From Pyrenula massariospora (taxonomy: Eukaryota; Ascomycota; Eurotiomycetes; Pyrenulales; Pyrenulaceae), in contig JAGFMI010000008.1 of NCBI GenBank assembly GCA_021030905.1, forward strand, positions 806,001 to 870,000: a DNA stretch of 64,000 nt, written 5' to 3'. Positions 1 to 64,000 of the stretch are shown one piece after another (positions within the stretch are counted from its first letter, which is position 1; each line of letters begins with the position of its first letter). The notes beneath the pieces were generated by a model. That model searched no databases. It was not told the DNA's origin and saw only the letters and a list, made by a program, of their open reading frames with translations. Position numbers and translations under genes: made by a program.

Positions 1-175
1 CGGCCCGGCTCAGCGTTGCGGTCGTAGGAGATGGTCGTTCAGCAATCTCTGCGTCGTAAAGTGTAAAAAATGTAATAGCAAGAACTGATTTCGTTATGTT
101 AGCGCATCCGATCATGACTCGTAGAGATATGAGGCGTGAGTCGTACCTCCAATCCTCGGCCCCAGGCCGGAAGGA

Positions 176-304
176 TTACATGACGATGCAGCCGTATCCT
201 GGTCTGACGCCCATGGGACGCGGGAAGACGGGGTTGACCCTTGTGACGTCCGTCTGAACAATCGCGGTTGATGGGGCTTGGGGTGAGGATGTTGAAGGCT
301 CCAT
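176..304 (-). CDS. Short ORF, possible small or first-exon CDS at left edge
   Basis: A 42-codon frame opens with ATG at 304 and ends with TAA at 176. The product is Ser/Thr/Pro-rich at the start (MEPSTSSPQAPST) and ends PGYGCIVM. The upstream 400 bases on this strand are pyrimidine-rich, as fungal leaders often are. It could be a tiny gene, or the first exon of a gene continuing past the left edge, but I see no convincing donor before the stop. No family is recognised. Confidence 0.2.
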   Translation of the reverse strand: MEPSTSSPQAPSTAIVQTDVTRVNPVFPRPMGVRPGYGCIVM

Positions 305-1428
305 GGCGTTTGTGTTGAAAGTGGGGATGGAAGTTGTAGTTATGTTTGCGGTGGTGATTGTGATTGATTGGAATTGTAGGTATCTTGTAACGAAGTTGGA
401 TTCAAAAGAAGGTACGTAGATCGTTGGAGGATGGGAAGGAGACAGGCTTGGAAGGACGGGACTTTTATGGCAGTCGGAAAAGAGCTTTGTGGCGGTGTAA
501 GGATATAATTAGACTAGACGGTCTCTGAAAGACTTGCTCGCGTCTGTGGATGCTTGGAAGAGTGGCAGTGGCTGGCACTGAGTAGGCGTATTGGATTTGA
601 TTCGTTGGTTTGATGAGATGAAGTGGCTTGAGTTCAAAGGTCGAGGCGAGGGGATAAAGACGATGAAGGAATTCATGGTTGGTGCCTGGAAGGTTGGAGG
701 GCCTAGCTCAATGCTGTAGAGAACAATACTAAGCTTGATATTGTCGCCGGAGGCTTAATATTGTTGTCACGGACAAAGACGAAAAATAGTTCGAAGATTA
801 GTTTACCCACCCTCTGGTCATAGCTGCTAATCTGAGTCATCGATAGTCTAGAAGCGCTGTAAGTAGTAATAGAGATCGCCACATAGAAGTCTGAGGTCAA
901 TCTGAGTTGAAGGTGGTGGGGAGAACATCGTCTCGATCACGAAGCGTTGCAGAAACGCTCGAATGTCAAGCATCCAAATCGACCGTCACATTTAGCAAGA
1001 TTACTCATTAGAACGATGTCGTATATTAGCACAGTATTCCCATCCAAGTCAGGCGCGATCCAATCTACATTAGAGTCACAGTCAGAACGGTTGAACTTTC
1101 AAAAGAAATCTTGTCACAATGCTCTGGAATAGTTCGCGAGTGCCACTCCCAAGATGTGGGGATATCGCGATTGGAATGCTGACGGAAAAAGGCTCCAGAA
1201 CTGAAGGATTTGGATACGGATGAATAGCAAACGCTGGTCGTATTCTCCATCCCACATCATTGTAGGCATTCGTGCTCTGCGATTTGATGGTAAGTAGGAA
1301 GCTAAGCCAGATTAGGAAAGATCTAAACAATATCAACAATTGAATGGGCTTTGTATTGTTCGGCAGGAGGTGGACTTCCGCGAAGCTAGGTTGGGATAAA
1401 AACGCAGGAGAAGAATATTTGAAATATT
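305..1428. other. Intergenic, no supported gene
   Basis: The plus strand is G/purine-rich from about 240 to 470. The short frames at 703-1250 lack splice or family support. The region would hold the promoter of whatever lies to the left and the 3' end of cyanase. Confidence 0.5.
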
Positions 1429-2014
1429 CTAGAAGCGAGTAAAAGGCAACCTTGAAGTTGTTAGCACTTTGCGCGAAAACCTTGGAATTGCAAGTGCGAA
1501 CCATTTTCCTCTCATGGTAATGTTGACCCAATTATTCCCGTCTTTGTCAGTCTCCTTTTCCACGTGCGTCGAAAAAGCGATCGCACTCATGATCCCGTCT
1601 CCGAATTTCTCGTTTATAACAGCCTTGTATGCATATCCATAATTCTGCACAATTTCGTACAGGCGATAAACCAACGGCTCTCTGGGCGGCATGTCAACAG
1701 TTCGACCTCGGTCGGGAAACCCGCTCAATTGTTCGTTTAGGAGGGCATGATCAATTTCTAGGACTTTGGATAGCTTCTCAATGTCCTCTGGTGACGCCTT
1801 TGCTTGGCCATAGAACAGGGCAGCTGTAGCGACTTCATCACGACCGATCTCCTTGGCGATCTGCTCGAAGGACAAGCTCTTCTTAGCCTTGGCAGTAAAG
1901 AGTGTCGGAGCTGATTTAGGAAGGTTAGAATGTTGTGTCACCTGGAATTGTTATTTATGCTCTAGGAAGTGGAGGCGACAGCGAGAAGCTTACATCAAGG
2001 GTAGCTAGAGACAT
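1429..2014 (-). CDS. cyn1: Cyanate hydratase (cyanase)
   Basis: Cyanase converts cyanate plus bicarbonate to ammonia and CO2 in the cytosol, detoxifying cyanate and releasing nitrogen. The spliced product is 160 aa, the usual length of fungal cyanases. Exons are 2014-1994, 1941-1502 and 1450-1429. Exon 1 encodes only MSLATLD. The last exon restores the family C-terminus (MRGKWLPFTRF), using a 51-bp intron with a TGCTAAC branch site. The N-terminal helix-turn-helix-like half ([20 protein letters not shown]) precedes the catalytic half, where the Arg and Glu of VYRLYEIVQ and the Ser of MSAIAFS correspond to the known active-site residues. Nothing is missing. The gene is divergent from the phospholipase D gene, sharing about 0.7 kb. 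Confidence 0.95.
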
Positions 2015-2718
2015 ATTGGAGAGTTGATAGGGTGTCGAAACAAAAGCTCGGCGGGTTCAACTGTGACAGATAGCTATTCTCTGTGCTTGGGTAGAACCAG
2101 ATCTTACGGAACGAAAAAGCGATCGGGATATGGAGGCCATCTCCATTTAAGAAAGGGCTTTTTATACGTACCACGCGGCCTCCCGTAGTGGTAGATCAAT
2201 TGGCATCATGATTGTGGCATTTGTTCGGCAAACTCAAGCGGGGTGGCAAGACAAACAGCTCCACCAGACGTCATTGGTGGCTGCGAAGGAAGCTGGTCTG
2301 CTCTTGTCAGTCACAAGGCGGACGACTTGCATTTCCTCGGAGTATCAGGCAAAAAGCACCACCCTGGAACGTGACGAGGCATTATATTCAATGGCTTCTT
2401 CAATTCACGTCTCTGGAGTCTCGTGTGAGAATGTGAGCTGATGTGAGACGGTGATGATGATGGCGGGGAAGTCAACCGAAGCTTGGCTGGGCGGCAAGCC
2501 TGGAGCTGGGAGCCCGGGAGCTTCAGCCCCTCCACCAACTTCCGCACGTTGACGCATTGGTCAAACAGCTTCCCCTGAATCCTCGCCTTGGCCTTCAAAC
2601 GACACAATACTTCGGACGATGTGGAATCTTTTGCTCGACCAGCGTGCCTAGCGACACCATTGACAAGAAGTGAGCCATACACCCGGGTTCTTTCCTGTAC
2701 CTACGACTGTAGGCAACC
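2015..2718. promoter_or_regulatory. Divergent intergenic region, cyanase / phospholipase D
   Basis: These 704 bases separate two genes transcribed away from each other and must contain both promoters. The ORFs within it overlap in several frames and carry no family signal. I recognise no specific binding site with confidence. Confidence 0.5.
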
Positions 2719-5700
2719 ATGTCAGGCCGGGACGAAGACCTCGCTTATGGCGAGGGTTATGGGGCAGATCGGGGACGAGGAACAGAAGGATCCCAAGGTG
2801 GTGAAAAAGGATTCATTGGCGACACCTTCAACAAGTTGCGCGACAAGTATCGTGCATCACAGAATCCCTCTCAGCAACCATATGGACAGAGCCAGCAGCC
2901 ATACGGACAGGGTCAACAACCATATGGACAAGGTCAGCAATCATATGGACAGAGCCAGCAATCGTATGGGCAAAGCCAACAATCCTATGGACAAAACCAG
3001 CAGCCGTATGGGCAAGGTCAACAATCCTACCCACCTCCGTCAGGCCAAGGCAACTACTCGGTAAGCCAGGACAATGACCTATGGCAAAATCTATCACTAA
3101 CACAATTAGGGACAGTCTCAATATCCTGGTGGACTTCCTTCTCAGCCTGCTGGACAGAACCAAAAGCCTGACTTCCTTTCCTCCGTCTTTGACAAAGTCC
3201 ACGGTGCTGTGCATGGACTCGGACAAGACCTGGCTCAAACAGTTGGTGGCCATTACGAACCACCCCATGCCACTCCTTTCGGGTCAGCGACTTATAACAC
3301 GCTCGGAGCGCCCGTGGCAGAAGCTTATGCAAATAACCGGTTCGGAAGTTTCGCTAGTCCAAAGAATAACAATGATGTCAAATGGTTCGTTGATGGGTGC
3401 GGATATATGTGGGCAGTGTCAATAGCACTCGAACGGGCAAGAGAATCAATTTGGATTCTTGACTGGTGGCTTTCACCAGAGCTCTATCTACGGCGTCCAC
3501 CTTCAAGAAATGAGAACTACCGCGTGGACCGGATGCTGCAAGCCGCCGCGCAGCGTGGGGTCAAGGTCAATATCATAGTCTACAAAGAAGTCACTCAAGC
3601 CCTTACTCGTAAGTACATATCCCCGCTACTTCCCGAGTACCTGCATTCGTTGCTCCCTAGAAGTACCGACACATTCACGTCCGCTTTGGTCCGGATGGGG
3701 CTACTAGCCACTACAACTTCTTTGGAGTATATGGAGTCCGAGACCCCGCTGATTGCGCCGCCTGTTACAGTTTCCTCGGCTCATACGAAACATCATCTCG
3801 AGAAACTCCATCCAAATATCGCTGTGTTCAGACATCCGGACCATCTTCCAGATGCACAAACTCTACAGTCATCCCTTGTCTCATCTTTTCAGAACTTGAG
3901 GCTCGACGCAGCTTCAATATCAAAAATGGGTGGTGATACATTGAAGACGTTATACGGAGCCAGTGACGACGTGATACTCTATTGGGCGCATCATGAAAAA
4001 TTATGCGTCGTTGACTCTAAGATTGCTTTCATGGGTGAGTTTGCACTTTTGCCTCTATTTTGAGCTCCGCCATGATCTTCTGCAGTTGAGAGTATAGATT
4101 TGTCGTAAAAGATGAGTGGTTAGGCTAACTGACGAATACAGGTGGCTTGGATCTATGCTATGGCAGATGGGACACAAATCAGCACGCTATCGCAGATGCC
4201 CATCCTAATGATCTTTCAGCAATCGTGTTTCCTGGACAAGATTATAACAACGCACGCATTGCAGATTTCGACGATGTTGCCCATCCAGACCAAAATAAGC
4301 TCAACCGATTGGAAAGCTCACGAATGGGATGGTCAGACATATCTATCAGCCTCGAGGGTCCTGTGGTGCAGGATTTGCGCAAACATTTCGTTGATCGCTG
4401 GAACTTCATCTATGACGAGAAATACAACGTACGCAAGGATGCACGGTATTCAAAATTGTCTTTGTCCGGTCCATATCAGCAGCCCGGTGGTCAACGGCCG
4501 CCCTCATCGCAAGGGCATCTTGCTCCAGGATCGCAAGGACAGTATGGTGTTGGACAAGAGAATTATCGACCGCCTTCGCCCTATCAGAGCTCTAGTACAC
4601 CCCATTCGCCTCAGCCCTCTTGGCAACAACAGCCACAAGGTCAGCAGTTTCCGCCACCTCCTCAAGGCCCTCCTCCACAGGCTCAGGCCCCTCAACCCGG
4701 TTATAATTCACAGCCGGACTACGGATCGCCACCATCGCAATACGGAAATAACCAGCAAACCTCAGGAGCATCTCCAGGATACTATCCGCCACCTCCTACG
4801 CAAGCTACGCGTGGGCTAGAAGATGACTATGCAGGTGGTGAACGCGGCTTTGAGTCTGAACGTGGCTACGGTGGCTCTAGTCGTTTCGCCCAAGAAGGCC
4901 AACGTTTCAGAGCAGAGTTCCAGGGGATAGGAAACGTTCTCCGCGATCAAGCTGAGGATCGCTTTCGATATGCTCAAGGCAAAGTCTTTGGAGGACACGA
5001 CGAACATGGTCGTCCGTTGTCACGCCAGCGGGGATCTATTCCTTGCCAAATTGTACGATCATGCTCGAAATGGAGTCACGGGGTTCCCACTGAGCATTCG
5101 ATCCAAAACGCTTACATTGATATTATCCAGAGAAGCCAGCACTTTGTCTACATTGAGAATCAATTTTTCATTACAGCTACCGGCGACTCTCAGAAGCCGG
5201 TTAAGAACCAGATTGGAAAAGCGATTGTCGAGCGAATCGTACGTGCTTCTCGCAATGGAGAGAGATACAAGGTAGTCGTTGTGATCCCATCTGTACCCGC
5301 ATTTGCTGGTGACTTGAGAGACGATTCTGCTCTAGGTACCAGAGCGATCATGGAGTTCCAGTACAATTCGATCTGTCGAGGTGGGAATTCCATCATGGAA
5401 ATGATCCAAAAGGAGGGTGTCAACCCAATGGATTACATTCGATTTTACAATCTCAGGAACTATGACCGAATTAATGCGAGCGCTGCCATGAGACAAGCTG
5501 AACAACAGAGTGGTGTAAGGTACGAGGACGCGCGCCAGCAACATGATAACATAGTAGGTGCTGGCTTCGGAGGATACGGCGAAAATATACCTGGGTCAAA
5601 TTATAATCCTGGCACACAGTATCAGCAATATCAAAATGCTGCGCAGCATCCACAGCAGGGTGTAAAAGCTGGGAGCGGCCGTTGGGATAGTGTCTCGGAG

Positions 5701-6635
5701 TGCTATATGCTTGGTGGTGAGGACATCCGCAACGTTCCCTGGCATACACCTGGAGACTTTGACGAAATCGATGCATTCGTGAGCGAAGAGCTCTATGTCC
5801 ATTCCAAGGTAATAATTCCGTCAATCTACCACTCCCTACATGCTAATAAGTCCAGGTTCTCATTGCTGACGACAGAGTCGTCATCTGCGGTTCCGCAAAT
5901 CTGAATGACCGGTCTCAGCTCGGTACTCACGATTCGGAAATTGCCATTATCATTGAAGATCCCGCACCTATTGAATCAACGATGAATGGGCGACCATGGC
6001 AGGCGACTAAATTTGCCGCCACCTTACGCAGGCAGTTATTCCGCAAACACCTCGGCTTGCTTCGAGCACAAGACATGCAGCGCCCCGATGCCAATTTCGA
6101 GCCCGTCGGAGTTCCAAATAATTACGATTGGGATTCTGCCGAGGACCGTGTCGTGACTGACCCTCTTTCCGACACTTTTGACAGCCTCTGGAATTCTAGA
6201 GCCCACCAGAACACTGAAATATTCCGGCAAATATTCCATAGTGTCCCTGATGATGTATGTTTGACTTTTCATTGCATCTATCTTACAGGAAATTTGTCTT
6301 TGTATATAACCTTGCAGTCTTCGCCAGGACTAACGAGTTCACTCTAGACCGTCCGCAGTTGGCACGATTACAAGGAATTTTTTGAGTACAATTTCCACGA
6401 AGCAGACAAGCAAGCCGACCAGAAGGACCAAAAGAAACAGCCTGCCAAATACAAATGGGGTCACGTGGTTAGAGACAATTTTCCACCGGGAGCGGAAGGC
6501 GTTCGGCAAGTGAAAGAACTGTTGAGCAAAGTGAAAGGGACGCTGGTCGAGATGCCTTTAATGTTCTTAATCGATGAGGACATTGCTAAGGAAGGAGCAA
6601 CACTTAATGCTTTGACGGAAGAGGTCTATACTTGA
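2719..6635 (+). CDS. Phospholipase D, HKD family, PX/PH-less fungal type
   Basis: Phospholipase D hydrolyses phosphatidylcholine to phosphatidic acid at membranes. The spliced product is 1152 aa from exons 2719-3060, 3110-3608, 3771-4034, 4142-5808, 5856-6254 and 6348-6635. There is no PX or PH domain, so it resembles the fungal PldA type rather than Spo14. Residues 51-106 are eight 7-residue repeats of [SGN]QQ[PS]YGQ. The first HKD motif is HEKLCVVD followed by the spliced MGGLDLCYGRWD. The second is HSKVLIADD followed by GSANLNDRS, with an intron directly after HSK. A Pro/Gln-rich insert of roughly 130 residues lies between the two halves. Intron 2 (3609-3770) is 162 bases, a multiple of three, and stop-free, so a retained form would stay in frame. 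The ATG context (CAACCATGTC) is good. Confidence 0.93.
2869..3036 (+). repeat. 21-bp coding minisatellite, eight units, encoding QQ[PS]YGQ repeats
   Basis: Eight consecutive 21-base units encode SQQPYGQ, SQQPYGQ, GQQPYGQ, GQQSYGQ, SQQSYGQ, SQQSYGQ, NQQPYGQ and GQQSYPP. Synonymous differences between units indicate the array is not newly made. It lies in exon 1 of the phospholipase D gene. Confidence 0.9.
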
Positions 6636-7332
6636 TGGACGACTTCAATGTTACGATGGGAAATACGATGCGAATGATGATGGATAAAAGCGTGGTTCAG
6701 AATCAGACGCCGTTTTGGAACGGCGCGAAATGTATATTCCAAGGTAGTAGAGGAATTCCACAAAATAGGGACACAAGGCATTCCAAGCTAGCTACAGGCT
6801 GCTGACTAGTGTGCGATCAATCTGCTTACCCAGTTTCTTAACTTTCCCTTCGCCAACGTTTCCCTGTTACCTGACTCTCGGTTCTTTCCGCCCTCTTTCT
6901 CCGGCTCTTTCCTCCACCAGCTATCGACTTGATTCCTCCTTCCTGTGCCTTCGTCATATCCGTGGCTTCCTTCGGTGTCTGCAGTATTGCCGGAAAGTTA
7001 ATTTGAGCTTCTTGACTTTTCCTCTTCCATGTAAGCCAACTCCTTCGATGCGCCCAACAACTGAGCGTAAGCAACAATTGAGCCGTGAGCGACCGAGTCA
7101 ATTATTTGCAACCTGAGCGCGCTCTTCGTCAATGATCCATCTCTTCCCTCCATCTCACACAGAAAGCAAAGTCGTTTGAGAGCTTACTCTTCGAGACTTT
7201 AGCATTCAACCTTTCCTCATTGCTAATTGACATTCAACTCGACGATCTCCAGCTTTTTGATTCCTTCTACAATTCGAGTCACCGATCCTCGCCATCGAAA
7301 TCAATATTTGGCGCAGCTTTCAGGTCGTCAAG
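6636..7332. other. Intergenic, pyrimidine-rich leader of the C2H2 gene
   Basis: The first part is the 3' flank of the phospholipase D gene. From about 6820 to 7330 the plus strand is CT-rich (CCTTCG, TTTCCC and TCTTCC runs), typical of a fungal promoter and 5' leader. No further coding region is supported. Confidence 0.5.
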
Positions 7333-8741
7333 ATGAGCGTTCGCTGCAGCTACCCTTCATGCAAACAAGTCTTTGAGACTGAGAATGAGATGATCCGCCA
7401 TAAATGTACCGATCCAGAACATTGGTATTGCGAGCGGTGCCAGCTCGATCTCGAGTCTGAAGAAGAGCAGATGCTACATCTGGTGACAAGTCCGCGACAC
7501 AGTAAGGCAAGCGCCCCCAGAGTTTTGGCTCAAGCTAACCTTGACCAGTTGCTTGTCCGATCTGCGGCCTAGAGTTCAAGAGTGACGGTGGTGCCTCAGC
7601 ACACGTTCTTCAGGTGGGCAACAGTTGAATTCATTTCTCGGTTCTTTGAACGCTGACAATAGCGCCCCAGATGCATCCTCGTTCTGCTGGCCTTCGATGT
7701 GTGGGATGTCGTGAACCGTTCTCCCGAGCAGCACATTACATGTACCATGTCGAAAGCGGCCGTTGTAGAGTCATATCACGCGAGAAATTCGAACTACAGC
7801 GCGCTAAGCGACAACTGGTCGTCGATTCGTTTGAGGTTACCTTAGGGGATGAACAACGTCTTGACCCCGTCTTTGGATATGCTACTACTGCTTCTGGAGC
7901 AGGCATACAGGGCCACAACCGCGAGAATGCGGCGGAAGAGAATCTAATGGATGCCGAAAATAAGCCACTGGATGGTGAAGAGACCGGACAAGATGATAGC
8001 ACCGACTCGTCTGGCGAGGGCGTTAGCCTGGTCAGTTATGCGCCTGAACAGCTGAACACCAACAAGAAGAACTGGCCATCCCTTGAAGACGCAAACAACA
8101 CAAAAACCACAATCGGCGCACAAAGCTCCAACACCATGCCCGACACAGACCTCCTCGACCTGTCCTCCCGTCTCACCCTCGATGACGATCCTAAAAACAC
8201 CGCCAATGGCCCCTCTACCAAACCCACCACCTCCCCCTCCCTCCCCTCCAACCCCAAGCCCCCTCCTCCTCCCCCCTCCGATCCCCCACTCCCCTCCCCC
8301 TCCCACTTCCAAGTCCTCCAATTCTACAACCCCCTGACAAAAACCTACATCTGCCCCCGCGAAACCTGCCGCCGCACCTACCCCACCGCCCCCGAATTTC
8401 TATTACATCTCACGACCCCGGCGCACGTCGGCGGCAGCGCACGGTGTCCCGGTTGCTTCAAGATGTTCCGGACGAACGCGGGACTGGTGGGCCACTTCGA
8501 GAGCAGCACGACGAGGTGCGAGATTGGGAGGAGTGCGAATTTGAATGCGTTGATGAGAACGGTGAGTGGGGGGTTGATTGGGGTGGGTGGGGTGACGGAG
8601 GATGGGAGGGTGGCGTTTGTGGAGGGGAGTTGGGGGGAGATTTGGGGGGAGGAGGGGGAGGAGGGGGGGGGAGTGGATGGGTGGCAGGGTGGTGTGAGGG
8701 TGGATGGGGGGAGGGGGAAGAAGGGGGGACGGTTTTGGTAG
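7333..8741 (+). CDS. C2H2-type zinc-finger protein
   Basis: The spliced product is 434 aa from exons 7333-7501, 7549-7613 and 7671-8741. At least three fingers lie in the first 110 residues (CSYPSCKQVF; WYCERCQLDL; CPICGLEF plus CVGCREPF). Two more lie after residue 300 (YICPRETCRRTYPTAPEFLL; CPGCFKMF). A low-complexity Pro/Ser linker separates the groups. Splicing is required to complete finger three: exon 2 encodes ACPICGLEFKSDGGASAHVL. The role is probably nucleic-acid binding, with target unknown. The coding strand is extremely C-rich from about 8160 to 8430, then flips to extremely G-rich from about 8540, giving a Gly-rich tail of doubtful structure. Confidence 0.82.
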
Positions 8742-10889
8742 AGTGGAATGGGATGGGGAAGGATTGGGCATGGTGTTTGGGGAGGGAGGATAATTATTCT
8801 GGTACGGGGGAGGGGAGAAGTGAGGTTGCGCTTGGGGGAGGGGGCTACCTGGAGGGACGTGTACGGTGACTCATTGACGCTCGGAAGGAATGGAAACCGG
8901 TATCGGAGTGAGGGAGCTGGCTGCAAATTTCATATTGCTGGAGCAGAGACAGATAACTACCATAGGCGAATTGGAAAAAGGGAAACGAAGAAGAAAAGTT
9001 CCAAATCAAATATCATCATCCACATCATACTACCATGGCTTGCCTTCCATTCGCCGGTGCTACCGCTACTGCTATTATATGGCTACCTACGCGTCTACGG
9101 TTCAAGCTAAGCCAACCCGAGCAGAGCCGAGCAGAGCAACCCAATGTGAGGTACTAACTAGGTAGATACCTAGGTAGCATGGAGAATACACACACATACG
9201 GGATTTCTCCCGGGAAGCTATCGAGGATTGTGAACATTAATAAGGTATCTTGGGTATACCAGCTTCCACGCGGTACTGGTATACGTTCTGCAGCTTGGGG
9301 TTTTGATCTTCTTTTCTGCGAGGGGGGCTGGGAGTCATGGAAAGGCATGCCCATGCCACTTCGCCCACGTCAAGCAGCGAGTAGTCGGTGTTATCGTATC
9401 TACATCATTTGGCCTGTGCTGGGTGGTTGTGGTGAGATGTGAGATAGTGTGGTAGCCTTGTGGTCGGATTTGGGGGGATCGGGTACATGGGTGGGATCAG
9501 GGCTGAGGGTTGGGAGTTGGTTCTTGGGTTTTGGTTGAGGAAGGGGGGTGGTTGGGAGTGACGGTTTAGGGACGTTGTGGGTGGGGTTTGGGGATGGGCA
9601 TGGATGGTATTGTGAGGAGTTTTGGTGGTGAAGGGAGGAGATGGAGAGTGATTGAAGGTGATGGGGGCGAGAGGTCTTGATGGAAAGATTTCAAGTAGTT
9701 GCAGGGAGCGGAAGAGGGAGAGGAGGAGGGTGTAAGGTAAAGGGCAGGCAGGGTCAAAGCGGGAAAGATTTGAGGTAATAACGAGCGGAAAACGGTAGTG
9801 AGAATGAGAAAGTTGCGGGTCAAGGCAAAGCGAAAGGAAATGTTTCACTAGGAACGCATAGATATTGCAAGGTAAAGCTTCCTAAAAAATGATCTCTCTT
9901 CTTTTCTTTGATACAATATGTTGTGTACATTTATGTATCATGTCCGTCTGTTAAATACACTTTTTGAACTCCAGGGTATCATTTCCATCGTAATTCCGTA
10001 TCCTTCGTAGCCGAAACCCAAACATTTAAATCATGTCCATTAAACGTAGACTTACTCATTAGAGACCGTATTGACCGATTAAAGCCAGAACCTGGTGCTG
10101 TGATGCCCACTGATAAGGCTTGTAGTAGTAAATTGCAATGACATTTGAAAATACCGATATTGTGAAAAGTATCCTGCATGCTGTACACGAATACGAGATC
10201 TCTACAACCTCTGGGAGATCAACTTAAGTAACGTATCGGCCACAATTGTCTCTTGAGGCCACTATGTCAGCAAACGCGGACGCCACTGAGGATACTTGGC
10301 CGGGCAAGAAATAGACTTTTTTTATGTAAATGACCTAACACCGACGTCATAGCTAGTGCAGACCTTGCTAAATATGAAGTTGAAAGAAGCGTGCGGAGGC
10401 TCCCGAATTCAAATCGCTAATCAATGCGTTCGTCCACAGTGCCGCTCTGCTCTTGGTCGCCGACATGCTCACGCTGAAAACGCAAGGCGAATGCTTGAGT
10501 AGAGGGATGAAGCGTCGAATCGAAAAGGTGCACAAGAGTGTGATGGAATATAGTTTCAAGAATGGATTTTCTTCGTCGTCGAGATGTACCAGTATAAGGT
10601 TTATGAACCCTGAAACGACTCCGAGCATGTGGAATGATGCGCTCAGGCATAAGATATGTCCACATACGCCGCTAGTGAGAGTGATCACTTCGAGCAAGCT
10701 CAAGAATGAAGTCGTAAGGGGGATGCGCATGCAAGGCGACTCAAGCAGGAGCTTGGAAGAAGCAATAGTTGGTAATCGGCAGCCGATCTCCAATAAAGTC
10801 CTAGAAAGCCGTATGTAAAATCTTGCTTTTGACAGAGATGGTCGCTACTTTCCTGTCGAGGGGAAAGCCATGCTCTAATTACCTTAGAT
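8742..10889. other. Intergenic, no supported gene
   Basis: The plus-strand G-rich block continues past the zinc-finger stop to about 8860. A second strongly G-rich stretch lies at 9430-9730; its minus-strand Pro/Ser frame looks compositional. A short CTAGGTA/TACCTAGG motif lies at 9150-9178. The frames at 10368-10960 have no family signal or splice support. Both flanking genes end here, so this is a long convergent 3' region. Confidence 0.5.
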
Positions 10890-12903
10890 TTACTGCGGCC
10901 CAGTTGGATCCCAGTAGTGATATTCCTGAGAGTTCGAAGCCGGAGAAGATTGAAAAGCATTATTGGGAGACCCCTGCCATCCGGCTAGATCGTTGCGTGG
11001 AGTGGTGGAATTAGTCTGTGGGTGAATAAAGCCTGGATTCTGAGGCATAAATTCCGGCAAAGGCAAGTCTTGGTAGGGATTATATGAAGGAAGAGGGGCC
11101 TGTTCCGCCTGGTCATGCATCAAAGGTGCAGTGTCAGTAGCGTTTGATGGGATGGCTCTTGGGGCTAGAGCCTTCGCGCAGTCTTCGAACCCATTTTCCT
11201 TGGCAATTTGGTAGGCCGTCTTCCCATTGTGGGCTGTATTTCCATCTAGACCTAAAGGATAGTCACGTGCTTTATGTTGTTTCAAAAGATCGATGGTTTC
11301 CAACTGATTGTTCTCGGCGGCTCTATGAAGAGGGCTGATTGCATTACCGAACGGGTCATCGCTTGGATTCATCTTCAGATCCTCCAACATATGTCTCACC
11401 ACACTCGGCTGCACTCCGGCAGCATATGTCAAGACGGAGTGGCCGAATCGATCTCTATTTTGAAGATTAGCGCCAGCAGAATGCACGATTTTGAATGATT
11501 CCAATCCTCCAAAGTAGCCGGCATAATGACCTGGTGTTCTGTGAAACTTGTCACGGGCATTAATTTCTCGGCTGTACGCTTTAACAATGAGTTGCACGAG
11601 AGGTAGCTTGCGTGAAGCAGCTGCAAGATGAATTGGCTGTCGGTTGATTATGTCAGTCTCAGGTGCGGTGTAGGGGTGCTGATCCAGCAGCACTTCAACT
11701 GTGCCGTAGTTTCCGTCATCAACTGCTCGGTTAATAGCAGGGAATGGTCTTTCGCGGCAGAATGTTTGATCTTCGTTGACATCGATTCCATGCTTAGAAA
11801 GCAGAGGTCTCATGTAAGCGGAAGTTTCGATGTAAGACTTGGCAAACCATTTTTGCTCATCTGGGTCGAGGTTTACATTTGGAATTTGTTGAAGGCTCCT
11901 TAGGATAGGATGAATTTGGATCCAGAGGTTTCTCTGTTGGTAATTAGAGGCGAGCTTGCGCAGCAGCGCAGCGGTTCTGTCGTCTCTCCACCTATACTTT
12001 CCGGTATATTCCCCATAGAGTTCGACAAGTTTCAATGCTTTGTAGCATAGGTTTTCAACCCGTAGAACATCCGCACTCGTGCAGGCCAATGTCTCGATAT
12101 CGCCTAGCACTTTGTTTGTTTTCCGTGCAATTCCCGTCTCAAAACCGTCAACATCCTCCTGGAAGCCATGCACCTCGCGCTGAAGATGCCCGAGTGGGAC
12201 GATAGCGCCAGATGCGCTTTTTGCGCTTTCCAAGAGAATACAAAGCCCGGTCAGGTCATTCAGCCTGTCCTTACGATTAGATCCATGTTCCCTGCAAGAG
12301 TTTGGAGTTTCAAAGGACTTACAGAGTGTCTGCAGTGTCTGGGATTGGCGCCGCTGGATCCTTGGGAGGCTCGATGTAGGTATCCGCGTTCTGCAGAGAA
12401 CTCACGCTCCCGGTGGGATAACCGTTTGGATGAGATGTGGCCGTCCACGGGCTGGCGCTCTGAGGCGTGGGAGGCAACGGCCGAAGGTTGTTTGATCCCG
12501 AAAATGATGGAGGGGGTGATCTTATAGCAGCGGATGTTGAGTTGAGATCGGTGTTGGCAATGGGAGCATGGCAACTGGGTAGTGCCGGAGGAGCGGTCGG
12601 CGGGGCCGCCCTCCTCGGCCGTTTTCGAGGTCTCGTCTCTTGCTCAGGCTTTGGAGGGAATATTTTCGGACCGCATGCTTTACCTGCACGAGAGCACCGT
12701 TTGCATGGCTTATCGTCCGAAAGCAGCGTGTTGTTCGGAGAAGGTTTGCACTGCAGAAGTGAGCGTGGGATCAAAAGCTGCCTCAAAACCGACGATGAGC
12801 GTACCGGCTTATGGATTCTCCTGCAATTTTCGCACTTTTTCACCGCACGCCCACTCTCACCGCTCTCGTCTTGCAGGTGCCTCGGAGAGCCAACACTTTC
12901 CAT
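10890..12903 (-). CDS. Zn2Cys6 cluster / ankyrin-repeat fusion protein
   Basis: The product is 633 aa from exons 12903-12805, 12750-12323 and 12264-10890. After splicing, residues 24-60 form a Zn2Cys6 cluster (CENCRRIHKPC, then CKRCSRAGKAC), the fungal DNA-binding module. A basic Pro-rich linker (RPRKRPRRA) follows, then a helical region and about five ankyrin repeats (RQPIHLAAASRKLPLVQLI; RTPGHYAGYFGG; ISPLHRAAENNQLETIDLL). The tail is Pro/Asn/Gln-rich and ends YWDPTGPQ. The first intron is 54 bases and stop-free, placed exactly between cluster residues Pro and Cys3. For the second intron I chose 58 bases over an in-frame 31-base alternative because 31 is too short. The start at 12903 is the nearest ATG before the cluster; another in-frame candidate lies upstream. 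Probable role: nuclear regulator with an ankyrin interaction surface. Confidence 0.82.
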
Positions 12904-14127
12904 GGATAAAGCAAGTCCCAGCCATCGAGGTGATAAGTGAGTGAGTTGAAATTGAGAAGGCAATTACGTCCATGGACATGAGAGAGCAGAGCCTTCTGGT
13001 ACGGCGGCCGACTACCTGACCCAAAGCGCGAGAAGTTCTCGAAAGGCATCTCACTCGCCAGTCCGAGGGCAAGCCACCAACACCAATTGCGCCCAAGAGC
13101 GCGTACCTGAGGTGTTCGCGCTTTCGCGCCACGTTGAGGCGCAACGCTATCTTTGCTGGAGCAAAGAGAGTGAAGATCGCGCCATTGCGCCGCGCCATGT
13201 CAGGTCAGCTTTCGGGGATACGTCTACCCAAAGACTCGAAATCGAAAACCCGACCAAGGCATTTGAACAGATTCGGTTGACCCTACGAAACCTTGAGGAG
13301 TGCATTAAGTTACGGGACTTGTGTGCACAGCAGCTTTACATTCATCTGCCAAAAGGATGCGCATACCAGAATTTCATACGGGCGCGGTCGCAATGGTGAA
13401 GAATCTCGGCTGCGACCATCGCGACAAGTACACCTGCATGATTGGCGCTGTCGGCGCTGGCTCGATCGCCCATCTCGCTATTTGAGATACTCCTTCCGCT
13501 TCCGTGGCTCCAGAACGGCTGCCTTGCGGCAGCTTACCTTGCATTGGCCCTTTAACAATTATTCTCAGTTGTCCAACCCATTGTCTTCGTTTGGCACTCA
13601 AGCCGGTCGCCAGTGCCAGCATATGACGCACTGCCAACGGAACTGATATCTCCCGTCCTCCTTCGTCGTCTAAAATTGCCGTAACTCGTTTGTTCCCCTA
13701 GCACGCCTTGGTGACCTGAATTCCTTTACCGGCCAGTCCGCCCCGAATTTAACACAGATGAACCTTCACGGCTTGCATGGGAAGTGTTGGCTGGCATGGT
13801 TCGTACGCCACGAGCGTTGCTGTTCCAATCGATTTATGCAAGTTCGTGTCATTTTCCTAGTCCTTAATCTCCTTTTGTGTCTCGACGTGGATCCGGAGGG
13901 TCATCATGCGCTAAGAGCTAAGGCTTCGGGAGCCTTCCATGATACGTGCTCAGCTCACCCTCATAAATAGGAGAGTGTCCTCCTCGCCCCCACAAAATCG
14001 ACATGCTCCTACTATTTGAGATGTACATTGGTTGTGTTAATCTTGTTGCATTTCATTCAAATGTTAACATCCTTACTAATCAGACTGTGACCTGTCTTGC
14101 CCAAAGAACTTCGAGCACTTTGTTCGT
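12904..14127. promoter_or_regulatory. Divergent intergenic region between two ankyrin genes
   Basis: This stretch of about 1.2 kb separates the Zn2Cys6-ankyrin gene (-) from the ankyrin-C2H2 gene (+) and must hold both promoters. Short frames at 13112-13646 have no recognisable product. An acceptor-like CTAATCAG at 14076-14083 is in frame with the downstream gene, so an extra upstream exon is possible. Confidence 0.45.
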
Positions 14128-16319
14128 ATGCTGCATCTTGGATATTCTGTCGGTGATGTATTTGCGCTGCTGGACGTGGCGCGATATGTCATCAATTCGG
14201 CACAAAGATTTGAAGCTATCGACGGTGGCAACTGCAAAATTCTCGCGATGACACAGGAAATGCAGCTCATTGTGATTGAAGTTGAGCTGCTTGCCCGTAG
14301 ACATCTATCATCGATAAAGGATCTTCTTCTTCCTGGAACCGTTGGACATCCATCAGCCGCATCTACAAATCGAAAGGAATGTGTTCAATTATTAGATTCA
14401 AGTCTGCTTCAGTCGAAACTTGAATCATTTCCACTAAAGACCCGGCCAAACGCCATGGATTTCTCCACGTCAGAAAGCCCGCCACCAGTGGATTATAAGC
14501 GTAAGCATATTGAACGCCGTATGAAATGACTCTAATCCTAGCAGCAGGCGACTATAACCATATGATCCAGGAGTTCCAGACTATTCAAATGTTATGTCGT
14601 ACCGTGGGCCAGTATATCAAGCGTTTCTCTTGCTTTCGCAGCCTTGAACTCCCGGATTACTCTCCGCCCGTAGTCAGTCGGTTTTCAAGAGCCTATCTGT
14701 GGATTACAAAAGCAAAACGTCGGTTAAAAGGTAGCGAGATCTTGGATGCTGTTACTTCGGACAGTTCTATTGAACGAGGCTGTGGAAATGACGCTCACTT
14801 TCCCACGACGGTCGACGACCTTTTGATGGATTGCTGGGGCTTCTTGAAAGTTGACGAAAATGGGATGGTCGAACCACTTTATCCCGAGCTTTTTGATCGC
14901 CTCTTAGCGGGAAACACGACTTGTCTGAAAGATCACACATCGTCTTGGAGAGCCGATGAGGAAATTGCTAAAATATGCCTGAGCCATATTTCTCGTCATT
15001 CACCGTCCTTCCTCATTCGAGGTGCCAAGTCGCAAGATCGCGGTCTTCGTAAATGTCACAATGCCGGCCGTGGGGTATGTACATACGCTTTTCAATTCTG
15101 GCATCTGCACTACCGAGACGCAGAATCAAACAGCCACATTTTGCCTCGCATGCTGCATGACATGCTGCAATCATCTTTATCTTCGCTCTCGCGACCTACG
15201 GATCAGAAAATTTTGGGATCGTCTATTGATAATTTGAACAGAGGTCTTCTATTTTCGGCTCAATACGACTTTGAAATCTTGGGTAAGACATATCTAGAGA
15301 TGGGCGCCGACCTTGACTCCTTACCATCTTTCCTCGAGCCAACCCCACTTCAGATAGCTGTCGCGAACTCCGCCATCAATATGATGGACTTTCTCTTAAA
15401 GAGAGGTGCAAAAGTTGATGCTGTCGACTATGTTGGCAGAACGGCTCTGCATATCGCTGCTAGCGGAGGATTCTATGGGGGCGTTCAACGACTCATTGGC
15501 GAAGGGGCAAACGTGAATTCTGCAACATTCTTTAGCCTGAATTTGATTGATATTCACCGCCACTGTAGTACTCAATCCGATGACGAAAATGATCTGGAAG
15601 ACTGCAGCCTCATTTGTGGCAACGTTACGGACAAGAACTTTCCGGTTTCCACAGGGGCAAATTCCGTCCCGACTCCACTCATTATGGAAGCATTCCCTAT
15701 TGATCTAGGGCTTGCCGAACATGTCAGAGGTCTCACTCCACTTCACATGGCAGCCAAGTCCGGCGAAATACATATCATAGAGTTGCTTCTAGCTCACGGA
15801 GCTGATATCAACATTAAAACAATGGGAGAGGATTCGGCTCCAGGAATGACACCTTTGAATATCGCGGAGGATGTAGGGAATTATGACATTATAAATCTCC
15901 TGAAGGACTTTGGTGCTCTTGCTTTCTGTCGCTCATTAGGTCGTCCGACAGCACAAGACTCGCTTATCCAGGATAAGTTCTACGATCAACCGTGCGCTCG
16001 CCAAGCGCCATGCAGTGAAAAATCCGCAGCTTCACATTCCGATAGTGAAGGAAATCTCTTCCTACCCAGCCAGAGTACGCGACGAGTGATCCAATGGCTT
16101 TGCCGAGGAGACGACTTATTTCAGAAATCGTGTGAAATATCTAGCTGCCATCATTGTCATCAGACATTTCGGGGAAAGACCAGACGTTCGAATTTGAAAC
16201 GGCACATTGAAACGATTCATACGAGAAAGGTCTATTCCTGCAGTTGGGCAAAATGCGGTGCCAGCTTCAAGAGAAGGGATACCCTCAAGCGACACATTGT
16301 ATCAGTGCATTCGGTCTAA
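14128..16319 (+). CDS. Ankyrin-repeat protein with C-terminal C2H2 fingers
   Basis: The product is about 715 aa from exons 14128-14500 and about 14545-16319. The acceptor is one of three consecutive AGs, which differ by whole codons. The N-terminus (HLGYSVGDVFALLDVARYVI) resembles the leading helix found in many fungal ankyrin/STAND-like proteins. The middle is helical without a clear domain. Ankyrin repeats lie at about 380-440 (TPLQIAVANSAINMMDFLLK; TALHIAASGGF) and 520-590 (LTPLHMAAKSGEIHIIELLL; MTPLNIAEDVGNYDIINLLK). Two C2H2 fingers close the protein (CHHCHQTF...HIETIH; CSWAKCGASFKRRDTLKRH). It is divergent from the Zn2Cys6-ankyrin gene. Probable role: nucleic-acid-binding regulator with a protein-interaction array. 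The true start may be upstream. Confidence 0.78.
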
Positions 16320-17809
16320 AACATCGAACACATCTGATGGTGATAGGGGATGATTTATGTAATTAGCAAGACGCTGAAGATCACAGCCGCAAATCCACTC
16401 AAACATTCGTTTCCTCTATCCGCCCTAGTATTTTCTTTGGATGACATTTCACGTGGCGACTTCTCTACTGAGTTTGTGTTCGTTCTGAAATCTTGCAATT
16501 TCGTGAGGTTGGATAAGCGTATGATCTACTTGCAAACAATTGGGAACCGTCGAGCAGCCATATCCCTTTCAAGGGTCTATTATATTGGGCTCGGCAATTT
16601 ACCTGTCTCGGGAGCTGCATGCGTACACTTGAAGCGAGTGCATTTGAGTATACCTAATTTACGTCAGTAGGAGAGACGGCTGTGACAATTTCGGAAAAGG
16701 GGCGAAGTCATTGAAGGCTTTGACCGCCAGGAGAGATGGCGATCCGTGCATCAGTATTTCGGCATACATTACTCGTAAGTAAATGCTTCATTTGAGATTC
16801 TCATACATAGTTGGTCTGGGGTTCGAATGGACTTCCGAGAGGTCCCGGCTACAACGACGTTGCTTCTAGAAAGCTAGGAACCTCAAGGCATCTTAACCCT
16901 ACCTTCTCGAGCTTCTTACTATCGAATACTCTCGGTCGTCAAGTGCGAACGACTGCGACTACCTTTACTGTGACCAATCATGAATCATTTTATTAAGTCT
17001 TGCGTTCTCAGCGAAGCTGAGCGATGTTGCCGCCTTCGCGCAATGTCACGGCTTTTCCAAAGTAAATCAGATCTTCACTTGCTTCGAGATTCCCGCTAGA
17101 TGGAGGAGAGAGAGAAAGATAGCAACCCCAAAGCCTTGAGGATCAGTTGTCTAGATTCCTCGCTATACCTAGACACCCTGTAGGGTAGGTATAGTACATC
17201 GTGAACCGATCTAATGGAGTAAATCCCTCACTACGCCTTGTGTCGAACCTACCCTCCCATGGTGAATCCCACAATGTCGGGTCGCCATGAGTAGCAAGGC
17301 CTTCGTTGGAGCAGTGAAGCGCAATCTAGACGATCGACATCGCAGTGCTGCGCAATAAAAACTCTAACAAAGTTTTTCTCCTCCTGACGGGTTGCCGTGA
17401 AACGGCGCGCTTGTCGCAGCTGCGCCGCGACGTTACGGCGCTTGTGCGCGCCTAGCGCACTGCCCACCACTTTCTTGCCCGAGTTCCGCCCCTGTTATCT
17501 TTCCATCGAGTCGGGGCCGTTGGGCTTCTACGGGCTAATGCAGCATTGTCACAGCAGGTCCAAGATTTGCGAGCGAGCAGTCACGCAATCAGTAATGCGC
17601 CGCGGTAAAAGACGCGATGAGTGGCCAAATCCCCCCCTTGCGAAAGGCCGTCCTCCTTGAGGCGTCCTATAAAGGCGTTTCTCCCTCCGTGAGAACTCGT
17701 TTGATTGCTTGATCCCTTCCCCCACTTCTCCTTTGAATCAGTTGCTTGTCCGTTGTTCCGAATCTGTTGCTATCAATATCTCCGCTTGTATCCTGTCAAA
17801 GGTCAAACA
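16320..17809. other. Intergenic, no supported gene
   Basis: Short frames only. A GGGGTTCGAATGG string near 16820 looks like a tRNA T-loop, but the flanks do not pair. The final 140 bases carry TATAAA and a CT-rich leader before the weak gene at 17810. Confidence 0.45.
17668..17673 (+). promoter_or_regulatory. TATA-like element before the hypothetical gene at 17810
   Basis: TATAAA lies about 140 bases before ATG 17810 and is followed by a CT-rich stretch (CCCTTCCCCCACTTCTCC). The arrangement is typical of fungal core promoters, but the motif is short. Confidence 0.3.
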
Positions 17810-18444
17810 ATGGCTGCACCGCAATACTTCAACTCCCAATACTTCAACTCTCTAGGACATCCACATTCGGAACCGTGGTCCACATACAATCGTCGCCTTG
17901 ATCTAGTCCACCAACATGGCCCCGGTCGTGGTCCTTCCGGCGCTGCTCTTCAATGTCGATCTCGAGAGGAGTCTCAAAAGCCAATGGCGAGAGACGCTCC
18001 TCGATACGCACAAAACTATGTTGAGACGCGCAAGACAGGGAAAATGCTATTTGATGCACAAATAAAAGAAAGGAAACAAGAGAGACAGTCCATGAAGTGC
18101 AGCAGAAGTAGCAAGCCCCGTGTCCGCATTTTAGGAATGAAATTAACCCTCTCGTAGATGATATCTTTCAAGAAGACTTGTTAGCTCGGCCTCACATGGC
18201 AACTAGAGACCGATTTGGCAAGCCTTCCAATTACTATTCTGTGGTTGCGCAACCATGCAGCCTCGAGTCTGATGCGTTAATGCCAGCCGCGAGATCTGAT
18301 GGTTATCATTACGTAGAAGGAGCTGGCAGGGATATTTCGACAACGGGTATGTTTGACCATGCCGGGGCATGGGCGGATGAGTCGAAGATGAGAAAAGCCA
18401 TGACAATGGAGTTGAAAATTGGACGGGAGGGTTGCAAAGATTGA
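17810..18444 (+). CDS. Hypothetical protein, tentative two-exon model
   Basis: The model joins 17810-18107 to 18158-18444 (194 aa) through a 50-base GTAGCA...CGTAG intron with a TTAAC branch-like site. A 38-base alternative with donor at 18120 also keeps frame. The protein begins MAAPQYFNSQYFNSLGHPHS, with a duplicated QYFNS, and has a charged middle (FDAQIKERKQERQS). No domain or family is recognised. Support is limited to the TATA and CT-rich leader upstream and to frame compatibility of the two ORFs. Another frame across 17915-18060 (LPALLFNVDLERSLKSQWR) also looks protein-like, so the model may be wrong. Confidence 0.3.
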
Positions 18445-19357
18445 CTGCATTTCGCGAAGGACCTTCTAACAGAGGTGAAGGCTTGGGAGAAAACTAGTAA
18501 TGGCAATGTTTGTGGAAATTTTACGCTCAGATTCTCTTTGGAAAGTTTACCAGTTGATCCAGCCACGACATTCAGCGGCAAGCGAATGTCCAGTAACTAC
18601 CCTCGTGTTTCCCTAAGTCTTCCGTCCAAATCGAGTTCTCCTTCGGATGTACTCAAAACCCCCTAAGAGCGGTACGGCTCCACGTTGCGTGCATACTTAG
18701 CGATACGAATCATGGATCGAAGAAACCTCGTGAACAACACATGGTTCCGGCACGGCATGGAGTTTGGCGTGCATGATTCCTGCGACGAGCCTGTGACTTC
18801 CTTGTTGTTGCAGCCGCGCCTGTGTCAAAAGCGGTGCTAGTGTCGAAGGAAGACGAAGTGAAAGTGGCAGACCGCGAGGATTAGCGGCGATGTGCCGCTC
18901 GGCTGTGGTTAAAGTTCATACAGAAGGCGGTAGGCAAGGCTCCGATGCAGGATGAAGGTATGACATGGGGACGGTGGATGGGTGTAACGACGTGGTTTGC
19001 CGGCGTCGGGGTTGGTGTGGGGGAAGGATCCGGGGGGGAATTGCCGCGAGGGCGGCCTCTTGGGTGGTCGATTGGAGCAAGCGGCTGCAAGAGGGAGCCG
19101 CGGCCGCATACCAATGCCAAAACACTTCCCTGCCCATGCCCTCAGCGAGGGGCAGCGCAGCACGCCGGCGCATCGAAGTGCCAGGTATTGCTGCTGCTCA
19201 GAATCTCACGCCCACAGCCCCCGCAAACCTATGGCCCTTATTTTATTCTCCGCCTCCCCGCCATGGTCGTCGTGCTCGAAAACTTCCGAGTCGCACAGCC
19301 GGACGTGGGAGGACTTGACTTTCCAGCTTCTTGTGCTGGCGAAGCTTCGACAGAACC
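18445..19357. other. Intergenic, upstream of the methyltransferase
   Basis: GC-rich from about 18960 to 19330, with overlapping frames on both strands that reflect composition. It should contain the promoter of the LaeA-like gene. No confident element is seen. Confidence 0.45.
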
Positions 19358-20566
19358 ATGGCTGAAGCATCCGGGGCGGCCCCTCTTCCAACGGCGCCTC
19401 CTGCGGAGAACCCAGAGGCTGTGGCCATTGATCCCGAGGTGTGTGCAGCACGCCGCAGCGCGCCCCTGCAGGCTGGTTGGAGATTTGCTAACATTGCTTT
19501 TTGTCAGTTCGTCGAGGAACGCGGCTCGGATAACGACTCCTCTCTCGGTGAGGACGACCTGTGAGTTACCATGGTGCCTGGTGCGACCGTTACCCGCTGA
19601 TTACCCGCAGAGGATCCTACACTACCTCGCTCACCTCGAGTATCCGGCAACATGTTTTTGAACATGGACGCAGATGGCACGCCTACAAGGCGGGCGCGTA
19701 CATTATGCCCAACGACGAACAAGAGAATGACCGCTTGGACATCTTCCATCACATGGTCGGCCTGGTGCTGGGGGACAAGTTACATCTCTCTCCAATCAGC
19801 AAAAACCCGGGGAGGATTCTAGATGTCGGCACTGGGACAGGCATCTGGGCGATCGAAGCAGGCGACGAATATCCATCAGCGCAGGTCCTCGGGTCTGACC
19901 TCAGCCCCATTCAACCGAGCATGGTGCCTCCGAATGTGAAGTTTGAAATTGATGACGTTGAAGCCGAATGGACATATAATGAAGCTTTCGACTTCATCCA
20001 TGCCCGATACCTGTCTGCGTCCGTTGAGGATTGGCCGAAACTCATGGCGCAATGCTTCAAGAACACAAAGCCCGGTGGCTGGGTTGAGTTCCAGGACTTT
20101 GACTACTTTTACTTCTCGGACGACGGCTCACTGACACAGGATCATGCTATTTCCAAATGGATCCGTCTACTACAGCACGCTTCATTCGATCTTAGGAAGA
20201 AAGATGCATGTCCTGGACCGAAGCTGTACAACTATATGAAAGATGCAGGATTCGTTAACATGAAACAGGAGGTTTTTCGCATCCCTATTGGGCCGTGGCC
20301 CGCAAACAAAGACCTAAAGAGGATTGGCGAGTGGAACCGGCTACAACTTATGGAGGGGATGGAAGCTTTTTCTATCTACTTGTTGGTTAAGGTACTTGGT
20401 TGGAGTATGGAGGAGATGCAGGTGTTGGTTGCTCAGGTTCGACAGAATATTATGGACAGGAAGATTCACGCTCAGATGCTTCTGTAAGTAATCCTTCATG
20501 TTCAGCCTCGACAACTGCTAACCCACTAATTTCAGTTATGTTGCGTATGGTCAAAAACCGACTTAA
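19358..20566 (+). CDS. LaeA-like SAM-dependent methyltransferase
   Basis: The product is 345 aa from exons 19358-19438, 19508-19560, 19611-20483 and 20536-20566. The core holds SAM-binding motif I (ILDVGTGTGIWAIEAGDEYP, near residue 115), the acidic strand-2 end (LGSDLSPIQP), FDFIHARYL, and a post-motif KPGGWVEFQDFD, the pattern of the LaeA/Llm family. Three family-consistent features need splicing: the acidic N-terminus (MAEASGAAPLP...FVEERGSDNDSS), the LGSYTTSLTSSIRQHVFEHG block, and the C-terminus YVAYGQKPT. LaeA itself regulates secondary metabolism, but most paralogues are uncharacterised and no biosynthetic genes flank this one. The N-terminus is short and lacks the longer LaeA leader, so this is a paralogue rather than LaeA. 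Confidence 0.88.
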
Positions 20567-23500
20567 AACAAGGTGTTGATAACGTTTTTGGGATATATCT
20601 GCTCGAGCCCGCGCTGCAGAGAGAAAGTTATGTTGCCAAATATATCGCTCGAAACATTGAGTACTGCGGGAGCATGATGATGGTGGCATTATGGTCTTTG
20701 AGATCGCGACGTAGGGTGATGTAAATACCTACCTACCTACCTAGATACCTTACGCTGTTTTCGTGTGCCTATGCTCTAGATTTACGCGTCGGTGTGGATG
20801 ATCACTCGAGTGCTCAGGTGATGCTGCCGTCGTTCGCTCCTGCCCATACCAGTGACAAAGCCAAGGCAACCCCCCGATGCCGACAAATCTCGAATTTCTG
20901 TCTGACGTGTGTCTCTCAACTCTTTCACCGTCTTTTGCTTTCCAGATCTCTGATCCATGCAAGTATCGAGGCCATCGCGGTGGCGCTGTCGGCCAGTCTG
21001 CTGAGAATACTTCTCCACCACCGAGGAGGAACGAAATCAACGTCTCCCAAAAGGCCACTTTCTCATGCCACAAAGTCGGTCAGTAGGCGCACTATGCGCC
21101 TGTAACTGTACGGAGCTTGTGGCTGCAGTCAAAATCTTTTGCTCATGGACGATTGGCAAGCTTTCGGAACGGCTATCATCCTATTCGAAGAAGGAATTCA
21201 TGCTCACACCATCAAACTTTCGGTACTTGACCGCAAATGTTGAACGAAAACCCCTTTGGTCGAGTCATGTAGTCCGCGTGTCGTGTTCGAAGCCTGTACC
21301 AAAAACGTAATATGCACGGCAAGCTTCTCTTCGAGCCACATCATCGAAACGGCAGAGCGAAGCGATGAACTGGTTTATTCAGGCATCTAGAAAATTCACG
21401 CGGCGAAAAATCGGTGGATAGTGAGCACATTGTTGAGGACTGCGCACGGCTAAGGTCTTTCTCTCAGCACTTAAGCAAGCCTGCAATCTCTAGAAGGGCT
21501 CAAGTTGCACGTGAGGACCAATCAGTCGACGAGATCAACGAGCAAGGAAGATAAGATAATCAGAGGGATTGAATTCTGGTCACCAGAAACGGCATTGTGA
21601 AGCGGGCCAATCCCTCGAATGGCCAATTTTCCAACCGCGTCTCCGCTTCTATTCCTCGATTTGAAAACACCATGTACTGCAAAGTTCTCGTCTTGGCCAC
21701 TGGCGTCCATACAAAGAGGCAACCTCGGCTTTGCTACGGGCCCGGGGAAACTAGGCAAGGCTTCAGAAGGTCAAGGCAGGCCAGAGAGGCAGCAGTCGCT
21801 AATGCGGGATTTGAAGTTAAATCTAAGCAGACCGTCTCAATATACTGCAGTGGCTTCCGGAAACAGTAAGCAGTGATGGGGGACGACCGAGCAGATATCC
21901 GAAAGCGGGCAGCTGGTGGTCCGATGCAGGAATCCCAGGATGCCCGTCGCGATCGCAGCCATGCAGGTTCCCGATGGCTACCCATACCAGAACCCTGGAT
22001 CTCGCGTGGCTTTTGGTCATGCAACCTGCAGGTCAATCACGGACTGGGGTATCTTACGCTTCCCAGCCAGGAGCAATGCAACCAGCAGAACAAAGATTGC
22101 GAGCTAGGTTCTGCTGGCTCGTTGTCCTGACTGTGTAGGAGCTCGCTTAGACCTCTCGCAGGATTTGTGTGGTTCTTGAAAAGAGTCTGACGGGCTGGAT
22201 GATTTCAACAAGCTCGAAGCGAGCGTCTGCTGCATTAAAGCTGCCATCATGACTGTTCGCTTCATATGCAAGGCCGCAATCTCCACCGATTAGAGGATGG
22301 CGGAAAATAAGTGCATTGGTCACCAGAGCTAGATGGTAATTAACACTTTATCCAGAGTGCTGGATCGCAATGCGGGCAGATCTCGCATGGACATCAATTT
22401 TTAAGTTGGCCTCCAAATTTACAAGACATGGCTAGTATGGATATTTCGTATCCATCGTCCAAGACCGGAGGGTCTAGGGGCCATGTGGATGGCTGTTGGC
22501 CCACGACCCAGGGAATTTGCTCGGGAGCGCCAACGGCCTCGCTACCAGGTTAAACTTTCCAAAGGCTGAACTATTAGACGTCGCCCCGAAGCGAGGGGCC
22601 GAATACAGCATGGTTGAGCACGCGTGATGCCAGGAATTAGATTGATGTTTGTTCTCGAAGCTAACCGGACAATTATGCACGTTGAAGCGAACGTTATCAC
22701 ATCCCGCGGCGCCTCAAATCCTCTCTATGGACTGTTCGAACGCTTCGAGAAGGTCGACATCGCTTAAGACGTTTTGCCCACCTTGGGAAATACGATTCGT
22801 GGCCTCGGTAAATTATTTCGCGGCGGGGACTTTGCTGTGAGCTTGGCTCTGCGGCAATGCTGGGTTCTCCCACCATCTAGAATCTGGACCAGCGACCAAA
22901 AGTCGCTTCGGGGACCTACAAAGATGTCAAAGAGACGGATGATTCGGACAACGGCAACAGCTTTCGGCGCTGCTTCTCAGACCTCCTTCTTGCACCCTTG
23001 GAAGGCAATATTAAGCACAGAAACAAATTACGATCGTACTCAACATCCTGGAAGTCGAGTCAATGATCGATGCCACTTGCGCCGGGCTGGGCTCCGTTGG
23101 GTAAAGTGGCTCCAGCTGCCCTCCGAATCTGGCGAGCACGGCGCCTTAAGCCTCAACGGCAGGGACTAGGCGATCCCTTAGTGCCTGAGCAGCAACCAGG
23201 ATGTGTTATTGCGCAGACACATTGGTCATCATGGCTGACATGGAACAGGGTTTGCCGGCACGAGCAGCAAGTCAAAAAGTTCGGGAGCATGTTTATTTTG
23301 GGCGCCTGGGTGAGTTTTATTGCCCATTGTTTGTCCGGTCCGTGTTGTGGAGAATAAATTTCCTAACTTCCATGTGGAGAAACTAGGGTATGACAGATCT
23401 CTGTCCTTGACCCCCCAAAACGAACAATTCCAATTCTTTTCGGCGCTTTTATTGTTTGCAGCTCGTGGACTCTGCCACGCGACTCCTGAGTCAGACTGCC

Positions 23501-25059
23501 CCTCCTTCAACCAGTGGCTCGTTCAATGTGGAGAAACAAATGGAGGATTTGACACATGACCGATGGGATTGATGGCAAGCACACCTCGACGGTGGTAAGG
23601 CCGGAGTCGTAATCGGTTAACCACCAGTAGAGGAGCGAAATTTTAGGAGAAACGGCTCGGAACAAAAATGTTTCTGCTAGCTGTTCATCCGACTCGATGG
23701 GTTTTCCGCAAGCCACGACGCCATTCACCGGCCAAGGCACCAATGGCAGAGATCGCCGAACGGTCGGCTCACTCCATGGATCAGCCCAGGAGCTTGCTGG
23801 TCGAAACGGACTTTGGTCACGTAGAATTCACATTTTGGGACCAGCAGCAGTGAGTGCGCCGTCCGGAACCCTTGTCCTATCAAACGTCCTGGCGACTATT
23901 GACAATGCTTAAAGTCTTTCGTTGTCGCCTGACCCGCGACTGGTCGATGCCCGGACGTCGGTCCACTAGCCGCCCAGGGGTGCCAGGCGTCGTTCCCCCT
24001 TGCCCGTATGCTCACTCCTCAAAACAGTCACTATTGACTTAGCTGGAGTCATAGAGGCTTGCCAATAGCGGACTGGTCCTGGTCTTCGCTGGACGACCAT
24101 ACCGTATTCGCCCTCACGCTGGCCCCTTTTAAGCTAAGACCTATGACATCGCCATAGCGCCCTCAACACACCTGTCATGCAAAGCTTGCTGCTGCTGCTG
24201 TCCGCCACAAAGCCTGTCAGTTCTAGCTCAAATGTCAGCGTGTCATCCCGATGAGCGGAAGCAAATCCCCAATCTTCCGTCAGCTTCCTTCTATCTAATG
24301 CAAGCCTTTGCAAATGGCTGTCGCCTACATGTTAGGGCCACACGCCGCGTGCGCCAGGCCTTGGTGGATCGCGGGTCTACTATTGGGCTCACCACCGCCC
24401 TGATCAATATAGCAGATCTTCAATTATGGAGATCAGGAGATTTAATCCAACCTTTTTTCTATTTCCTTCCAGCACGGTCCCTGCTCTCCCACGCGACCTG
24501 CCACAAGCTATCAGTACGTTGAACATCAGACTTACTGATTGACGCTGAAGTAATTGCTTGACTCTGCCTTAAATCACGTTACGTCGGTGATACCTCAACT
24601 TGCGGACTTTTGATTGATAACGACTTTGATATACCTGTACCTTAGGAAGACGACATATTAACTCTTTGCGCATGGGAATCAACGGCTGCAGCAAGTAACT
24701 TGTCCAATTGACCTGCCTGTGACGATCCTCCTTTTCTCCCAGACCCACTCTTGTTGCTCGCGGCTAAGAGCCCACGTCAATGTGAGTATCAATATTTCGA
24801 AACCCTGTGGTCAGGTTCAGGATACCTCGAAGAGACATTACATTGGAGCAATCCTACCGAATATGGAAAGATTCCAGGCTAACCTACTTGAAAAGTTTGA
24901 GCTGCTGCATTCATTCAGCTCATTCTTCTGGAGCAGAGGAGAGTATATTCCCAAAGCCTGTCGTTATCGAGCGCTTCAAATATCGAGATGATCGGCACAA
25001 GTCCTCGTGATATACAGTCACAAGGCTGAAATGCAGTATTAGAGTGCTAATACGACCTG
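20567..25059. other. Gene-poor stretch of about 4.5 kb
   Basis: I checked all ORFs of 60 aa or more on both strands and recognise none; all are short and without splice-consistent partners. There is no transposase, reverse transcriptase, or terminal repeat that I can see. A short ACCT tetranucleotide run lies at 20726-20750. The last part includes the promoter of the Zn2Cys6 gene at 25060. Confidence 0.5.
20726..20750. repeat. (ACCT)n simple repeat
   Basis: TACCTACCTACCTACCTAG followed by ATACCT gives about five tetranucleotide units, just downstream of the methyltransferase gene. A related CTAGGTA motif occurs near 9150-9178. Confidence 0.7.
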
Positions 25060-26624
25060 ATGCAAGCACTACCATTGCCAACGATTTCAGCGTATTCGAT
25101 TTTTCAGCAGCCTCGACCTAGAGAAGCATCATCGAGTTTGCCGGTGGACTGGAGGCTGTTGGACGTCGAGAAGAAGCCCGTGGGGGCATTACCTCCTTCT
25201 CCTCCTATGTCAAGGTCCTCTGTCCCCGGGACTCCAAGCGAACCGTTCCAGGGCTCAGCGAGAAGGCGCAAACGCTCAGAATCGTCTCCACACAACCAGC
25301 CTCCGATTTCTATCCCCGATCCATATCACCAGACACCGGCATTCCCACCTGCTAGCTGGCCAGAGCCTCAGCGAGGACAATACTACCCTCCCAGTGTCAG
25401 TCAATTCGCTCCGCAGCTACCTAGTGCTTTTTCAGCGCAACCGCCATTTGCGCTCCCTTCCTTCGGCGATCCTTTGATAGCCGCTCCCGGAACAATTGGA
25501 GGAGAAACAACTTCGGGTGTTGGATCTATAACTGGTGAAGACCCTTCACGGGCAACAAGAAAACCGAAGGCGCATGTAGCATCGGCTTGCGTTAATTGCA
25601 AGAAAAAACATTTACGTTGTGACAATGCGCGGCCTTGTCGAAGATGTATACAGGCAGGCAAGGAGGTGAGTTTGGATTCATGAGACTATGGACATCAGAC
25701 TAAGGCTATTTGAAGGACTCGTGCGTTGACGTTACGCACAAGAAGCGCGGCAGACCACCTTTGAAGGTGGAAGAACCCCAACCAAGGCGGCCGTATGGGG
25801 CAGGACCACGGTCTTTCTCTGGCCCACCAGCACCCATAAACCCTGGATTGATCACTCGCGAACATGCACAATACCCTCCTGAAAGAAGCCCAAGCTCTCT
25901 ACGAGACTTGCGGCCAATGTACTCGCCACGGACAGGAGAACCTATGCGAGGACGTGATCTTCTTTATGCAAACCCATCGGCCTTATCAGGGCCAACCTCT
26001 GCGAGTCCTGCGCAGGCACCGATCCTAGGTCTTCACCCGTCTCCGATGCACCGTCCTTTCCCAAGCATATCATCTACAACCTCTTCCACACAGCCGCCTT
26101 CTCCGTATTTCGCATCTCCAACCTACACCCCTAGCGTGGGGCTGAGCCCTAGCTCTGAATCGTATCCGCGAACTGGACCCGCTCCAGCAGCAACTAGCTA
26201 TCATACGTCCTATTCAATAGGTTCAGGCCCATCTTTACGATCTCCTCGCTCTCAACAATTTCCTTCACATGAGGCTCCGCACCCTCTATCTGGACCCAGC
26301 ACACTCTCTGAAGCAGGAGCCCCGATGTTTCCTAGACCTATTGCACCGAGCAGAACACTTGCACCCCCACAGACAATGACCGAGCTGCAGCTCCCTCCAA
26401 TCCGACCCCCGCCACCTACGCTCCAACCAGCTGCCCAACGTACAGGTCCACCCGCCACGAGCGGACCCCCAGCCTCTACTACACAGCCACCGAGCACGAC
26501 GTCAAAATCGTCAAGTGAGGGGCAGGGACGGCTCGAGAATGGAGGGGATGACGAGGGAGGAGCAAGAGACGCAAAACGAGCGAGAATGGATCTTGGTGGG
26601 ATGCTTGGCCCCGGACAAGAGTGA
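25060..26624 (+). CDS. Zn2Cys6 transcription factor with AT-hook-like basic motif
   Basis: The product is 504 aa from exons 25060-25665 and 25716-26624. The Zn2Cys6 cluster lies mid-protein at about residues 178-205: CVNCKKKHLRC, then CRRCIQAGKE across the splice to DSC, so the sixth cysteine is encoded by exon 2. Directly after it is KKRGRPPLK, an AT-hook-like GRP core expected to contact the minor groove. Both flanks are long and disordered (Pro/Ser-rich), without the usual fungal transcription-factor middle homology region. If the 50-base intron is retained, translation ends VSLDS after residue 202, losing the sixth cysteine and the basic motif. Probably a nuclear regulator, target unknown. 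Confidence 0.85.
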
Positions 26625-28130
26625 TGCCGGAAAGAATATTCATTTCGCCTCTGTACGCGTTTTACTTGCTTTGTTTCTGTTCTATTGTTATCCGCATTGC
26701 AACGCACTTACTTCACATCTCTATAACGAGATTGACGACTGAAAAGTCCTGTACTGTACAACATCACATACGATATGATTGAAGAGGAGCCATGATCATA
26801 GCCTTGAGAGAGCTTTTGGACGCGAAGCAAGAGAATGAAATTGTTAGCTTAATGCGGCGAAAGTTTTTTGGAGGTCTTGTGTCCTCGTCGGAGTATTGTT
26901 TTGGACTCTAGTCATCCTGAACGACCAGGTTTGCGAGCAAGGAGAGGCGGCGTGGAGATACCCCTTTCTGTTACTACCACAAATGTTGTGGGCATTTACA
27001 TGGCATCCGGTTGCGCGTTGTTTGGATTGCCAACAAATCAGAAAAACCTCTTGGAAACTTCTATGAACGTATAATCATAGTACCTAATGTTTGAGACCGA
27101 CAAGCGCGGAGACGACTGTTCCAATATACTCGATGAAGCTTAATCTACATTCGCGCACCTAATTGCTAACAACATAGGCGTACGTTGCATTTCGAGTGGT
27201 CTTTCCTGATTCTCAATCTCTTTTTCTGAACGAGAAGAGAGCATGTCGCTTCTTCTAAGCAAGTTGCATTGTTTCGTCTGCAACTGAGACAGTGTCTGAA
27301 GAACTTAGAGATCTGATAATGCACGGCGTAGCACAGGGGTTGGAATATGCTCCTGTCACTTGAAGATAGGTTTGAATTGAACTTGAGGTAGAATTTGAGA
27401 TCTCCATGCGGCACTAAACATTTTAGGACCAGATAGGAGCAGATCCAGTGCTGCCATTTGTGAATATGCTTGCATGATGACTCTACTCTTTGAGATTTTC
27501 AGATATTGTGACCTAAGTGGTCTGCTCTCATGACGCTGTACCCGATCCTTCGTCCTATTCATGAGATTCGGCTATTCCACGGCAATTGAGACGAAAGGGG
27601 AAAGCGGACCGCCCGGCGGCCCGATCTCCCAAAGCGGCCTCGTTATCAGCGCGATTTCTCAACCGTCCCTCAACGCCTTAGACCTCTCTCCCACACAACA
27701 CGCTTCAATCTTCCCCTCGGAGGGGCAACTTTCCCCCCAATGCACCCCAAGAATGGCTGACAAACGGGTCGCTGTATGAGTGATTGATGCATTGGGCTTG
27801 AGCGACACGATGCAACCGTGCGCGCATTCCCCGCGGCAAGAAGACGCTTTTTGCTGATAAATGGTCCAGGAATGGACCTGGTGCAAGGCTACAAGTGACA
27901 AAATTTTGCAACTATTATGACGCTGATGATTCTGCAAGCTATGATCCTGATGGCATCTGGAGTTTTATCAGTGCTGCTACGCGATTTCTTTTGTACTATT
28001 AAGCACGACCTCTTGTGCTATCTAATTACAATTCTCTCGTTGTACTCTACAACCTCTATTTGATATTGACTTCGTGGATGGGAGCTACTCTCTGTTTTTT
28101 CCATCTCCTATACTTCATTCTTCCCGCATA
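26625..28130. other. Intergenic, no supported gene
   Basis: AT-rich for the window, with only short frames. It lies between two plus-strand genes and holds the 3' flank of the Zn2Cys6 gene and the MFS promoter. TTTG/TCTC-rich sequence at about 28010-28130 is probably the MFS leader. Confidence 0.5.
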
Positions 28131-29651
28131 ATGGCATCGCACTTCGTTGGCTCTCTCATTGAGCCTGTTAAATCTTCGATTTCTTCGAACATTACCAGCC
28201 CACCAGCGGCTGTCCAAAAGGACCATCCTGCTACTCTTCCCACACCACCAACAGAGCTCGAGCTAGACCATTTGCAATGGGGTAGCCCATTAAATGGGCC
28301 ATCAGAGCAGAGGCACAGCGCTCCACCAACACCAAGAACTCCAGATGAATTGGAGCGCAGTGAGCCCTCAACGCCCCACCAGCACGGAGCTGTCGACGTC
28401 GTTCAAAGCTTCTCCAATCCTTCCATGAACAGGTGGCGTGTCCTTGCCGCCTGCTTAATGTCTTTTGCAAACGGTCTCAACGATGGTGCTGCCGGCGCCT
28501 TGATCCCCTACATCGAGTCGCACTATCATATTGGCTACAGCGTCGTCTCCCTCATCTTCGTTACCACGGCCCTCGGCTTTATAATCGTCTCCCCGGTCAT
28601 CCACGCCATCGACCAACGCCTCGGCCGTGGCAAGACCTACGCTCTTTGCGAAGCAACTCGTTCCCTTGCTTACATCATCCTAGCCTGCCAACCACCCTTC
28701 CCCTGCGTCGTCGCAACCTATCTTCTCATCGGCTTCGGCATCGCCACCAACCTAGCCTTGAGCAACGTCTTCTGCGCGAACCTCGTCAACGCGACCGTCA
28801 TGCTCGGCGCCCTCCACGGCAGCTACGGCATCGGCGGCACCATCGGGCCCCTCATCGCCACAGCCATGGTCTCCCACGGCCTCCGATGGTCCTTCTTCTA
28901 CCTCCTCCCCCTCTCCACCACCCTCACCGCCTCCTTCTTCGCCGGCTGGGCCTTTTGGCACTACGAGCGCGACCTCCCCACCGCCCCTCTCTTACCCTCC
29001 CTCTCCTCCCAAATCCCCACCTCCCGCCAGCGCCAGCACCACCGCCAACCAACCAAACCCGCCGCCGTCCTCCACCGCGCCCTCCGCAACCGCACCACAC
29101 TCCTCGGCGCCCTCTTCATCTTCGCCTACCAGGGCGCCGAGGTCTCCATCAGCGGCTGGGTCATTTCCTTTCTCATTACCGTGCGCCACGGCAATCCCGC
29201 TCATGTCGGCAACGTCACCGCCGGCTTCTGGGCGGGGATCACGCTCGGCCGCTTCCTCCTGGCCGCGCCGGCCAAACGCCTCGGCGAGAAAATATCTGTT
29301 GTGCTCCTCACCCTCGGTGCTATACTTTTTCAAGTGCTCGTGTGGTTCGTGCCGAACGTGGTCGGGGACGCAGTTGCGGTCTCTATCGTCGGTTTACTGC
29401 TGGGGCCGGTGTATCCGTGCGCGATGGCGGTGTTTTCGCGGTTGCTCCCCCGGGCGCTGCAGATGAGTGCGCTGGGGTTTGTGAGCGCGATGGGGAGCAG
29501 TGGGGGCGCGGTGGCGCCGTTTTGTACGGGGATGCTGGCGCAGAGGGTGGGGACGGGGGTGTTGCATCCGGTTGCTGTTGGGCTGTTTGGGATTATGGTG
29601 GGGGCTTGGGGGGGGTTGCCGAGGGTGGGGGTGGGGAAGAGGGGGGTGTAG
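28131..29651 (+). CDS. Major facilitator superfamily transporter, BSC6-like
   Basis: An uninterrupted 506-aa protein from ATG 28131; the same frame is open to GTG at 28074 but has no earlier ATG. An N-terminal cytosolic region of about 100 residues is Pro/Ser-rich. MFS segments follow, starting at MNRWRVLAACLMSFANGLND. Family landmarks include the loop after TM2 (IDQRLGRGKTYALCE), LHGSYGIGGTIGPLIATAM, and a second half beginning LLGALFIFAYQGAEVSISGW. I place it with fungal transporters annotated as bypass-of-stop-codon protein 6; the substrate is unknown. Codon third positions are almost all C from about 28500 to 29250 and almost all G from about 29350 to the stop and beyond. Confidence 0.85.
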   Translation: MASHFVGSLIEPVKSSISSNITSPPAAVQKDHPATLPTPPTELELDHLQWGSPLNGPSEQRHSAPPTPRTPDELERSEPSTPHQHGAVDVVQSFSNPSMNRWRVLAACLMSFANGLNDGAAGALIPYIESHYHIGYSVVSLIFVTTALGFIIVSPVIHAIDQRLGRGKTYALCEATRSLAYIILACQPPFPCVVATYLLIGFGIATNLALSNVFCANLVNATVMLGALHGSYGIGGTIGPLIATAMVSHGLRWSFFYLLPLSTTLTASFFAGWAFWHYERDLPTAPLLPSLSSQIPTSRQRQHHRQPTKPAAVLHRALRNRTTLLGALFIFAYQGAEVSISGWVISFLITVRHGNPAHVGNVTAGFWAGITLGRFLLAAPAKRLGEKISVVLLTLGAILFQVLVWFVPNVVGDAVAVSIVGLLLGPVYPCAMAVFSRLLPRALQMSALGFVSAMGSSGGAVAPFCTGMLAQRVGTGVLHPVAVGLFGIMVGAWGGLPRVGVGKRGV

Positions 29652-30543
29652 ATGGGATGGGATGGGATGGGTGGATGGGTGGGTCTTGGGATTTAGATGG
29701 GTGGGTTGATACAAAGACGCAATGGCTTTATTGATAGAAAGATCGCAAATGACCATGTCGAGTCCCATAGACCTATTTAGACTTGGGTTAAATCAGGGTT
29801 AGGAAAACGCTCGCACCCCACCCCTTGACTCAAGCCAGACAATCCTCCCTCGCTCCTTAAGTCCGGTAGGGCCCCCAGGCTTTCAGCAGGCCATTAGTGC
29901 TCGGAAGTTTGATCGCTGTGTCGCCACGTTCGACTGATGGGGTGTGCGCTCTGGTAGAGGGGGGGGACCGGGGGTTGCTGGTGTTATGGTAAGCTAGAAG
30001 AGTAAAACAGGTAATAAAACCTGTATTCCGTAAATCAGGAAGGTTGCCACTTTGGCTATACAGGGCAAGAATGAGGCTATTATCATATTCATAGCTTGCT
30101 CATAAAGGTGGAAAACAGGTGCTGCCCTCCTAAGGGCTGCCTGATAGATGCGAGGGCTAGGTAGAATTTTTGTCTCATTGACTTCATGCTGAATAAAATG
30201 TAGAGTGTTACATTCTATATCCTTAGGAAACACACGGTCACGCTATTCGGATTTGGTCTCATGGCAGTTGATACTTGGAAAACAGTGATCGATGGAAGGT
30301 GTGGGTGTAGGACGTGATGGAGAGCATGTAGTGTGACTTTAGCTGATCGACATCGCGCACTCCGAGCGTCGACGAGAGATGGTATTACGGTCCGCAGCGA
30401 TTGTGCTGGTGCTGTTTTGCTAGGTTTGTCCTGAACATTGTCAACGGCTTATCGGGAGCACACGGCAGTGGTGACCGAAGCAAGCTTCTCTCTTAATTGT
30501 CTAAGTAAGCGGCGTGCAATTTGCATGTCACCTCAAACATACC
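29652..30543. other. Intergenic, convergent 3' flanks
   Basis: It begins with a GGGAT/GGGTG-rich stretch (29652-29690) that could form G-quadruplexes on the plus strand. From about 29980 to 30240 it becomes AT-richer, with no recognisable gene. It separates the 3' ends of the MFS (+) and amidase (-) genes. Confidence 0.5.
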
Positions 30544-32804
30544 CTAGTACCTTGGAAATCCTGGGCCCATCTCCTTCCCGACAGCTACCGTAAGGGGTCG
30601 CTTCGTTGCTGCTAGGCAGGATTCTACAAGAGCCATGAGTTCAATCTCTGAACCAGGGTTCCCAAGAAGGCCCACTGCAACCGGAAGATACTCTTCTCGT
30701 TGCGAGATCCGCGAATGGTAGCTTACCTGACCAACTAGTAGCCTGCCGTTAGACATGTTACAGATCTCAAGAGTGGAAGGACGCTTACTGGGTACGACGA
30801 GCTCTGGACATCCGGCGATAGGGCTCAACCAAAGTTCGTTGATTGAGCGGGGAGTCTCAGACTTTTTCTCCGGTGGTACATCACGGTATCGCGGAGACAG
30901 TGTCTCGATCGGTAGGATCATGATTGCGCGTCTCTTTTCAGTCTGCAAGATCTCGGAAAGGAACCATTTCTTGAAGACGCCGGATCGGTTCATGGCTTCT
31001 TTGTAGGAGCTTTCAGTGAGATTGGCAGCTACGCCCCTGTTACGTATATGAGGCATCAGTATGGCCGTTTGCCCTAGCTGGGAATGACTCTGGATTATAG
31101 TGAAACTTACCAAATCCAACGGTTGACCTCTGAAAAGTAGGGCGGCCGCCCAGTGCACTCCTTATGTTCTGCGCGGAAGTCGTCGAGGAGGTGATACGCT
31201 TCATACCAGAATCCCTGAACCTGGACCTGTGATTGTTAGCGTGCGAGGTGATTTAAAAAGGGTGGAGAGTTGATTTTACGTGTTCCATAAACAGGTCCAT
31301 ATTCTTCTGGTCTGCTGGTGGGTTGCTGCTCCATATTGTCCTCAACGAGACATACTCAATCTCGCAGCCAATGTGAGAGGCTAGAACATCTACAAAGTCG
31401 TGAATGGCCCGAGCTTGACCAGGATTGGAGATAGGAAAGAATTCTTTAGGATAGATGATCTGCCATGGTAAGTGCTTTTTCGAGGGGGGCAGTGGCTGTA
31501 CCGATGAGGATTCAATCCACGCCTTTGTCATTCTCCGAAGCCCCGAAATCCCTCGACTGAAAACAGAGGGAATATCGAACTCTTTCGACGTGGCCACCAT
31601 GCCTTTCGTCGGAACGGATAATGCGGTTGGACGAAGGGCGAAACTCCCGTTCCACAAAGCCGGTCGGCGACCACTGCCAGTTGCTGCTATCCGTCAGCTA
31701 CAATTCAATATGTTTTTGAAGTTGCATACCGTCAGTTCCCAATGTGTAATCAATCCAATCGTAGGATGTAATAGCAGCTCCGCTACCACTGCTACTGCCT
31801 GCAGGAGACTGATACCCATCCCCTCTTGGATTGAAGGGATCCTGGAAATCTGTGCATTGAGTCGGTTCTTCCCACATTGCGAACGAGCTGAGATGAGTTT
31901 TCCCGACAATATGTGCACCTAGATCGATCAAATTTTGCACAGATTCTGCGGTACATGCCTGTTCTGGATACAGTTTGAAGTAGTCCCGGCTGCAAAGGGA
32001 TGTCCTAACACCTTTCAGGTGAAAGACGTCCTTGATAGCAATCCGGTCTCCAGCTAGAGGTCGCGCATCACTCTTGACATCGTATAACCTCGATGGTACG
32101 GGAATTCCAACTCCGCCATAGACATGGCCAGAGGTAAGCGGTATCTCGAAGCTTCTGCATTTCCGACTGTGAGTAACTTACGATTGCATTGGGCGGGGGC
32201 TTGCACTCACCCTGGCTCAGTCTCTGATGGCCAAACTGCCGAAACGAATGCATGATTAACATCACTGTATATTTTCCAAGTTTGGTACAGAACACCGTTC
32301 TGGAGAAGATAGGGTCCCCTCGGACAGTCTTCTTCTGGATGATCCATCTGGATCAGATTCTGGCAAGCCCATCGTTCTAAAGTGTCAGAGAGCTTCTCCA
32401 CCTCTATCATGCTATCACCAGGCTGCAATACTATCACATTTGCCAGAAATTCTTTGCGAAAAACGTCATCTTCCTTCAAATACTGCTGAATCAGTCTCTC
32501 AAGATACGCAGAATCCACAACATCATGGGCACCAGCAACGAAGACTGTCAGTAATGTGCGTCCTTGCTCGGATAGGATGAGATCCTTTGGGAGTTGCTGT
32601 AGCTCATGTTAACTTAGTGTTAGAAAGCGCTCGTGAATGGCAACTGTTCTGCTACTCAAAGAAACTACGTTTTGATTACCCCAACAACAACCGATTGAAA
32701 ATGGACTAACGTACCTGGGGAGCCAACCGGGCAATAAACCTATCAGCTCCAATCTTGAATTGCAGCGGGCCCCATCGTAGATCTCTAGGAACTACTTCTT
32801 TCAT
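30544..32804 (-). CDS. Amidase signature-family enzyme
   Basis: Amidase signature enzymes hydrolyse amide bonds with a Ser-cisSer-Lys triad. The spliced product is 637 aa from exons 32804-32715, 32596-32211, 32154-31730, 31683-31280, 31226-31111 and 31036-30544. A fungal-type N-terminal region of about 155 residues (MKEVVPRDLRWG..., TLLTVFVAGAHDV) precedes the catalytic core. The likely catalytic Lys is in DRIAIKDVFH (about 200), the cis-Ser in AGSSSGSGAA (about 280) and the nucleophile Ser in LGTDATGSGRR (about 304). The LGTDATGS block is assembled across a 46-base intron, and its spacing matches the family LGTDTGGS. All three residues are present, so an active enzyme is expected. The substrate is unknown. 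An in-frame stop just before ATG 32804 fixes the start on this exon. Confidence 0.88.
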
Positions 32805-32952
32805 TGCCTAGCCGCATTGACCTTCAATAACTTTGGAGGAAAACTCTGGAGAAAGGAAGCCCTGAGGTCGAAAAGGCTGCTCTCAGAGCGTATTGAAGTT
32901 TCCTGGAAAGGTTGACGGCTCTCAAGGTCTTGTAATACGGCCAATGTTGGTG

Positions 32953-33063
32953 ATTGTTCCCTGGAATAGGGATCTTTGTTCTCTAAAGTAGAGATCTTTG
33001 TTCTCTGAGATAGAAATCTTTGTTTTCTGGAGTAGAGATCTTTGTTCCCTGGAGTAGAGATCT
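32953..33063. repeat. 22-bp minisatellite, about five copies
   Basis: Consecutive units begin at 32961, 32983, 33005, 33027 and 33049 with consensus CTGGAGTAGAGATCTTTGTT plus two bases. The last is partial, and a unit tail precedes 32961. It lies about 150 bases upstream of the amidase ATG, so probably in its promoter or leader. Confidence 0.9.
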
Positions 33064-33174
33064 CATCTGATCTGAAGTCCGCTAATATGGAGTGCTGGCT
33101 CCAGTTTTCTGGAGCAAAACTCAGATATCAATGAGTGAACATCAGCCTCATCAGGACTTTCGTGCTGTAGGAGT

Positions 33175-33462
33175 TCAGTGGGGGTCTGCAAGGTTTTCTC
33201 GGCTTTCTTTGTGCAAGGCAGCTGGCCACAAATGATCGAAAGTCCAGCGACCAACGCTTAACGTCTGGGTTGTGTTGCGAGAGGCGTAAACTCCCTCGAT
33301 GGGGAAGGAAATGCCTGCAGCGGCCGATGGCTCTTCCCAGTCGGAAATTGGGCCGGGCAGAATGGCCGGTCGAAAGTGAAGCTGATGGCCCGGTCCGAGC
33401 ATAATCTCACGATTCACTACGCACTCGGCAAGAATTCCATGATCCACGAAAATCTTTGACAA
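33175..33462 (-). other. Unassigned protein-like ORF
   Basis: A 95-codon frame without an early ATG (first Met in MLGPGHQLHF) reads like real protein: HGILAECVVNREIMLGPGHQ, ending RENLADPH. The composition is balanced and not explained by a shadow of a gene on the other strand. It could be an exon of an unrecognised gene or the remnant of one. The family is not recognised. Confidence 0.25.
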
Positions 33463-33684
33463 TTATCCTCTCGTCGCGCCAGTGTCACTTCACTTGACTC
33501 TCTCCATAGTTTCGGCACCTTCCAAGTCGAACTTCCAACAGTTCGCAATCTCGAAAGATCCATCTGCTATCGCTACTATCGTGATCATGGAGCGCTTGTC
33601 TCCGTACTCGACGCTTTTGAGGACGGCGAGGAAGTTAGTAAAGTCCCAGAGCTCCAGTCAATGATAGTGCTCATAATTGTGTAA
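33460..33684 (+). other. Unassigned protein-like ORF, opposite strand
   Basis: A stop-to-stop frame of 74 codons includes FQVELPTVRNLERSICYRYY, then RDHGALVSVLDAFEDGEEVS. It points away from the minus-strand ORF at 33175-33462 and has no early ATG, as an internal exon or a gene remnant would. No family is recognised. Confidence 0.22.
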
Positions 33685-35139
33685 AACAGAAAGATCGCTG
33701 AAAGTCCACTTGAACAGTAATACGTTGCAACAATTATATTCCCCATCCGAGCGGCCTTGGCATTCTCAATTTTCCAACTGATCGGCTGCGGGAAGTGAGT
33801 TTTCAATACTAGGATCTTCTCAATGGTAGCAGAGACAATAAGACCTTCTGGAAGCAAGTTCCCTTTTCCCAAACAAGCGATGACTCTCTGACTGACTTAG
33901 CTCTATAACCACAGTTCTACACTATGTTGTTGTGGTATGTTTGTAAATACGATAAGACAGATCCTATGATATTCAATTCAGCAATCATCGGCGATGAAAA
34001 TAGGAATTAGTCAATAATGATACTTCATTTTTAGTATTTGACAATTAGGGTAAACATATCTTCGGACTTGCCTGAAGCTTTCGCGCTGCCAAGAGCTTGT
34101 TAAATATTTTGTAACAAAACGACGTAGCTACGTGCATATTAGACCTTGCGTATAGTGATGGACGTTGAAGTTCGTTTGGAAGGAATAAATTACGTACGTC
34201 TATACCTGAAGCGCCTGATTTGGAACTGCGGATAGGTAAGCTTTCCTACCTTTGAGCTACCTGGCCATCTTTCTATCTAGCCAGGCTGGCTCAAGAACTG
34301 TTCTTCCCCTAGGTGGGGCGGCCGATCGTTCAATTGAAATTTTCGATCTCCTTGTCTGAGTAGCTTTGTGATGCATTAGAAGAATGACTGCTCTACCAGG
34401 TATTTTGCAATAGAAATTCCGGTTTGACGAGTCTGGCTCATCCTTCGTCATCACTGAAATCACGGTCTATGGTACCATTTTCTCCGCAGTCACGATCTGC
34501 CAGTCGCACATATCTCGAGCCAATGACACAAATGCCATTTGCGACGCTGGACCCATATTTAAGCCACCCTAGTTCGAAGAAAAGCAACCTCAATACAGGG
34601 TGTGGGTTTGCTGCTGGGTGGTGCTTCGACGAAGATTCGAGAGGATTAGACAGTGCTGACAGGGGGAGGTATATGGGAATCGAAGGATTAAGCGTCATCA
34701 TGAAGTTTCTAGCAATGACCTCGACCTCAAAGCATACGATGTTTAAGCCTAGCAACACGAGGCTAGCGAGGCAGATTTGGTGTAGATGTCGGGATATTGA
34801 AGAAAGCTTGCGAAGGTTAAGGCTGAAAGCCCAGCAGGATATGCATCGTGTACGCCAAATGAGAGCCCGAGTCGCACCTCCATCCCATGTCGCCTCGCCC
34901 TTTTCTCGGCGCACGGGCTAGCCTTTGAGAGTACTGTACGTTGGCGGGGGTTGACAGCCTTGCTAGAGCCTGTAACACCTGGAGCCGTATTTGTCGGGAA
35001 GTTTATGTCGCAGTAAGCCGTTTCCATTCAATTTCATTGCGGCTAACTCAGCTCGCTATCTTGTCTCGGATCTTCCCATTGTTGTCCTTACTGGTGAATA
35101 ATATCGTTTACAAAAACGAGTTCTCCCCGCCCCCCGGCA
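33685..35139. other. Intergenic, tRNA-like motifs, no supported gene
   Basis: On the minus strand, two short stretches look like RNA polymerase III A-boxes: CCTGGTAGAGCAG near 34390-34402 and CAGGTAGCTCAAAGGTAGG near 34243-34263. The latter is followed by a poor B-box (AGTTCCAAATC). Neither folds into a tRNA. The minus frame 34438-34914 has no ATG near its start. The last part is the promoter of the 745-aa gene. Confidence 0.35.
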
Positions 35140-37377
35140 ATGGCCGTACAAGCTCAATGGAGCTTGAGTGCAACCTTAACATCTGTTCTCTCGGTTGCTC
35201 GGGGCATGCTGGCAGCTGCTACGAACGACAATGTGCAAATTATAGCTATATCGGCTTGTGAGCGGTTTGGGAACACTCTTGCGATGTGTCCCGAGACTTG
35301 CCGCAAAGTCGAAAAGTTCGTGCTCCCTACACCGCCAGCTGCTCCAGTTCAGTTTCTTCAAGGCGTCGTCGGCTATTCTCCCAACGATTCAGCTACACAA
35401 CTTGGCAAAAGCCTAGCAGGAATACAATTCTTGGGACTTGCGGTGGCTTTGGTGGGAACGTCACCACCGTATGCAGCTGCAATGATACTGGAGGCAATGT
35501 TACGAGAAACTGCAGCCGAAAAAAGGTTTTTACCTACAAGAACACAGCTTGCAGAGTTATTAGCAAAATTAGAACCCAGATGTCATACTGCTGGGTTCGC
35601 AGATAATGTCGCCGGCTGGTACCAAATGCTCTGTGGGCAAGGGAAATTATCTCGAGATGAACGAGAGCATCTAAAATTGTCTACGAATGTTCCATCGCCG
35701 GAATGTGCGCAAAAAGTCGTTGATGCTTTTCGTCAACTGAGCCGAATAGGAGAGACGACAATTGCCAGAGTCACTATCAAATCTAAGAACAATACGCCGT
35801 GGCTTGCCGCCTTTACAAAGTGGTCTCTTGGAGTTCCCCCTTCAGTCTTTCTCGACAATGGCTCGATTGTGCTTAGGGAGCCAAATTCGCGGGTAGACAT
35901 TATTGCATGCATCGGTGAAGATAACGTCTCAAAAGACTTCGATATAACTATACATCATACTGTTGGTGACTTAGTGCATCTAGCGATGGACAGTGTTGGC
36001 CCTGAATGGAGCGGAATGATAAGTTTAGCTACCTATGGCCGCAAAATTCTCCAAGAGTATAACCTCGACGCTAGATACGCATTTCAGGCCCTCATTCAAG
36101 CTCTTCCATACGCTTTTCACGAAACAATGAATAAATTAAGATTCTGTAATGAAGAGACTTTTCGCGGCCTACCGGCTGATGAAAAAATTCGCTCAATGCA
36201 ACCATCTCCTTTCCGAGGCACTCGAAGTATCTTGCAGTTGACGGCATTGATGCTAGATACCGTTCAGTTGGATTCATTTTTGACCCTCCCGCTCGATTCG
36301 CTCATTTCTGACTTGCCAGCCGTAGAGAACTATTTGAATTCCATTATGCGAAATTGTGATTGCACTAGGTGCGCTCCAAAACGATTCAGTTTTCGTACGA
36401 GCACTCATATGCGCTGCTCCAAAGACACATTCTTCAATCATTTGTCGTGGGTGGTTGCCGACATCTTTGCATTGTCTCTGTTTCTTGAACCGGAATCGCT
36501 GAGAGTCCGACTTTCTGGCACCAGAATGATAGGTTCATTTGGTAATGGCGGCGGGAATCCTTTTCAGAAGGCAATCCATCGCATTTTGAGCTCTGGTCAC
36601 GAGGAAGAATGTGAGGCATCAGCGCTGTTGGCATGGGCTATGGCTCTCGTAGATCATAAGGTAGCAGAAGACATCAAGGACTGGAAATGGGTCATGTCGT
36701 CTTTTAAAGGACAGTCTATATTTCCAACAATCCTCGAGACTCGAAAAATTGTAAAAGAAGGATATTTAGCCCTTACCAGGGTACCGGGCATCATACAGCA
36801 CAATGGGGAGACATATTCACGAATTTTGGGAGGCCTGCACACGTTGCAGGAGTTGAATTTCTCCCTAATCTCACATAGAAGTCCTGTTGTACGACCAATG
36901 AATCTTTTACCCAGCTTCAAACTGGCTTGGCGAGTCCATAATCAAGAGCCAGGTGTACTCGAGGCTGCTGCGGAAATTAGATCATCGGAGTTGGAGCATC
37001 CAAATATCTATCGGCAGCCGTCAATGGTCTGGCAAAACATGGCGAACTCTCTAGTTGTCGCGGGCTGCCCACACGATCCTGACGCTACTATATCATTTGG
37101 TGATCGATTTTGCTATTACACAGATCCAATTCATCCTCATCCCTCGGAAAGATTGTTTTCAGATAGCGGTTCACAAACAGCGCAATTTTCGAGTCTCATT
37201 GATGTGGTCTCTCCAATTGGTGTGATGGCAGTCGACGCCGATGATGACCTCCGATTTTTCTCTTTAGCTTCTTTGGGTATCAGCAAAAAAACACGTTTTA
37301 TCATTCGAGAAGGGGCCTGTTTATCCTGCTGTCTTGAGATTTGTAGAAAGACATGCTCGGAGTTACTCATTCTCTAG
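35140..37377 (+). CDS. Unknown 745-aa single-exon protein
   Basis: A long open frame without introns, starting in a good context (GGCAATGGCC). The first 40 residues are helical and alanine-rich (LSVARGMLAAATNDNVQIIA), which could be a weak membrane or amphipathic segment. A CDCTRCAPKRF cluster near residue 405 and the later SCCLEICRKTC at the C-terminus are the only cysteine-rich spots. The rest looks like a folded, mostly helical protein with no motif I can name. Length and even codon use argue strongly that it is real. I do not recognise a family or function. Confidence 0.75.
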   Translation: MAVQAQWSLSATLTSVLSVARGMLAAATNDNVQIIAISACERFGNTLAMCPETCRKVEKFVLPTPPAAPVQFLQGVVGYSPNDSATQLGKSLAGIQFLGLAVALVGTSPPYAAAMILEAMLRETAAEKRFLPTRTQLAELLAKLEPRCHTAGFADNVAGWYQMLCGQGKLSRDEREHLKLSTNVPSPECAQKVVDAFRQLSRIGETTIARVTIKSKNNTPWLAAFTKWSLGVPPSVFLDNGSIVLREPNSRVDIIACIGEDNVSKDFDITIHHTVGDLVHLAMDSVGPEWSGMISLATYGRKILQEYNLDARYAFQALIQALPYAFHETMNKLRFCNEETFRGLPADEKIRSMQPSPFRGTRSILQLTALMLDTVQLDSFLTLPLDSLISDLPAVENYLNSIMRNCDCTRCAPKRFSFRTSTHMRCSKDTFFNHLSWVVADIFALSLFLEPESLRVRLSGTRMIGSFGNGGGNPFQKAIHRILSSGHEEECEASALLAWAMALVDHKVAEDIKDWKWVMSSFKGQSIFPTILETRKIVKEGYLALTRVPGIIQHNGETYSRILGGLHTLQELNFSLISHRSPVVRPMNLLPSFKLAWRVHNQEPGVLEAAAEIRSSELEHPNIYRQPSMVWQNMANSLVVAGCPHDPDATISFGDRFCYYTDPIHPHPSERLFSDSGSQTAQFSSLIDVVSPIGVMAVDADDDLRFFSLASLGISKKTRFIIREGACLSCCLEICRKTCSELLIL

Positions 37378-37916
37378 ATTAGTTCCGCCCAAGTTTTTGC
37401 CTAACCGAGTCCCGATGCATGACTGAAGAGGGGAGATATCAAAACTTGAGGGATGGCCGTGCTGAGCGTCATTGGCTGCTGAGAGATTTGTAGTTGCAAG
37501 AGATTGAAGGATTCAGATACAACCCTGGCAAGTCACTGAAAACGAGGGCTGCAAATTGACGGGTGAGCGCAGGTGAAAAGCGGCAGTAGAGTATTACCTT
37601 TGATGGTGATAAGGCAGCGAGGATTGGGTGGGAGGAGACGGAGCTCAGCGCACATTTTTATTTTCTTGAGCCGCCATGATGTACGGGCAAGTTGTGAGCT
37701 AAGTAGCTGGTATTATGCATTGCGAAAATCCAAAATGCAAGCGGAAACCAAGAAAGCATAAGAATAAAAATGTAAGACCAGCGGACCGGCCGCGGCTAGG
37801 AGTCACTGATCGCTGCCTGTGTATTAATTGTCTCGGCAGACTACGTCAGGGAATCCTACCTTTGAGTCTGTCAATATAGTATAGTATACGCACTAAATAA
37901 TTTCAGGTGTCTCAGA
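37378..37916. other. Intergenic between the 745-aa gene and tRNA-Met
   Basis: Only short frames. The last bases before the tRNA are AT-rich (CAATATAGTATAGTATACG, 37872-37890), a plausible RNA polymerase III upstream element. Confidence 0.4.
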
Positions 37917-38070
37917 GCTTCTATGGTGTAGTCGGTTATGTTAGTTTATCAGCGAAATCAATAAGACCACAGTCTAACATCGGGGCAGCACGTTGGTCTC
38001 ATATCATACATATGATCTAGCGAAAAGTCTAGGAATCCAAAGGCCGCCAGTTCGATTCTGGCTGGAAGCA
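37917..38070 (+). tRNA. Elongator tRNA-Met (CAT), interrupted in both D-loop and anticodon loop
   Basis: The acceptor strands GCTTCTA (37917-37923) and TGGAAGC (38063-38069) pair over seven bases with one G-U, followed by discriminator A. The D-stem GTGT (37926-37929) pairs with GCAC (37988-37991). The anticodon arm TTGGT-CTCATA...A-TCCAA gives anticodon CAT (38000-38002). The T-arm is GCCAG-TTCGATT-CTGGC. A 31-base intron (38004-38034) sits at the canonical 37/38 position. The D-loop contains about 48-50 extra bases (about 37936-37985), flanked by TCGG on both sides and bounded inside by the inverted repeat ATGTTAG (37938-37944) / CTAACAT (37974-37980). With both inserts removed, a standard elongator tRNA-Met remains. 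A T-run (TTTTT, 38088-38092) follows and could terminate transcription. Whether the D-loop insert is a spliced intron or an inactivating insertion is open. Confidence 0.8.
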
Positions 38071-38434
38071 ACAATAATGGAGTGAACTTTTTGTCTCCCT
38101 TTTTGGGTGTATTTTCCTTTTGGGATTCAAACTAGATTCGGAAGAGTGCATGTAGGCGCGCTCTGTGGGCGCAGAGCTAATCAACGATTGAAGCCAAGGC
38201 ACCCCAACCCATCCGGACAGCCTTGACCGATTTTCGATCAACCATTTGATTGCTATTACTAGCGCAGTCCGACGCACATTAGACGCGCCACGGTATCTGA
38301 TAACTATCTAGCCCCGCCACGGAAGAGCTCTAAGACCGCAAGCAAGAGAGCCCCGAAACTGGGGAAACCCGAAAGAAAAGCCGAGACACCTTCGCGCAGT
38401 CATTTTTGCATCGTGAGGACCTAGAGACATAGCA
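38071..38434. other. Intergenic between tRNA-Met and the lysine-rich gene
   Basis: It contains the tRNA terminator-like T-run and the 3' flank of the minus-strand lysine-rich gene. No other feature is seen. Confidence 0.4.
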
Positions 38435-39912
38435 CTATGCATCCTCAGGCTGCCCCTTTTTCCCCTTCTTCTTTTTCTTCTTGCCGCCTTCCTCCACTTC
38501 TCCATCAGCATCTCTCTTCTTCCCTGCGCTCGCTCCCTCTGTTGTCATTTTAGGAAGTTCCTTCTTGGCCTTCTTCTTTCTCGGGTTCACATCTCCCTCC
38601 GCCTGACTAGCTGCTTTAGCATCAGGCTCGAGCAAACTCGAATCACCCTCTCTCTTCCTTTTCTTATTCTCCTTGTTCTTCCGCTTTTCCTCCTTAGTCT
38701 TCAGACGGGCTTCTACCTCGGCGGTGATGTCTTCATGCTCGATAATAGGCTCAGGGCGGGACGTGTTTTCTAGCAGGTTGTGTTTGGCTTTCTTGGCTTT
38801 GGGTTCCAAAGATGCATCTGCGGTGGATGGCTCAGCAGTAGTCACGCCATTAGCGTCCTGCGAGGTGGACCGCTTCTTGTCTTTCTTTTTCTTTGAACCT
38901 GAGGCATCTTCGGCAGCGGCTGTCTTGGCCGTCTTCTTTAGTGGCTCAGTCTCACCAGCCGCATCTTCTTTGGCAGATGGAGCTACAACAGAGCTTTCTT
39001 CAGAGGTGCGTCGCTTCTTCTCTTTCTTCTTGGCATTCTTGCTCTGCTTCCCCTCCTTTAGTGTCTCCTGCTTTCCATCCAGATTTACTGGAGTAGGGTT
39101 AGAATCAACGAAAAATAGCGGTGGCTCTTCGCGATCTTCTTTGGCATCTTCGGCACCATCAACAGCGGCCTTGTTTGCGCTCTCCGTTTCCTTACTCTCC
39201 AGGATATTCGCAGCAGTATTGGCTTCCTCATTCAGCCTCTTTGCCTCTTCACGCTTCCTCGTAATCTCCTCCAACTGTTGTTTCTTTATTCTATTGTTCT
39301 GCCCGACTTCATACTGCGGCCCATCGGGGTTAAGCTTGAATTCGACACCTTTTTGCTTCGCTTCGTGTACCTGTTGCGAATACTCGGCTGCAGCTTCGCC
39401 GTAAATATGGTCCCCTGGAGAGTAGCCTGGGTACATGGAGGCGGAAGAGGAGCCAAGAGGTACGCGGTCGATGTTATCACGGGGGGGAACCTGTCAATGA
39501 CTCATTAGAAATGTAATTCTCTTTGTAGATCTACAACATACAAAGGTTCTCTTGATGTTTCTGAACTCTGCCAGCATCTGCTTTGTGCGCTCAACACAAG
39601 CTTCCGCTGTCTGATAGTTTCCAGTCCCTGGAACACAGTGTTTTCGCACCATATCCACCATCTTGAGGTGTCCCGTAAGATTGGACTCGTGATGCTTGAA
39701 TATCTGTGACGTAAAGGTGAATTAGACGTAGTTGGGGCAGAAAAAGTTCATAAACTTACCTCCGGCCATGGCACATGTCTGGCGGGCCTGGGTCCAGCTC
39801 CAGTCCATCTTCGAGGTGGCCCATGATATCCACCACCTTTATCCCCACCATACTCCTGGTCAGCTTCGGCGGTAGAGCCCGTTGTCATCTTACGGCGTTT
39901 GTTTGACACCAT
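38435..39912 (-). CDS. Lysine-rich, probably nucleolar conserved fungal protein
   Basis: The product is 456 aa from exons 39912-39760, 39703-39542 and 39490-38435. The N-terminal 140 residues look conserved and folded (VPWPEIFKHHESNLTGHLKM; CVERTKQMLAEFRNIKRTF; MYPGYSPGDHIYGEAAAEYS). A coiled-coil-like stretch follows (KKQQLEEITRKREEAKRLNE), then about 270 residues of alternating acidic patches and KKKEKKR-type clusters, ending GGKKKKKKGKKGQPEDA. Such K/E-rich tails are typical of nucleolar or ribosome-biogenesis proteins, but the N-terminal family is not one I can name. Start ATG 39912 is the first in the frame (the frame is open to TTG at 39999). Confidence 0.8.
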
Positions 39913-40575
39913 GTCTGTGGATAATTTTGAGAAAAAGAAAAGGCGGGGAAGGAAAATACAAAAAGTTATTGGAGAGGTGGTCGGAGCGTCGTGCGCCAAG
40001 ATTTCACCATGGCAGAAGTCTTGGCCGCCCCAATTAATCGCGCCCGCCGACGTTAAAGATTAAATCCACGACTTCATACCCCTTGCCAGCTAATAGTCAG
40101 AGTACGGGATACCCAGCAAGGACATTATATTTACATTGAATCCTTTGTCTAACACTTTTAGGGTCTGCAACGAAGAATATTTAATTACAAACGCTCGGTG
40201 GCGTCTCTATCATTTCAGCTTCCAAGTTCATCCGTCCGTTCCGTCTCGACCCGCGTGGTATCATAGTGTTGCCTTTCTCTCTTATAAGTAAATTTTCAAC
40301 TTCGCCTATGAAGACACGAGGCCAGAAACCCTCTATTTGGCTATGGCACTGTCGGTTCAGTCGTACGATCATTCAAAAGCCATCGTATCATCGCATCCGC
40401 CATCCATCTAAAAGTCATCCATATAGTCAGCAAGAAAGGTGATCCCTGGCTGGGGGGCAAAGATAAGTCAAGTAAGATAGTCCAAAGCAAACAAGCTTTG
40501 GTCCGAAGTTCAAGTAGCATTTGATGCAACGTGCTCTCTTGCCGGGCACTGAGTTCGAAGACCTGCAACATCCCC
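39913..40575. other. Intergenic, promoter of lysine-rich gene and 3' flank of pkc1
   Basis: Two minus-strand genes flank it. Overlapping short frames near 40341-40575 are shadows of the pkc1 tail and its 3' region. Nothing else is seen. Confidence 0.45.
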
Positions 40576-43500
40576 TCAATCCGCAAAATCGGCCGAATAC
40601 GAGAACCCTCTGAACTCCTCCTGCATTGCTTGGGAAAGAACTATAGTAAAGCATTAGGCATTAGTAAAGAGCTCGGAAGTAAAAGTATAGTTAGGACTTA
40701 CCGGACTGCACTGGCGTCAAAACAGGTGTCACGCTTGTAAACTCCGAATCAAAATTGCTCGTATCGGTCGCACTCTTGATCTGTGGCATGAATGGTGCCG
40801 GGATTCTTTTGTGATAGACGTCTTCCCAGTTGATGTTTCGGAAGAATGCATGGCTCATGATTTCTTGGGCGTCAGTCGGTCCAGACCCTAACCGCAGCTC
40901 CGGCTCCCGAGTGAGCAGTTTCTGAAGAATAGAGACTGAGTCACGAGGCATGTGGATCGGGTAGAGCGGCTCATCTGCCAGAATAGCGTCGTAGATTTCG
41001 TCTTCATCTTCACCTCGGAAGGGAGACTGCTGAAGGAGCATTTGATAGATGAGGACACCAAAGGCCCACCAGTCGACTGCACGGCCATACTTTTTGTCCA
41101 AAAGAATCTGAAATAGAGTCAGTGATACTTTGCCCGAAGACATGTCTTGATGGTGGAACATCTTACCTCGGGTGCCATAAACTCGGGAGTTCCACAAAAA
41201 GTACTTGTAGTACATCCGTACCACATCTCCTCCTTACACAGACCATAGTCAGCAACCTTGATATGCCCGTCTAGTGTCAGCATAATATTATCTAGCTTCA
41301 AATCCCGGTAGATGACGCCGTTTTCGTGAAAGTATTTGAGCGCCAGGCAAACCTCAGCTGCATAAAATTGTGCCCTTTTCAGACCGAATTGGCCCCTTTG
41401 GATGTGTAGCATCAGGTCACCACCGCTAATATATTCCATGACGAAATAAACACGGGTCTCTGTCTGGAAACAGGCGTGAAGATTCAGCAAGAACGGATGG
41501 CGCTCTTTGTTTGCAATCAAGAACACCCTCTTCTCAGATTTGGTGCTTTCAACCTCATCATTTTCGATGATGAATTCTTTCTTCAAGACTTTGATCGCAT
41601 AGAGCTGCTTCGTCGTCTTTGTTTCTGCTAGCATAACTTTGCCAAAATTTCCTTTTCCAAGCACAGCCAGGAAATTGAAGTGATCTAGGCCTATTCTTCG
41701 CTTTGGTGCAGACTGTTCTTCTCGTGCCGGAGCCTTGACAATCGGCTGCTGTTGAGGTTGTGGAGGAGACTGTGGTGCCGGAGGCGACTTCTGAGGGTTA
41801 TATTGCTGTGGCGGCGGTGGTGATGTCGGCATCTGTGGTTGTACTTGAGGAGTCGGCTTGGGAGGATATTGGTTGACTTGTGCGTACGCGAGAGGGTCGT
41901 ACTTAGCATGCTGAGGGGGTTGAGGTTCAGGCTGGGGGTCTGGTGGTGGACGATCATATCGTCCCTGTGGTGGTCTTCCGCCAGTATAATCAGAAGAGGT
42001 TCTGTTATACTGTTGTGAGGGGGGACGCATAGCTGTTGCTGCGGCGGCGGCAGCAGTGGTCGACGAGGATGTTCGTGGTGGTTGAGGTCGAGGTTGTTGT
42101 GAAGGTTGTCCATATTGAGAATGAGCAGCAGTGGCAGCTTGCATCGACTCCTGTCTCGGTGGTTGTCCATAAGGTTGATCTTGGTAAGGTTGTGAAGAAG
42201 CTGGAGGTGGTTGGCTGGTATAGTCTTGTCGTGGACCGCTAGTCTCACTAATGGATGAGATGGACTGTTTGGCAGGGCTCGGGCGGAGGGTTCTACCACT
42301 CAAACCAGAGCCGATGGACTGAGTCTTAACGTGACCCTTCGTACGCTGGATCGTTTCTAAGATTTCATTTGCAACAATCATAGACATGCCACAGAAGTCT
42401 GGCACCAGGTGAGCACACCCTTGGTGACACGTGAGGCCACATTCTAAAATCACATTAGCTGTGAACGAACATAGCGTTCCACTAACATACCTGAGCATTT
42501 CTTCGCAGTTCTCCTTCCAAGAGGTAACAGATATCCGCAATGGCAGCACCAATTGGCACTAATATTGGAAAATGCTTCGAAGCGATGTGGTATACGATGA
42601 TTGATTTTCTCTTCGTCGGGGTCTGTTTCGTAATTTGCTTTACTGATGCACTTTGTGACAACCTTGGGGTAGCATTTCTGGTGGCAAGTGTACTTGCAGT
42701 CGGCACACTGCATGCCCGCTGAATACTTGAGGAAGTCTCCGCATAGTGCACAACGCATGACGTTGTAGAACTGTTGCTTGACAAATTTGTGACCCTGTTT
42801 CTCGTGGACCTCTTCTTTCTTCTCACGAATGGCGCCTTGTCGACCAATACCAAATTGACCAGGCCGCCTCCCGGCCACCTGTTTCTGGAAAGTCATTGAG
42901 AGATGAATCCTTCCTGCAGGCTCGAGCGAAAACCATGAGTCAATAACAACAGGGCCCTGATGAGGGGCTTGTCCACCAGTACTTTGTGTGAAGGTAGCGT
43001 TGGCTCCGGCGGCGTCTCCTGGTGGCATAAATGAAGTAGGGCCTCCGTAATGTGATTCTTTGCCAGGACTTCCATCGGCCATCTTGTCCGCTGATACCCA
43101 TCCGCTTGCTTGGAAATCCTGCTCAATTTTCTTCTTTCGCATTTCCTCGGCAATGTCAGATATCCTGATCCAGAGAAAGCCAATGGGAGTTGGTCGGTCT
43201 CCAGACTTGTCGTACACAGTTATCTCAATCTCGTTGGCCTTGTCAATTTCGACTTCAAAAGATTCGTCAGTCCACCTGTCTGTCCTTGTCGCCCTTGTCT
43301 TCGCCCGGACGTTATCTTCAACCTTTAATATAACAAATGTTTCTGGGCCTCTGGAAAATCGATTCGAAGCTGCATGGTCAACATCCTTCACCGCGTGGAC
43401 TCTCATCGACAAGTGACCGGTCAGGGGTTTTCGGATATTAGGAGCATTCAAACTATCATCTACAACGGTTAGTAAAGAGCCTGATCGTAGAAGTCTGCCA

Positions 43501-44315
43501 CATACCATCTGGCACATCGGCTGAACTGTCGATGTCCACGTGTAAATCCTCATATCTCTTCAAAGCTTGTCGCAGAAGCTGAACTTTCTGGCTGCTCTCA
43601 ATGCGTCTGCCCTCAGCGTCCTGCCGGCTTTTGCGGTCTCCTTCGTCTTGATATAGCCGCACCATCTTCTCAATGCCATTCTTGTATTGTTTTTCCACAC
43701 TCAGCTTGAATTCGAGCTGAGAAAGCATATGTTGAATTTTCGGGCCAAGATAAGGCGTATCATACTTGATCAAATCTGCAACAACAAATTAGTACGGCCA
43801 TTCGCGCGATTTCGAGATTTAGTTAGTACAGACATACCTAGCTTGCTGAAGTTTTGCCTTGGCTTTGTGGTATATGGCCGTGGATCATTGTATGGTGCTC
43901 TTGGAGGCATCATCCCTCCACCTCCTTGACTGTAACCCCCTGGTGGAGGATCGCCATAGTCCGCCCTCTCGCCCTGAAAGTATCCGCTGGCACTCCCTTT
44001 GGGAGGCGGCGTGGGCCCACCCCCGGGTCCTCTTCTTTGTCCTTGGTCTCCATGGCTTGGTGGGTATGGTCTCCCATCTGGGCCAGCAGGGCCAGCGCCT
44101 GGCCCAGCGCTACCATTGCGGCGGATCTGTAATTCGCGCATCTTCTCTTCTAGGTAGGCGATATTTTTCCTGCCATCGCGGATCTGGCTATCGGCGCGAG
44201 CTTGCACGCTCGTGTTGTTGGTCGACTGGATCATCTGAGAGGCAGCATGGATCAAAGCCTTTTCTCGCTCGATCTTGCGGAAGACATCCGCCATGAGCTT
44301 ATCGGTTTCCGCCAT
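40576..44315 (-). CDS. pkc1: Protein kinase C (Pkc1)
   Basis: Fungal Pkc1 acts below Rho1 in the cell-wall-integrity pathway. The product is 1154 aa from exons 44315-43838, 43775-43506, 43459-42491, 42443-41167, 41107-40702 and 40640-40576. In order: HR1 repeats (about 1-65 and 160-240), a C2 domain (about 260-380), two C1 zinc fingers (about 455-504 and 523-572, the second completed across an intron as [14 protein letters not shown]), a Gln/Pro-rich hinge, and an AGC kinase domain (about 828-1085). The kinase has LGKGNFGKV, catalytic YRDLKLDN, the fungal DYG variant (VADYGLC) and T-loop TFCGTPEF. The turn-motif region (TPVLTPVQS) and hydrophobic motif FRGFSY follow, the last needing a 61-base intron to be removed. 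All expected domains and residues are present. Confidence 0.97.
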
Positions 44316-45423
44316 GGTGGGCAGGAGTGTCGCCTAGACGAGACAAGCTTGTCTCTTGCTTGTATTCGCGTTGATAGACTGCGTATGAGATGGGATCGGT
44401 ATAAATGGCCAATGCTGTGATGGTAAAAATTTTCTTTTCAACTCGCCGGCGCTGGCACGTCACCAGCGAGGCAGAAGGTGTTGTTGATGTTAAGTGTTTG
44501 GGGAGGTGGGTATCGGTTGCGTGTGTCTCTGCGGGGTGGAACCCCAACGACCGGCCAAGAATGAGGACAGCAGGCACGCACCGGTACAGCCCAGTCAGGA
44601 AACGGGCCAAAAGAGACAACGACGCGCTGGTCTCTCGATGTTTTGGCGAGTCGATCAGCCTGCCCCGGGGATTCGCAACGAGAGCAGGATTCGCCAAGGG
44701 AAAGGGAAAAGATATGGTTCTGTTGGATAGCGTGATGACGGGTGATGATCGAAAGTGTCGGAATGTGGATGTCGGGCACCGCCACGCCTGCCTCGCCACA
44801 CGCCACTCGATTAGGGAGTGGCCGAGAATCTTACTTCGTACTTCGTCCCACTTCTCACGCTGGTCAATGCTACGGTCTCAGCCGGCGGTGCTCGCAGGAG
44901 AGGCAATTCTCGTGATCCGTAATCGCAGGTTATATCATCAATTCAACAAGCGTCCTATCCGCGGTGGCCGGCAGAGGAAGGTGTCAGCCTTCCCCTGGCA
45001 AGCCTGTCCTATCCCGAGACGTGGACGCCGTCAGCGCTGCCTGACTTTGCATTGACTTGCGCTGTGGCCTTTATGCCCCGGCCATATCGCACTCTGAAAG
45101 CCTTATCAGCATGCCTGACACCCTATATCGTGTCAAGAAGTTGGTCCCGAGACGTCTTGCTGTCTGTTCGTCATGTCCGTCGTTGCCTTTTCTTCGTCTA
45201 ATCTTCCATGTCCTATACACGCAAGGTCACAACACTTCAACTTTTGCCTGACTTCGACAAAACACGCCCTTTTCCAAACTAATTCAAGAAGTATAAAGCG
45301 GAAAGACAGTAGCTTCCGTTCCTGCACTATATCACAAAGCGTCGCATGTTCCGTGTTGCCAAACCTAGACGTCCCCCGTCCCCTTCGCTTTCGAATCTGT
45401 TGAAGGACTCGCTGTCTGCTTTA
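44316..45423. other. Intergenic, upstream of pkc1
   Basis: About 1.1 kb holding the pkc1 promoter and probably a long leader, plus the 3' flank of the DUF4185-like gene. ORFs on both strands at 44405-45055 overlap one another and have no family support. Confidence 0.45.
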
Positions 45424-46641
45424 TCAATTAAATGTCTAACACTTTGTTAGCCTTCTTTGACCTTCGAATGGGCAGCCCGACAATTACGGAAACTCACCAC
45501 CTTGACTGCTTGGACTGTATTTGGCGTGTTAGTGTAGGTGATAATAAGTGTTTTCCCTGTTTCATCATAGTAGGGATGCGGTACTGCCGCATACGCAATA
45601 CCGCCTTCGGTGACAGGAGATGCTTGGTACAATTCGATCGGATCAGACCATGGCCCCTGGGGAAGAGATGATACCTTCGCCAGGATTTTGCTACTAGCGC
45701 TGGTATCTGTACCTGTTAGTAAGCCACATCGCCCAACATCGTCCTCTCATGCCTGCAGTCAACTTACCGAAGTATACAAAGACATATTTTCCCCAATATT
45801 TTGAGAAGAATACCTGTCCCTGGTTCACCTGCCCGAAAATGGCCTCCTTCATTCCATAATTAGTCAGCTTTTCCCCTTGCCAATACCCGCCATTCCAGTA
45901 TTCGTATTTCGACAAATCGAATGCGTTCTGTATTGGAACTCTCGAAATATAAACCAAATCATTTGCCTTGGCATGGCCATACGCATATACATAATTATCG
46001 TCTCTCATTGCGCACACGTCTCCGTACCATGGATCGAAGTCGGCGTTCCACCAATACTCACTGATGCGGTTTGCGACTGGAACTGGCGTTGTGGCGCTTT
46101 GTGGATACGTAAGGGATACATTTGCGACGCCTGCGCCAATGATATGGTTCATCCCATAGGGCCGATGATTCTTGAGGAAGTATATAATTCCGTTATCGCC
46201 GTCCAGGTCCACTACATTCGTGTTGCCCATTGCATCAATAGCCGCGTCCTCCCCCCATTCTTTCATAATGGGAACAAATTGTTGAGGATACCCATCTTCG
46301 TTCAGTCCGGTATCCCAAACAGTCAAGGGGTCCGTTGTCGCCAGCGCTGCCGAATCGCTCGTCATCCCACGCCATGTGGAACTGTTCATTGCATCGCTAA
46401 ATAAAGTGTCCCCGTATGTCAAAATAATTGAGTTTCCGATCTTGCCCTGGAAGCCGAGATCTCGCTGAACATACGTGGTTGCGCTGTGGACGGTCCCAAG
46501 GAATTGGGCGGAAGTGACGGAGAGTGGTAGCTTTCCTTGTGGTGTTGGTGGTGGCGTCAAGGTGATCGGACCGGCCTGTGTATGGAGAGGTACGGTAAGC
46601 AGAAGGTAAGAGTATGCGATAGCTATCCAGAAGAGTGCCAT
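45424..46641 (-). CDS. Secreted DUF4185-like protein
   Basis: The product is 366 aa from exons 46641-45768, 45712-45498 and 45435-45424. The in-frame ATG at 46641 is the only early one and begins a signal peptide (MALFWIAIAYSYLLLTVPLH). The mature part has features I associate with DUF4185 beta-propeller-like proteins: NSIILTYGDTLFSDAM, EYWWNADFDPWYGDVC, YWNGGYWQG and a late YYDETGKTLIITYTNTP block. The last exon is only 12 bases and gives the ending KVTFN, typical of the family; without that 62-base intron the frame would run into an unrelated tail. Secreted, of unknown function, possibly carbohydrate-related. Confidence 0.7.
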
Positions 46642-47208
46642 TTTGAAGAGAATGGTCAAGATGGCAAAAAATGACAACGCTTTGCAGGAGTGTGTTGCAA
46701 GATCGTTAAGTAGATCAGTGGTCGCAGGACCATGGATTGGCGTTGATACCAAATGATTGGCTCAGTGAGGATAAATGACAGCGTGGATATGAAAAGGTGC
46801 GCTCTTCAAGAAACCCGATCGTTCCCTATACAAGATTTTCTCCTCTGTCTTTACTCCGTGTCTTCTCTATGCAACATGAATTCCGAAGTTCTGAGCTCTA
46901 GTTTGCTCGGCTACCATAGTAATCGATAAAGCCACCCAATGATTCAAAGCCCAGCTCAGGAACCACGAAGACAGTCTCGGACTGCTTCGCTGGTTGTGTA
47001 TTTCTTGAGGATTCACAGAATCACTTCAATAAACAAAAAATAGAGCGCGAGAGACAAAAGTCGTGGGAGATAAACGACAACAGCCTCCAGACCAGCACCC
47101 AGATAACCAAAATAAATGAAAGTAACCTCCGCCGGACATCGATATGTACCGCACAAAACAGGCAAGTCGCAATTCTCATCACACAACAGAGAACAAGAAT
47201 AAACTCAC
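46642..47208. other. Intergenic, promoter of the DUF4185-like gene
   Basis: Contains the upstream region of the secreted protein gene and perhaps the later exons of the small minus-strand ORF at 47209. No confident feature is seen. Confidence 0.4.
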
Positions 47209-47418
47209 CCGGAATAAATATAGCGGCTTGTCCTTCCCCTTCCCCTGACCCCCACCAAACCGTCCACCAGTCAATCCAAGAACCGTCTGCACCTTTTCCC
47301 TCCAGTGCACGAATCCCTTCCACGGCACCGACGGTCTCTTCCGGGGTCCCTCGCGCTGCTGCCACTGTTCTTTCACGTGCGTCGAGACTGTCGAATCCGA
47401 CCTCGGTTTCTCGTCCAT
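47209..47418 (-). CDS. Putative first exon of a small conserved-looking protein
   Basis: ATG 47418 opens a 70-codon exon ending exactly before a strong GTGAGT donor. The product is hydrophilic, with a well-formed central segment (KRPSVPWKGFVHWREKVQTV) followed by GLTGGRFGGGQGKGKDKPL. A read-through frame adds only ten hydrophobic residues before a stop. The segment reads like real protein, and the donor position supports an intron, but I could not identify the next exon with certainty. Family not recognised. The upstream plus-strand side contains CACGTG. Confidence 0.4.
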
Positions 47419-49144
47419 CACCCCGATCTGATTGGACGGGACGAGGCAGGGATGCTGTGGCTAAGGGAAACAGTTCAAGAACGCGTGGGATTTTCCGTGA
47501 ATCGCAATATCGATCTTTATCTCGCGTGCGTCGCGCCGTTGTTTCGAAACTTGTGCCCAGTGATGTTCGTGATAAGGTGTGGCGGATTTTGTTTATCGCT
47601 GATCCAACGTACCAGTAACGGTGGAGTTGAAGGTCACGTGAGCAGCAGCGTTATCGTCTTCGTCTCCGATACCACGTGTAGGGTGATTCTGAGACCGTGG
47701 AAAAAACCCTGAGCACCAACTCACGAGAGAAGAGAAAGGAATGAAGTTGATTTAGAGCAAGCCGCGCTCTGCGGCGGTGAGGTTGGGAGATTTTCGTGAC
47801 AAGCAGGGGCATGCATCCCCTATCCCATCCTGTGCCTCTGCAGGATGTCTGCATGCAAGCCGCAATGCTTGGCACGCATTGTTTTTTTCGTCCTCGGAGG
47901 CGCGCATCAATAGTCTGGGCCATATACAATAATATAATCTTTACATGTCAGCCAAGGTACCGAAGATAGAACCGTCTTGAATTGTCGGCTCAAAAAATCT
48001 TCTGTTGTGTACATGTAAGATAGGATCTTCATCGCCTCACTACCACGCTCCTCGCCTCCCCTGTATCTCGCGATGTGACGAAAAGGTACCACTGTGATCA
48101 CACATCCTCGTCGCTGTTTTCCTCTGCCACCCAAACTCCCTACCGAACGGGAAGCTGGTGGTTCTGGCGCACAGTCTTGGTACACTTAAACTCGTACTAT
48201 CAGGATTTCAAAGAGGAAAGTACTCTCGACTAAAACTTTCAGAGAGGAAATTGCTCTTGTCTATTACTTCCACAATATCAGGCCGTTGAACTCTGTCGTA
48301 CTCTTTTGTTTACACTGAAGAGCTACACATCCTCGGGTGAAATTCTGTTGACACGTGTATATCTGTACCTTACTATGCCTCACAATACAAGGTCTCCGGG
48401 TAGGCATGCCCTCTTCCTCCATCTCAACACCGTTCTGCTACGTGTCATAAAACCGAAGCCCGCATCCCTTGGGAAATGGCCCATCCCGCAATCCTACCCT
48501 CCACTCCCCGCCATTAACCTCACACTCTCCCCACTGTCCACCGCCGTCAGCCATCCCCATCCCTCCCCTCCCCTCCCAAAACACTCCGCGCATTCGCAAC
48601 GAAGACCTCACTCCCTCGTACACCGCTATCCCATCAGCTCTACATCCGCATTCCATTCCTGAACCGCACATCAGCGACGTCAACCTACGCGTAGTTAAAT
48701 GGCATCCTCCGCCCCGCTCCGTAACAGATCCCCAGTACACTCCAGTCCATCCATTCATCTCCAATCCCCGCTCTGAACGGAACAGAAGATAGCCTCACCG
48801 TCATTCACACCTACGCGCTCACCTGCGCAAGTCCTTCATTCGTTCCTGTCTGTACGTAGATATTAGACCGCAGCCACCGAATGAAGTTTAGCAATTTCCA
48901 CAGATTGACAAGTGAATCTCATTCTCCTGGATACGACATGACAGACGTCTTCCCGCGCGCAATGCTATGCGGTGCTCGAAACTAATAAACAGGCAAACGC
49001 CGACCCGTAAAAATGTCATCCGCTCCGAACCCAAACCCAGACACCGCGTGTGCAAAGTACTGCAGTCTCGAGACGCCCATTTAGCACCCCGTAGTATGAT
49101 AAACGAACCGAGTGACCCTCGTCCACGAAACAAGCAAGCGAGCA
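47419..49144. other. Intergenic, no supported gene
   Basis: A strongly C-rich plus-strand block at 48480-48790 (CCTCCCCTCC runs) creates long mirror ORFs on both strands without biological signal. The 3' flank of the LRR scaffold gene occupies the right part. A near-duplicate pair, TTTCAAAGAGGAAA and TTTCAGAGAGGAAA, lies at about 48206-48250. Confidence 0.45.
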
Positions 49145-52100
49145 TCAAAGCCCATTCTCAACCTCCTCAAAATCAACATCAACGCCCTCCTCCCCCACCG
49201 CTTCAACACCCCGCCGCCAACCCTCGACCCTCCCCATAGCACATTCCTCCCTCTCCCTCAACACACCCAACGCCTTCAACCGTCCCCAAACCCCATCCAA
49301 CCCCACCACCCCCTCCCCCTCCCCCTCCCCCACCCCGGGCCGCCACTCCCGTCCATCCACCCACCCCAGCCCCCGACAATTCTCCTTCAACAACAACTCC
49401 CACACCCTCCTCCTCATCCGCGTCCCCTCATCCAGCCTCCCCACCCACTTCTCATCCGCCCCCACATCCATGTCCGGCAGCGTATACGGATCCCTTAACT
49501 CCTTCTTCTCCCCTCTCTCCCCCCCAACCGCCGCATCTCCCCTCCTCACAACCACAACCCCTTTTTCCCTCCCCTTCCCCTCCCCCCAACCCGTCCCAAT
49601 CGGCGCATAAAACCCCGCCGTAACCCCACACCCCCTAAAATCCACCTTCCCCAGCCTGCCGCCGCCCAACGCCCCCAGCGCAACCGCCCCCCTCCTCAAT
49701 CTTCCCACGCGATTCCCCGCCATAAGCAGCCTCCCCAACCTTCCCGCCCCCTTAAGCTTCGCTATATCCCGCTCAGTCAGCGCATTGAAATTCACATTCA
49801 AAACTCGCACGTTGGGAATGCGGTGCCCGAAGCGCTCCGGCAGCGCGCTGAGGCCGCACGACGCGAGCTCGAGGTACTGCAGGTTCGACCAGCCGGGCGC
49901 GGGCGGGGCGGGGAGACCGCAACCGGACGACGGGGGGGGTTGGTTGCCGGAGAGGTAGAGTTTGCGGAGGTTGTGGGGGGTGCGGAAGATGGTGCACAAG
50001 AGGTCGGGGGAGTGGGATTGTTCGCGTAACGACAAGGTTTGGAGGGCGCGGGATTGGGAAAGGCCCGGGAGGGAGGTGATGAGGTTGTTGTCTAGGTAGA
50101 GGAGGGAGAGGGATGGGAGGGGGGGGAGGGGGAGGGTGGTGAGGGCGTTGTGGGAGAGTTTGAGGGTTTGGAGGTTCTTGAGGGGGGCGGGAGGGGAGAA
50201 GGTGGTGAGGTTGTTGGCTTCGAGGTCGAGGTGGGTGAGGGAGGGGAGGTGGTGGAGGTTCTGGATTGATGTGAGGGTGTTGTTGCTGAGGTCGAGGTGG
50301 GTGAGGCGGTGCAGCTCGCTGCCCTCAAAGTCTACGGAATAGAGTTTATTGCCGCGGAGTTGCAGACTAAGCAGGCCATCCAAGTCGAGGATCCCGTCGA
50401 TGTCGCGGATTTGGTTCCCATTCGCACGCAATTCGCGGAGGTGGATGAGACTGCTGAATCCTTCAAGGCTCTCCAACTCGTTGCCGGATATGTCGAGGTA
50501 CTGAAGATTGTGAAGTGTACCCCAGGAAGTGAGGTTTGTGAGGTAGTTTCGTTGAATTGTCAATGTTCGTACAGAGCGAGGCACCCCACTTAGCTGGGCG
50601 ATCTTGTTGTTGGATGCATCGAGCTGTTCCAGGTTTGTGCAATATTCTTGGAGCCTGTGAAGCGTTGTTAAGCTCTTGCCTGTCAGTTGGAGACGGCGGA
50701 GGTGGTCCCAGTATGGCTCATATGGCTCCATGTCGGTGATGGCTTTCATTAGATCATCTACAGCCAAGGCAAGCTGGCCATGAGCTTGTTGTAATGATGT
50801 CGGATGTGCTCGCTGCGCAACGTAGCTTAGCTCAAGATGCACTGGGTCGTCAACCTGGTGGAACGTGAATTCAGACAAAGGTGTGAGACAGATCAAGCTC
50901 GAGTCTTTTCCAGCAGTAGGAGGTGCAATCATGCTGTTCATTTGGCGTTGAGGAGCCGGCGTCACAGCGCCAACAGAGTCGCTGATATGAATGAGACTCA
51001 TTTCGTTATTTAATGCGTCCTCATCCTGCTCGTCGATCCTGGATACAGGTCGTGCAACAAAATCCATCATGGCGGACTTCCGTCTAGGTGCTAAAGGGGC
51101 AGATACTTTCCTGACCGACTGCGAGCGAGCTGCTGTAGCCAGCTCATCTCTTGACTGCTGTCCAGACGAGTCGTTTAGGAATGCAACATCCTCTAAAGAT
51201 ACTCGGTCATCTGTCTGCGTAGTAGACGTCGAAGCAGAGCGATCGTGCTGGTACACTACACCAGAGACCAAAGGAGATGAGAACTGAATCGTTACAACAC
51301 GTGGTTGTTTGCTCCCACTGTCAGGACTGCCCGGAACTCGGGAGACGCGGCCTTCATTGATCCGGATTTCGTGCTCGGCCTCTTCTGATTGCTGACTTTT
51401 ACGCACATGATCGTTGACCTTAGCTCTATTGTTCTTTGCTTCCCGTTCCTCCACGGCCAAGGACGTTGCACGGGTATCTATGACAGGAGCTGTCGAATCT
51501 TCGTGCGTGAATTTGGAAGGGGCCGGACTTGTGTCCGATGACAGGACATGTTCATCTTCTCGTTTGTGCGTTCGAGGCTGTAACGGCGGCCTTGGCTTGC
51601 TTTCTGCGTCTCGGTCTGGAGACAAGCCATCAACGTATTTGAGAGGCGAAGTGCGAGAAGGTGACGGAAACAGTCGAGCCCTCTCCTGAGCCTCATCAAC
51701 ACTTAGATCTGGGATGTCTCCAAAAGGATCATCTTCAATCCTCGATGCACGAGCCTCTCCATCAGCTGATTCATGAGAGCCGGCCTTGCTTCTCACCCAG
51801 GATTTAGTAGCCTGATCAAAAGTCATATGTCCAAGCTGCTCAGGTATAGCAAGCTTGCCTGGACGTATGACACCTTTCTGGCCAGAACTTTTGGATGAAT
51901 TAGTCGGAAAAGATTGACCCGTAAGGACACCGGATGAGCTTTGAGTTTGAAGCGTATTGCGCCGAGGAGAGGCTTCTGCATCGGCTGTGGAGCCAGAATG
52001 TTTTCGTTTTCTTTCTTGCTCCAAACTGTCTCTAATTCGGATATTGGCTGGGCTCGAGCTTACTTCAGATCCTTGGTCATTTGATGGCGGAGGAGATTTT

Positions 52101-54886
52101 GGCCGCGGATCCCGGATTTTCAGTGATGTGATCGAAGATTGTAATCCAGCAATTTGATCATCTTCATCCGCATATTTGCGGAGATGCGAAATGACTCGCG
52201 GATCCTGATTAATCTGCCCCTGCACCTTAGGACCACCTCCTTCACGGCTCGGCGGCCTTGAAAAGTTTTCTCTTGTCGACTCCGCGTAGTCTTCAGACTT
52301 AAGCTCGCTCTCTTCACTTTCGTTTTCAGGCTCTGGCAGAATTTCCAAGGCAGCTTTTTGCTTCCCCTTCTCCCGTATCAAGGCCATGATTTTCGTGGCC
52401 TCATTAAGAAAATCTTGGGTCGTTACAGACTTCTTGCGCGTTTCATTTGCCATTGTGGAGATATCTGCGCCTGCGGAGGCCAGCTCTTGTGTAACAACGG
52501 AGACCATCTGCTCATCTGCAGCGGACAGCCCGGGGCCATCTTGGCCTTCATCATGCGTAAGTTGGTCCCTAGCATTTCTTACTAAGTTTATTTTTCCTGA
52601 AGATAGCCGCTGGGCTGTCTTCGGCCGAAGTATCTGTCTTGCAGCTAGGGTTTGAGGATCTGCCATCGATTCAGCATTGTCGTATCTGGCATCCTTTCTC
52701 TTCTTGCCAGCAAGCTGCACACGGTCTGAAGGCTGGTCCTGAGGAGTGGCTATGTCTTGGAAGCGTAAAGCTGGATCGGCGTCCTCCCCTAAGAGAGTTC
52801 TCCTTCTCTTGGGCGTCCGGTCTTTACCTGGAGATTTAAGCGTTCGTTTGTACTCATGAACTTTGATTTCCGTCCGCGTCTCTTCTCTTAAATCTGTCTT
52901 GCGAACCTCCAGCTGGGTAGCCATTACCTCTTGTCTTGAGCCAGACTGATTCTTTCTTGTCTTGGGTAAGCTTGTGGATTTAAATCGCATGATATCTCCA
53001 TCAAAAATGCCCTCGGGGGTGACATCGGGTGAGTAATCGAAGATTTGGTCCTCCACTTGAACTCGCTTGGCTGAGACAGATGAACTTCTTGAAACGGTTT
53101 GTGTGAAAGGGTGATTGTCGAGATCACCATTGCCGAATTGGCTGAGGCGCCTAGAGTGTGACGGAGTTGGAGTGTGAGGTCGGGATGGAAATTCTTGTAC
53201 TGATCGATTTGCTTTGGGTGCTATTGTGGTAGCATCTCTGGATTCTAAAGTTTGCTTGGGGGATTTTTTGTCAATTGGCTCATCGGAATCGTCCTCAAAT
53301 TGGCCAATGCGAGTCAATAATCTTTTATTTGTGAAGGTGTCATAGTTTCCAAAGAGCTTGAGCGGACTTCCAGGGGACTTGGTAGGACTTGGTGTTGAAT
53401 CTAATAGTTGGCTCCTCTGACTGCTTGGTGTTTCGAGCCCCTCTCCATTGTTTGAAATCTGAGAATCCTCCAGCGTTGTTTGGCCCTTCACATATGGAGG
53501 CGGAGAGCTCCTGAATTGTAAGCTTGACAGCTCAGATACCTGATCTTTTCGTGGCGGCATGGACGAAGAGCTCAACTTTCTTCGAAGAAAGGAAGTATCT
53601 TTTGAATATCCTCCTCTCTTTACACTGACGAACCCACCTCTGGCCACAAAGTCCTGAGTTCCCATAGATAAATCATCAGGCAAAGAGTTGCTTGTTAGAT
53701 CAGCAAGGAAGTCACTTTCGTTGTTAGGATGACCCATGATTGAATTTTCTCTTTCATGAAGAGCTGAGTCGCTCAGCGGCGAACAAGGTCTTTTTGCTTG
53801 CGAATACAAGCTCCCAGAAACAGTGCGTGGCGAATGATGAAATTCGCCGCTATCGAAGCGTCTCTTGTATTGTTTCTGCAATGTGTTGGTTTTGGATAGA
53901 GTAATTGGGCTGATTTCTTCGTTCCTTATCTCCTCCACGCCTGATATGGTCCTTAATCGAGGATCATTTTTGAGATTATCGGAAACAAGGCCCAGGCCAC
54001 TTAGTGAACGCGGTGAGCGCTTAGGTGATGCTTTGCTTCGGATAACGCTTGTATCTTCCTCAGAATGCTTCAAAGACCCTTCAGGCTCGAGAATCGCCTC
54101 ATTTATAGAACCTCCTAATAAATTGAGACTATGCTCTTCTTCACTCTCCTCTCGGACTGTTTCCATTTCCGGCCCTCTTGTTCGCGATGCACGCATGCTT
54201 TGTTGCGATTGCCTGAAGTCGATATTTGACCCTGACGAGCTCAACGGCAAGGACCAGGGCTTGGAGCTATCTGTTGATCCATGTGCGCCATGCTCTGCCG
54301 GAGCAGAGGACGCCTTTGGCTGCTGAAAGATACCCTCCAATTTGGAAGGCGCAAACAAATCTGCTGCAGCATCCCCCGCATTGTCACCACTCAAAAGCCT
54401 CCTCTTCCACTCGGGCGTTGTGCCTTGGTCTTTTCGTGGTGATGTATTGTGAAGAGTTCGGTGCTGGACGGACTGTAGAGAATTCGAGAATGATGCGCCA
54501 GACGCTCGTCTCGGCAAGGACGATGCAGTATAGCGATTCGCTTTTCTACCTTCATCTCCGTTCTCTTTTGCGATAGATGACTTGCGCTTAGGACTTTCAG
54601 ATGCCTGGTTGGCAATGTTCAGCTGGGAAGATGAATGCTCGCTTAGGACCGGGGATCGTTTAGAACGTGCGAGTCCCTTTTGCGATCGAGGTCTAAGGTA
54701 GTTCGTCTTCGTGCTCCCTTCTTTAGATGTTTGAGAAGCTCGAGGTATGCGGCTCCTCGTAGAACTGCTGTTGATGCTGGAACGGGGGGGAGGGTCTGGT
54801 TCGCCACGAGGTAGAGAGACGGAAGACGAGAAGCGCTCAGACTTCCAATCTTCGTCGAGGTTCTCGAGCCATGGTTCTTTGGCCAT
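49145..54886 (-). CDS. cdc11: Cdc11/Nud1-like LRR scaffold of the septation initiation network
   Basis: A single-exon 1913-aa protein. ATG 54886 (MAKEPWLENLDEDW) is the first in the frame, which is open to TTG 54976. The first about 1390 residues are disordered and Ser/Pro/Lys-rich, with many SP/TP sites (DSTPSPTKSPGSP) expected of a kinase-regulated scaffold. About 1395-1750 are leucine-rich repeats of the SDS22-like type (LQYLDISGNELESLEG; LRELRANGNQIRDI; LTHLDLSNNTLTSI). This disordered-N-terminus, LRR-C-terminus plan at this length matches Cdc11/Nud1, which anchors septation/mitotic-exit proteins at the spindle pole body. In the LRR region the coding strand is C-rich; after about 49870 it flips to G-rich and the tail becomes Gly/Arg/Val-rich. 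Confidence 0.82.
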   Translation of the reverse strand: MAKEPWLENLDEDWKSERFSSSVSLPRGEPDPPPRSSINSSSTRSRIPRASQTSKEGSTKTNYLRPRSQKGLARSKRSPVLSEHSSSQLNIANQASESPKRKSSIAKENGDEGRKANRYTASSLPRRASGASFSNSLQSVQHRTLHNTSPRKDQGTTPEWKRRLLSGDNAGDAAADLFAPSKLEGIFQQPKASSAPAEHGAHGSTDSSKPWSLPLSSSGSNIDFRQSQQSMRASRTRGPEMETVREESEEEHSLNLLGGSINEAILEPEGSLKHSEEDTSVIRSKASPKRSPRSLSGLGLVSDNLKNDPRLRTISGVEEIRNEEISPITLSKTNTLQKQYKRRFDSGEFHHSPRTVSGSLYSQAKRPCSPLSDSALHERENSIMGHPNNESDFLADLTSNSLPDDLSMGTQDFVARGGFVSVKRGGYSKDTSFLRRKLSSSSMPPRKDQVSELSSLQFRSSPPPYVKGQTTLEDSQISNNGEGLETPSSQRSQLLDSTPSPTKSPGSPLKLFGNYDTFTNKRLLTRIGQFEDDSDEPIDKKSPKQTLESRDATTIAPKANRSVQEFPSRPHTPTPSHSRRLSQFGNGDLDNHPFTQTVSRSSSVSAKRVQVEDQIFDYSPDVTPEGIFDGDIMRFKSTSLPKTRKNQSGSRQEVMATQLEVRKTDLREETRTEIKVHEYKRTLKSPGKDRTPKRRRTLLGEDADPALRFQDIATPQDQPSDRVQLAGKKRKDARYDNAESMADPQTLAARQILRPKTAQRLSSGKINLVRNARDQLTHDEGQDGPGLSAADEQMVSVVTQELASAGADISTMANETRKKSVTTQDFLNEATKIMALIREKGKQKAALEILPEPENESEESELKSEDYAESTRENFSRPPSREGGGPKVQGQINQDPRVISHLRKYADEDDQIAGLQSSITSLKIRDPRPKSPPPSNDQGSEVSSSPANIRIRDSLEQERKRKHSGSTADAEASPRRNTLQTQSSSGVLTGQSFPTNSSKSSGQKGVIRPGKLAIPEQLGHMTFDQATKSWVRSKAGSHESADGEARASRIEDDPFGDIPDLSVDEAQERARLFPSPSRTSPLKYVDGLSPDRDAESKPRPPLQPRTHKREDEHVLSSDTSPAPSKFTHEDSTAPVIDTRATSLAVEEREAKNNRAKVNDHVRKSQQSEEAEHEIRINEGRVSRVPGSPDSGSKQPRVVTIQFSSPLVSGVVYQHDRSASTSTTQTDDRVSLEDVAFLNDSSGQQSRDELATAARSQSVRKVSAPLAPRRKSAMMDFVARPVSRIDEQDEDALNNEMSLIHISDSVGAVTPAPQRQMNSMIAPPTAGKDSSLICLTPLSEFTFHQVDDPVHLELSYVAQRAHPTSLQQAHGQLALAVDDLMKAITDMEPYEPYWDHLRRLQLTGKSLTTLHRLQEYCTNLEQLDASNNKIAQLSGVPRSVRTLTIQRNYLTNLTSWGTLHNLQYLDISGNELESLEGFSSLIHLRELRANGNQIRDIDGILDLDGLLSLQLRGNKLYSVDFEGSELHRLTHLDLSNNTLTSIQNLHHLPSLTHLDLEANNLTTFSPPAPLKNLQTLKLSHNALTTLPLPPLPSLSLLYLDNNLITSLPGLSQSRALQTLSLREQSHSPDLLCTIFRTPHNLRKLYLSGNQPPPSSGCGLPAPPAPGWSNLQYLELASCGLSALPERFGHRIPNVRVLNVNFNALTERDIAKLKGAGRLGRLLMAGNRVGRLRRGAVALGALGGGRLGKVDFRGCGVTAGFYAPIGTGWGEGKGREKGVVVVRRGDAAVGGERGEKKELRDPYTLPDMDVGADEKWVGRLDEGTRMRRRVWELLLKENCRGLGWVDGREWRPGVGEGEGEGVVGLDGVWGRLKALGVLREREECAMGRVEGWRRGVEAVGEEGVDVDFEEVENGL

Positions 54887-55339
54887 TGTAGGCAAGAGAA
54901 GCTGGGGTGGGTGAAGGCTGGAGGGATTCGATTGCTTCCGCTGGAGAGGTGCAAGGCTCGGGAAGTCTTCTAACAATGAAAGCGTCCATAAATATACAGC
55001 GTACGGATCTTAATATTTCATAGCGTATCGAATTCGAGGGAAGGTCGTCTTCTGATCCAATTTCACGGGCTTGGTGTTGGTTTCTCGTGTCGGAGAATTC
55101 GCGACCCCCGCAATTCGGAAAGTGCTCTCCAATGGATCGTTGTTTACGTTTGTCTGTTTAGGGTAATTCTCGCGTCATCGTTTCTCCGGATCCGGCAGAG
55201 CAATCGCAGAAGACAACCCTCCATCATGTTTGAAAGCAACCTTTCCAGCTACCAAAAGATAATTCGCAATTTGATTTCAGTAATGCTAGAGATGAAAAAA
55301 TGAACGCTTCGCTGGGTATCATTTCTATCGGTAGACGTT
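54887..55339. other. Intergenic between vps11 and cdc11-like gene
   Basis: About 450 bases containing the 3' flank of vps11 and the promoter of the LRR scaffold gene, both minus strand. No further feature is seen. Confidence 0.45.
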
Positions 55340-58300
55340 CTAATCGTTGCTAGTTACAGGAACATTCATCACACCCCTCCCAAAGAATTCGCTGATAGCT
55401 CCAAATCTATCACCGCTCGCCCTATCCACAGCAGCCTTGAACATCTCATGCGCATCCATGCTATCAACCTGCGCCTGTCTAATCGCTCTAATGGTATCAT
55501 TTCCGGGTTTGCAGAGCGGACATTCTTGTTCCACATCCTCTCGATCACCCAAATTCGGATTTAGACATCTCTGATGGAAAGAGTGCTTACAGAGGAAATG
55601 AACCACAGGTAATTCCAACCCTCCGCCGCAGCTGGAGCAGCGCCGTGACTGGAAAACTACTGGTTTCGTGCCTAGGTCTTTGATCTCTTCCTTCTTCTGC
55701 GCCGTTTCGGTTCGGTACGAGTCAATTAGCCTCTTGTTGCTTTCAATTTCGCTCTTTTCGCGACGGAGTGTTTCACTCAAGTAGCTTCTGATCATGCCCA
55801 TCGTTACAACATTGTTTGCGCTGATAGTTTTGACTACCTGAAGGGGCGCCATTAGATTTTCTTCCTCAATTTTTCTCAAGATCTCCAGCAGAGTTCGCTC
55901 GCCTCCAGCTTCTTTTAGAATTTCCGGTGATGACGAGACGTACGCCAGTGCATCAGTATAGAGGCTTGGAGATTGTTTACCATACTTTCGCATGGCGCCA
56001 ATTGCCCCGGCCGTGTCCCTGGCAGCTGTATAGGAGCGGAAGATGTCTGAGTGAAGTCCAGCTCGTTCGCGAATTAGCGTAGTACCATCTTTGTATTTGG
56101 ATAAAGCAGATATAAGTAATACATTGGAAGTCGAGATTGGCAACGAGCCGTCTTGATCTTTCTGATCAGACTGTGTTAGTAAAGCGCGAGCTTTCCCTTG
56201 CCAGCCTTCCTTCTCTCCAGGTGACATATTGGGCTGTTGTGACATCTCGAGATACAGTTCAAAAAGTGTGGTGTAGATGTCAACTCTGTCTTGATCCTCA
56301 AGATCCGCCTTCTTCATTAAAGCTTCTAGGAATGAGATAAATTGACTTGGATGAGACACGAAAGAAGAAAAAGCAGTTCGTGGTCGAGGAACATCGTACT
56401 CAACGGCAGCTGTCTGGTCCTGCTCAACAGCAAGGGTCGCCTCTGCCACTGTCGCCTTTTGTTCAGCATTTGCTCCCGGACTTGCAACTGCAGAGCGGCT
56501 CATGTATGGTAGTGGAAGTAGGGCTGTAAGATTCGAAAATGCCCCTGCAGAGGTGGTGGCTTCGGGAGTCGGCGCTGAACTTGGCTCATTCACGGGCTTT
56601 GGCCGGTATTGACCGGTATAATATGATGTAAAAAGCTCTGTTGTCGGCTCAGGGCAGTGGTACAGCAAAGTCCGCGCATATTTCACAAGGTTGGAGTATG
56701 CTGCCGGAGGGTCAAGGCGCCAAATGTATTCCAAAGCTTCAGCGTATTTTTTGGAATCTTCTATCAATATATCGACGACCAGGTCATTCTCTCCATGTTT
56801 CGTGGCTAAATAAGCAGCTTGCTCAAAATAGCCTCCTTGCCTGCACATTGTGATGGCCGTCTCGAGATCGAATTTGAGTTCGCCTGGTGCTTTAATAAAG
56901 GCATCGAGCTTCTCTGTATCCTTGAGCTTGGCATAGCAGTTAAGAAGTAATGTGGTATGATCAGCCGTGGCTTTATCATGGTCATGGAGCTCTTCAAGAT
57001 ATACAATGAGATTGTGTATCCGTTGAGTGTCCAAAAACTTGCGGATCACTTGTGAGGGCTCGGTGTTGTCAATTGCCCTGAGATACTGCTGCATTGCCGT
57101 ATCGTAGTCTCCTCTCTGATACAAATAATCGCCATACTTTCGGAAAATATCATTCTGTTGCAATGAGTCCACTCCGGATTTTTGAGCCAGGTTGATGGCC
57201 ATAAGGTACAGGTTCCGTTGATATAAGATCTCGAGCTTTTGCTGCAACTTCTTTTCATGATAGCGATGAAGCCTTCCTTCGTCCGTGACGAGAAACATAT
57301 CGCCCCATTCTTGGAATACATATTTCACCTGTGAAGGTAACAAGTCGGTGTGGGCAATATATCTCAAATCTAGATCAAGAAGAGAGAACGAGGTCGAAGC
57401 GAACATGTCATCTATCTCGTCTCCTCCGAGTCGTCTGAACTGCTTAGACTTGGAAACTTGTGCCACCCTTGGAGGACAAAGGAGCGCAACATAATCACCA
57501 AATGTAGTTATCAATTTCTTTGGCCCATCGAATGCAAAACTGCGCCCACGGCCATTCGGTCCGTAAGTAAAAATTGCGTCATCACGGGCAACAAGAATGT
57601 CTTTAGTGTCGTTGTCGATTGTCATACAGCCCACTCCGCAGCCCTGCTTGTCGAGTGTGCGAACCGGTTGCCCCTGTCCCTTGCCAGAGATAATAAGTGT
57701 AGATATCCTTCCTGTCGTAGATATGTATAATGTTGTAGACGCTGTCTCCCTCACTTCCAACCCTGTGATAGGCTCCTCTGACTCAAAAACAGTCCGTTGC
57801 TTTGTTCCACGGTCATGGATAAGGTCACCGCGGATCACAGTGACCGCACCGTTGGCGAAACCGACGGCTACCTGGCTAAGATCATCTAATACGACGAATG
57901 CAGAGACCTAATGTGATCAGCAGATTCCATTATGGCGTTTCGAAGCGTGCGCGCCGTACAGGAAATTGTCTTCTTCCATTCTGCACTGACAGCGTGCAGA
58001 GGCATTTCGGGTCTGTACTTTTCTTCTCACTCTTATCCAGCGCCCATACCTTCAGCACCGGCTCGCTACTAAGGTCCTCACCGATTGATACAAGAAGTGA
58101 GGTCTCTGGAATCTGTTTGAGATGGGTCACCGAGACGCCAGCGTCGTAGGCTTTGAAAGCTCGAATGATCTTGAACGCTGCAGAGACAATGCTAATTGTG
58201 CCATTGGAGGATCCAACGAAGAGGGATGAGGCTCCGGTTACTAGACAGGTAACATCATTCTGTACTTCATTAGTCGGTTTCCTTGGATTCATCACCGGGT

Positions 58301-58439
58301 CTCATACGTCGAATATAGACGAGCTTGTGTCTTCAGGTAGAGTGACCTGCGAGACCTCGAAGAAATCAAATGCTTTCCACTGCAAAGCGTCAGTCGTAAT
58401 TTTGAAAAGAAACTGTAGTCTTACGGATGTGAGCGCCAT
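55340..58439 (-). CDS. vps11: Vps11 (Pep5), HOPS/CORVET tethering subunit
   Basis: Vps11 is a core subunit of the CORVET and HOPS complexes that tether endosomes and vacuoles. The product is 984 aa from exons 58439-58425, 58379-58308, 58259-57960 and 57907-55340; exon 1 codes only MALTS. The N-terminal half is a WD-like propeller (WKAFDFFEVSQVTLPEDT; SLFVGSSNGTISIVS; AFVVLDDLSQVAVGFANG). An alpha-solenoid follows (KYGDYLYQRGDYDTAMQQYL). The C-terminus is a RING-H2 domain at about 882-927 (CSSCGGGL, CKHSFHQRC, CPLC). The N-terminal exons are needed to complete the first propeller blades. All parts expected of Vps11 are present. Confidence 0.95.
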
Positions 58440-59284
58440 GGTGTTTCATCATGAAGGCGGCCTTTTCATCGCCCACTCATCTTAGGTTGATAGTCGTGGA
58501 GCCTGAAGATATTCTTTGGCTGCCTTCACGATCGCTCTCCGGGGAAGGCACTCCGGGCTTGGCATCTGCAGGTACCAAAGTCCCATCAAGGCCATACGGG
58601 CCTAACTCTGTCCCTTCAGCAGCGCCATTTGCTGGGAACAATCTGCTTCTAGAGCTATGGGGAGATACAATCGCCTCCTTGCATAAGATCTCTCACATGA
58701 TGGCACCAGTCATGTCAATGCATTGCTGTCCACGTTGCTGCCCAGGCTGGGAAGCACAGCGTTTCCCTAAGGACAGCAACCGCTTTTGGCAGACTTCTGT
58801 ATCTGTCCTAATGGCCAACCAAAATCCACGACTGGCCTTGGAAGGGTCGCTATGTGCATACATGCGTCTTGATCTGGTGATTTGTGATTTTCCCATGTGT
58901 TTTAAATTTCTCCATATTGCGTTTTGCCGTAGCTAATCCGCTGGCTGTTCGGCAAAATGCCCGTTTCTTCCGACCATCTTCCCACCTTTTTGCACGCTGT
59001 TTCTACAATGAACACCTACTGGTCGGAAACTTCTCGCTGAAGATTGGCTTGCTTTTTGATTGCGAGCTTTTTCATACACCAAGATGGTTCAAGAGCTCAG
59101 TGAAGCTACCTCGGAACGAGCATCCGCTGGCTACCCTTGCGATCTTTCGCATATAGCTGGGACTTCTCCCACGCCTCCAGCAAGATGAGATCTCTGATAC
59201 CCTGGTCTAGTTGTCTTTCCTGTCTGTTTTCTGCGAGTTATTCATCTGCTCTCTTTGGTCTTTCTAAATTTGTCCACTTTCAAC
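58440..59284. promoter_or_regulatory. Divergent intergenic region, vps11 / AA9
   Basis: 845 bases between genes pointing away from each other, holding both promoters. CT-rich sequence at 59200-59280 (TTGTCTTTCCTGTCTGTTTTC) is probably the AA9 leader. The plus-strand frame 58451-58936 has no family signal. Confidence 0.5.
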
Positions 59285-60679
59285 ATGAAGACGATTCTAC
59301 TCTCAAGTCTCTTAGCGACTGCTGCTTTCGCTCATACGATCTTTCAGGTCCGTCATCTTCTGCTTTCCGCCTACTCTATTACTACTCTAACAATTCTTCA
59401 GCGCGTTTCCGTCAATGGAGCCGACAAAGGCCAGCTCGTCGGAGTTCGCTCTCCTGATTCGAACAATGTATATTCCCACCCTTGTCAGTACCCCGTAACG
59501 GCTACTGACTGGCTTTGGATAGCCTATCTACGACGTGACCAGCGCAAGTATTGCCTGTAATACAGGCTTCCATCAACCTGTTTCTTCTACTGTGATCTCA
59601 GTCCCTGCGGTAAGGCATTCTATTATAAGAAAATCTCTACTTTCTAATACAACTCGGTAAGGGCTCCAAAGTTGGCGCCTTCTGGGGCCACGTAATTGGC
59701 GGTGCGCAAGTCGCGAATGACCCGGACAACCCAATTGCTTCTTCCCACAAGGGACCTATCTCCGCCTATCTGTATTTCTACCCACCTCCACCACCCTGTT
59801 TCCTAACTAACTATCCCCGCCAGAGCCAAAGTTGACAACGCGGCCACGAGCGGCACATCGGGCCTGAAATGGTTCAAGATCTCCGAAGACGGCCTCACCA
59901 GCGATGGCAAATGGGCCGTAGACCGCATGATCGCCGCAGGGGGATGGAACTACTTCACCATGCCCACCTGCATCGCTCCGGGAGACTACTTGCTACGCGT
60001 TGAGCTGATCGCTCTACATTCCGCGTACAATAGCCTCGGCGCTCAATTCTACGTACGTCCAACCCCCTCCCCTTCCCTATTTCCCCTATCCTATAAACCT
60101 CAGAAGAAAAACACACACCAACACAACCCCAACGGAACAGGTCGAATGCGCGCAAATCACCGTCCCCGACAGCACAGCCTCCGTCTCCCCCAGCACCGTC
60201 AGCTTCCCGGGCGCATATGCCCAGAATGACCCGTACGTACCCCCTCCCCCCAACCGAGTTTCCCTCCCCCACACTACTGACCTGATCAACCACAGTTCCA
60301 TCCTAATCAACATCTACGGCACCGGCGGCGTCCCGAATAACAACGGCAAGCCCTACACGGTCCCCGGCCCAAAGCCGCTGGTTTGTACGTTTCCCCTTTC
60401 CCCCTTTTCCATCCCCTTATCCCATCCCACACAATCCAGCTAACCACAAACATCATATACACAGGCCCCGCAGGCGGCAGCGCCGCCCCAACAACCCTCC
60501 AAACCAAAACAGCGACAACGACAGCGACGTCCGCAATAAGCACAAGCACAGGAAGTGCAGGAGGGACGGCGCCGCTGTACGGACAGTGCGGGGGCCAGGG
60601 GTGGGCGGGGCCGACGGCGTGCGCGGCGGGGAGGTGTGTGGCGAGCGGGGCGTATTATAGTCAGTGTCTGCCGGAGTAG
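59285..60679 (+). CDS. AA9 lytic polysaccharide monooxygenase with CBM1
   Basis: AA9 enzymes are secreted copper oxygenases that cleave cellulose. The product is 316 aa from eight exons: 59285-59347, 59402-59467, 59523-59609, 59662-59771, 59824-60052, 60141-60232, 60296-60384 and 60465-60679. The signal peptide ends FAF-A before His17 (AHTIFQ), which becomes the N-terminal copper ligand. The second His is in [13 protein letters not shown] and the axial Tyr in GAQFYVECAQI. A Thr/Ser-rich linker leads to a C-terminal CBM1 ([15 protein letters not shown]...YYSQCLPE) with its four cysteines and aromatic residues. Seven introns in 951 coding bases is intron-rich, but each join keeps frame and restores a family block. 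The last exon is in the C-rich to G-rich switch zone. It looks intact. Confidence 0.94.
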
Positions 60680-61191
60680 TGAGGGAGTTGGCGAGGGAGT
60701 GTAGGGGGGATGGGGTGGGGGTTTGTGGTATACTGGAAATGGAATTTTTGGGGAGGATTGTACTGTACATCGGGATCAGCGAAGATTTTCCATGGGGTTT
60801 CATTTTTCTAGCTCTGAGATAGTGTCTGAATGTTGGCAGGTCTTGTTCTTTTTGGAGAGAAGAGAGTGAAATGGGATGCTGGTTGGTGAAAGGCAATATA
60901 TTCCCCGCACATATCCAGCATAGAAAGGTAGGACATTAACAACAATAACCCTGACATGGTTGGGTTGGTCGGACCTTTAATTAGCATTTGAATACTCAAC
61001 GTATCTACTCAAAATATCTAACTAGTTAGACGACTTTACCCTCACCATCCTAAACGCCGCACCCGTATCTGAACATTTTTTTATCAACCCTCATCCCGTC
61101 ATACCAATCATACTCTGTACAGTACATACTTTTCCTCTATTGCCAAAGTCCCGACTCTCCAACTCAAAATCCGTAATAACAAAAAGCCCAA
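60680..61191. other. Intergenic, convergent 3' flanks
   Basis: It separates the 3' ends of the AA9 gene (+) and the pepsin-like gene (-). A G-rich start (GGGGGGATGGGGTGGGGG, about 60703-60722) continues the block of the AA9 end. Nothing else is recognised. Confidence 0.5.
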
Positions 61192-63917
61192 TCACTCCTC
61201 CTCCCAGCTAAACCTCCTCTCCTGCAGAGGATACTGCCCATACAAATCCTCATTCACATCCCCAATAATCCCCTCCTCCCGGAACCGACTACTCCGACTC
61301 CCATCCCGCTGCAACCCCCCTTGAGCATTCGGGACCCTCAAACTCCCCGACTCATTCAGCCTCGGCGTGAAAGATCGGCGCAGCGGCGACGCGGTGCCGC
61401 TGGCTGCGCCGGAGGAGTGGCGGGGGTTGGCGGTGGGGCTGAAGACGGGGCTGGGTCCGCGGCCGCTGCTGGGTGGGTGCTGGCCGCTGGCGCTGGAAAT
61501 CGGGTGGGAACCGGTGTTGTTGGAGTCGCTGTGGGTGTTGGTGGAGGTTTCTTCGTGGCTGGTTCTGGGGGGGAAGGCGGGGGAGTTCGGGCTGACGCCG
61601 TCGGAGGTGGAGTTCGAGTTCGAGTTCGACGTTCTGTTCGCGGCGCGGCGGTAGAGGTTGAAGCGCGCGGGGTTGAAGGCGCGGGCATTGGCGGGTGTTA
61701 GGGGGGAAATGGGATTTGTGTCTGTGTATCGGGGTGGGTTCGCCGGGTCGTTAGGTGCGGGTCTGTCGGCGTTCGTGTTGAGATTAAGGTTGGCTGTACG
61801 GATGCCGTTGACTTCGTCGACAAGGGCGGTCTTTTCGGTGGAGTTACTCCGGACGAGAGCCTGGCCTTCGGGCAATTCGTTGGTACTTCGACTGCGGTTC
61901 TGTGAAAATGTCATGGGGACGATTTCAGCAGGCATTTCAACGGGGTCTGTGTTGGTGGATGGCATCTCGTAGCGTTGATTTGAGCGGTCTGAGGGGACTT
62001 CGGCTGGATGGCGGCGATCGCCGGTCAGCTCAGATGGCTGACGTTCAGACGCTTGCAATTCGGAGACTGGTTGAGAAGACCGTGAGGAAGTGGAAGGACT
62101 GCCAAGTAGACGGCGGAGGAAAGAGGGAGGTTTTTCGACGTCGGAGGAGGATGAGGAAGTTGGTTTAGAAGGAGTTCGAGCGCGGCGCCTATTGCGACAG
62201 CGTATGACGAATATGGTTATGACTATTAGGATGATTAGAGCGGCAATGGCGACACCTGCGCCAATGCCGGCTTTCGCTCCAGTGGAGAGACTAGATGAGG
62301 CTGAGGATTTTGGACCGGGGAAGTTGCTGTTTGGCGGACGGGTAATTGGGATAAGGTGTGCATTGGTTTGTGCGTCAAGGGAGAAGATCGCTTGAGACAG
62401 AGAGAAATTGTTGCGTTCGTAATCAACCGTCAGATAGGTTTCTTGAAGAAACGCCCGGCCAATGGTGAATTGCGTCTCGTTTGCTGCGCGACGTAAGGGA
62501 AAGTATGGGACAGACGGACTAGAAGCGGTGGCGTTGGAAAGGCGTGGAAATGGGTATGTGAGGTCCAGAGAAAAGGCGGCAAAGGGAAGAACGAGTTCTA
62601 TAGTATTAGAGGAATGAGAAGATCCAGTCTTGTCCGGCAGGTCGGATATCGTGAAAGAAAATGATATATTCAGACTTGTAAGCGCATTAATTTGGTCCGT
62701 GGCCCGACTCATATCTCCAGATTGTGTGCTGTTTGCGAACAGGTAGAGCTCCAGCTCTTCTGAATAAGTCAGATTGAGAGCAGTAGCGAACCTATCGCAC
62801 ACACTCTCAGGAAGCCAAAGGAAGGGCGTCGAGGAGTCGATCGTAAATAGCGCCGAATCTGCCGCAGAGAGAAGGGTCAGGGGGTTGTTCTTCCAATTAG
62901 TACTTGGCGTATCTTCCGTCAAGGGCATCGAGGACACAGTGATTTCATTGACAGCAACAACAGGCTCGTGGTCCGGTCCGAGACTGAAGGTGGCGCTATT
63001 TGGAACAAATCGCTGCGTATCTACGCCGCCGAATGTAAGCGACGCTGGAACACCTTTGAGCTCTAGAGATTGTTGGCTTCGATGTTCGCATTTGTACACT
63101 TGGTTGGCACTTACGATAGTAAGCACCAGCGGTATACCCATAGCTATGACTAGGTATTGCGCTGGCATTTTCAACAAGGCTGCTTAAAAAGGATGGCTGG
63201 TCTGCGTTAGTGAAGTTTGATGCCTTGATTCCCAACCCCAAATTCCCAGTCCAAAATTGTGTCGAGTTCTGGACAGCAATAATCTGCGATGGAACACTGA
63301 GGTCCTGGCTCAAAGCGATATTATCCAAACCATAGTCCGCAACGCCCGTCACTCCTAGATTGAGATCAAATCCGAGCTCGTAGAAGCCAATATTGTCCCA
63401 AGAGCTTGACCCATTCGAAGCGAAAATTCCACCTCTCTTGTCCTCACAGGTAAAGGCTGCTCAATGTGTTAGCAGAATGGCTAGGCGAATACGGAGGATC
63501 CTTCGAGATAGAGAGAAGACGGTATTAAAAGTCAGGGCGCATACTTCCATCGCACCCTGTTGGAGCAATAACCCAAGTTTCCGAGCTCAAAGTGTTTGGG
63601 AAAACGTAGACCCATTGCGGCGGGGTACCAACTCTGATCGTCACGCTAGAAATCTATCAGACAGTGTACTAGAGGCTTTTGTGCTTGACTCACGGGCTCC
63701 AGTTGCCATCAAACCCCAGCCTTCAGACATATTAGTTATGCGCTCCAAAAGGTGGACAGTAGAGGAGGTACCATTTATTGCTCAACGGCGCTGCTAGAGG
63801 GGTCGGCTCAGCGAAGGCATATGGTTTTTGAGGCAACGAGCCAGCAATACACAAAAGAAGCAAGACAATCTGCGTGGTTGCGTGTAACCCGTAGTTCAAC
63901 AGCCTTTGCATGCCCAT
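61192..63917 (-). CDS. Membrane-anchored pepsin-like protein lacking a catalytic Asp
   Basis: The product is 828 aa from exons 63917-63772, 63720-63694, 63645-63545, 63456-63115 and 63062-61192. A signal peptide (residues 1-35) is followed by a pepsin-fold domain: VTIRVGTPPQWVYVFPNT, SSETWV, FTCEDKRGGIF, LKGVPASLTFGGVDTQRF and SALFTIDSSTPFLWLP. In active A1 proteases the first site reads DTGS; here the aligned string is FPNTLSS, with Asn for Asp. The second reads DSST, keeping the Asp but changing the Gly. It is therefore probably not a working protease. A transmembrane segment (AGIGAGVAIAALIILIVITI, about 465-495) and a Ser/Pro/Asn-rich cytoplasmic tail of about 330 residues follow, unlike the short GPI-signal ends of yapsins. 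A sensor or adhesion role is my inference. Confidence 0.85.
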
Positions 63918-64000
63918 TTCCAGGTGCCTTCAGAGGCACATGTCATTGTTTCGTGCAGTTTCTCCATCCAAAGCCCACTTGTAATGACCGCGCAGCGTCC

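What the first reader, a model, noticed from the sequence alone, without database searches (positions are those of the whole stretch)
37917..38070. Elongator tRNA-Met carrying a D-loop insertion besides the usual anticodon intron
Seen: acceptor, D, anticodon and T arms of a CAT tRNA all pair, but only if two segments are removed. One is a 31-base intron at position 37/38, standard in fungi. The other is about 48-50 bases inside the D-loop, flanked by TCGG at both ends and with internal inverted repeat ATGTTAG/CTAACAT that would form a 7-bp hairpin. Known: nuclear tRNA introns are normally at 37/38; D-loop (ectopic) introns are known chiefly from red algae and archaea. Inference: it is either an ectopic tRNA intron in a fungus, or a miniature insertion with a 4-bp target duplication that turned this copy into a pseudogene. 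The conserved flanking arms argue for recent insertion or for removal during maturation.
Basis: partly seen in the sequence, partly recalled or inferred. Interest (0 to 1): 0.8.

Follow-up and report, generated by a model that had tools for sequence, protein, structure and literature searches.

The report
Fungal tRNA-Met gene with D-loop insert
An otherwise complete methionine tRNA gene, apparently of a fungus, carries about 48-50 extra bases in a second loop besides its usual small intron; it is more probably a copy disabled by an insertion than a new kind of fungal tRNA intron, and sequencing the RNA would tell.

Summary
Window 37917-38070 encodes an elongator tRNA-Met (CAT): 20 of 20 tested stem pairs form, with A and B boxes, upstream TATA motifs and a T5 run. 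A 31-nt intron (38004-38034) sits at 37/38. Another 48-50 nt sit in the D-loop near position 20/21. Scans of the intact window miss or misname the gene.

The interpretation cannot be settled here. The 7-bp hairpin is mildly unusual (38 of 2000 shuffles). The TCGG repeat is unremarkable once the boundary is free (22% of 5000 shuffles). No strict bulge-helix-bulge lies at a usable site; a post hoc 3-4-2 form is a minor fold. No genome is held and no fungal relative was found, so copies could not be counted.

[quoted passage not shown] A confirmed second intron would be notable.

The parts
37917..38070 (+). elongator tRNA-Met (CAT) gene with two interrupting segments
   Evidence: 20 of 20 stem pairs standard; ARAGORN tRNA-Met(cat) with both segments removed, three boundary choices
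37875..37888 (+). three TATA motifs (37875, 37880, 37885) upstream, possible TFIIIB site
   Evidence: pattern found by script; role inferred
37924..37935 (+). A box TGGTGTAGTCGG, uninterrupted, ends where the D-loop segment begins
   Evidence: consensus match; consensus recalled
37936..37983 (+). extra D-loop segment of 48 nt (49 or 50 nt with boundaries 37939-37987 or 37937-37986)
37938..37980 (+). 7-bp hairpin ATGTTAG/CTAACAT in the segment
38000..38002 (+). anticodon CAT
   Evidence: position; ARAGORN anticodon
38004..38034 (+). 37/38 intron, 31 nt
   Evidence: coordinates; used
38050..38058 (+). B box core GTTCGATTC
   Evidence: consensus recalled
38088..38092 (+). T5 run, likely Pol III terminator
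   Evidence: role inferred

Best explanation
One copy of an ordinary intron-containing fungal elongator tRNA-Met gene in which about 48 nt of unrelated DNA entered the D-loop just behind the A box, probably not long ago. Pol III could still transcribe it because both internal promoter boxes are whole. The product should not become a working tRNA, since the D-loop segment is not expected to be cut out by a fungal splicing endonuclease and may disturb removal of the 37/38 intron. Shown: the anatomy. Inferred: transcription, lack of removal, recent origin, existence of other intact copies, and the fungal host.
For: No strict 3-4-3 bulge-helix-bulge at a site that would give a normal D-loop: 0 found, as in 98.45% of 2000 shuffles. 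The D-arm folds instead as D-stem plus a 3-bp and the 7-bp helix; the BHB-like central helix has pair probabilities of 1-4% on the D-arm alone and 2-6% in the whole precursor. D-arm folding energy is ordinary against 500 shuffles, z = -0.55. A review says that short insertions in D or T arms of eukaryotic tRNA genes are mostly found in one of many synonymous genes and are supposed to be pseudogenes (PMC4090602, passage); another says that the yeast endonuclease strictly cleaves at 37/38 (PMC4033280, passage); [quoted passage not shown] The TCGG repeat at the fixed boundary (0.5% of 20000 shuffles) would suit a DNA-level insertion.
Against: Nothing tested in the rest of the gene looks decayed: 20 of 20 pairs, A and B boxes, TATA motifs, T5 run, intron in place. 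The segment sits near 20/21, an intron site in archaea and a junction in a C. merolae permuted gene. Its G+C (35.4%) equals that of the 37/38 intron (35.5%) against 54.7% for the body. No intact copy was shown, because no genome is held. The forced cloverleaf lies 4.8 kcal/mol above the minimum with the segment and 3.4-4.9 above without it (intron kept), so the segment is not shown to cause misfolding. With free boundaries the TCGG repeat is not unusual (22% of 5000).
Confidence: 0.62

Rival explanations
1. A genuine second tRNA intron. The D-loop segment is cut out of the precursor near position 20/21, probably by the tRNA splicing endonuclease acting on a relaxed structure (D-stem, short helix, internal loop GGTT/CGG, intron hairpin), and the ends are ligated; the 37/38 intron leaves in the usual way.
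For: Intact body and Pol III signals; site 20/21 known for archaeal introns (PMC4090602) and as the D-loop junction of a C. merolae permuted gene (PMC3978253); G+C like the 37/38 intron; three boundary choices leave a tRNA-Met by ARAGORN; a 3-4-2 BHB-like fold at the right site arises in 0.95% of 2000 shuffles. [quoted passage not shown]
Against: The 3-4-2 class was defined after seeing the sequence, contains two G.U pairs (one in the central helix, one in the outer), and is a minor fold. With a wider BHB definition 31.5% of 2000 shuffles have at least one hit; 4 hits were observed, reached by 3.85% of shuffles. Cutting at the archaeal place in its bulges would leave a D-loop of about 12 nt (inferred). 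ARAGORN is lenient: 19 of 40 start positions of a 48-nt deletion give tRNA-Met. A tRNAscan-SE 2.0 passage says eukaryotic tRNA genes are limited to one intron (PMC8450103).
Confidence: 0.3
2. A miniature mobile element with a 4-bp TCGG target duplication in the tRNA gene.
For: TCGG at both ends and a 7-bp inverted repeat near the ends.
Against: Elsewhere in the 64-kb window the longest match to the segment is 11 nt (E = 0.47); one exact 20-nt pattern had no hit in IMG/VR. The inverted repeats are offset and one overlaps the TCGG. The repeat is not significant with free boundaries. I recall no transposon family with such ends and a 4-bp TCGG duplication.
Confidence: 0.06
3. The segment arose by direct or inverted duplication of parts of the tRNA gene itself (slippage or template switching).
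For: Shared AGCGAAA with the 37/38 intron and an 8 of 9 inverted match to the anticodon arm.
Against: Local alignment scores are within chance: forward p = 0.22, reverse p = 0.49 (2000 shuffles each).
Confidence: 0.02

Closest known systems
Eukaryotic tRNA genes with D- or T-arm insertions taken for pseudogenes (PMC4090602, passage)
   Same: Extra segment in an otherwise recognisable nuclear tRNA gene
   Different: Here the tested remainder of the gene is intact, and the number of sister copies is unknown
Ectopic introns of Cyanidioschyzon merolae and of nucleomorph tRNA genes (PMC4090602, PMC3978253, PMC9602550; passages)
   Same: Extra D-arm segment together with a 37/38 intron in one gene
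   Different: Excision in G. theta was confirmed by sequencing RT-PCR products and its insertions are 3-24 nt; the C. merolae tRNA-Ile D-arm intron is at 12/13; here there is no RNA evidence, no strict BHB, and the host appears to be a fungus
Archaeal non-canonical tRNA introns (PMC4090602, PMC8450103; passages)
   Same: Site 20/21 and co-occurrence with a 37/38 intron
   Different: Archaeal ones have BHB or relaxed motifs; a strict one was not found here

Membership tests
Elongator tRNA-Met gene | Cloverleaf with CAT anticodon after removal of the segments | tested here: met
   20 of 20 pairs; ARAGORN Met(cat) for three boundary choices
Elongator tRNA-Met gene | Elongator not initiator: G1-C72 and T54 (recalled initiator marks are A1-U72 and A54) | tested here: met
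   37917 G / 38069 C; T-loop TTCGATT
Nuclear tRNA with 37/38 intron | Intron one base 3' of the anticodon | tested here: met
   31 nt at 38004-38034; its removal in RNA not tested
Ectopic (non-canonical) tRNA intron | Bulge-helix-bulge at exon-intron junctions | tested here: inconclusive
   strict 3-4-3: none at a usable site; post hoc 3-4-2: one, minor fold
Ectopic (non-canonical) tRNA intron | Removed in the mature RNA | not testable with these tools
   no RNA data
tRNA pseudogene | Other intact copies serve the same codon | not testable with these tools
   no genome held; the default-threshold intron-aware scan shows one tRNA-like gene in the window, this one, miscalled as His
Transposable element insertion | Further copies of the unit | tested here: inconclusive
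   none in the window and no hit for one exact pattern in IMG/VR; the rest of the genome could not be searched

The most novel reading that the evidence does not exclude
A fungal nuclear tRNA gene with two introns, one of them ectopic in the D-loop at 20/21 and removed from an internal-loop structure without a strict bulge-helix-bulge, which would mean that a fungal splicing system accepts a site that the yeast enzyme is held not to cut.
Probability: 0.3. Interest if true: 0.78.

Novelty: new member of a known kind. Interest (0 to 1): 0.42.

Why it matters
If the segment is spliced, fungi join red algae, nucleomorphs and archaea as hosts of D-arm tRNA introns, and the ruler model of the eukaryotic endonuclease, which ties cutting to position 37/38, would need an exception that can be tested in a tractable kingdom. 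If it is a disabled copy, it is a clean, seemingly recent tRNA gene inactivation that the scanners run here miss or misread.

Tried and rejected
Comparison with relatives failed. Patterns built from the gene had no hit in viral contigs or genome contigs. A looser anticodon-arm pattern had 7 hits in genome contigs, none called a tRNA by ARAGORN, and 3 in viral contigs, all three tRNA-Met genes without such a D-loop segment and with other arms. The VPS11 protein found no relative in viral contigs. Region 37850-38130 had no match in plasmids or phages. None of these collections is meant to hold fungi, so the misses say little.

Rfam gave no match at gathering score in the window; on the local stretch the tRNA family matched at 14 bits against a cut-off of 29, in the wrong register, beside two other sub-threshold matches. 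ARAGORN with introns allowed miscalled the gene as tRNA-His(atg), also after the D-loop segment alone was removed; a run at 60% threshold numbered 400 calls for the window and was dropped as noise. A bacterial promoter and terminator scan does not apply to Pol III. The same-gene duplication idea was rejected on shuffles.

Errors of my own: one search placed the D-stem's 3' strand and the anticodon stem out of register by one base, so its forced-cloverleaf energies are not used; one search repeats them correctly. The general BHB scan does not depend on this: its one strict hit, at 37941, would leave an overlong D-loop, and 18% of 500 shuffles have such a hit; its two wider settings gave 2 and 21 hits, reached by 57.6% and 30.2% of shuffles. 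One search took the intron as 38005-38035 instead of 38004-38034 for one BLAST query.

No listed title or abstract start reports D-loop introns in fungal nuclear tRNA genes. Three lists were cut: 20 of 22, 20 of 197 and 20 of 7,000. The library holds open-licence papers only, and I read passages of five papers, so this is not proof of absence.

Full report
What is there. The sequence at 37917-38070 is an elongator tRNA-Met gene on the + strand. Acceptor stem, D-stem, anticodon stem (27-30/40-43) and T-stem give 20 of 20 standard pairs; pair 31/39 is T.T, which I recall as usual in elongator tRNA-Met. The anticodon CAT is at 38000-38002. A 31-nt intron, 38004-38034, lies one base behind it. The A box TGGTGTAGTCGG (37924-37935) and the B box core (38050-38058) are whole. 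Three TATA motifs start 32, 37 and 42 bases upstream, and a T5 run begins 18 bases past the last base. The roles of these signals are inferred from known Pol III genes.

The D-loop segment. Between the A box and the 3' half of the D-stem lie about 48 extra bases. The boundary is not fixed by the sequence: removing 37936-37983 (48 nt), 37939-37987 (49) or 37937-37986 (50) each leaves a tRNA-Met(cat) for ARAGORN when the 37/38 intron is removed too. Removing only that intron gives no call. Removing only the D-loop segment gives Met(cat) with a 31-nt intron when introns of 20-60 nt are allowed, but a tRNA-His reading when 0-300 nt are allowed. A scan of 40 start positions for a 48-nt deletion gave Met(cat) for 19 (37929-37947), other calls for 9 and none for 12, so ARAGORN alone is lenient and does not fix the boundary. 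On the intact window ARAGORN finds nothing or a false tRNA-His, and Rfam's tRNA family stays below threshold.

Is it more than chance? A 7-bp Watson-Crick stem is reached in 38 of 2000 dinucleotide shuffles, and one near both ends in 11 of 5000; the second measure was defined after seeing the structure. The D-arm's folding energy is ordinary (z = -0.55, 500 shuffles). The TCGG repeat is reached in 0.5% of 20000 shuffles at the fixed boundary but in 22% of 5000 with free boundaries. The segment is as poor in G+C (35.4%) as the 37/38 intron (35.5%); 4.0% of 48-nt stretches of the window are that low. It does not resemble the rest of the gene (p = 0.22 and 0.49), and its longest match elsewhere in the window is 11 nt.

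Could it be spliced? A strict 3-4-3 bulge-helix-bulge that would leave a normal D-loop is absent; 1.55% of 2000 shuffles have one. A 3-4-2 form exists: CGGT/ATCG as central helix, TAT and GG as bulges. It occurs in 0.95% of 2000 shuffles, but this class was chosen after seeing it; a wider class has at least one hit in 31.5% of shuffles, and the observed four hits are reached in 3.85%. Its central helix has pair probabilities of 1-4% on the isolated D-arm. The favoured fold of the D-arm is D-stem, a 3-bp helix, an internal loop and the 7-bp hairpin. In the whole precursor the forced cloverleaf is 4.8 kcal/mol above the minimum, and D-stem and anticodon-stem pairs have probabilities of only 3-5%. 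With the segment removed and the intron kept the gap is 3.4-4.9, with both removed 2.8-3.9, so no special folding defect can be blamed on the segment.

What is known (passages only). PMC4090602: D- or T-arm insertions in eukaryotic tRNA genes are mostly found in one of many synonymous genes and are supposed to be pseudogenes; exceptions named there are nucleomorphs and C. merolae; G. theta elongator tRNA-Met has three introns; archaeal introns occur at 20/21 among other sites. PMC3978253: a 20/21 D-loop junction exists in one C. merolae permuted gene, and many G. [quoted passage not shown] PMC9602550: C. merolae tRNA-Ile(UAU) has introns in D-arm (12/13), anticodon loop and T-arm. PMC8450103: eukaryotic tRNA genes are limited to one intron. 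PMC4033280: the yeast endonuclease strictly cuts at 37/38.

Host. The window codes for a PEP5/VPS11-type protein and a protein kinase C-type kinase. Both frames start or stop inside a domain, as expected if spliceosomal introns split them. I infer a fungus, probably a filamentous ascomycete, partly from recall; no call names the organism, and no genome is held.

Judgement. Without gene copies, relatives or RNA, the choice rests on priors and anatomy. The prior and the missing strict BHB favour a recently disrupted copy (0.62). The intact remainder, the site near 20/21 and the intron-like composition keep a true ectopic intron at 0.30.

Noticed in passing
37961-37969 and 37994-38002: ATAAGACCA in the D-loop segment is complementary in 8 of 9 bases to the 5' side of the anticodon arm including the anticodon; such a pairing has predicted probability of at most 0.002 per pair in the precursor.
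   Followed up: partly
37951-37957 and 38019-38025: AGCGAAA occurs in both the D-loop segment and the 37/38 intron; the longer alignment is within chance (p = 0.22).
   Followed up: yes
32954-33063: Tandem array of about five copies of a 22-bp unit, TTGTTCTCTGGAGTAGAGATCT.
   Followed up: no
2872-3015: 21-bp tandem repeat array of about 7 copies.
   Followed up: no
49145-54976: 1943-aa open frame with leucine-rich repeats in its C-terminal part.
   Followed up: no
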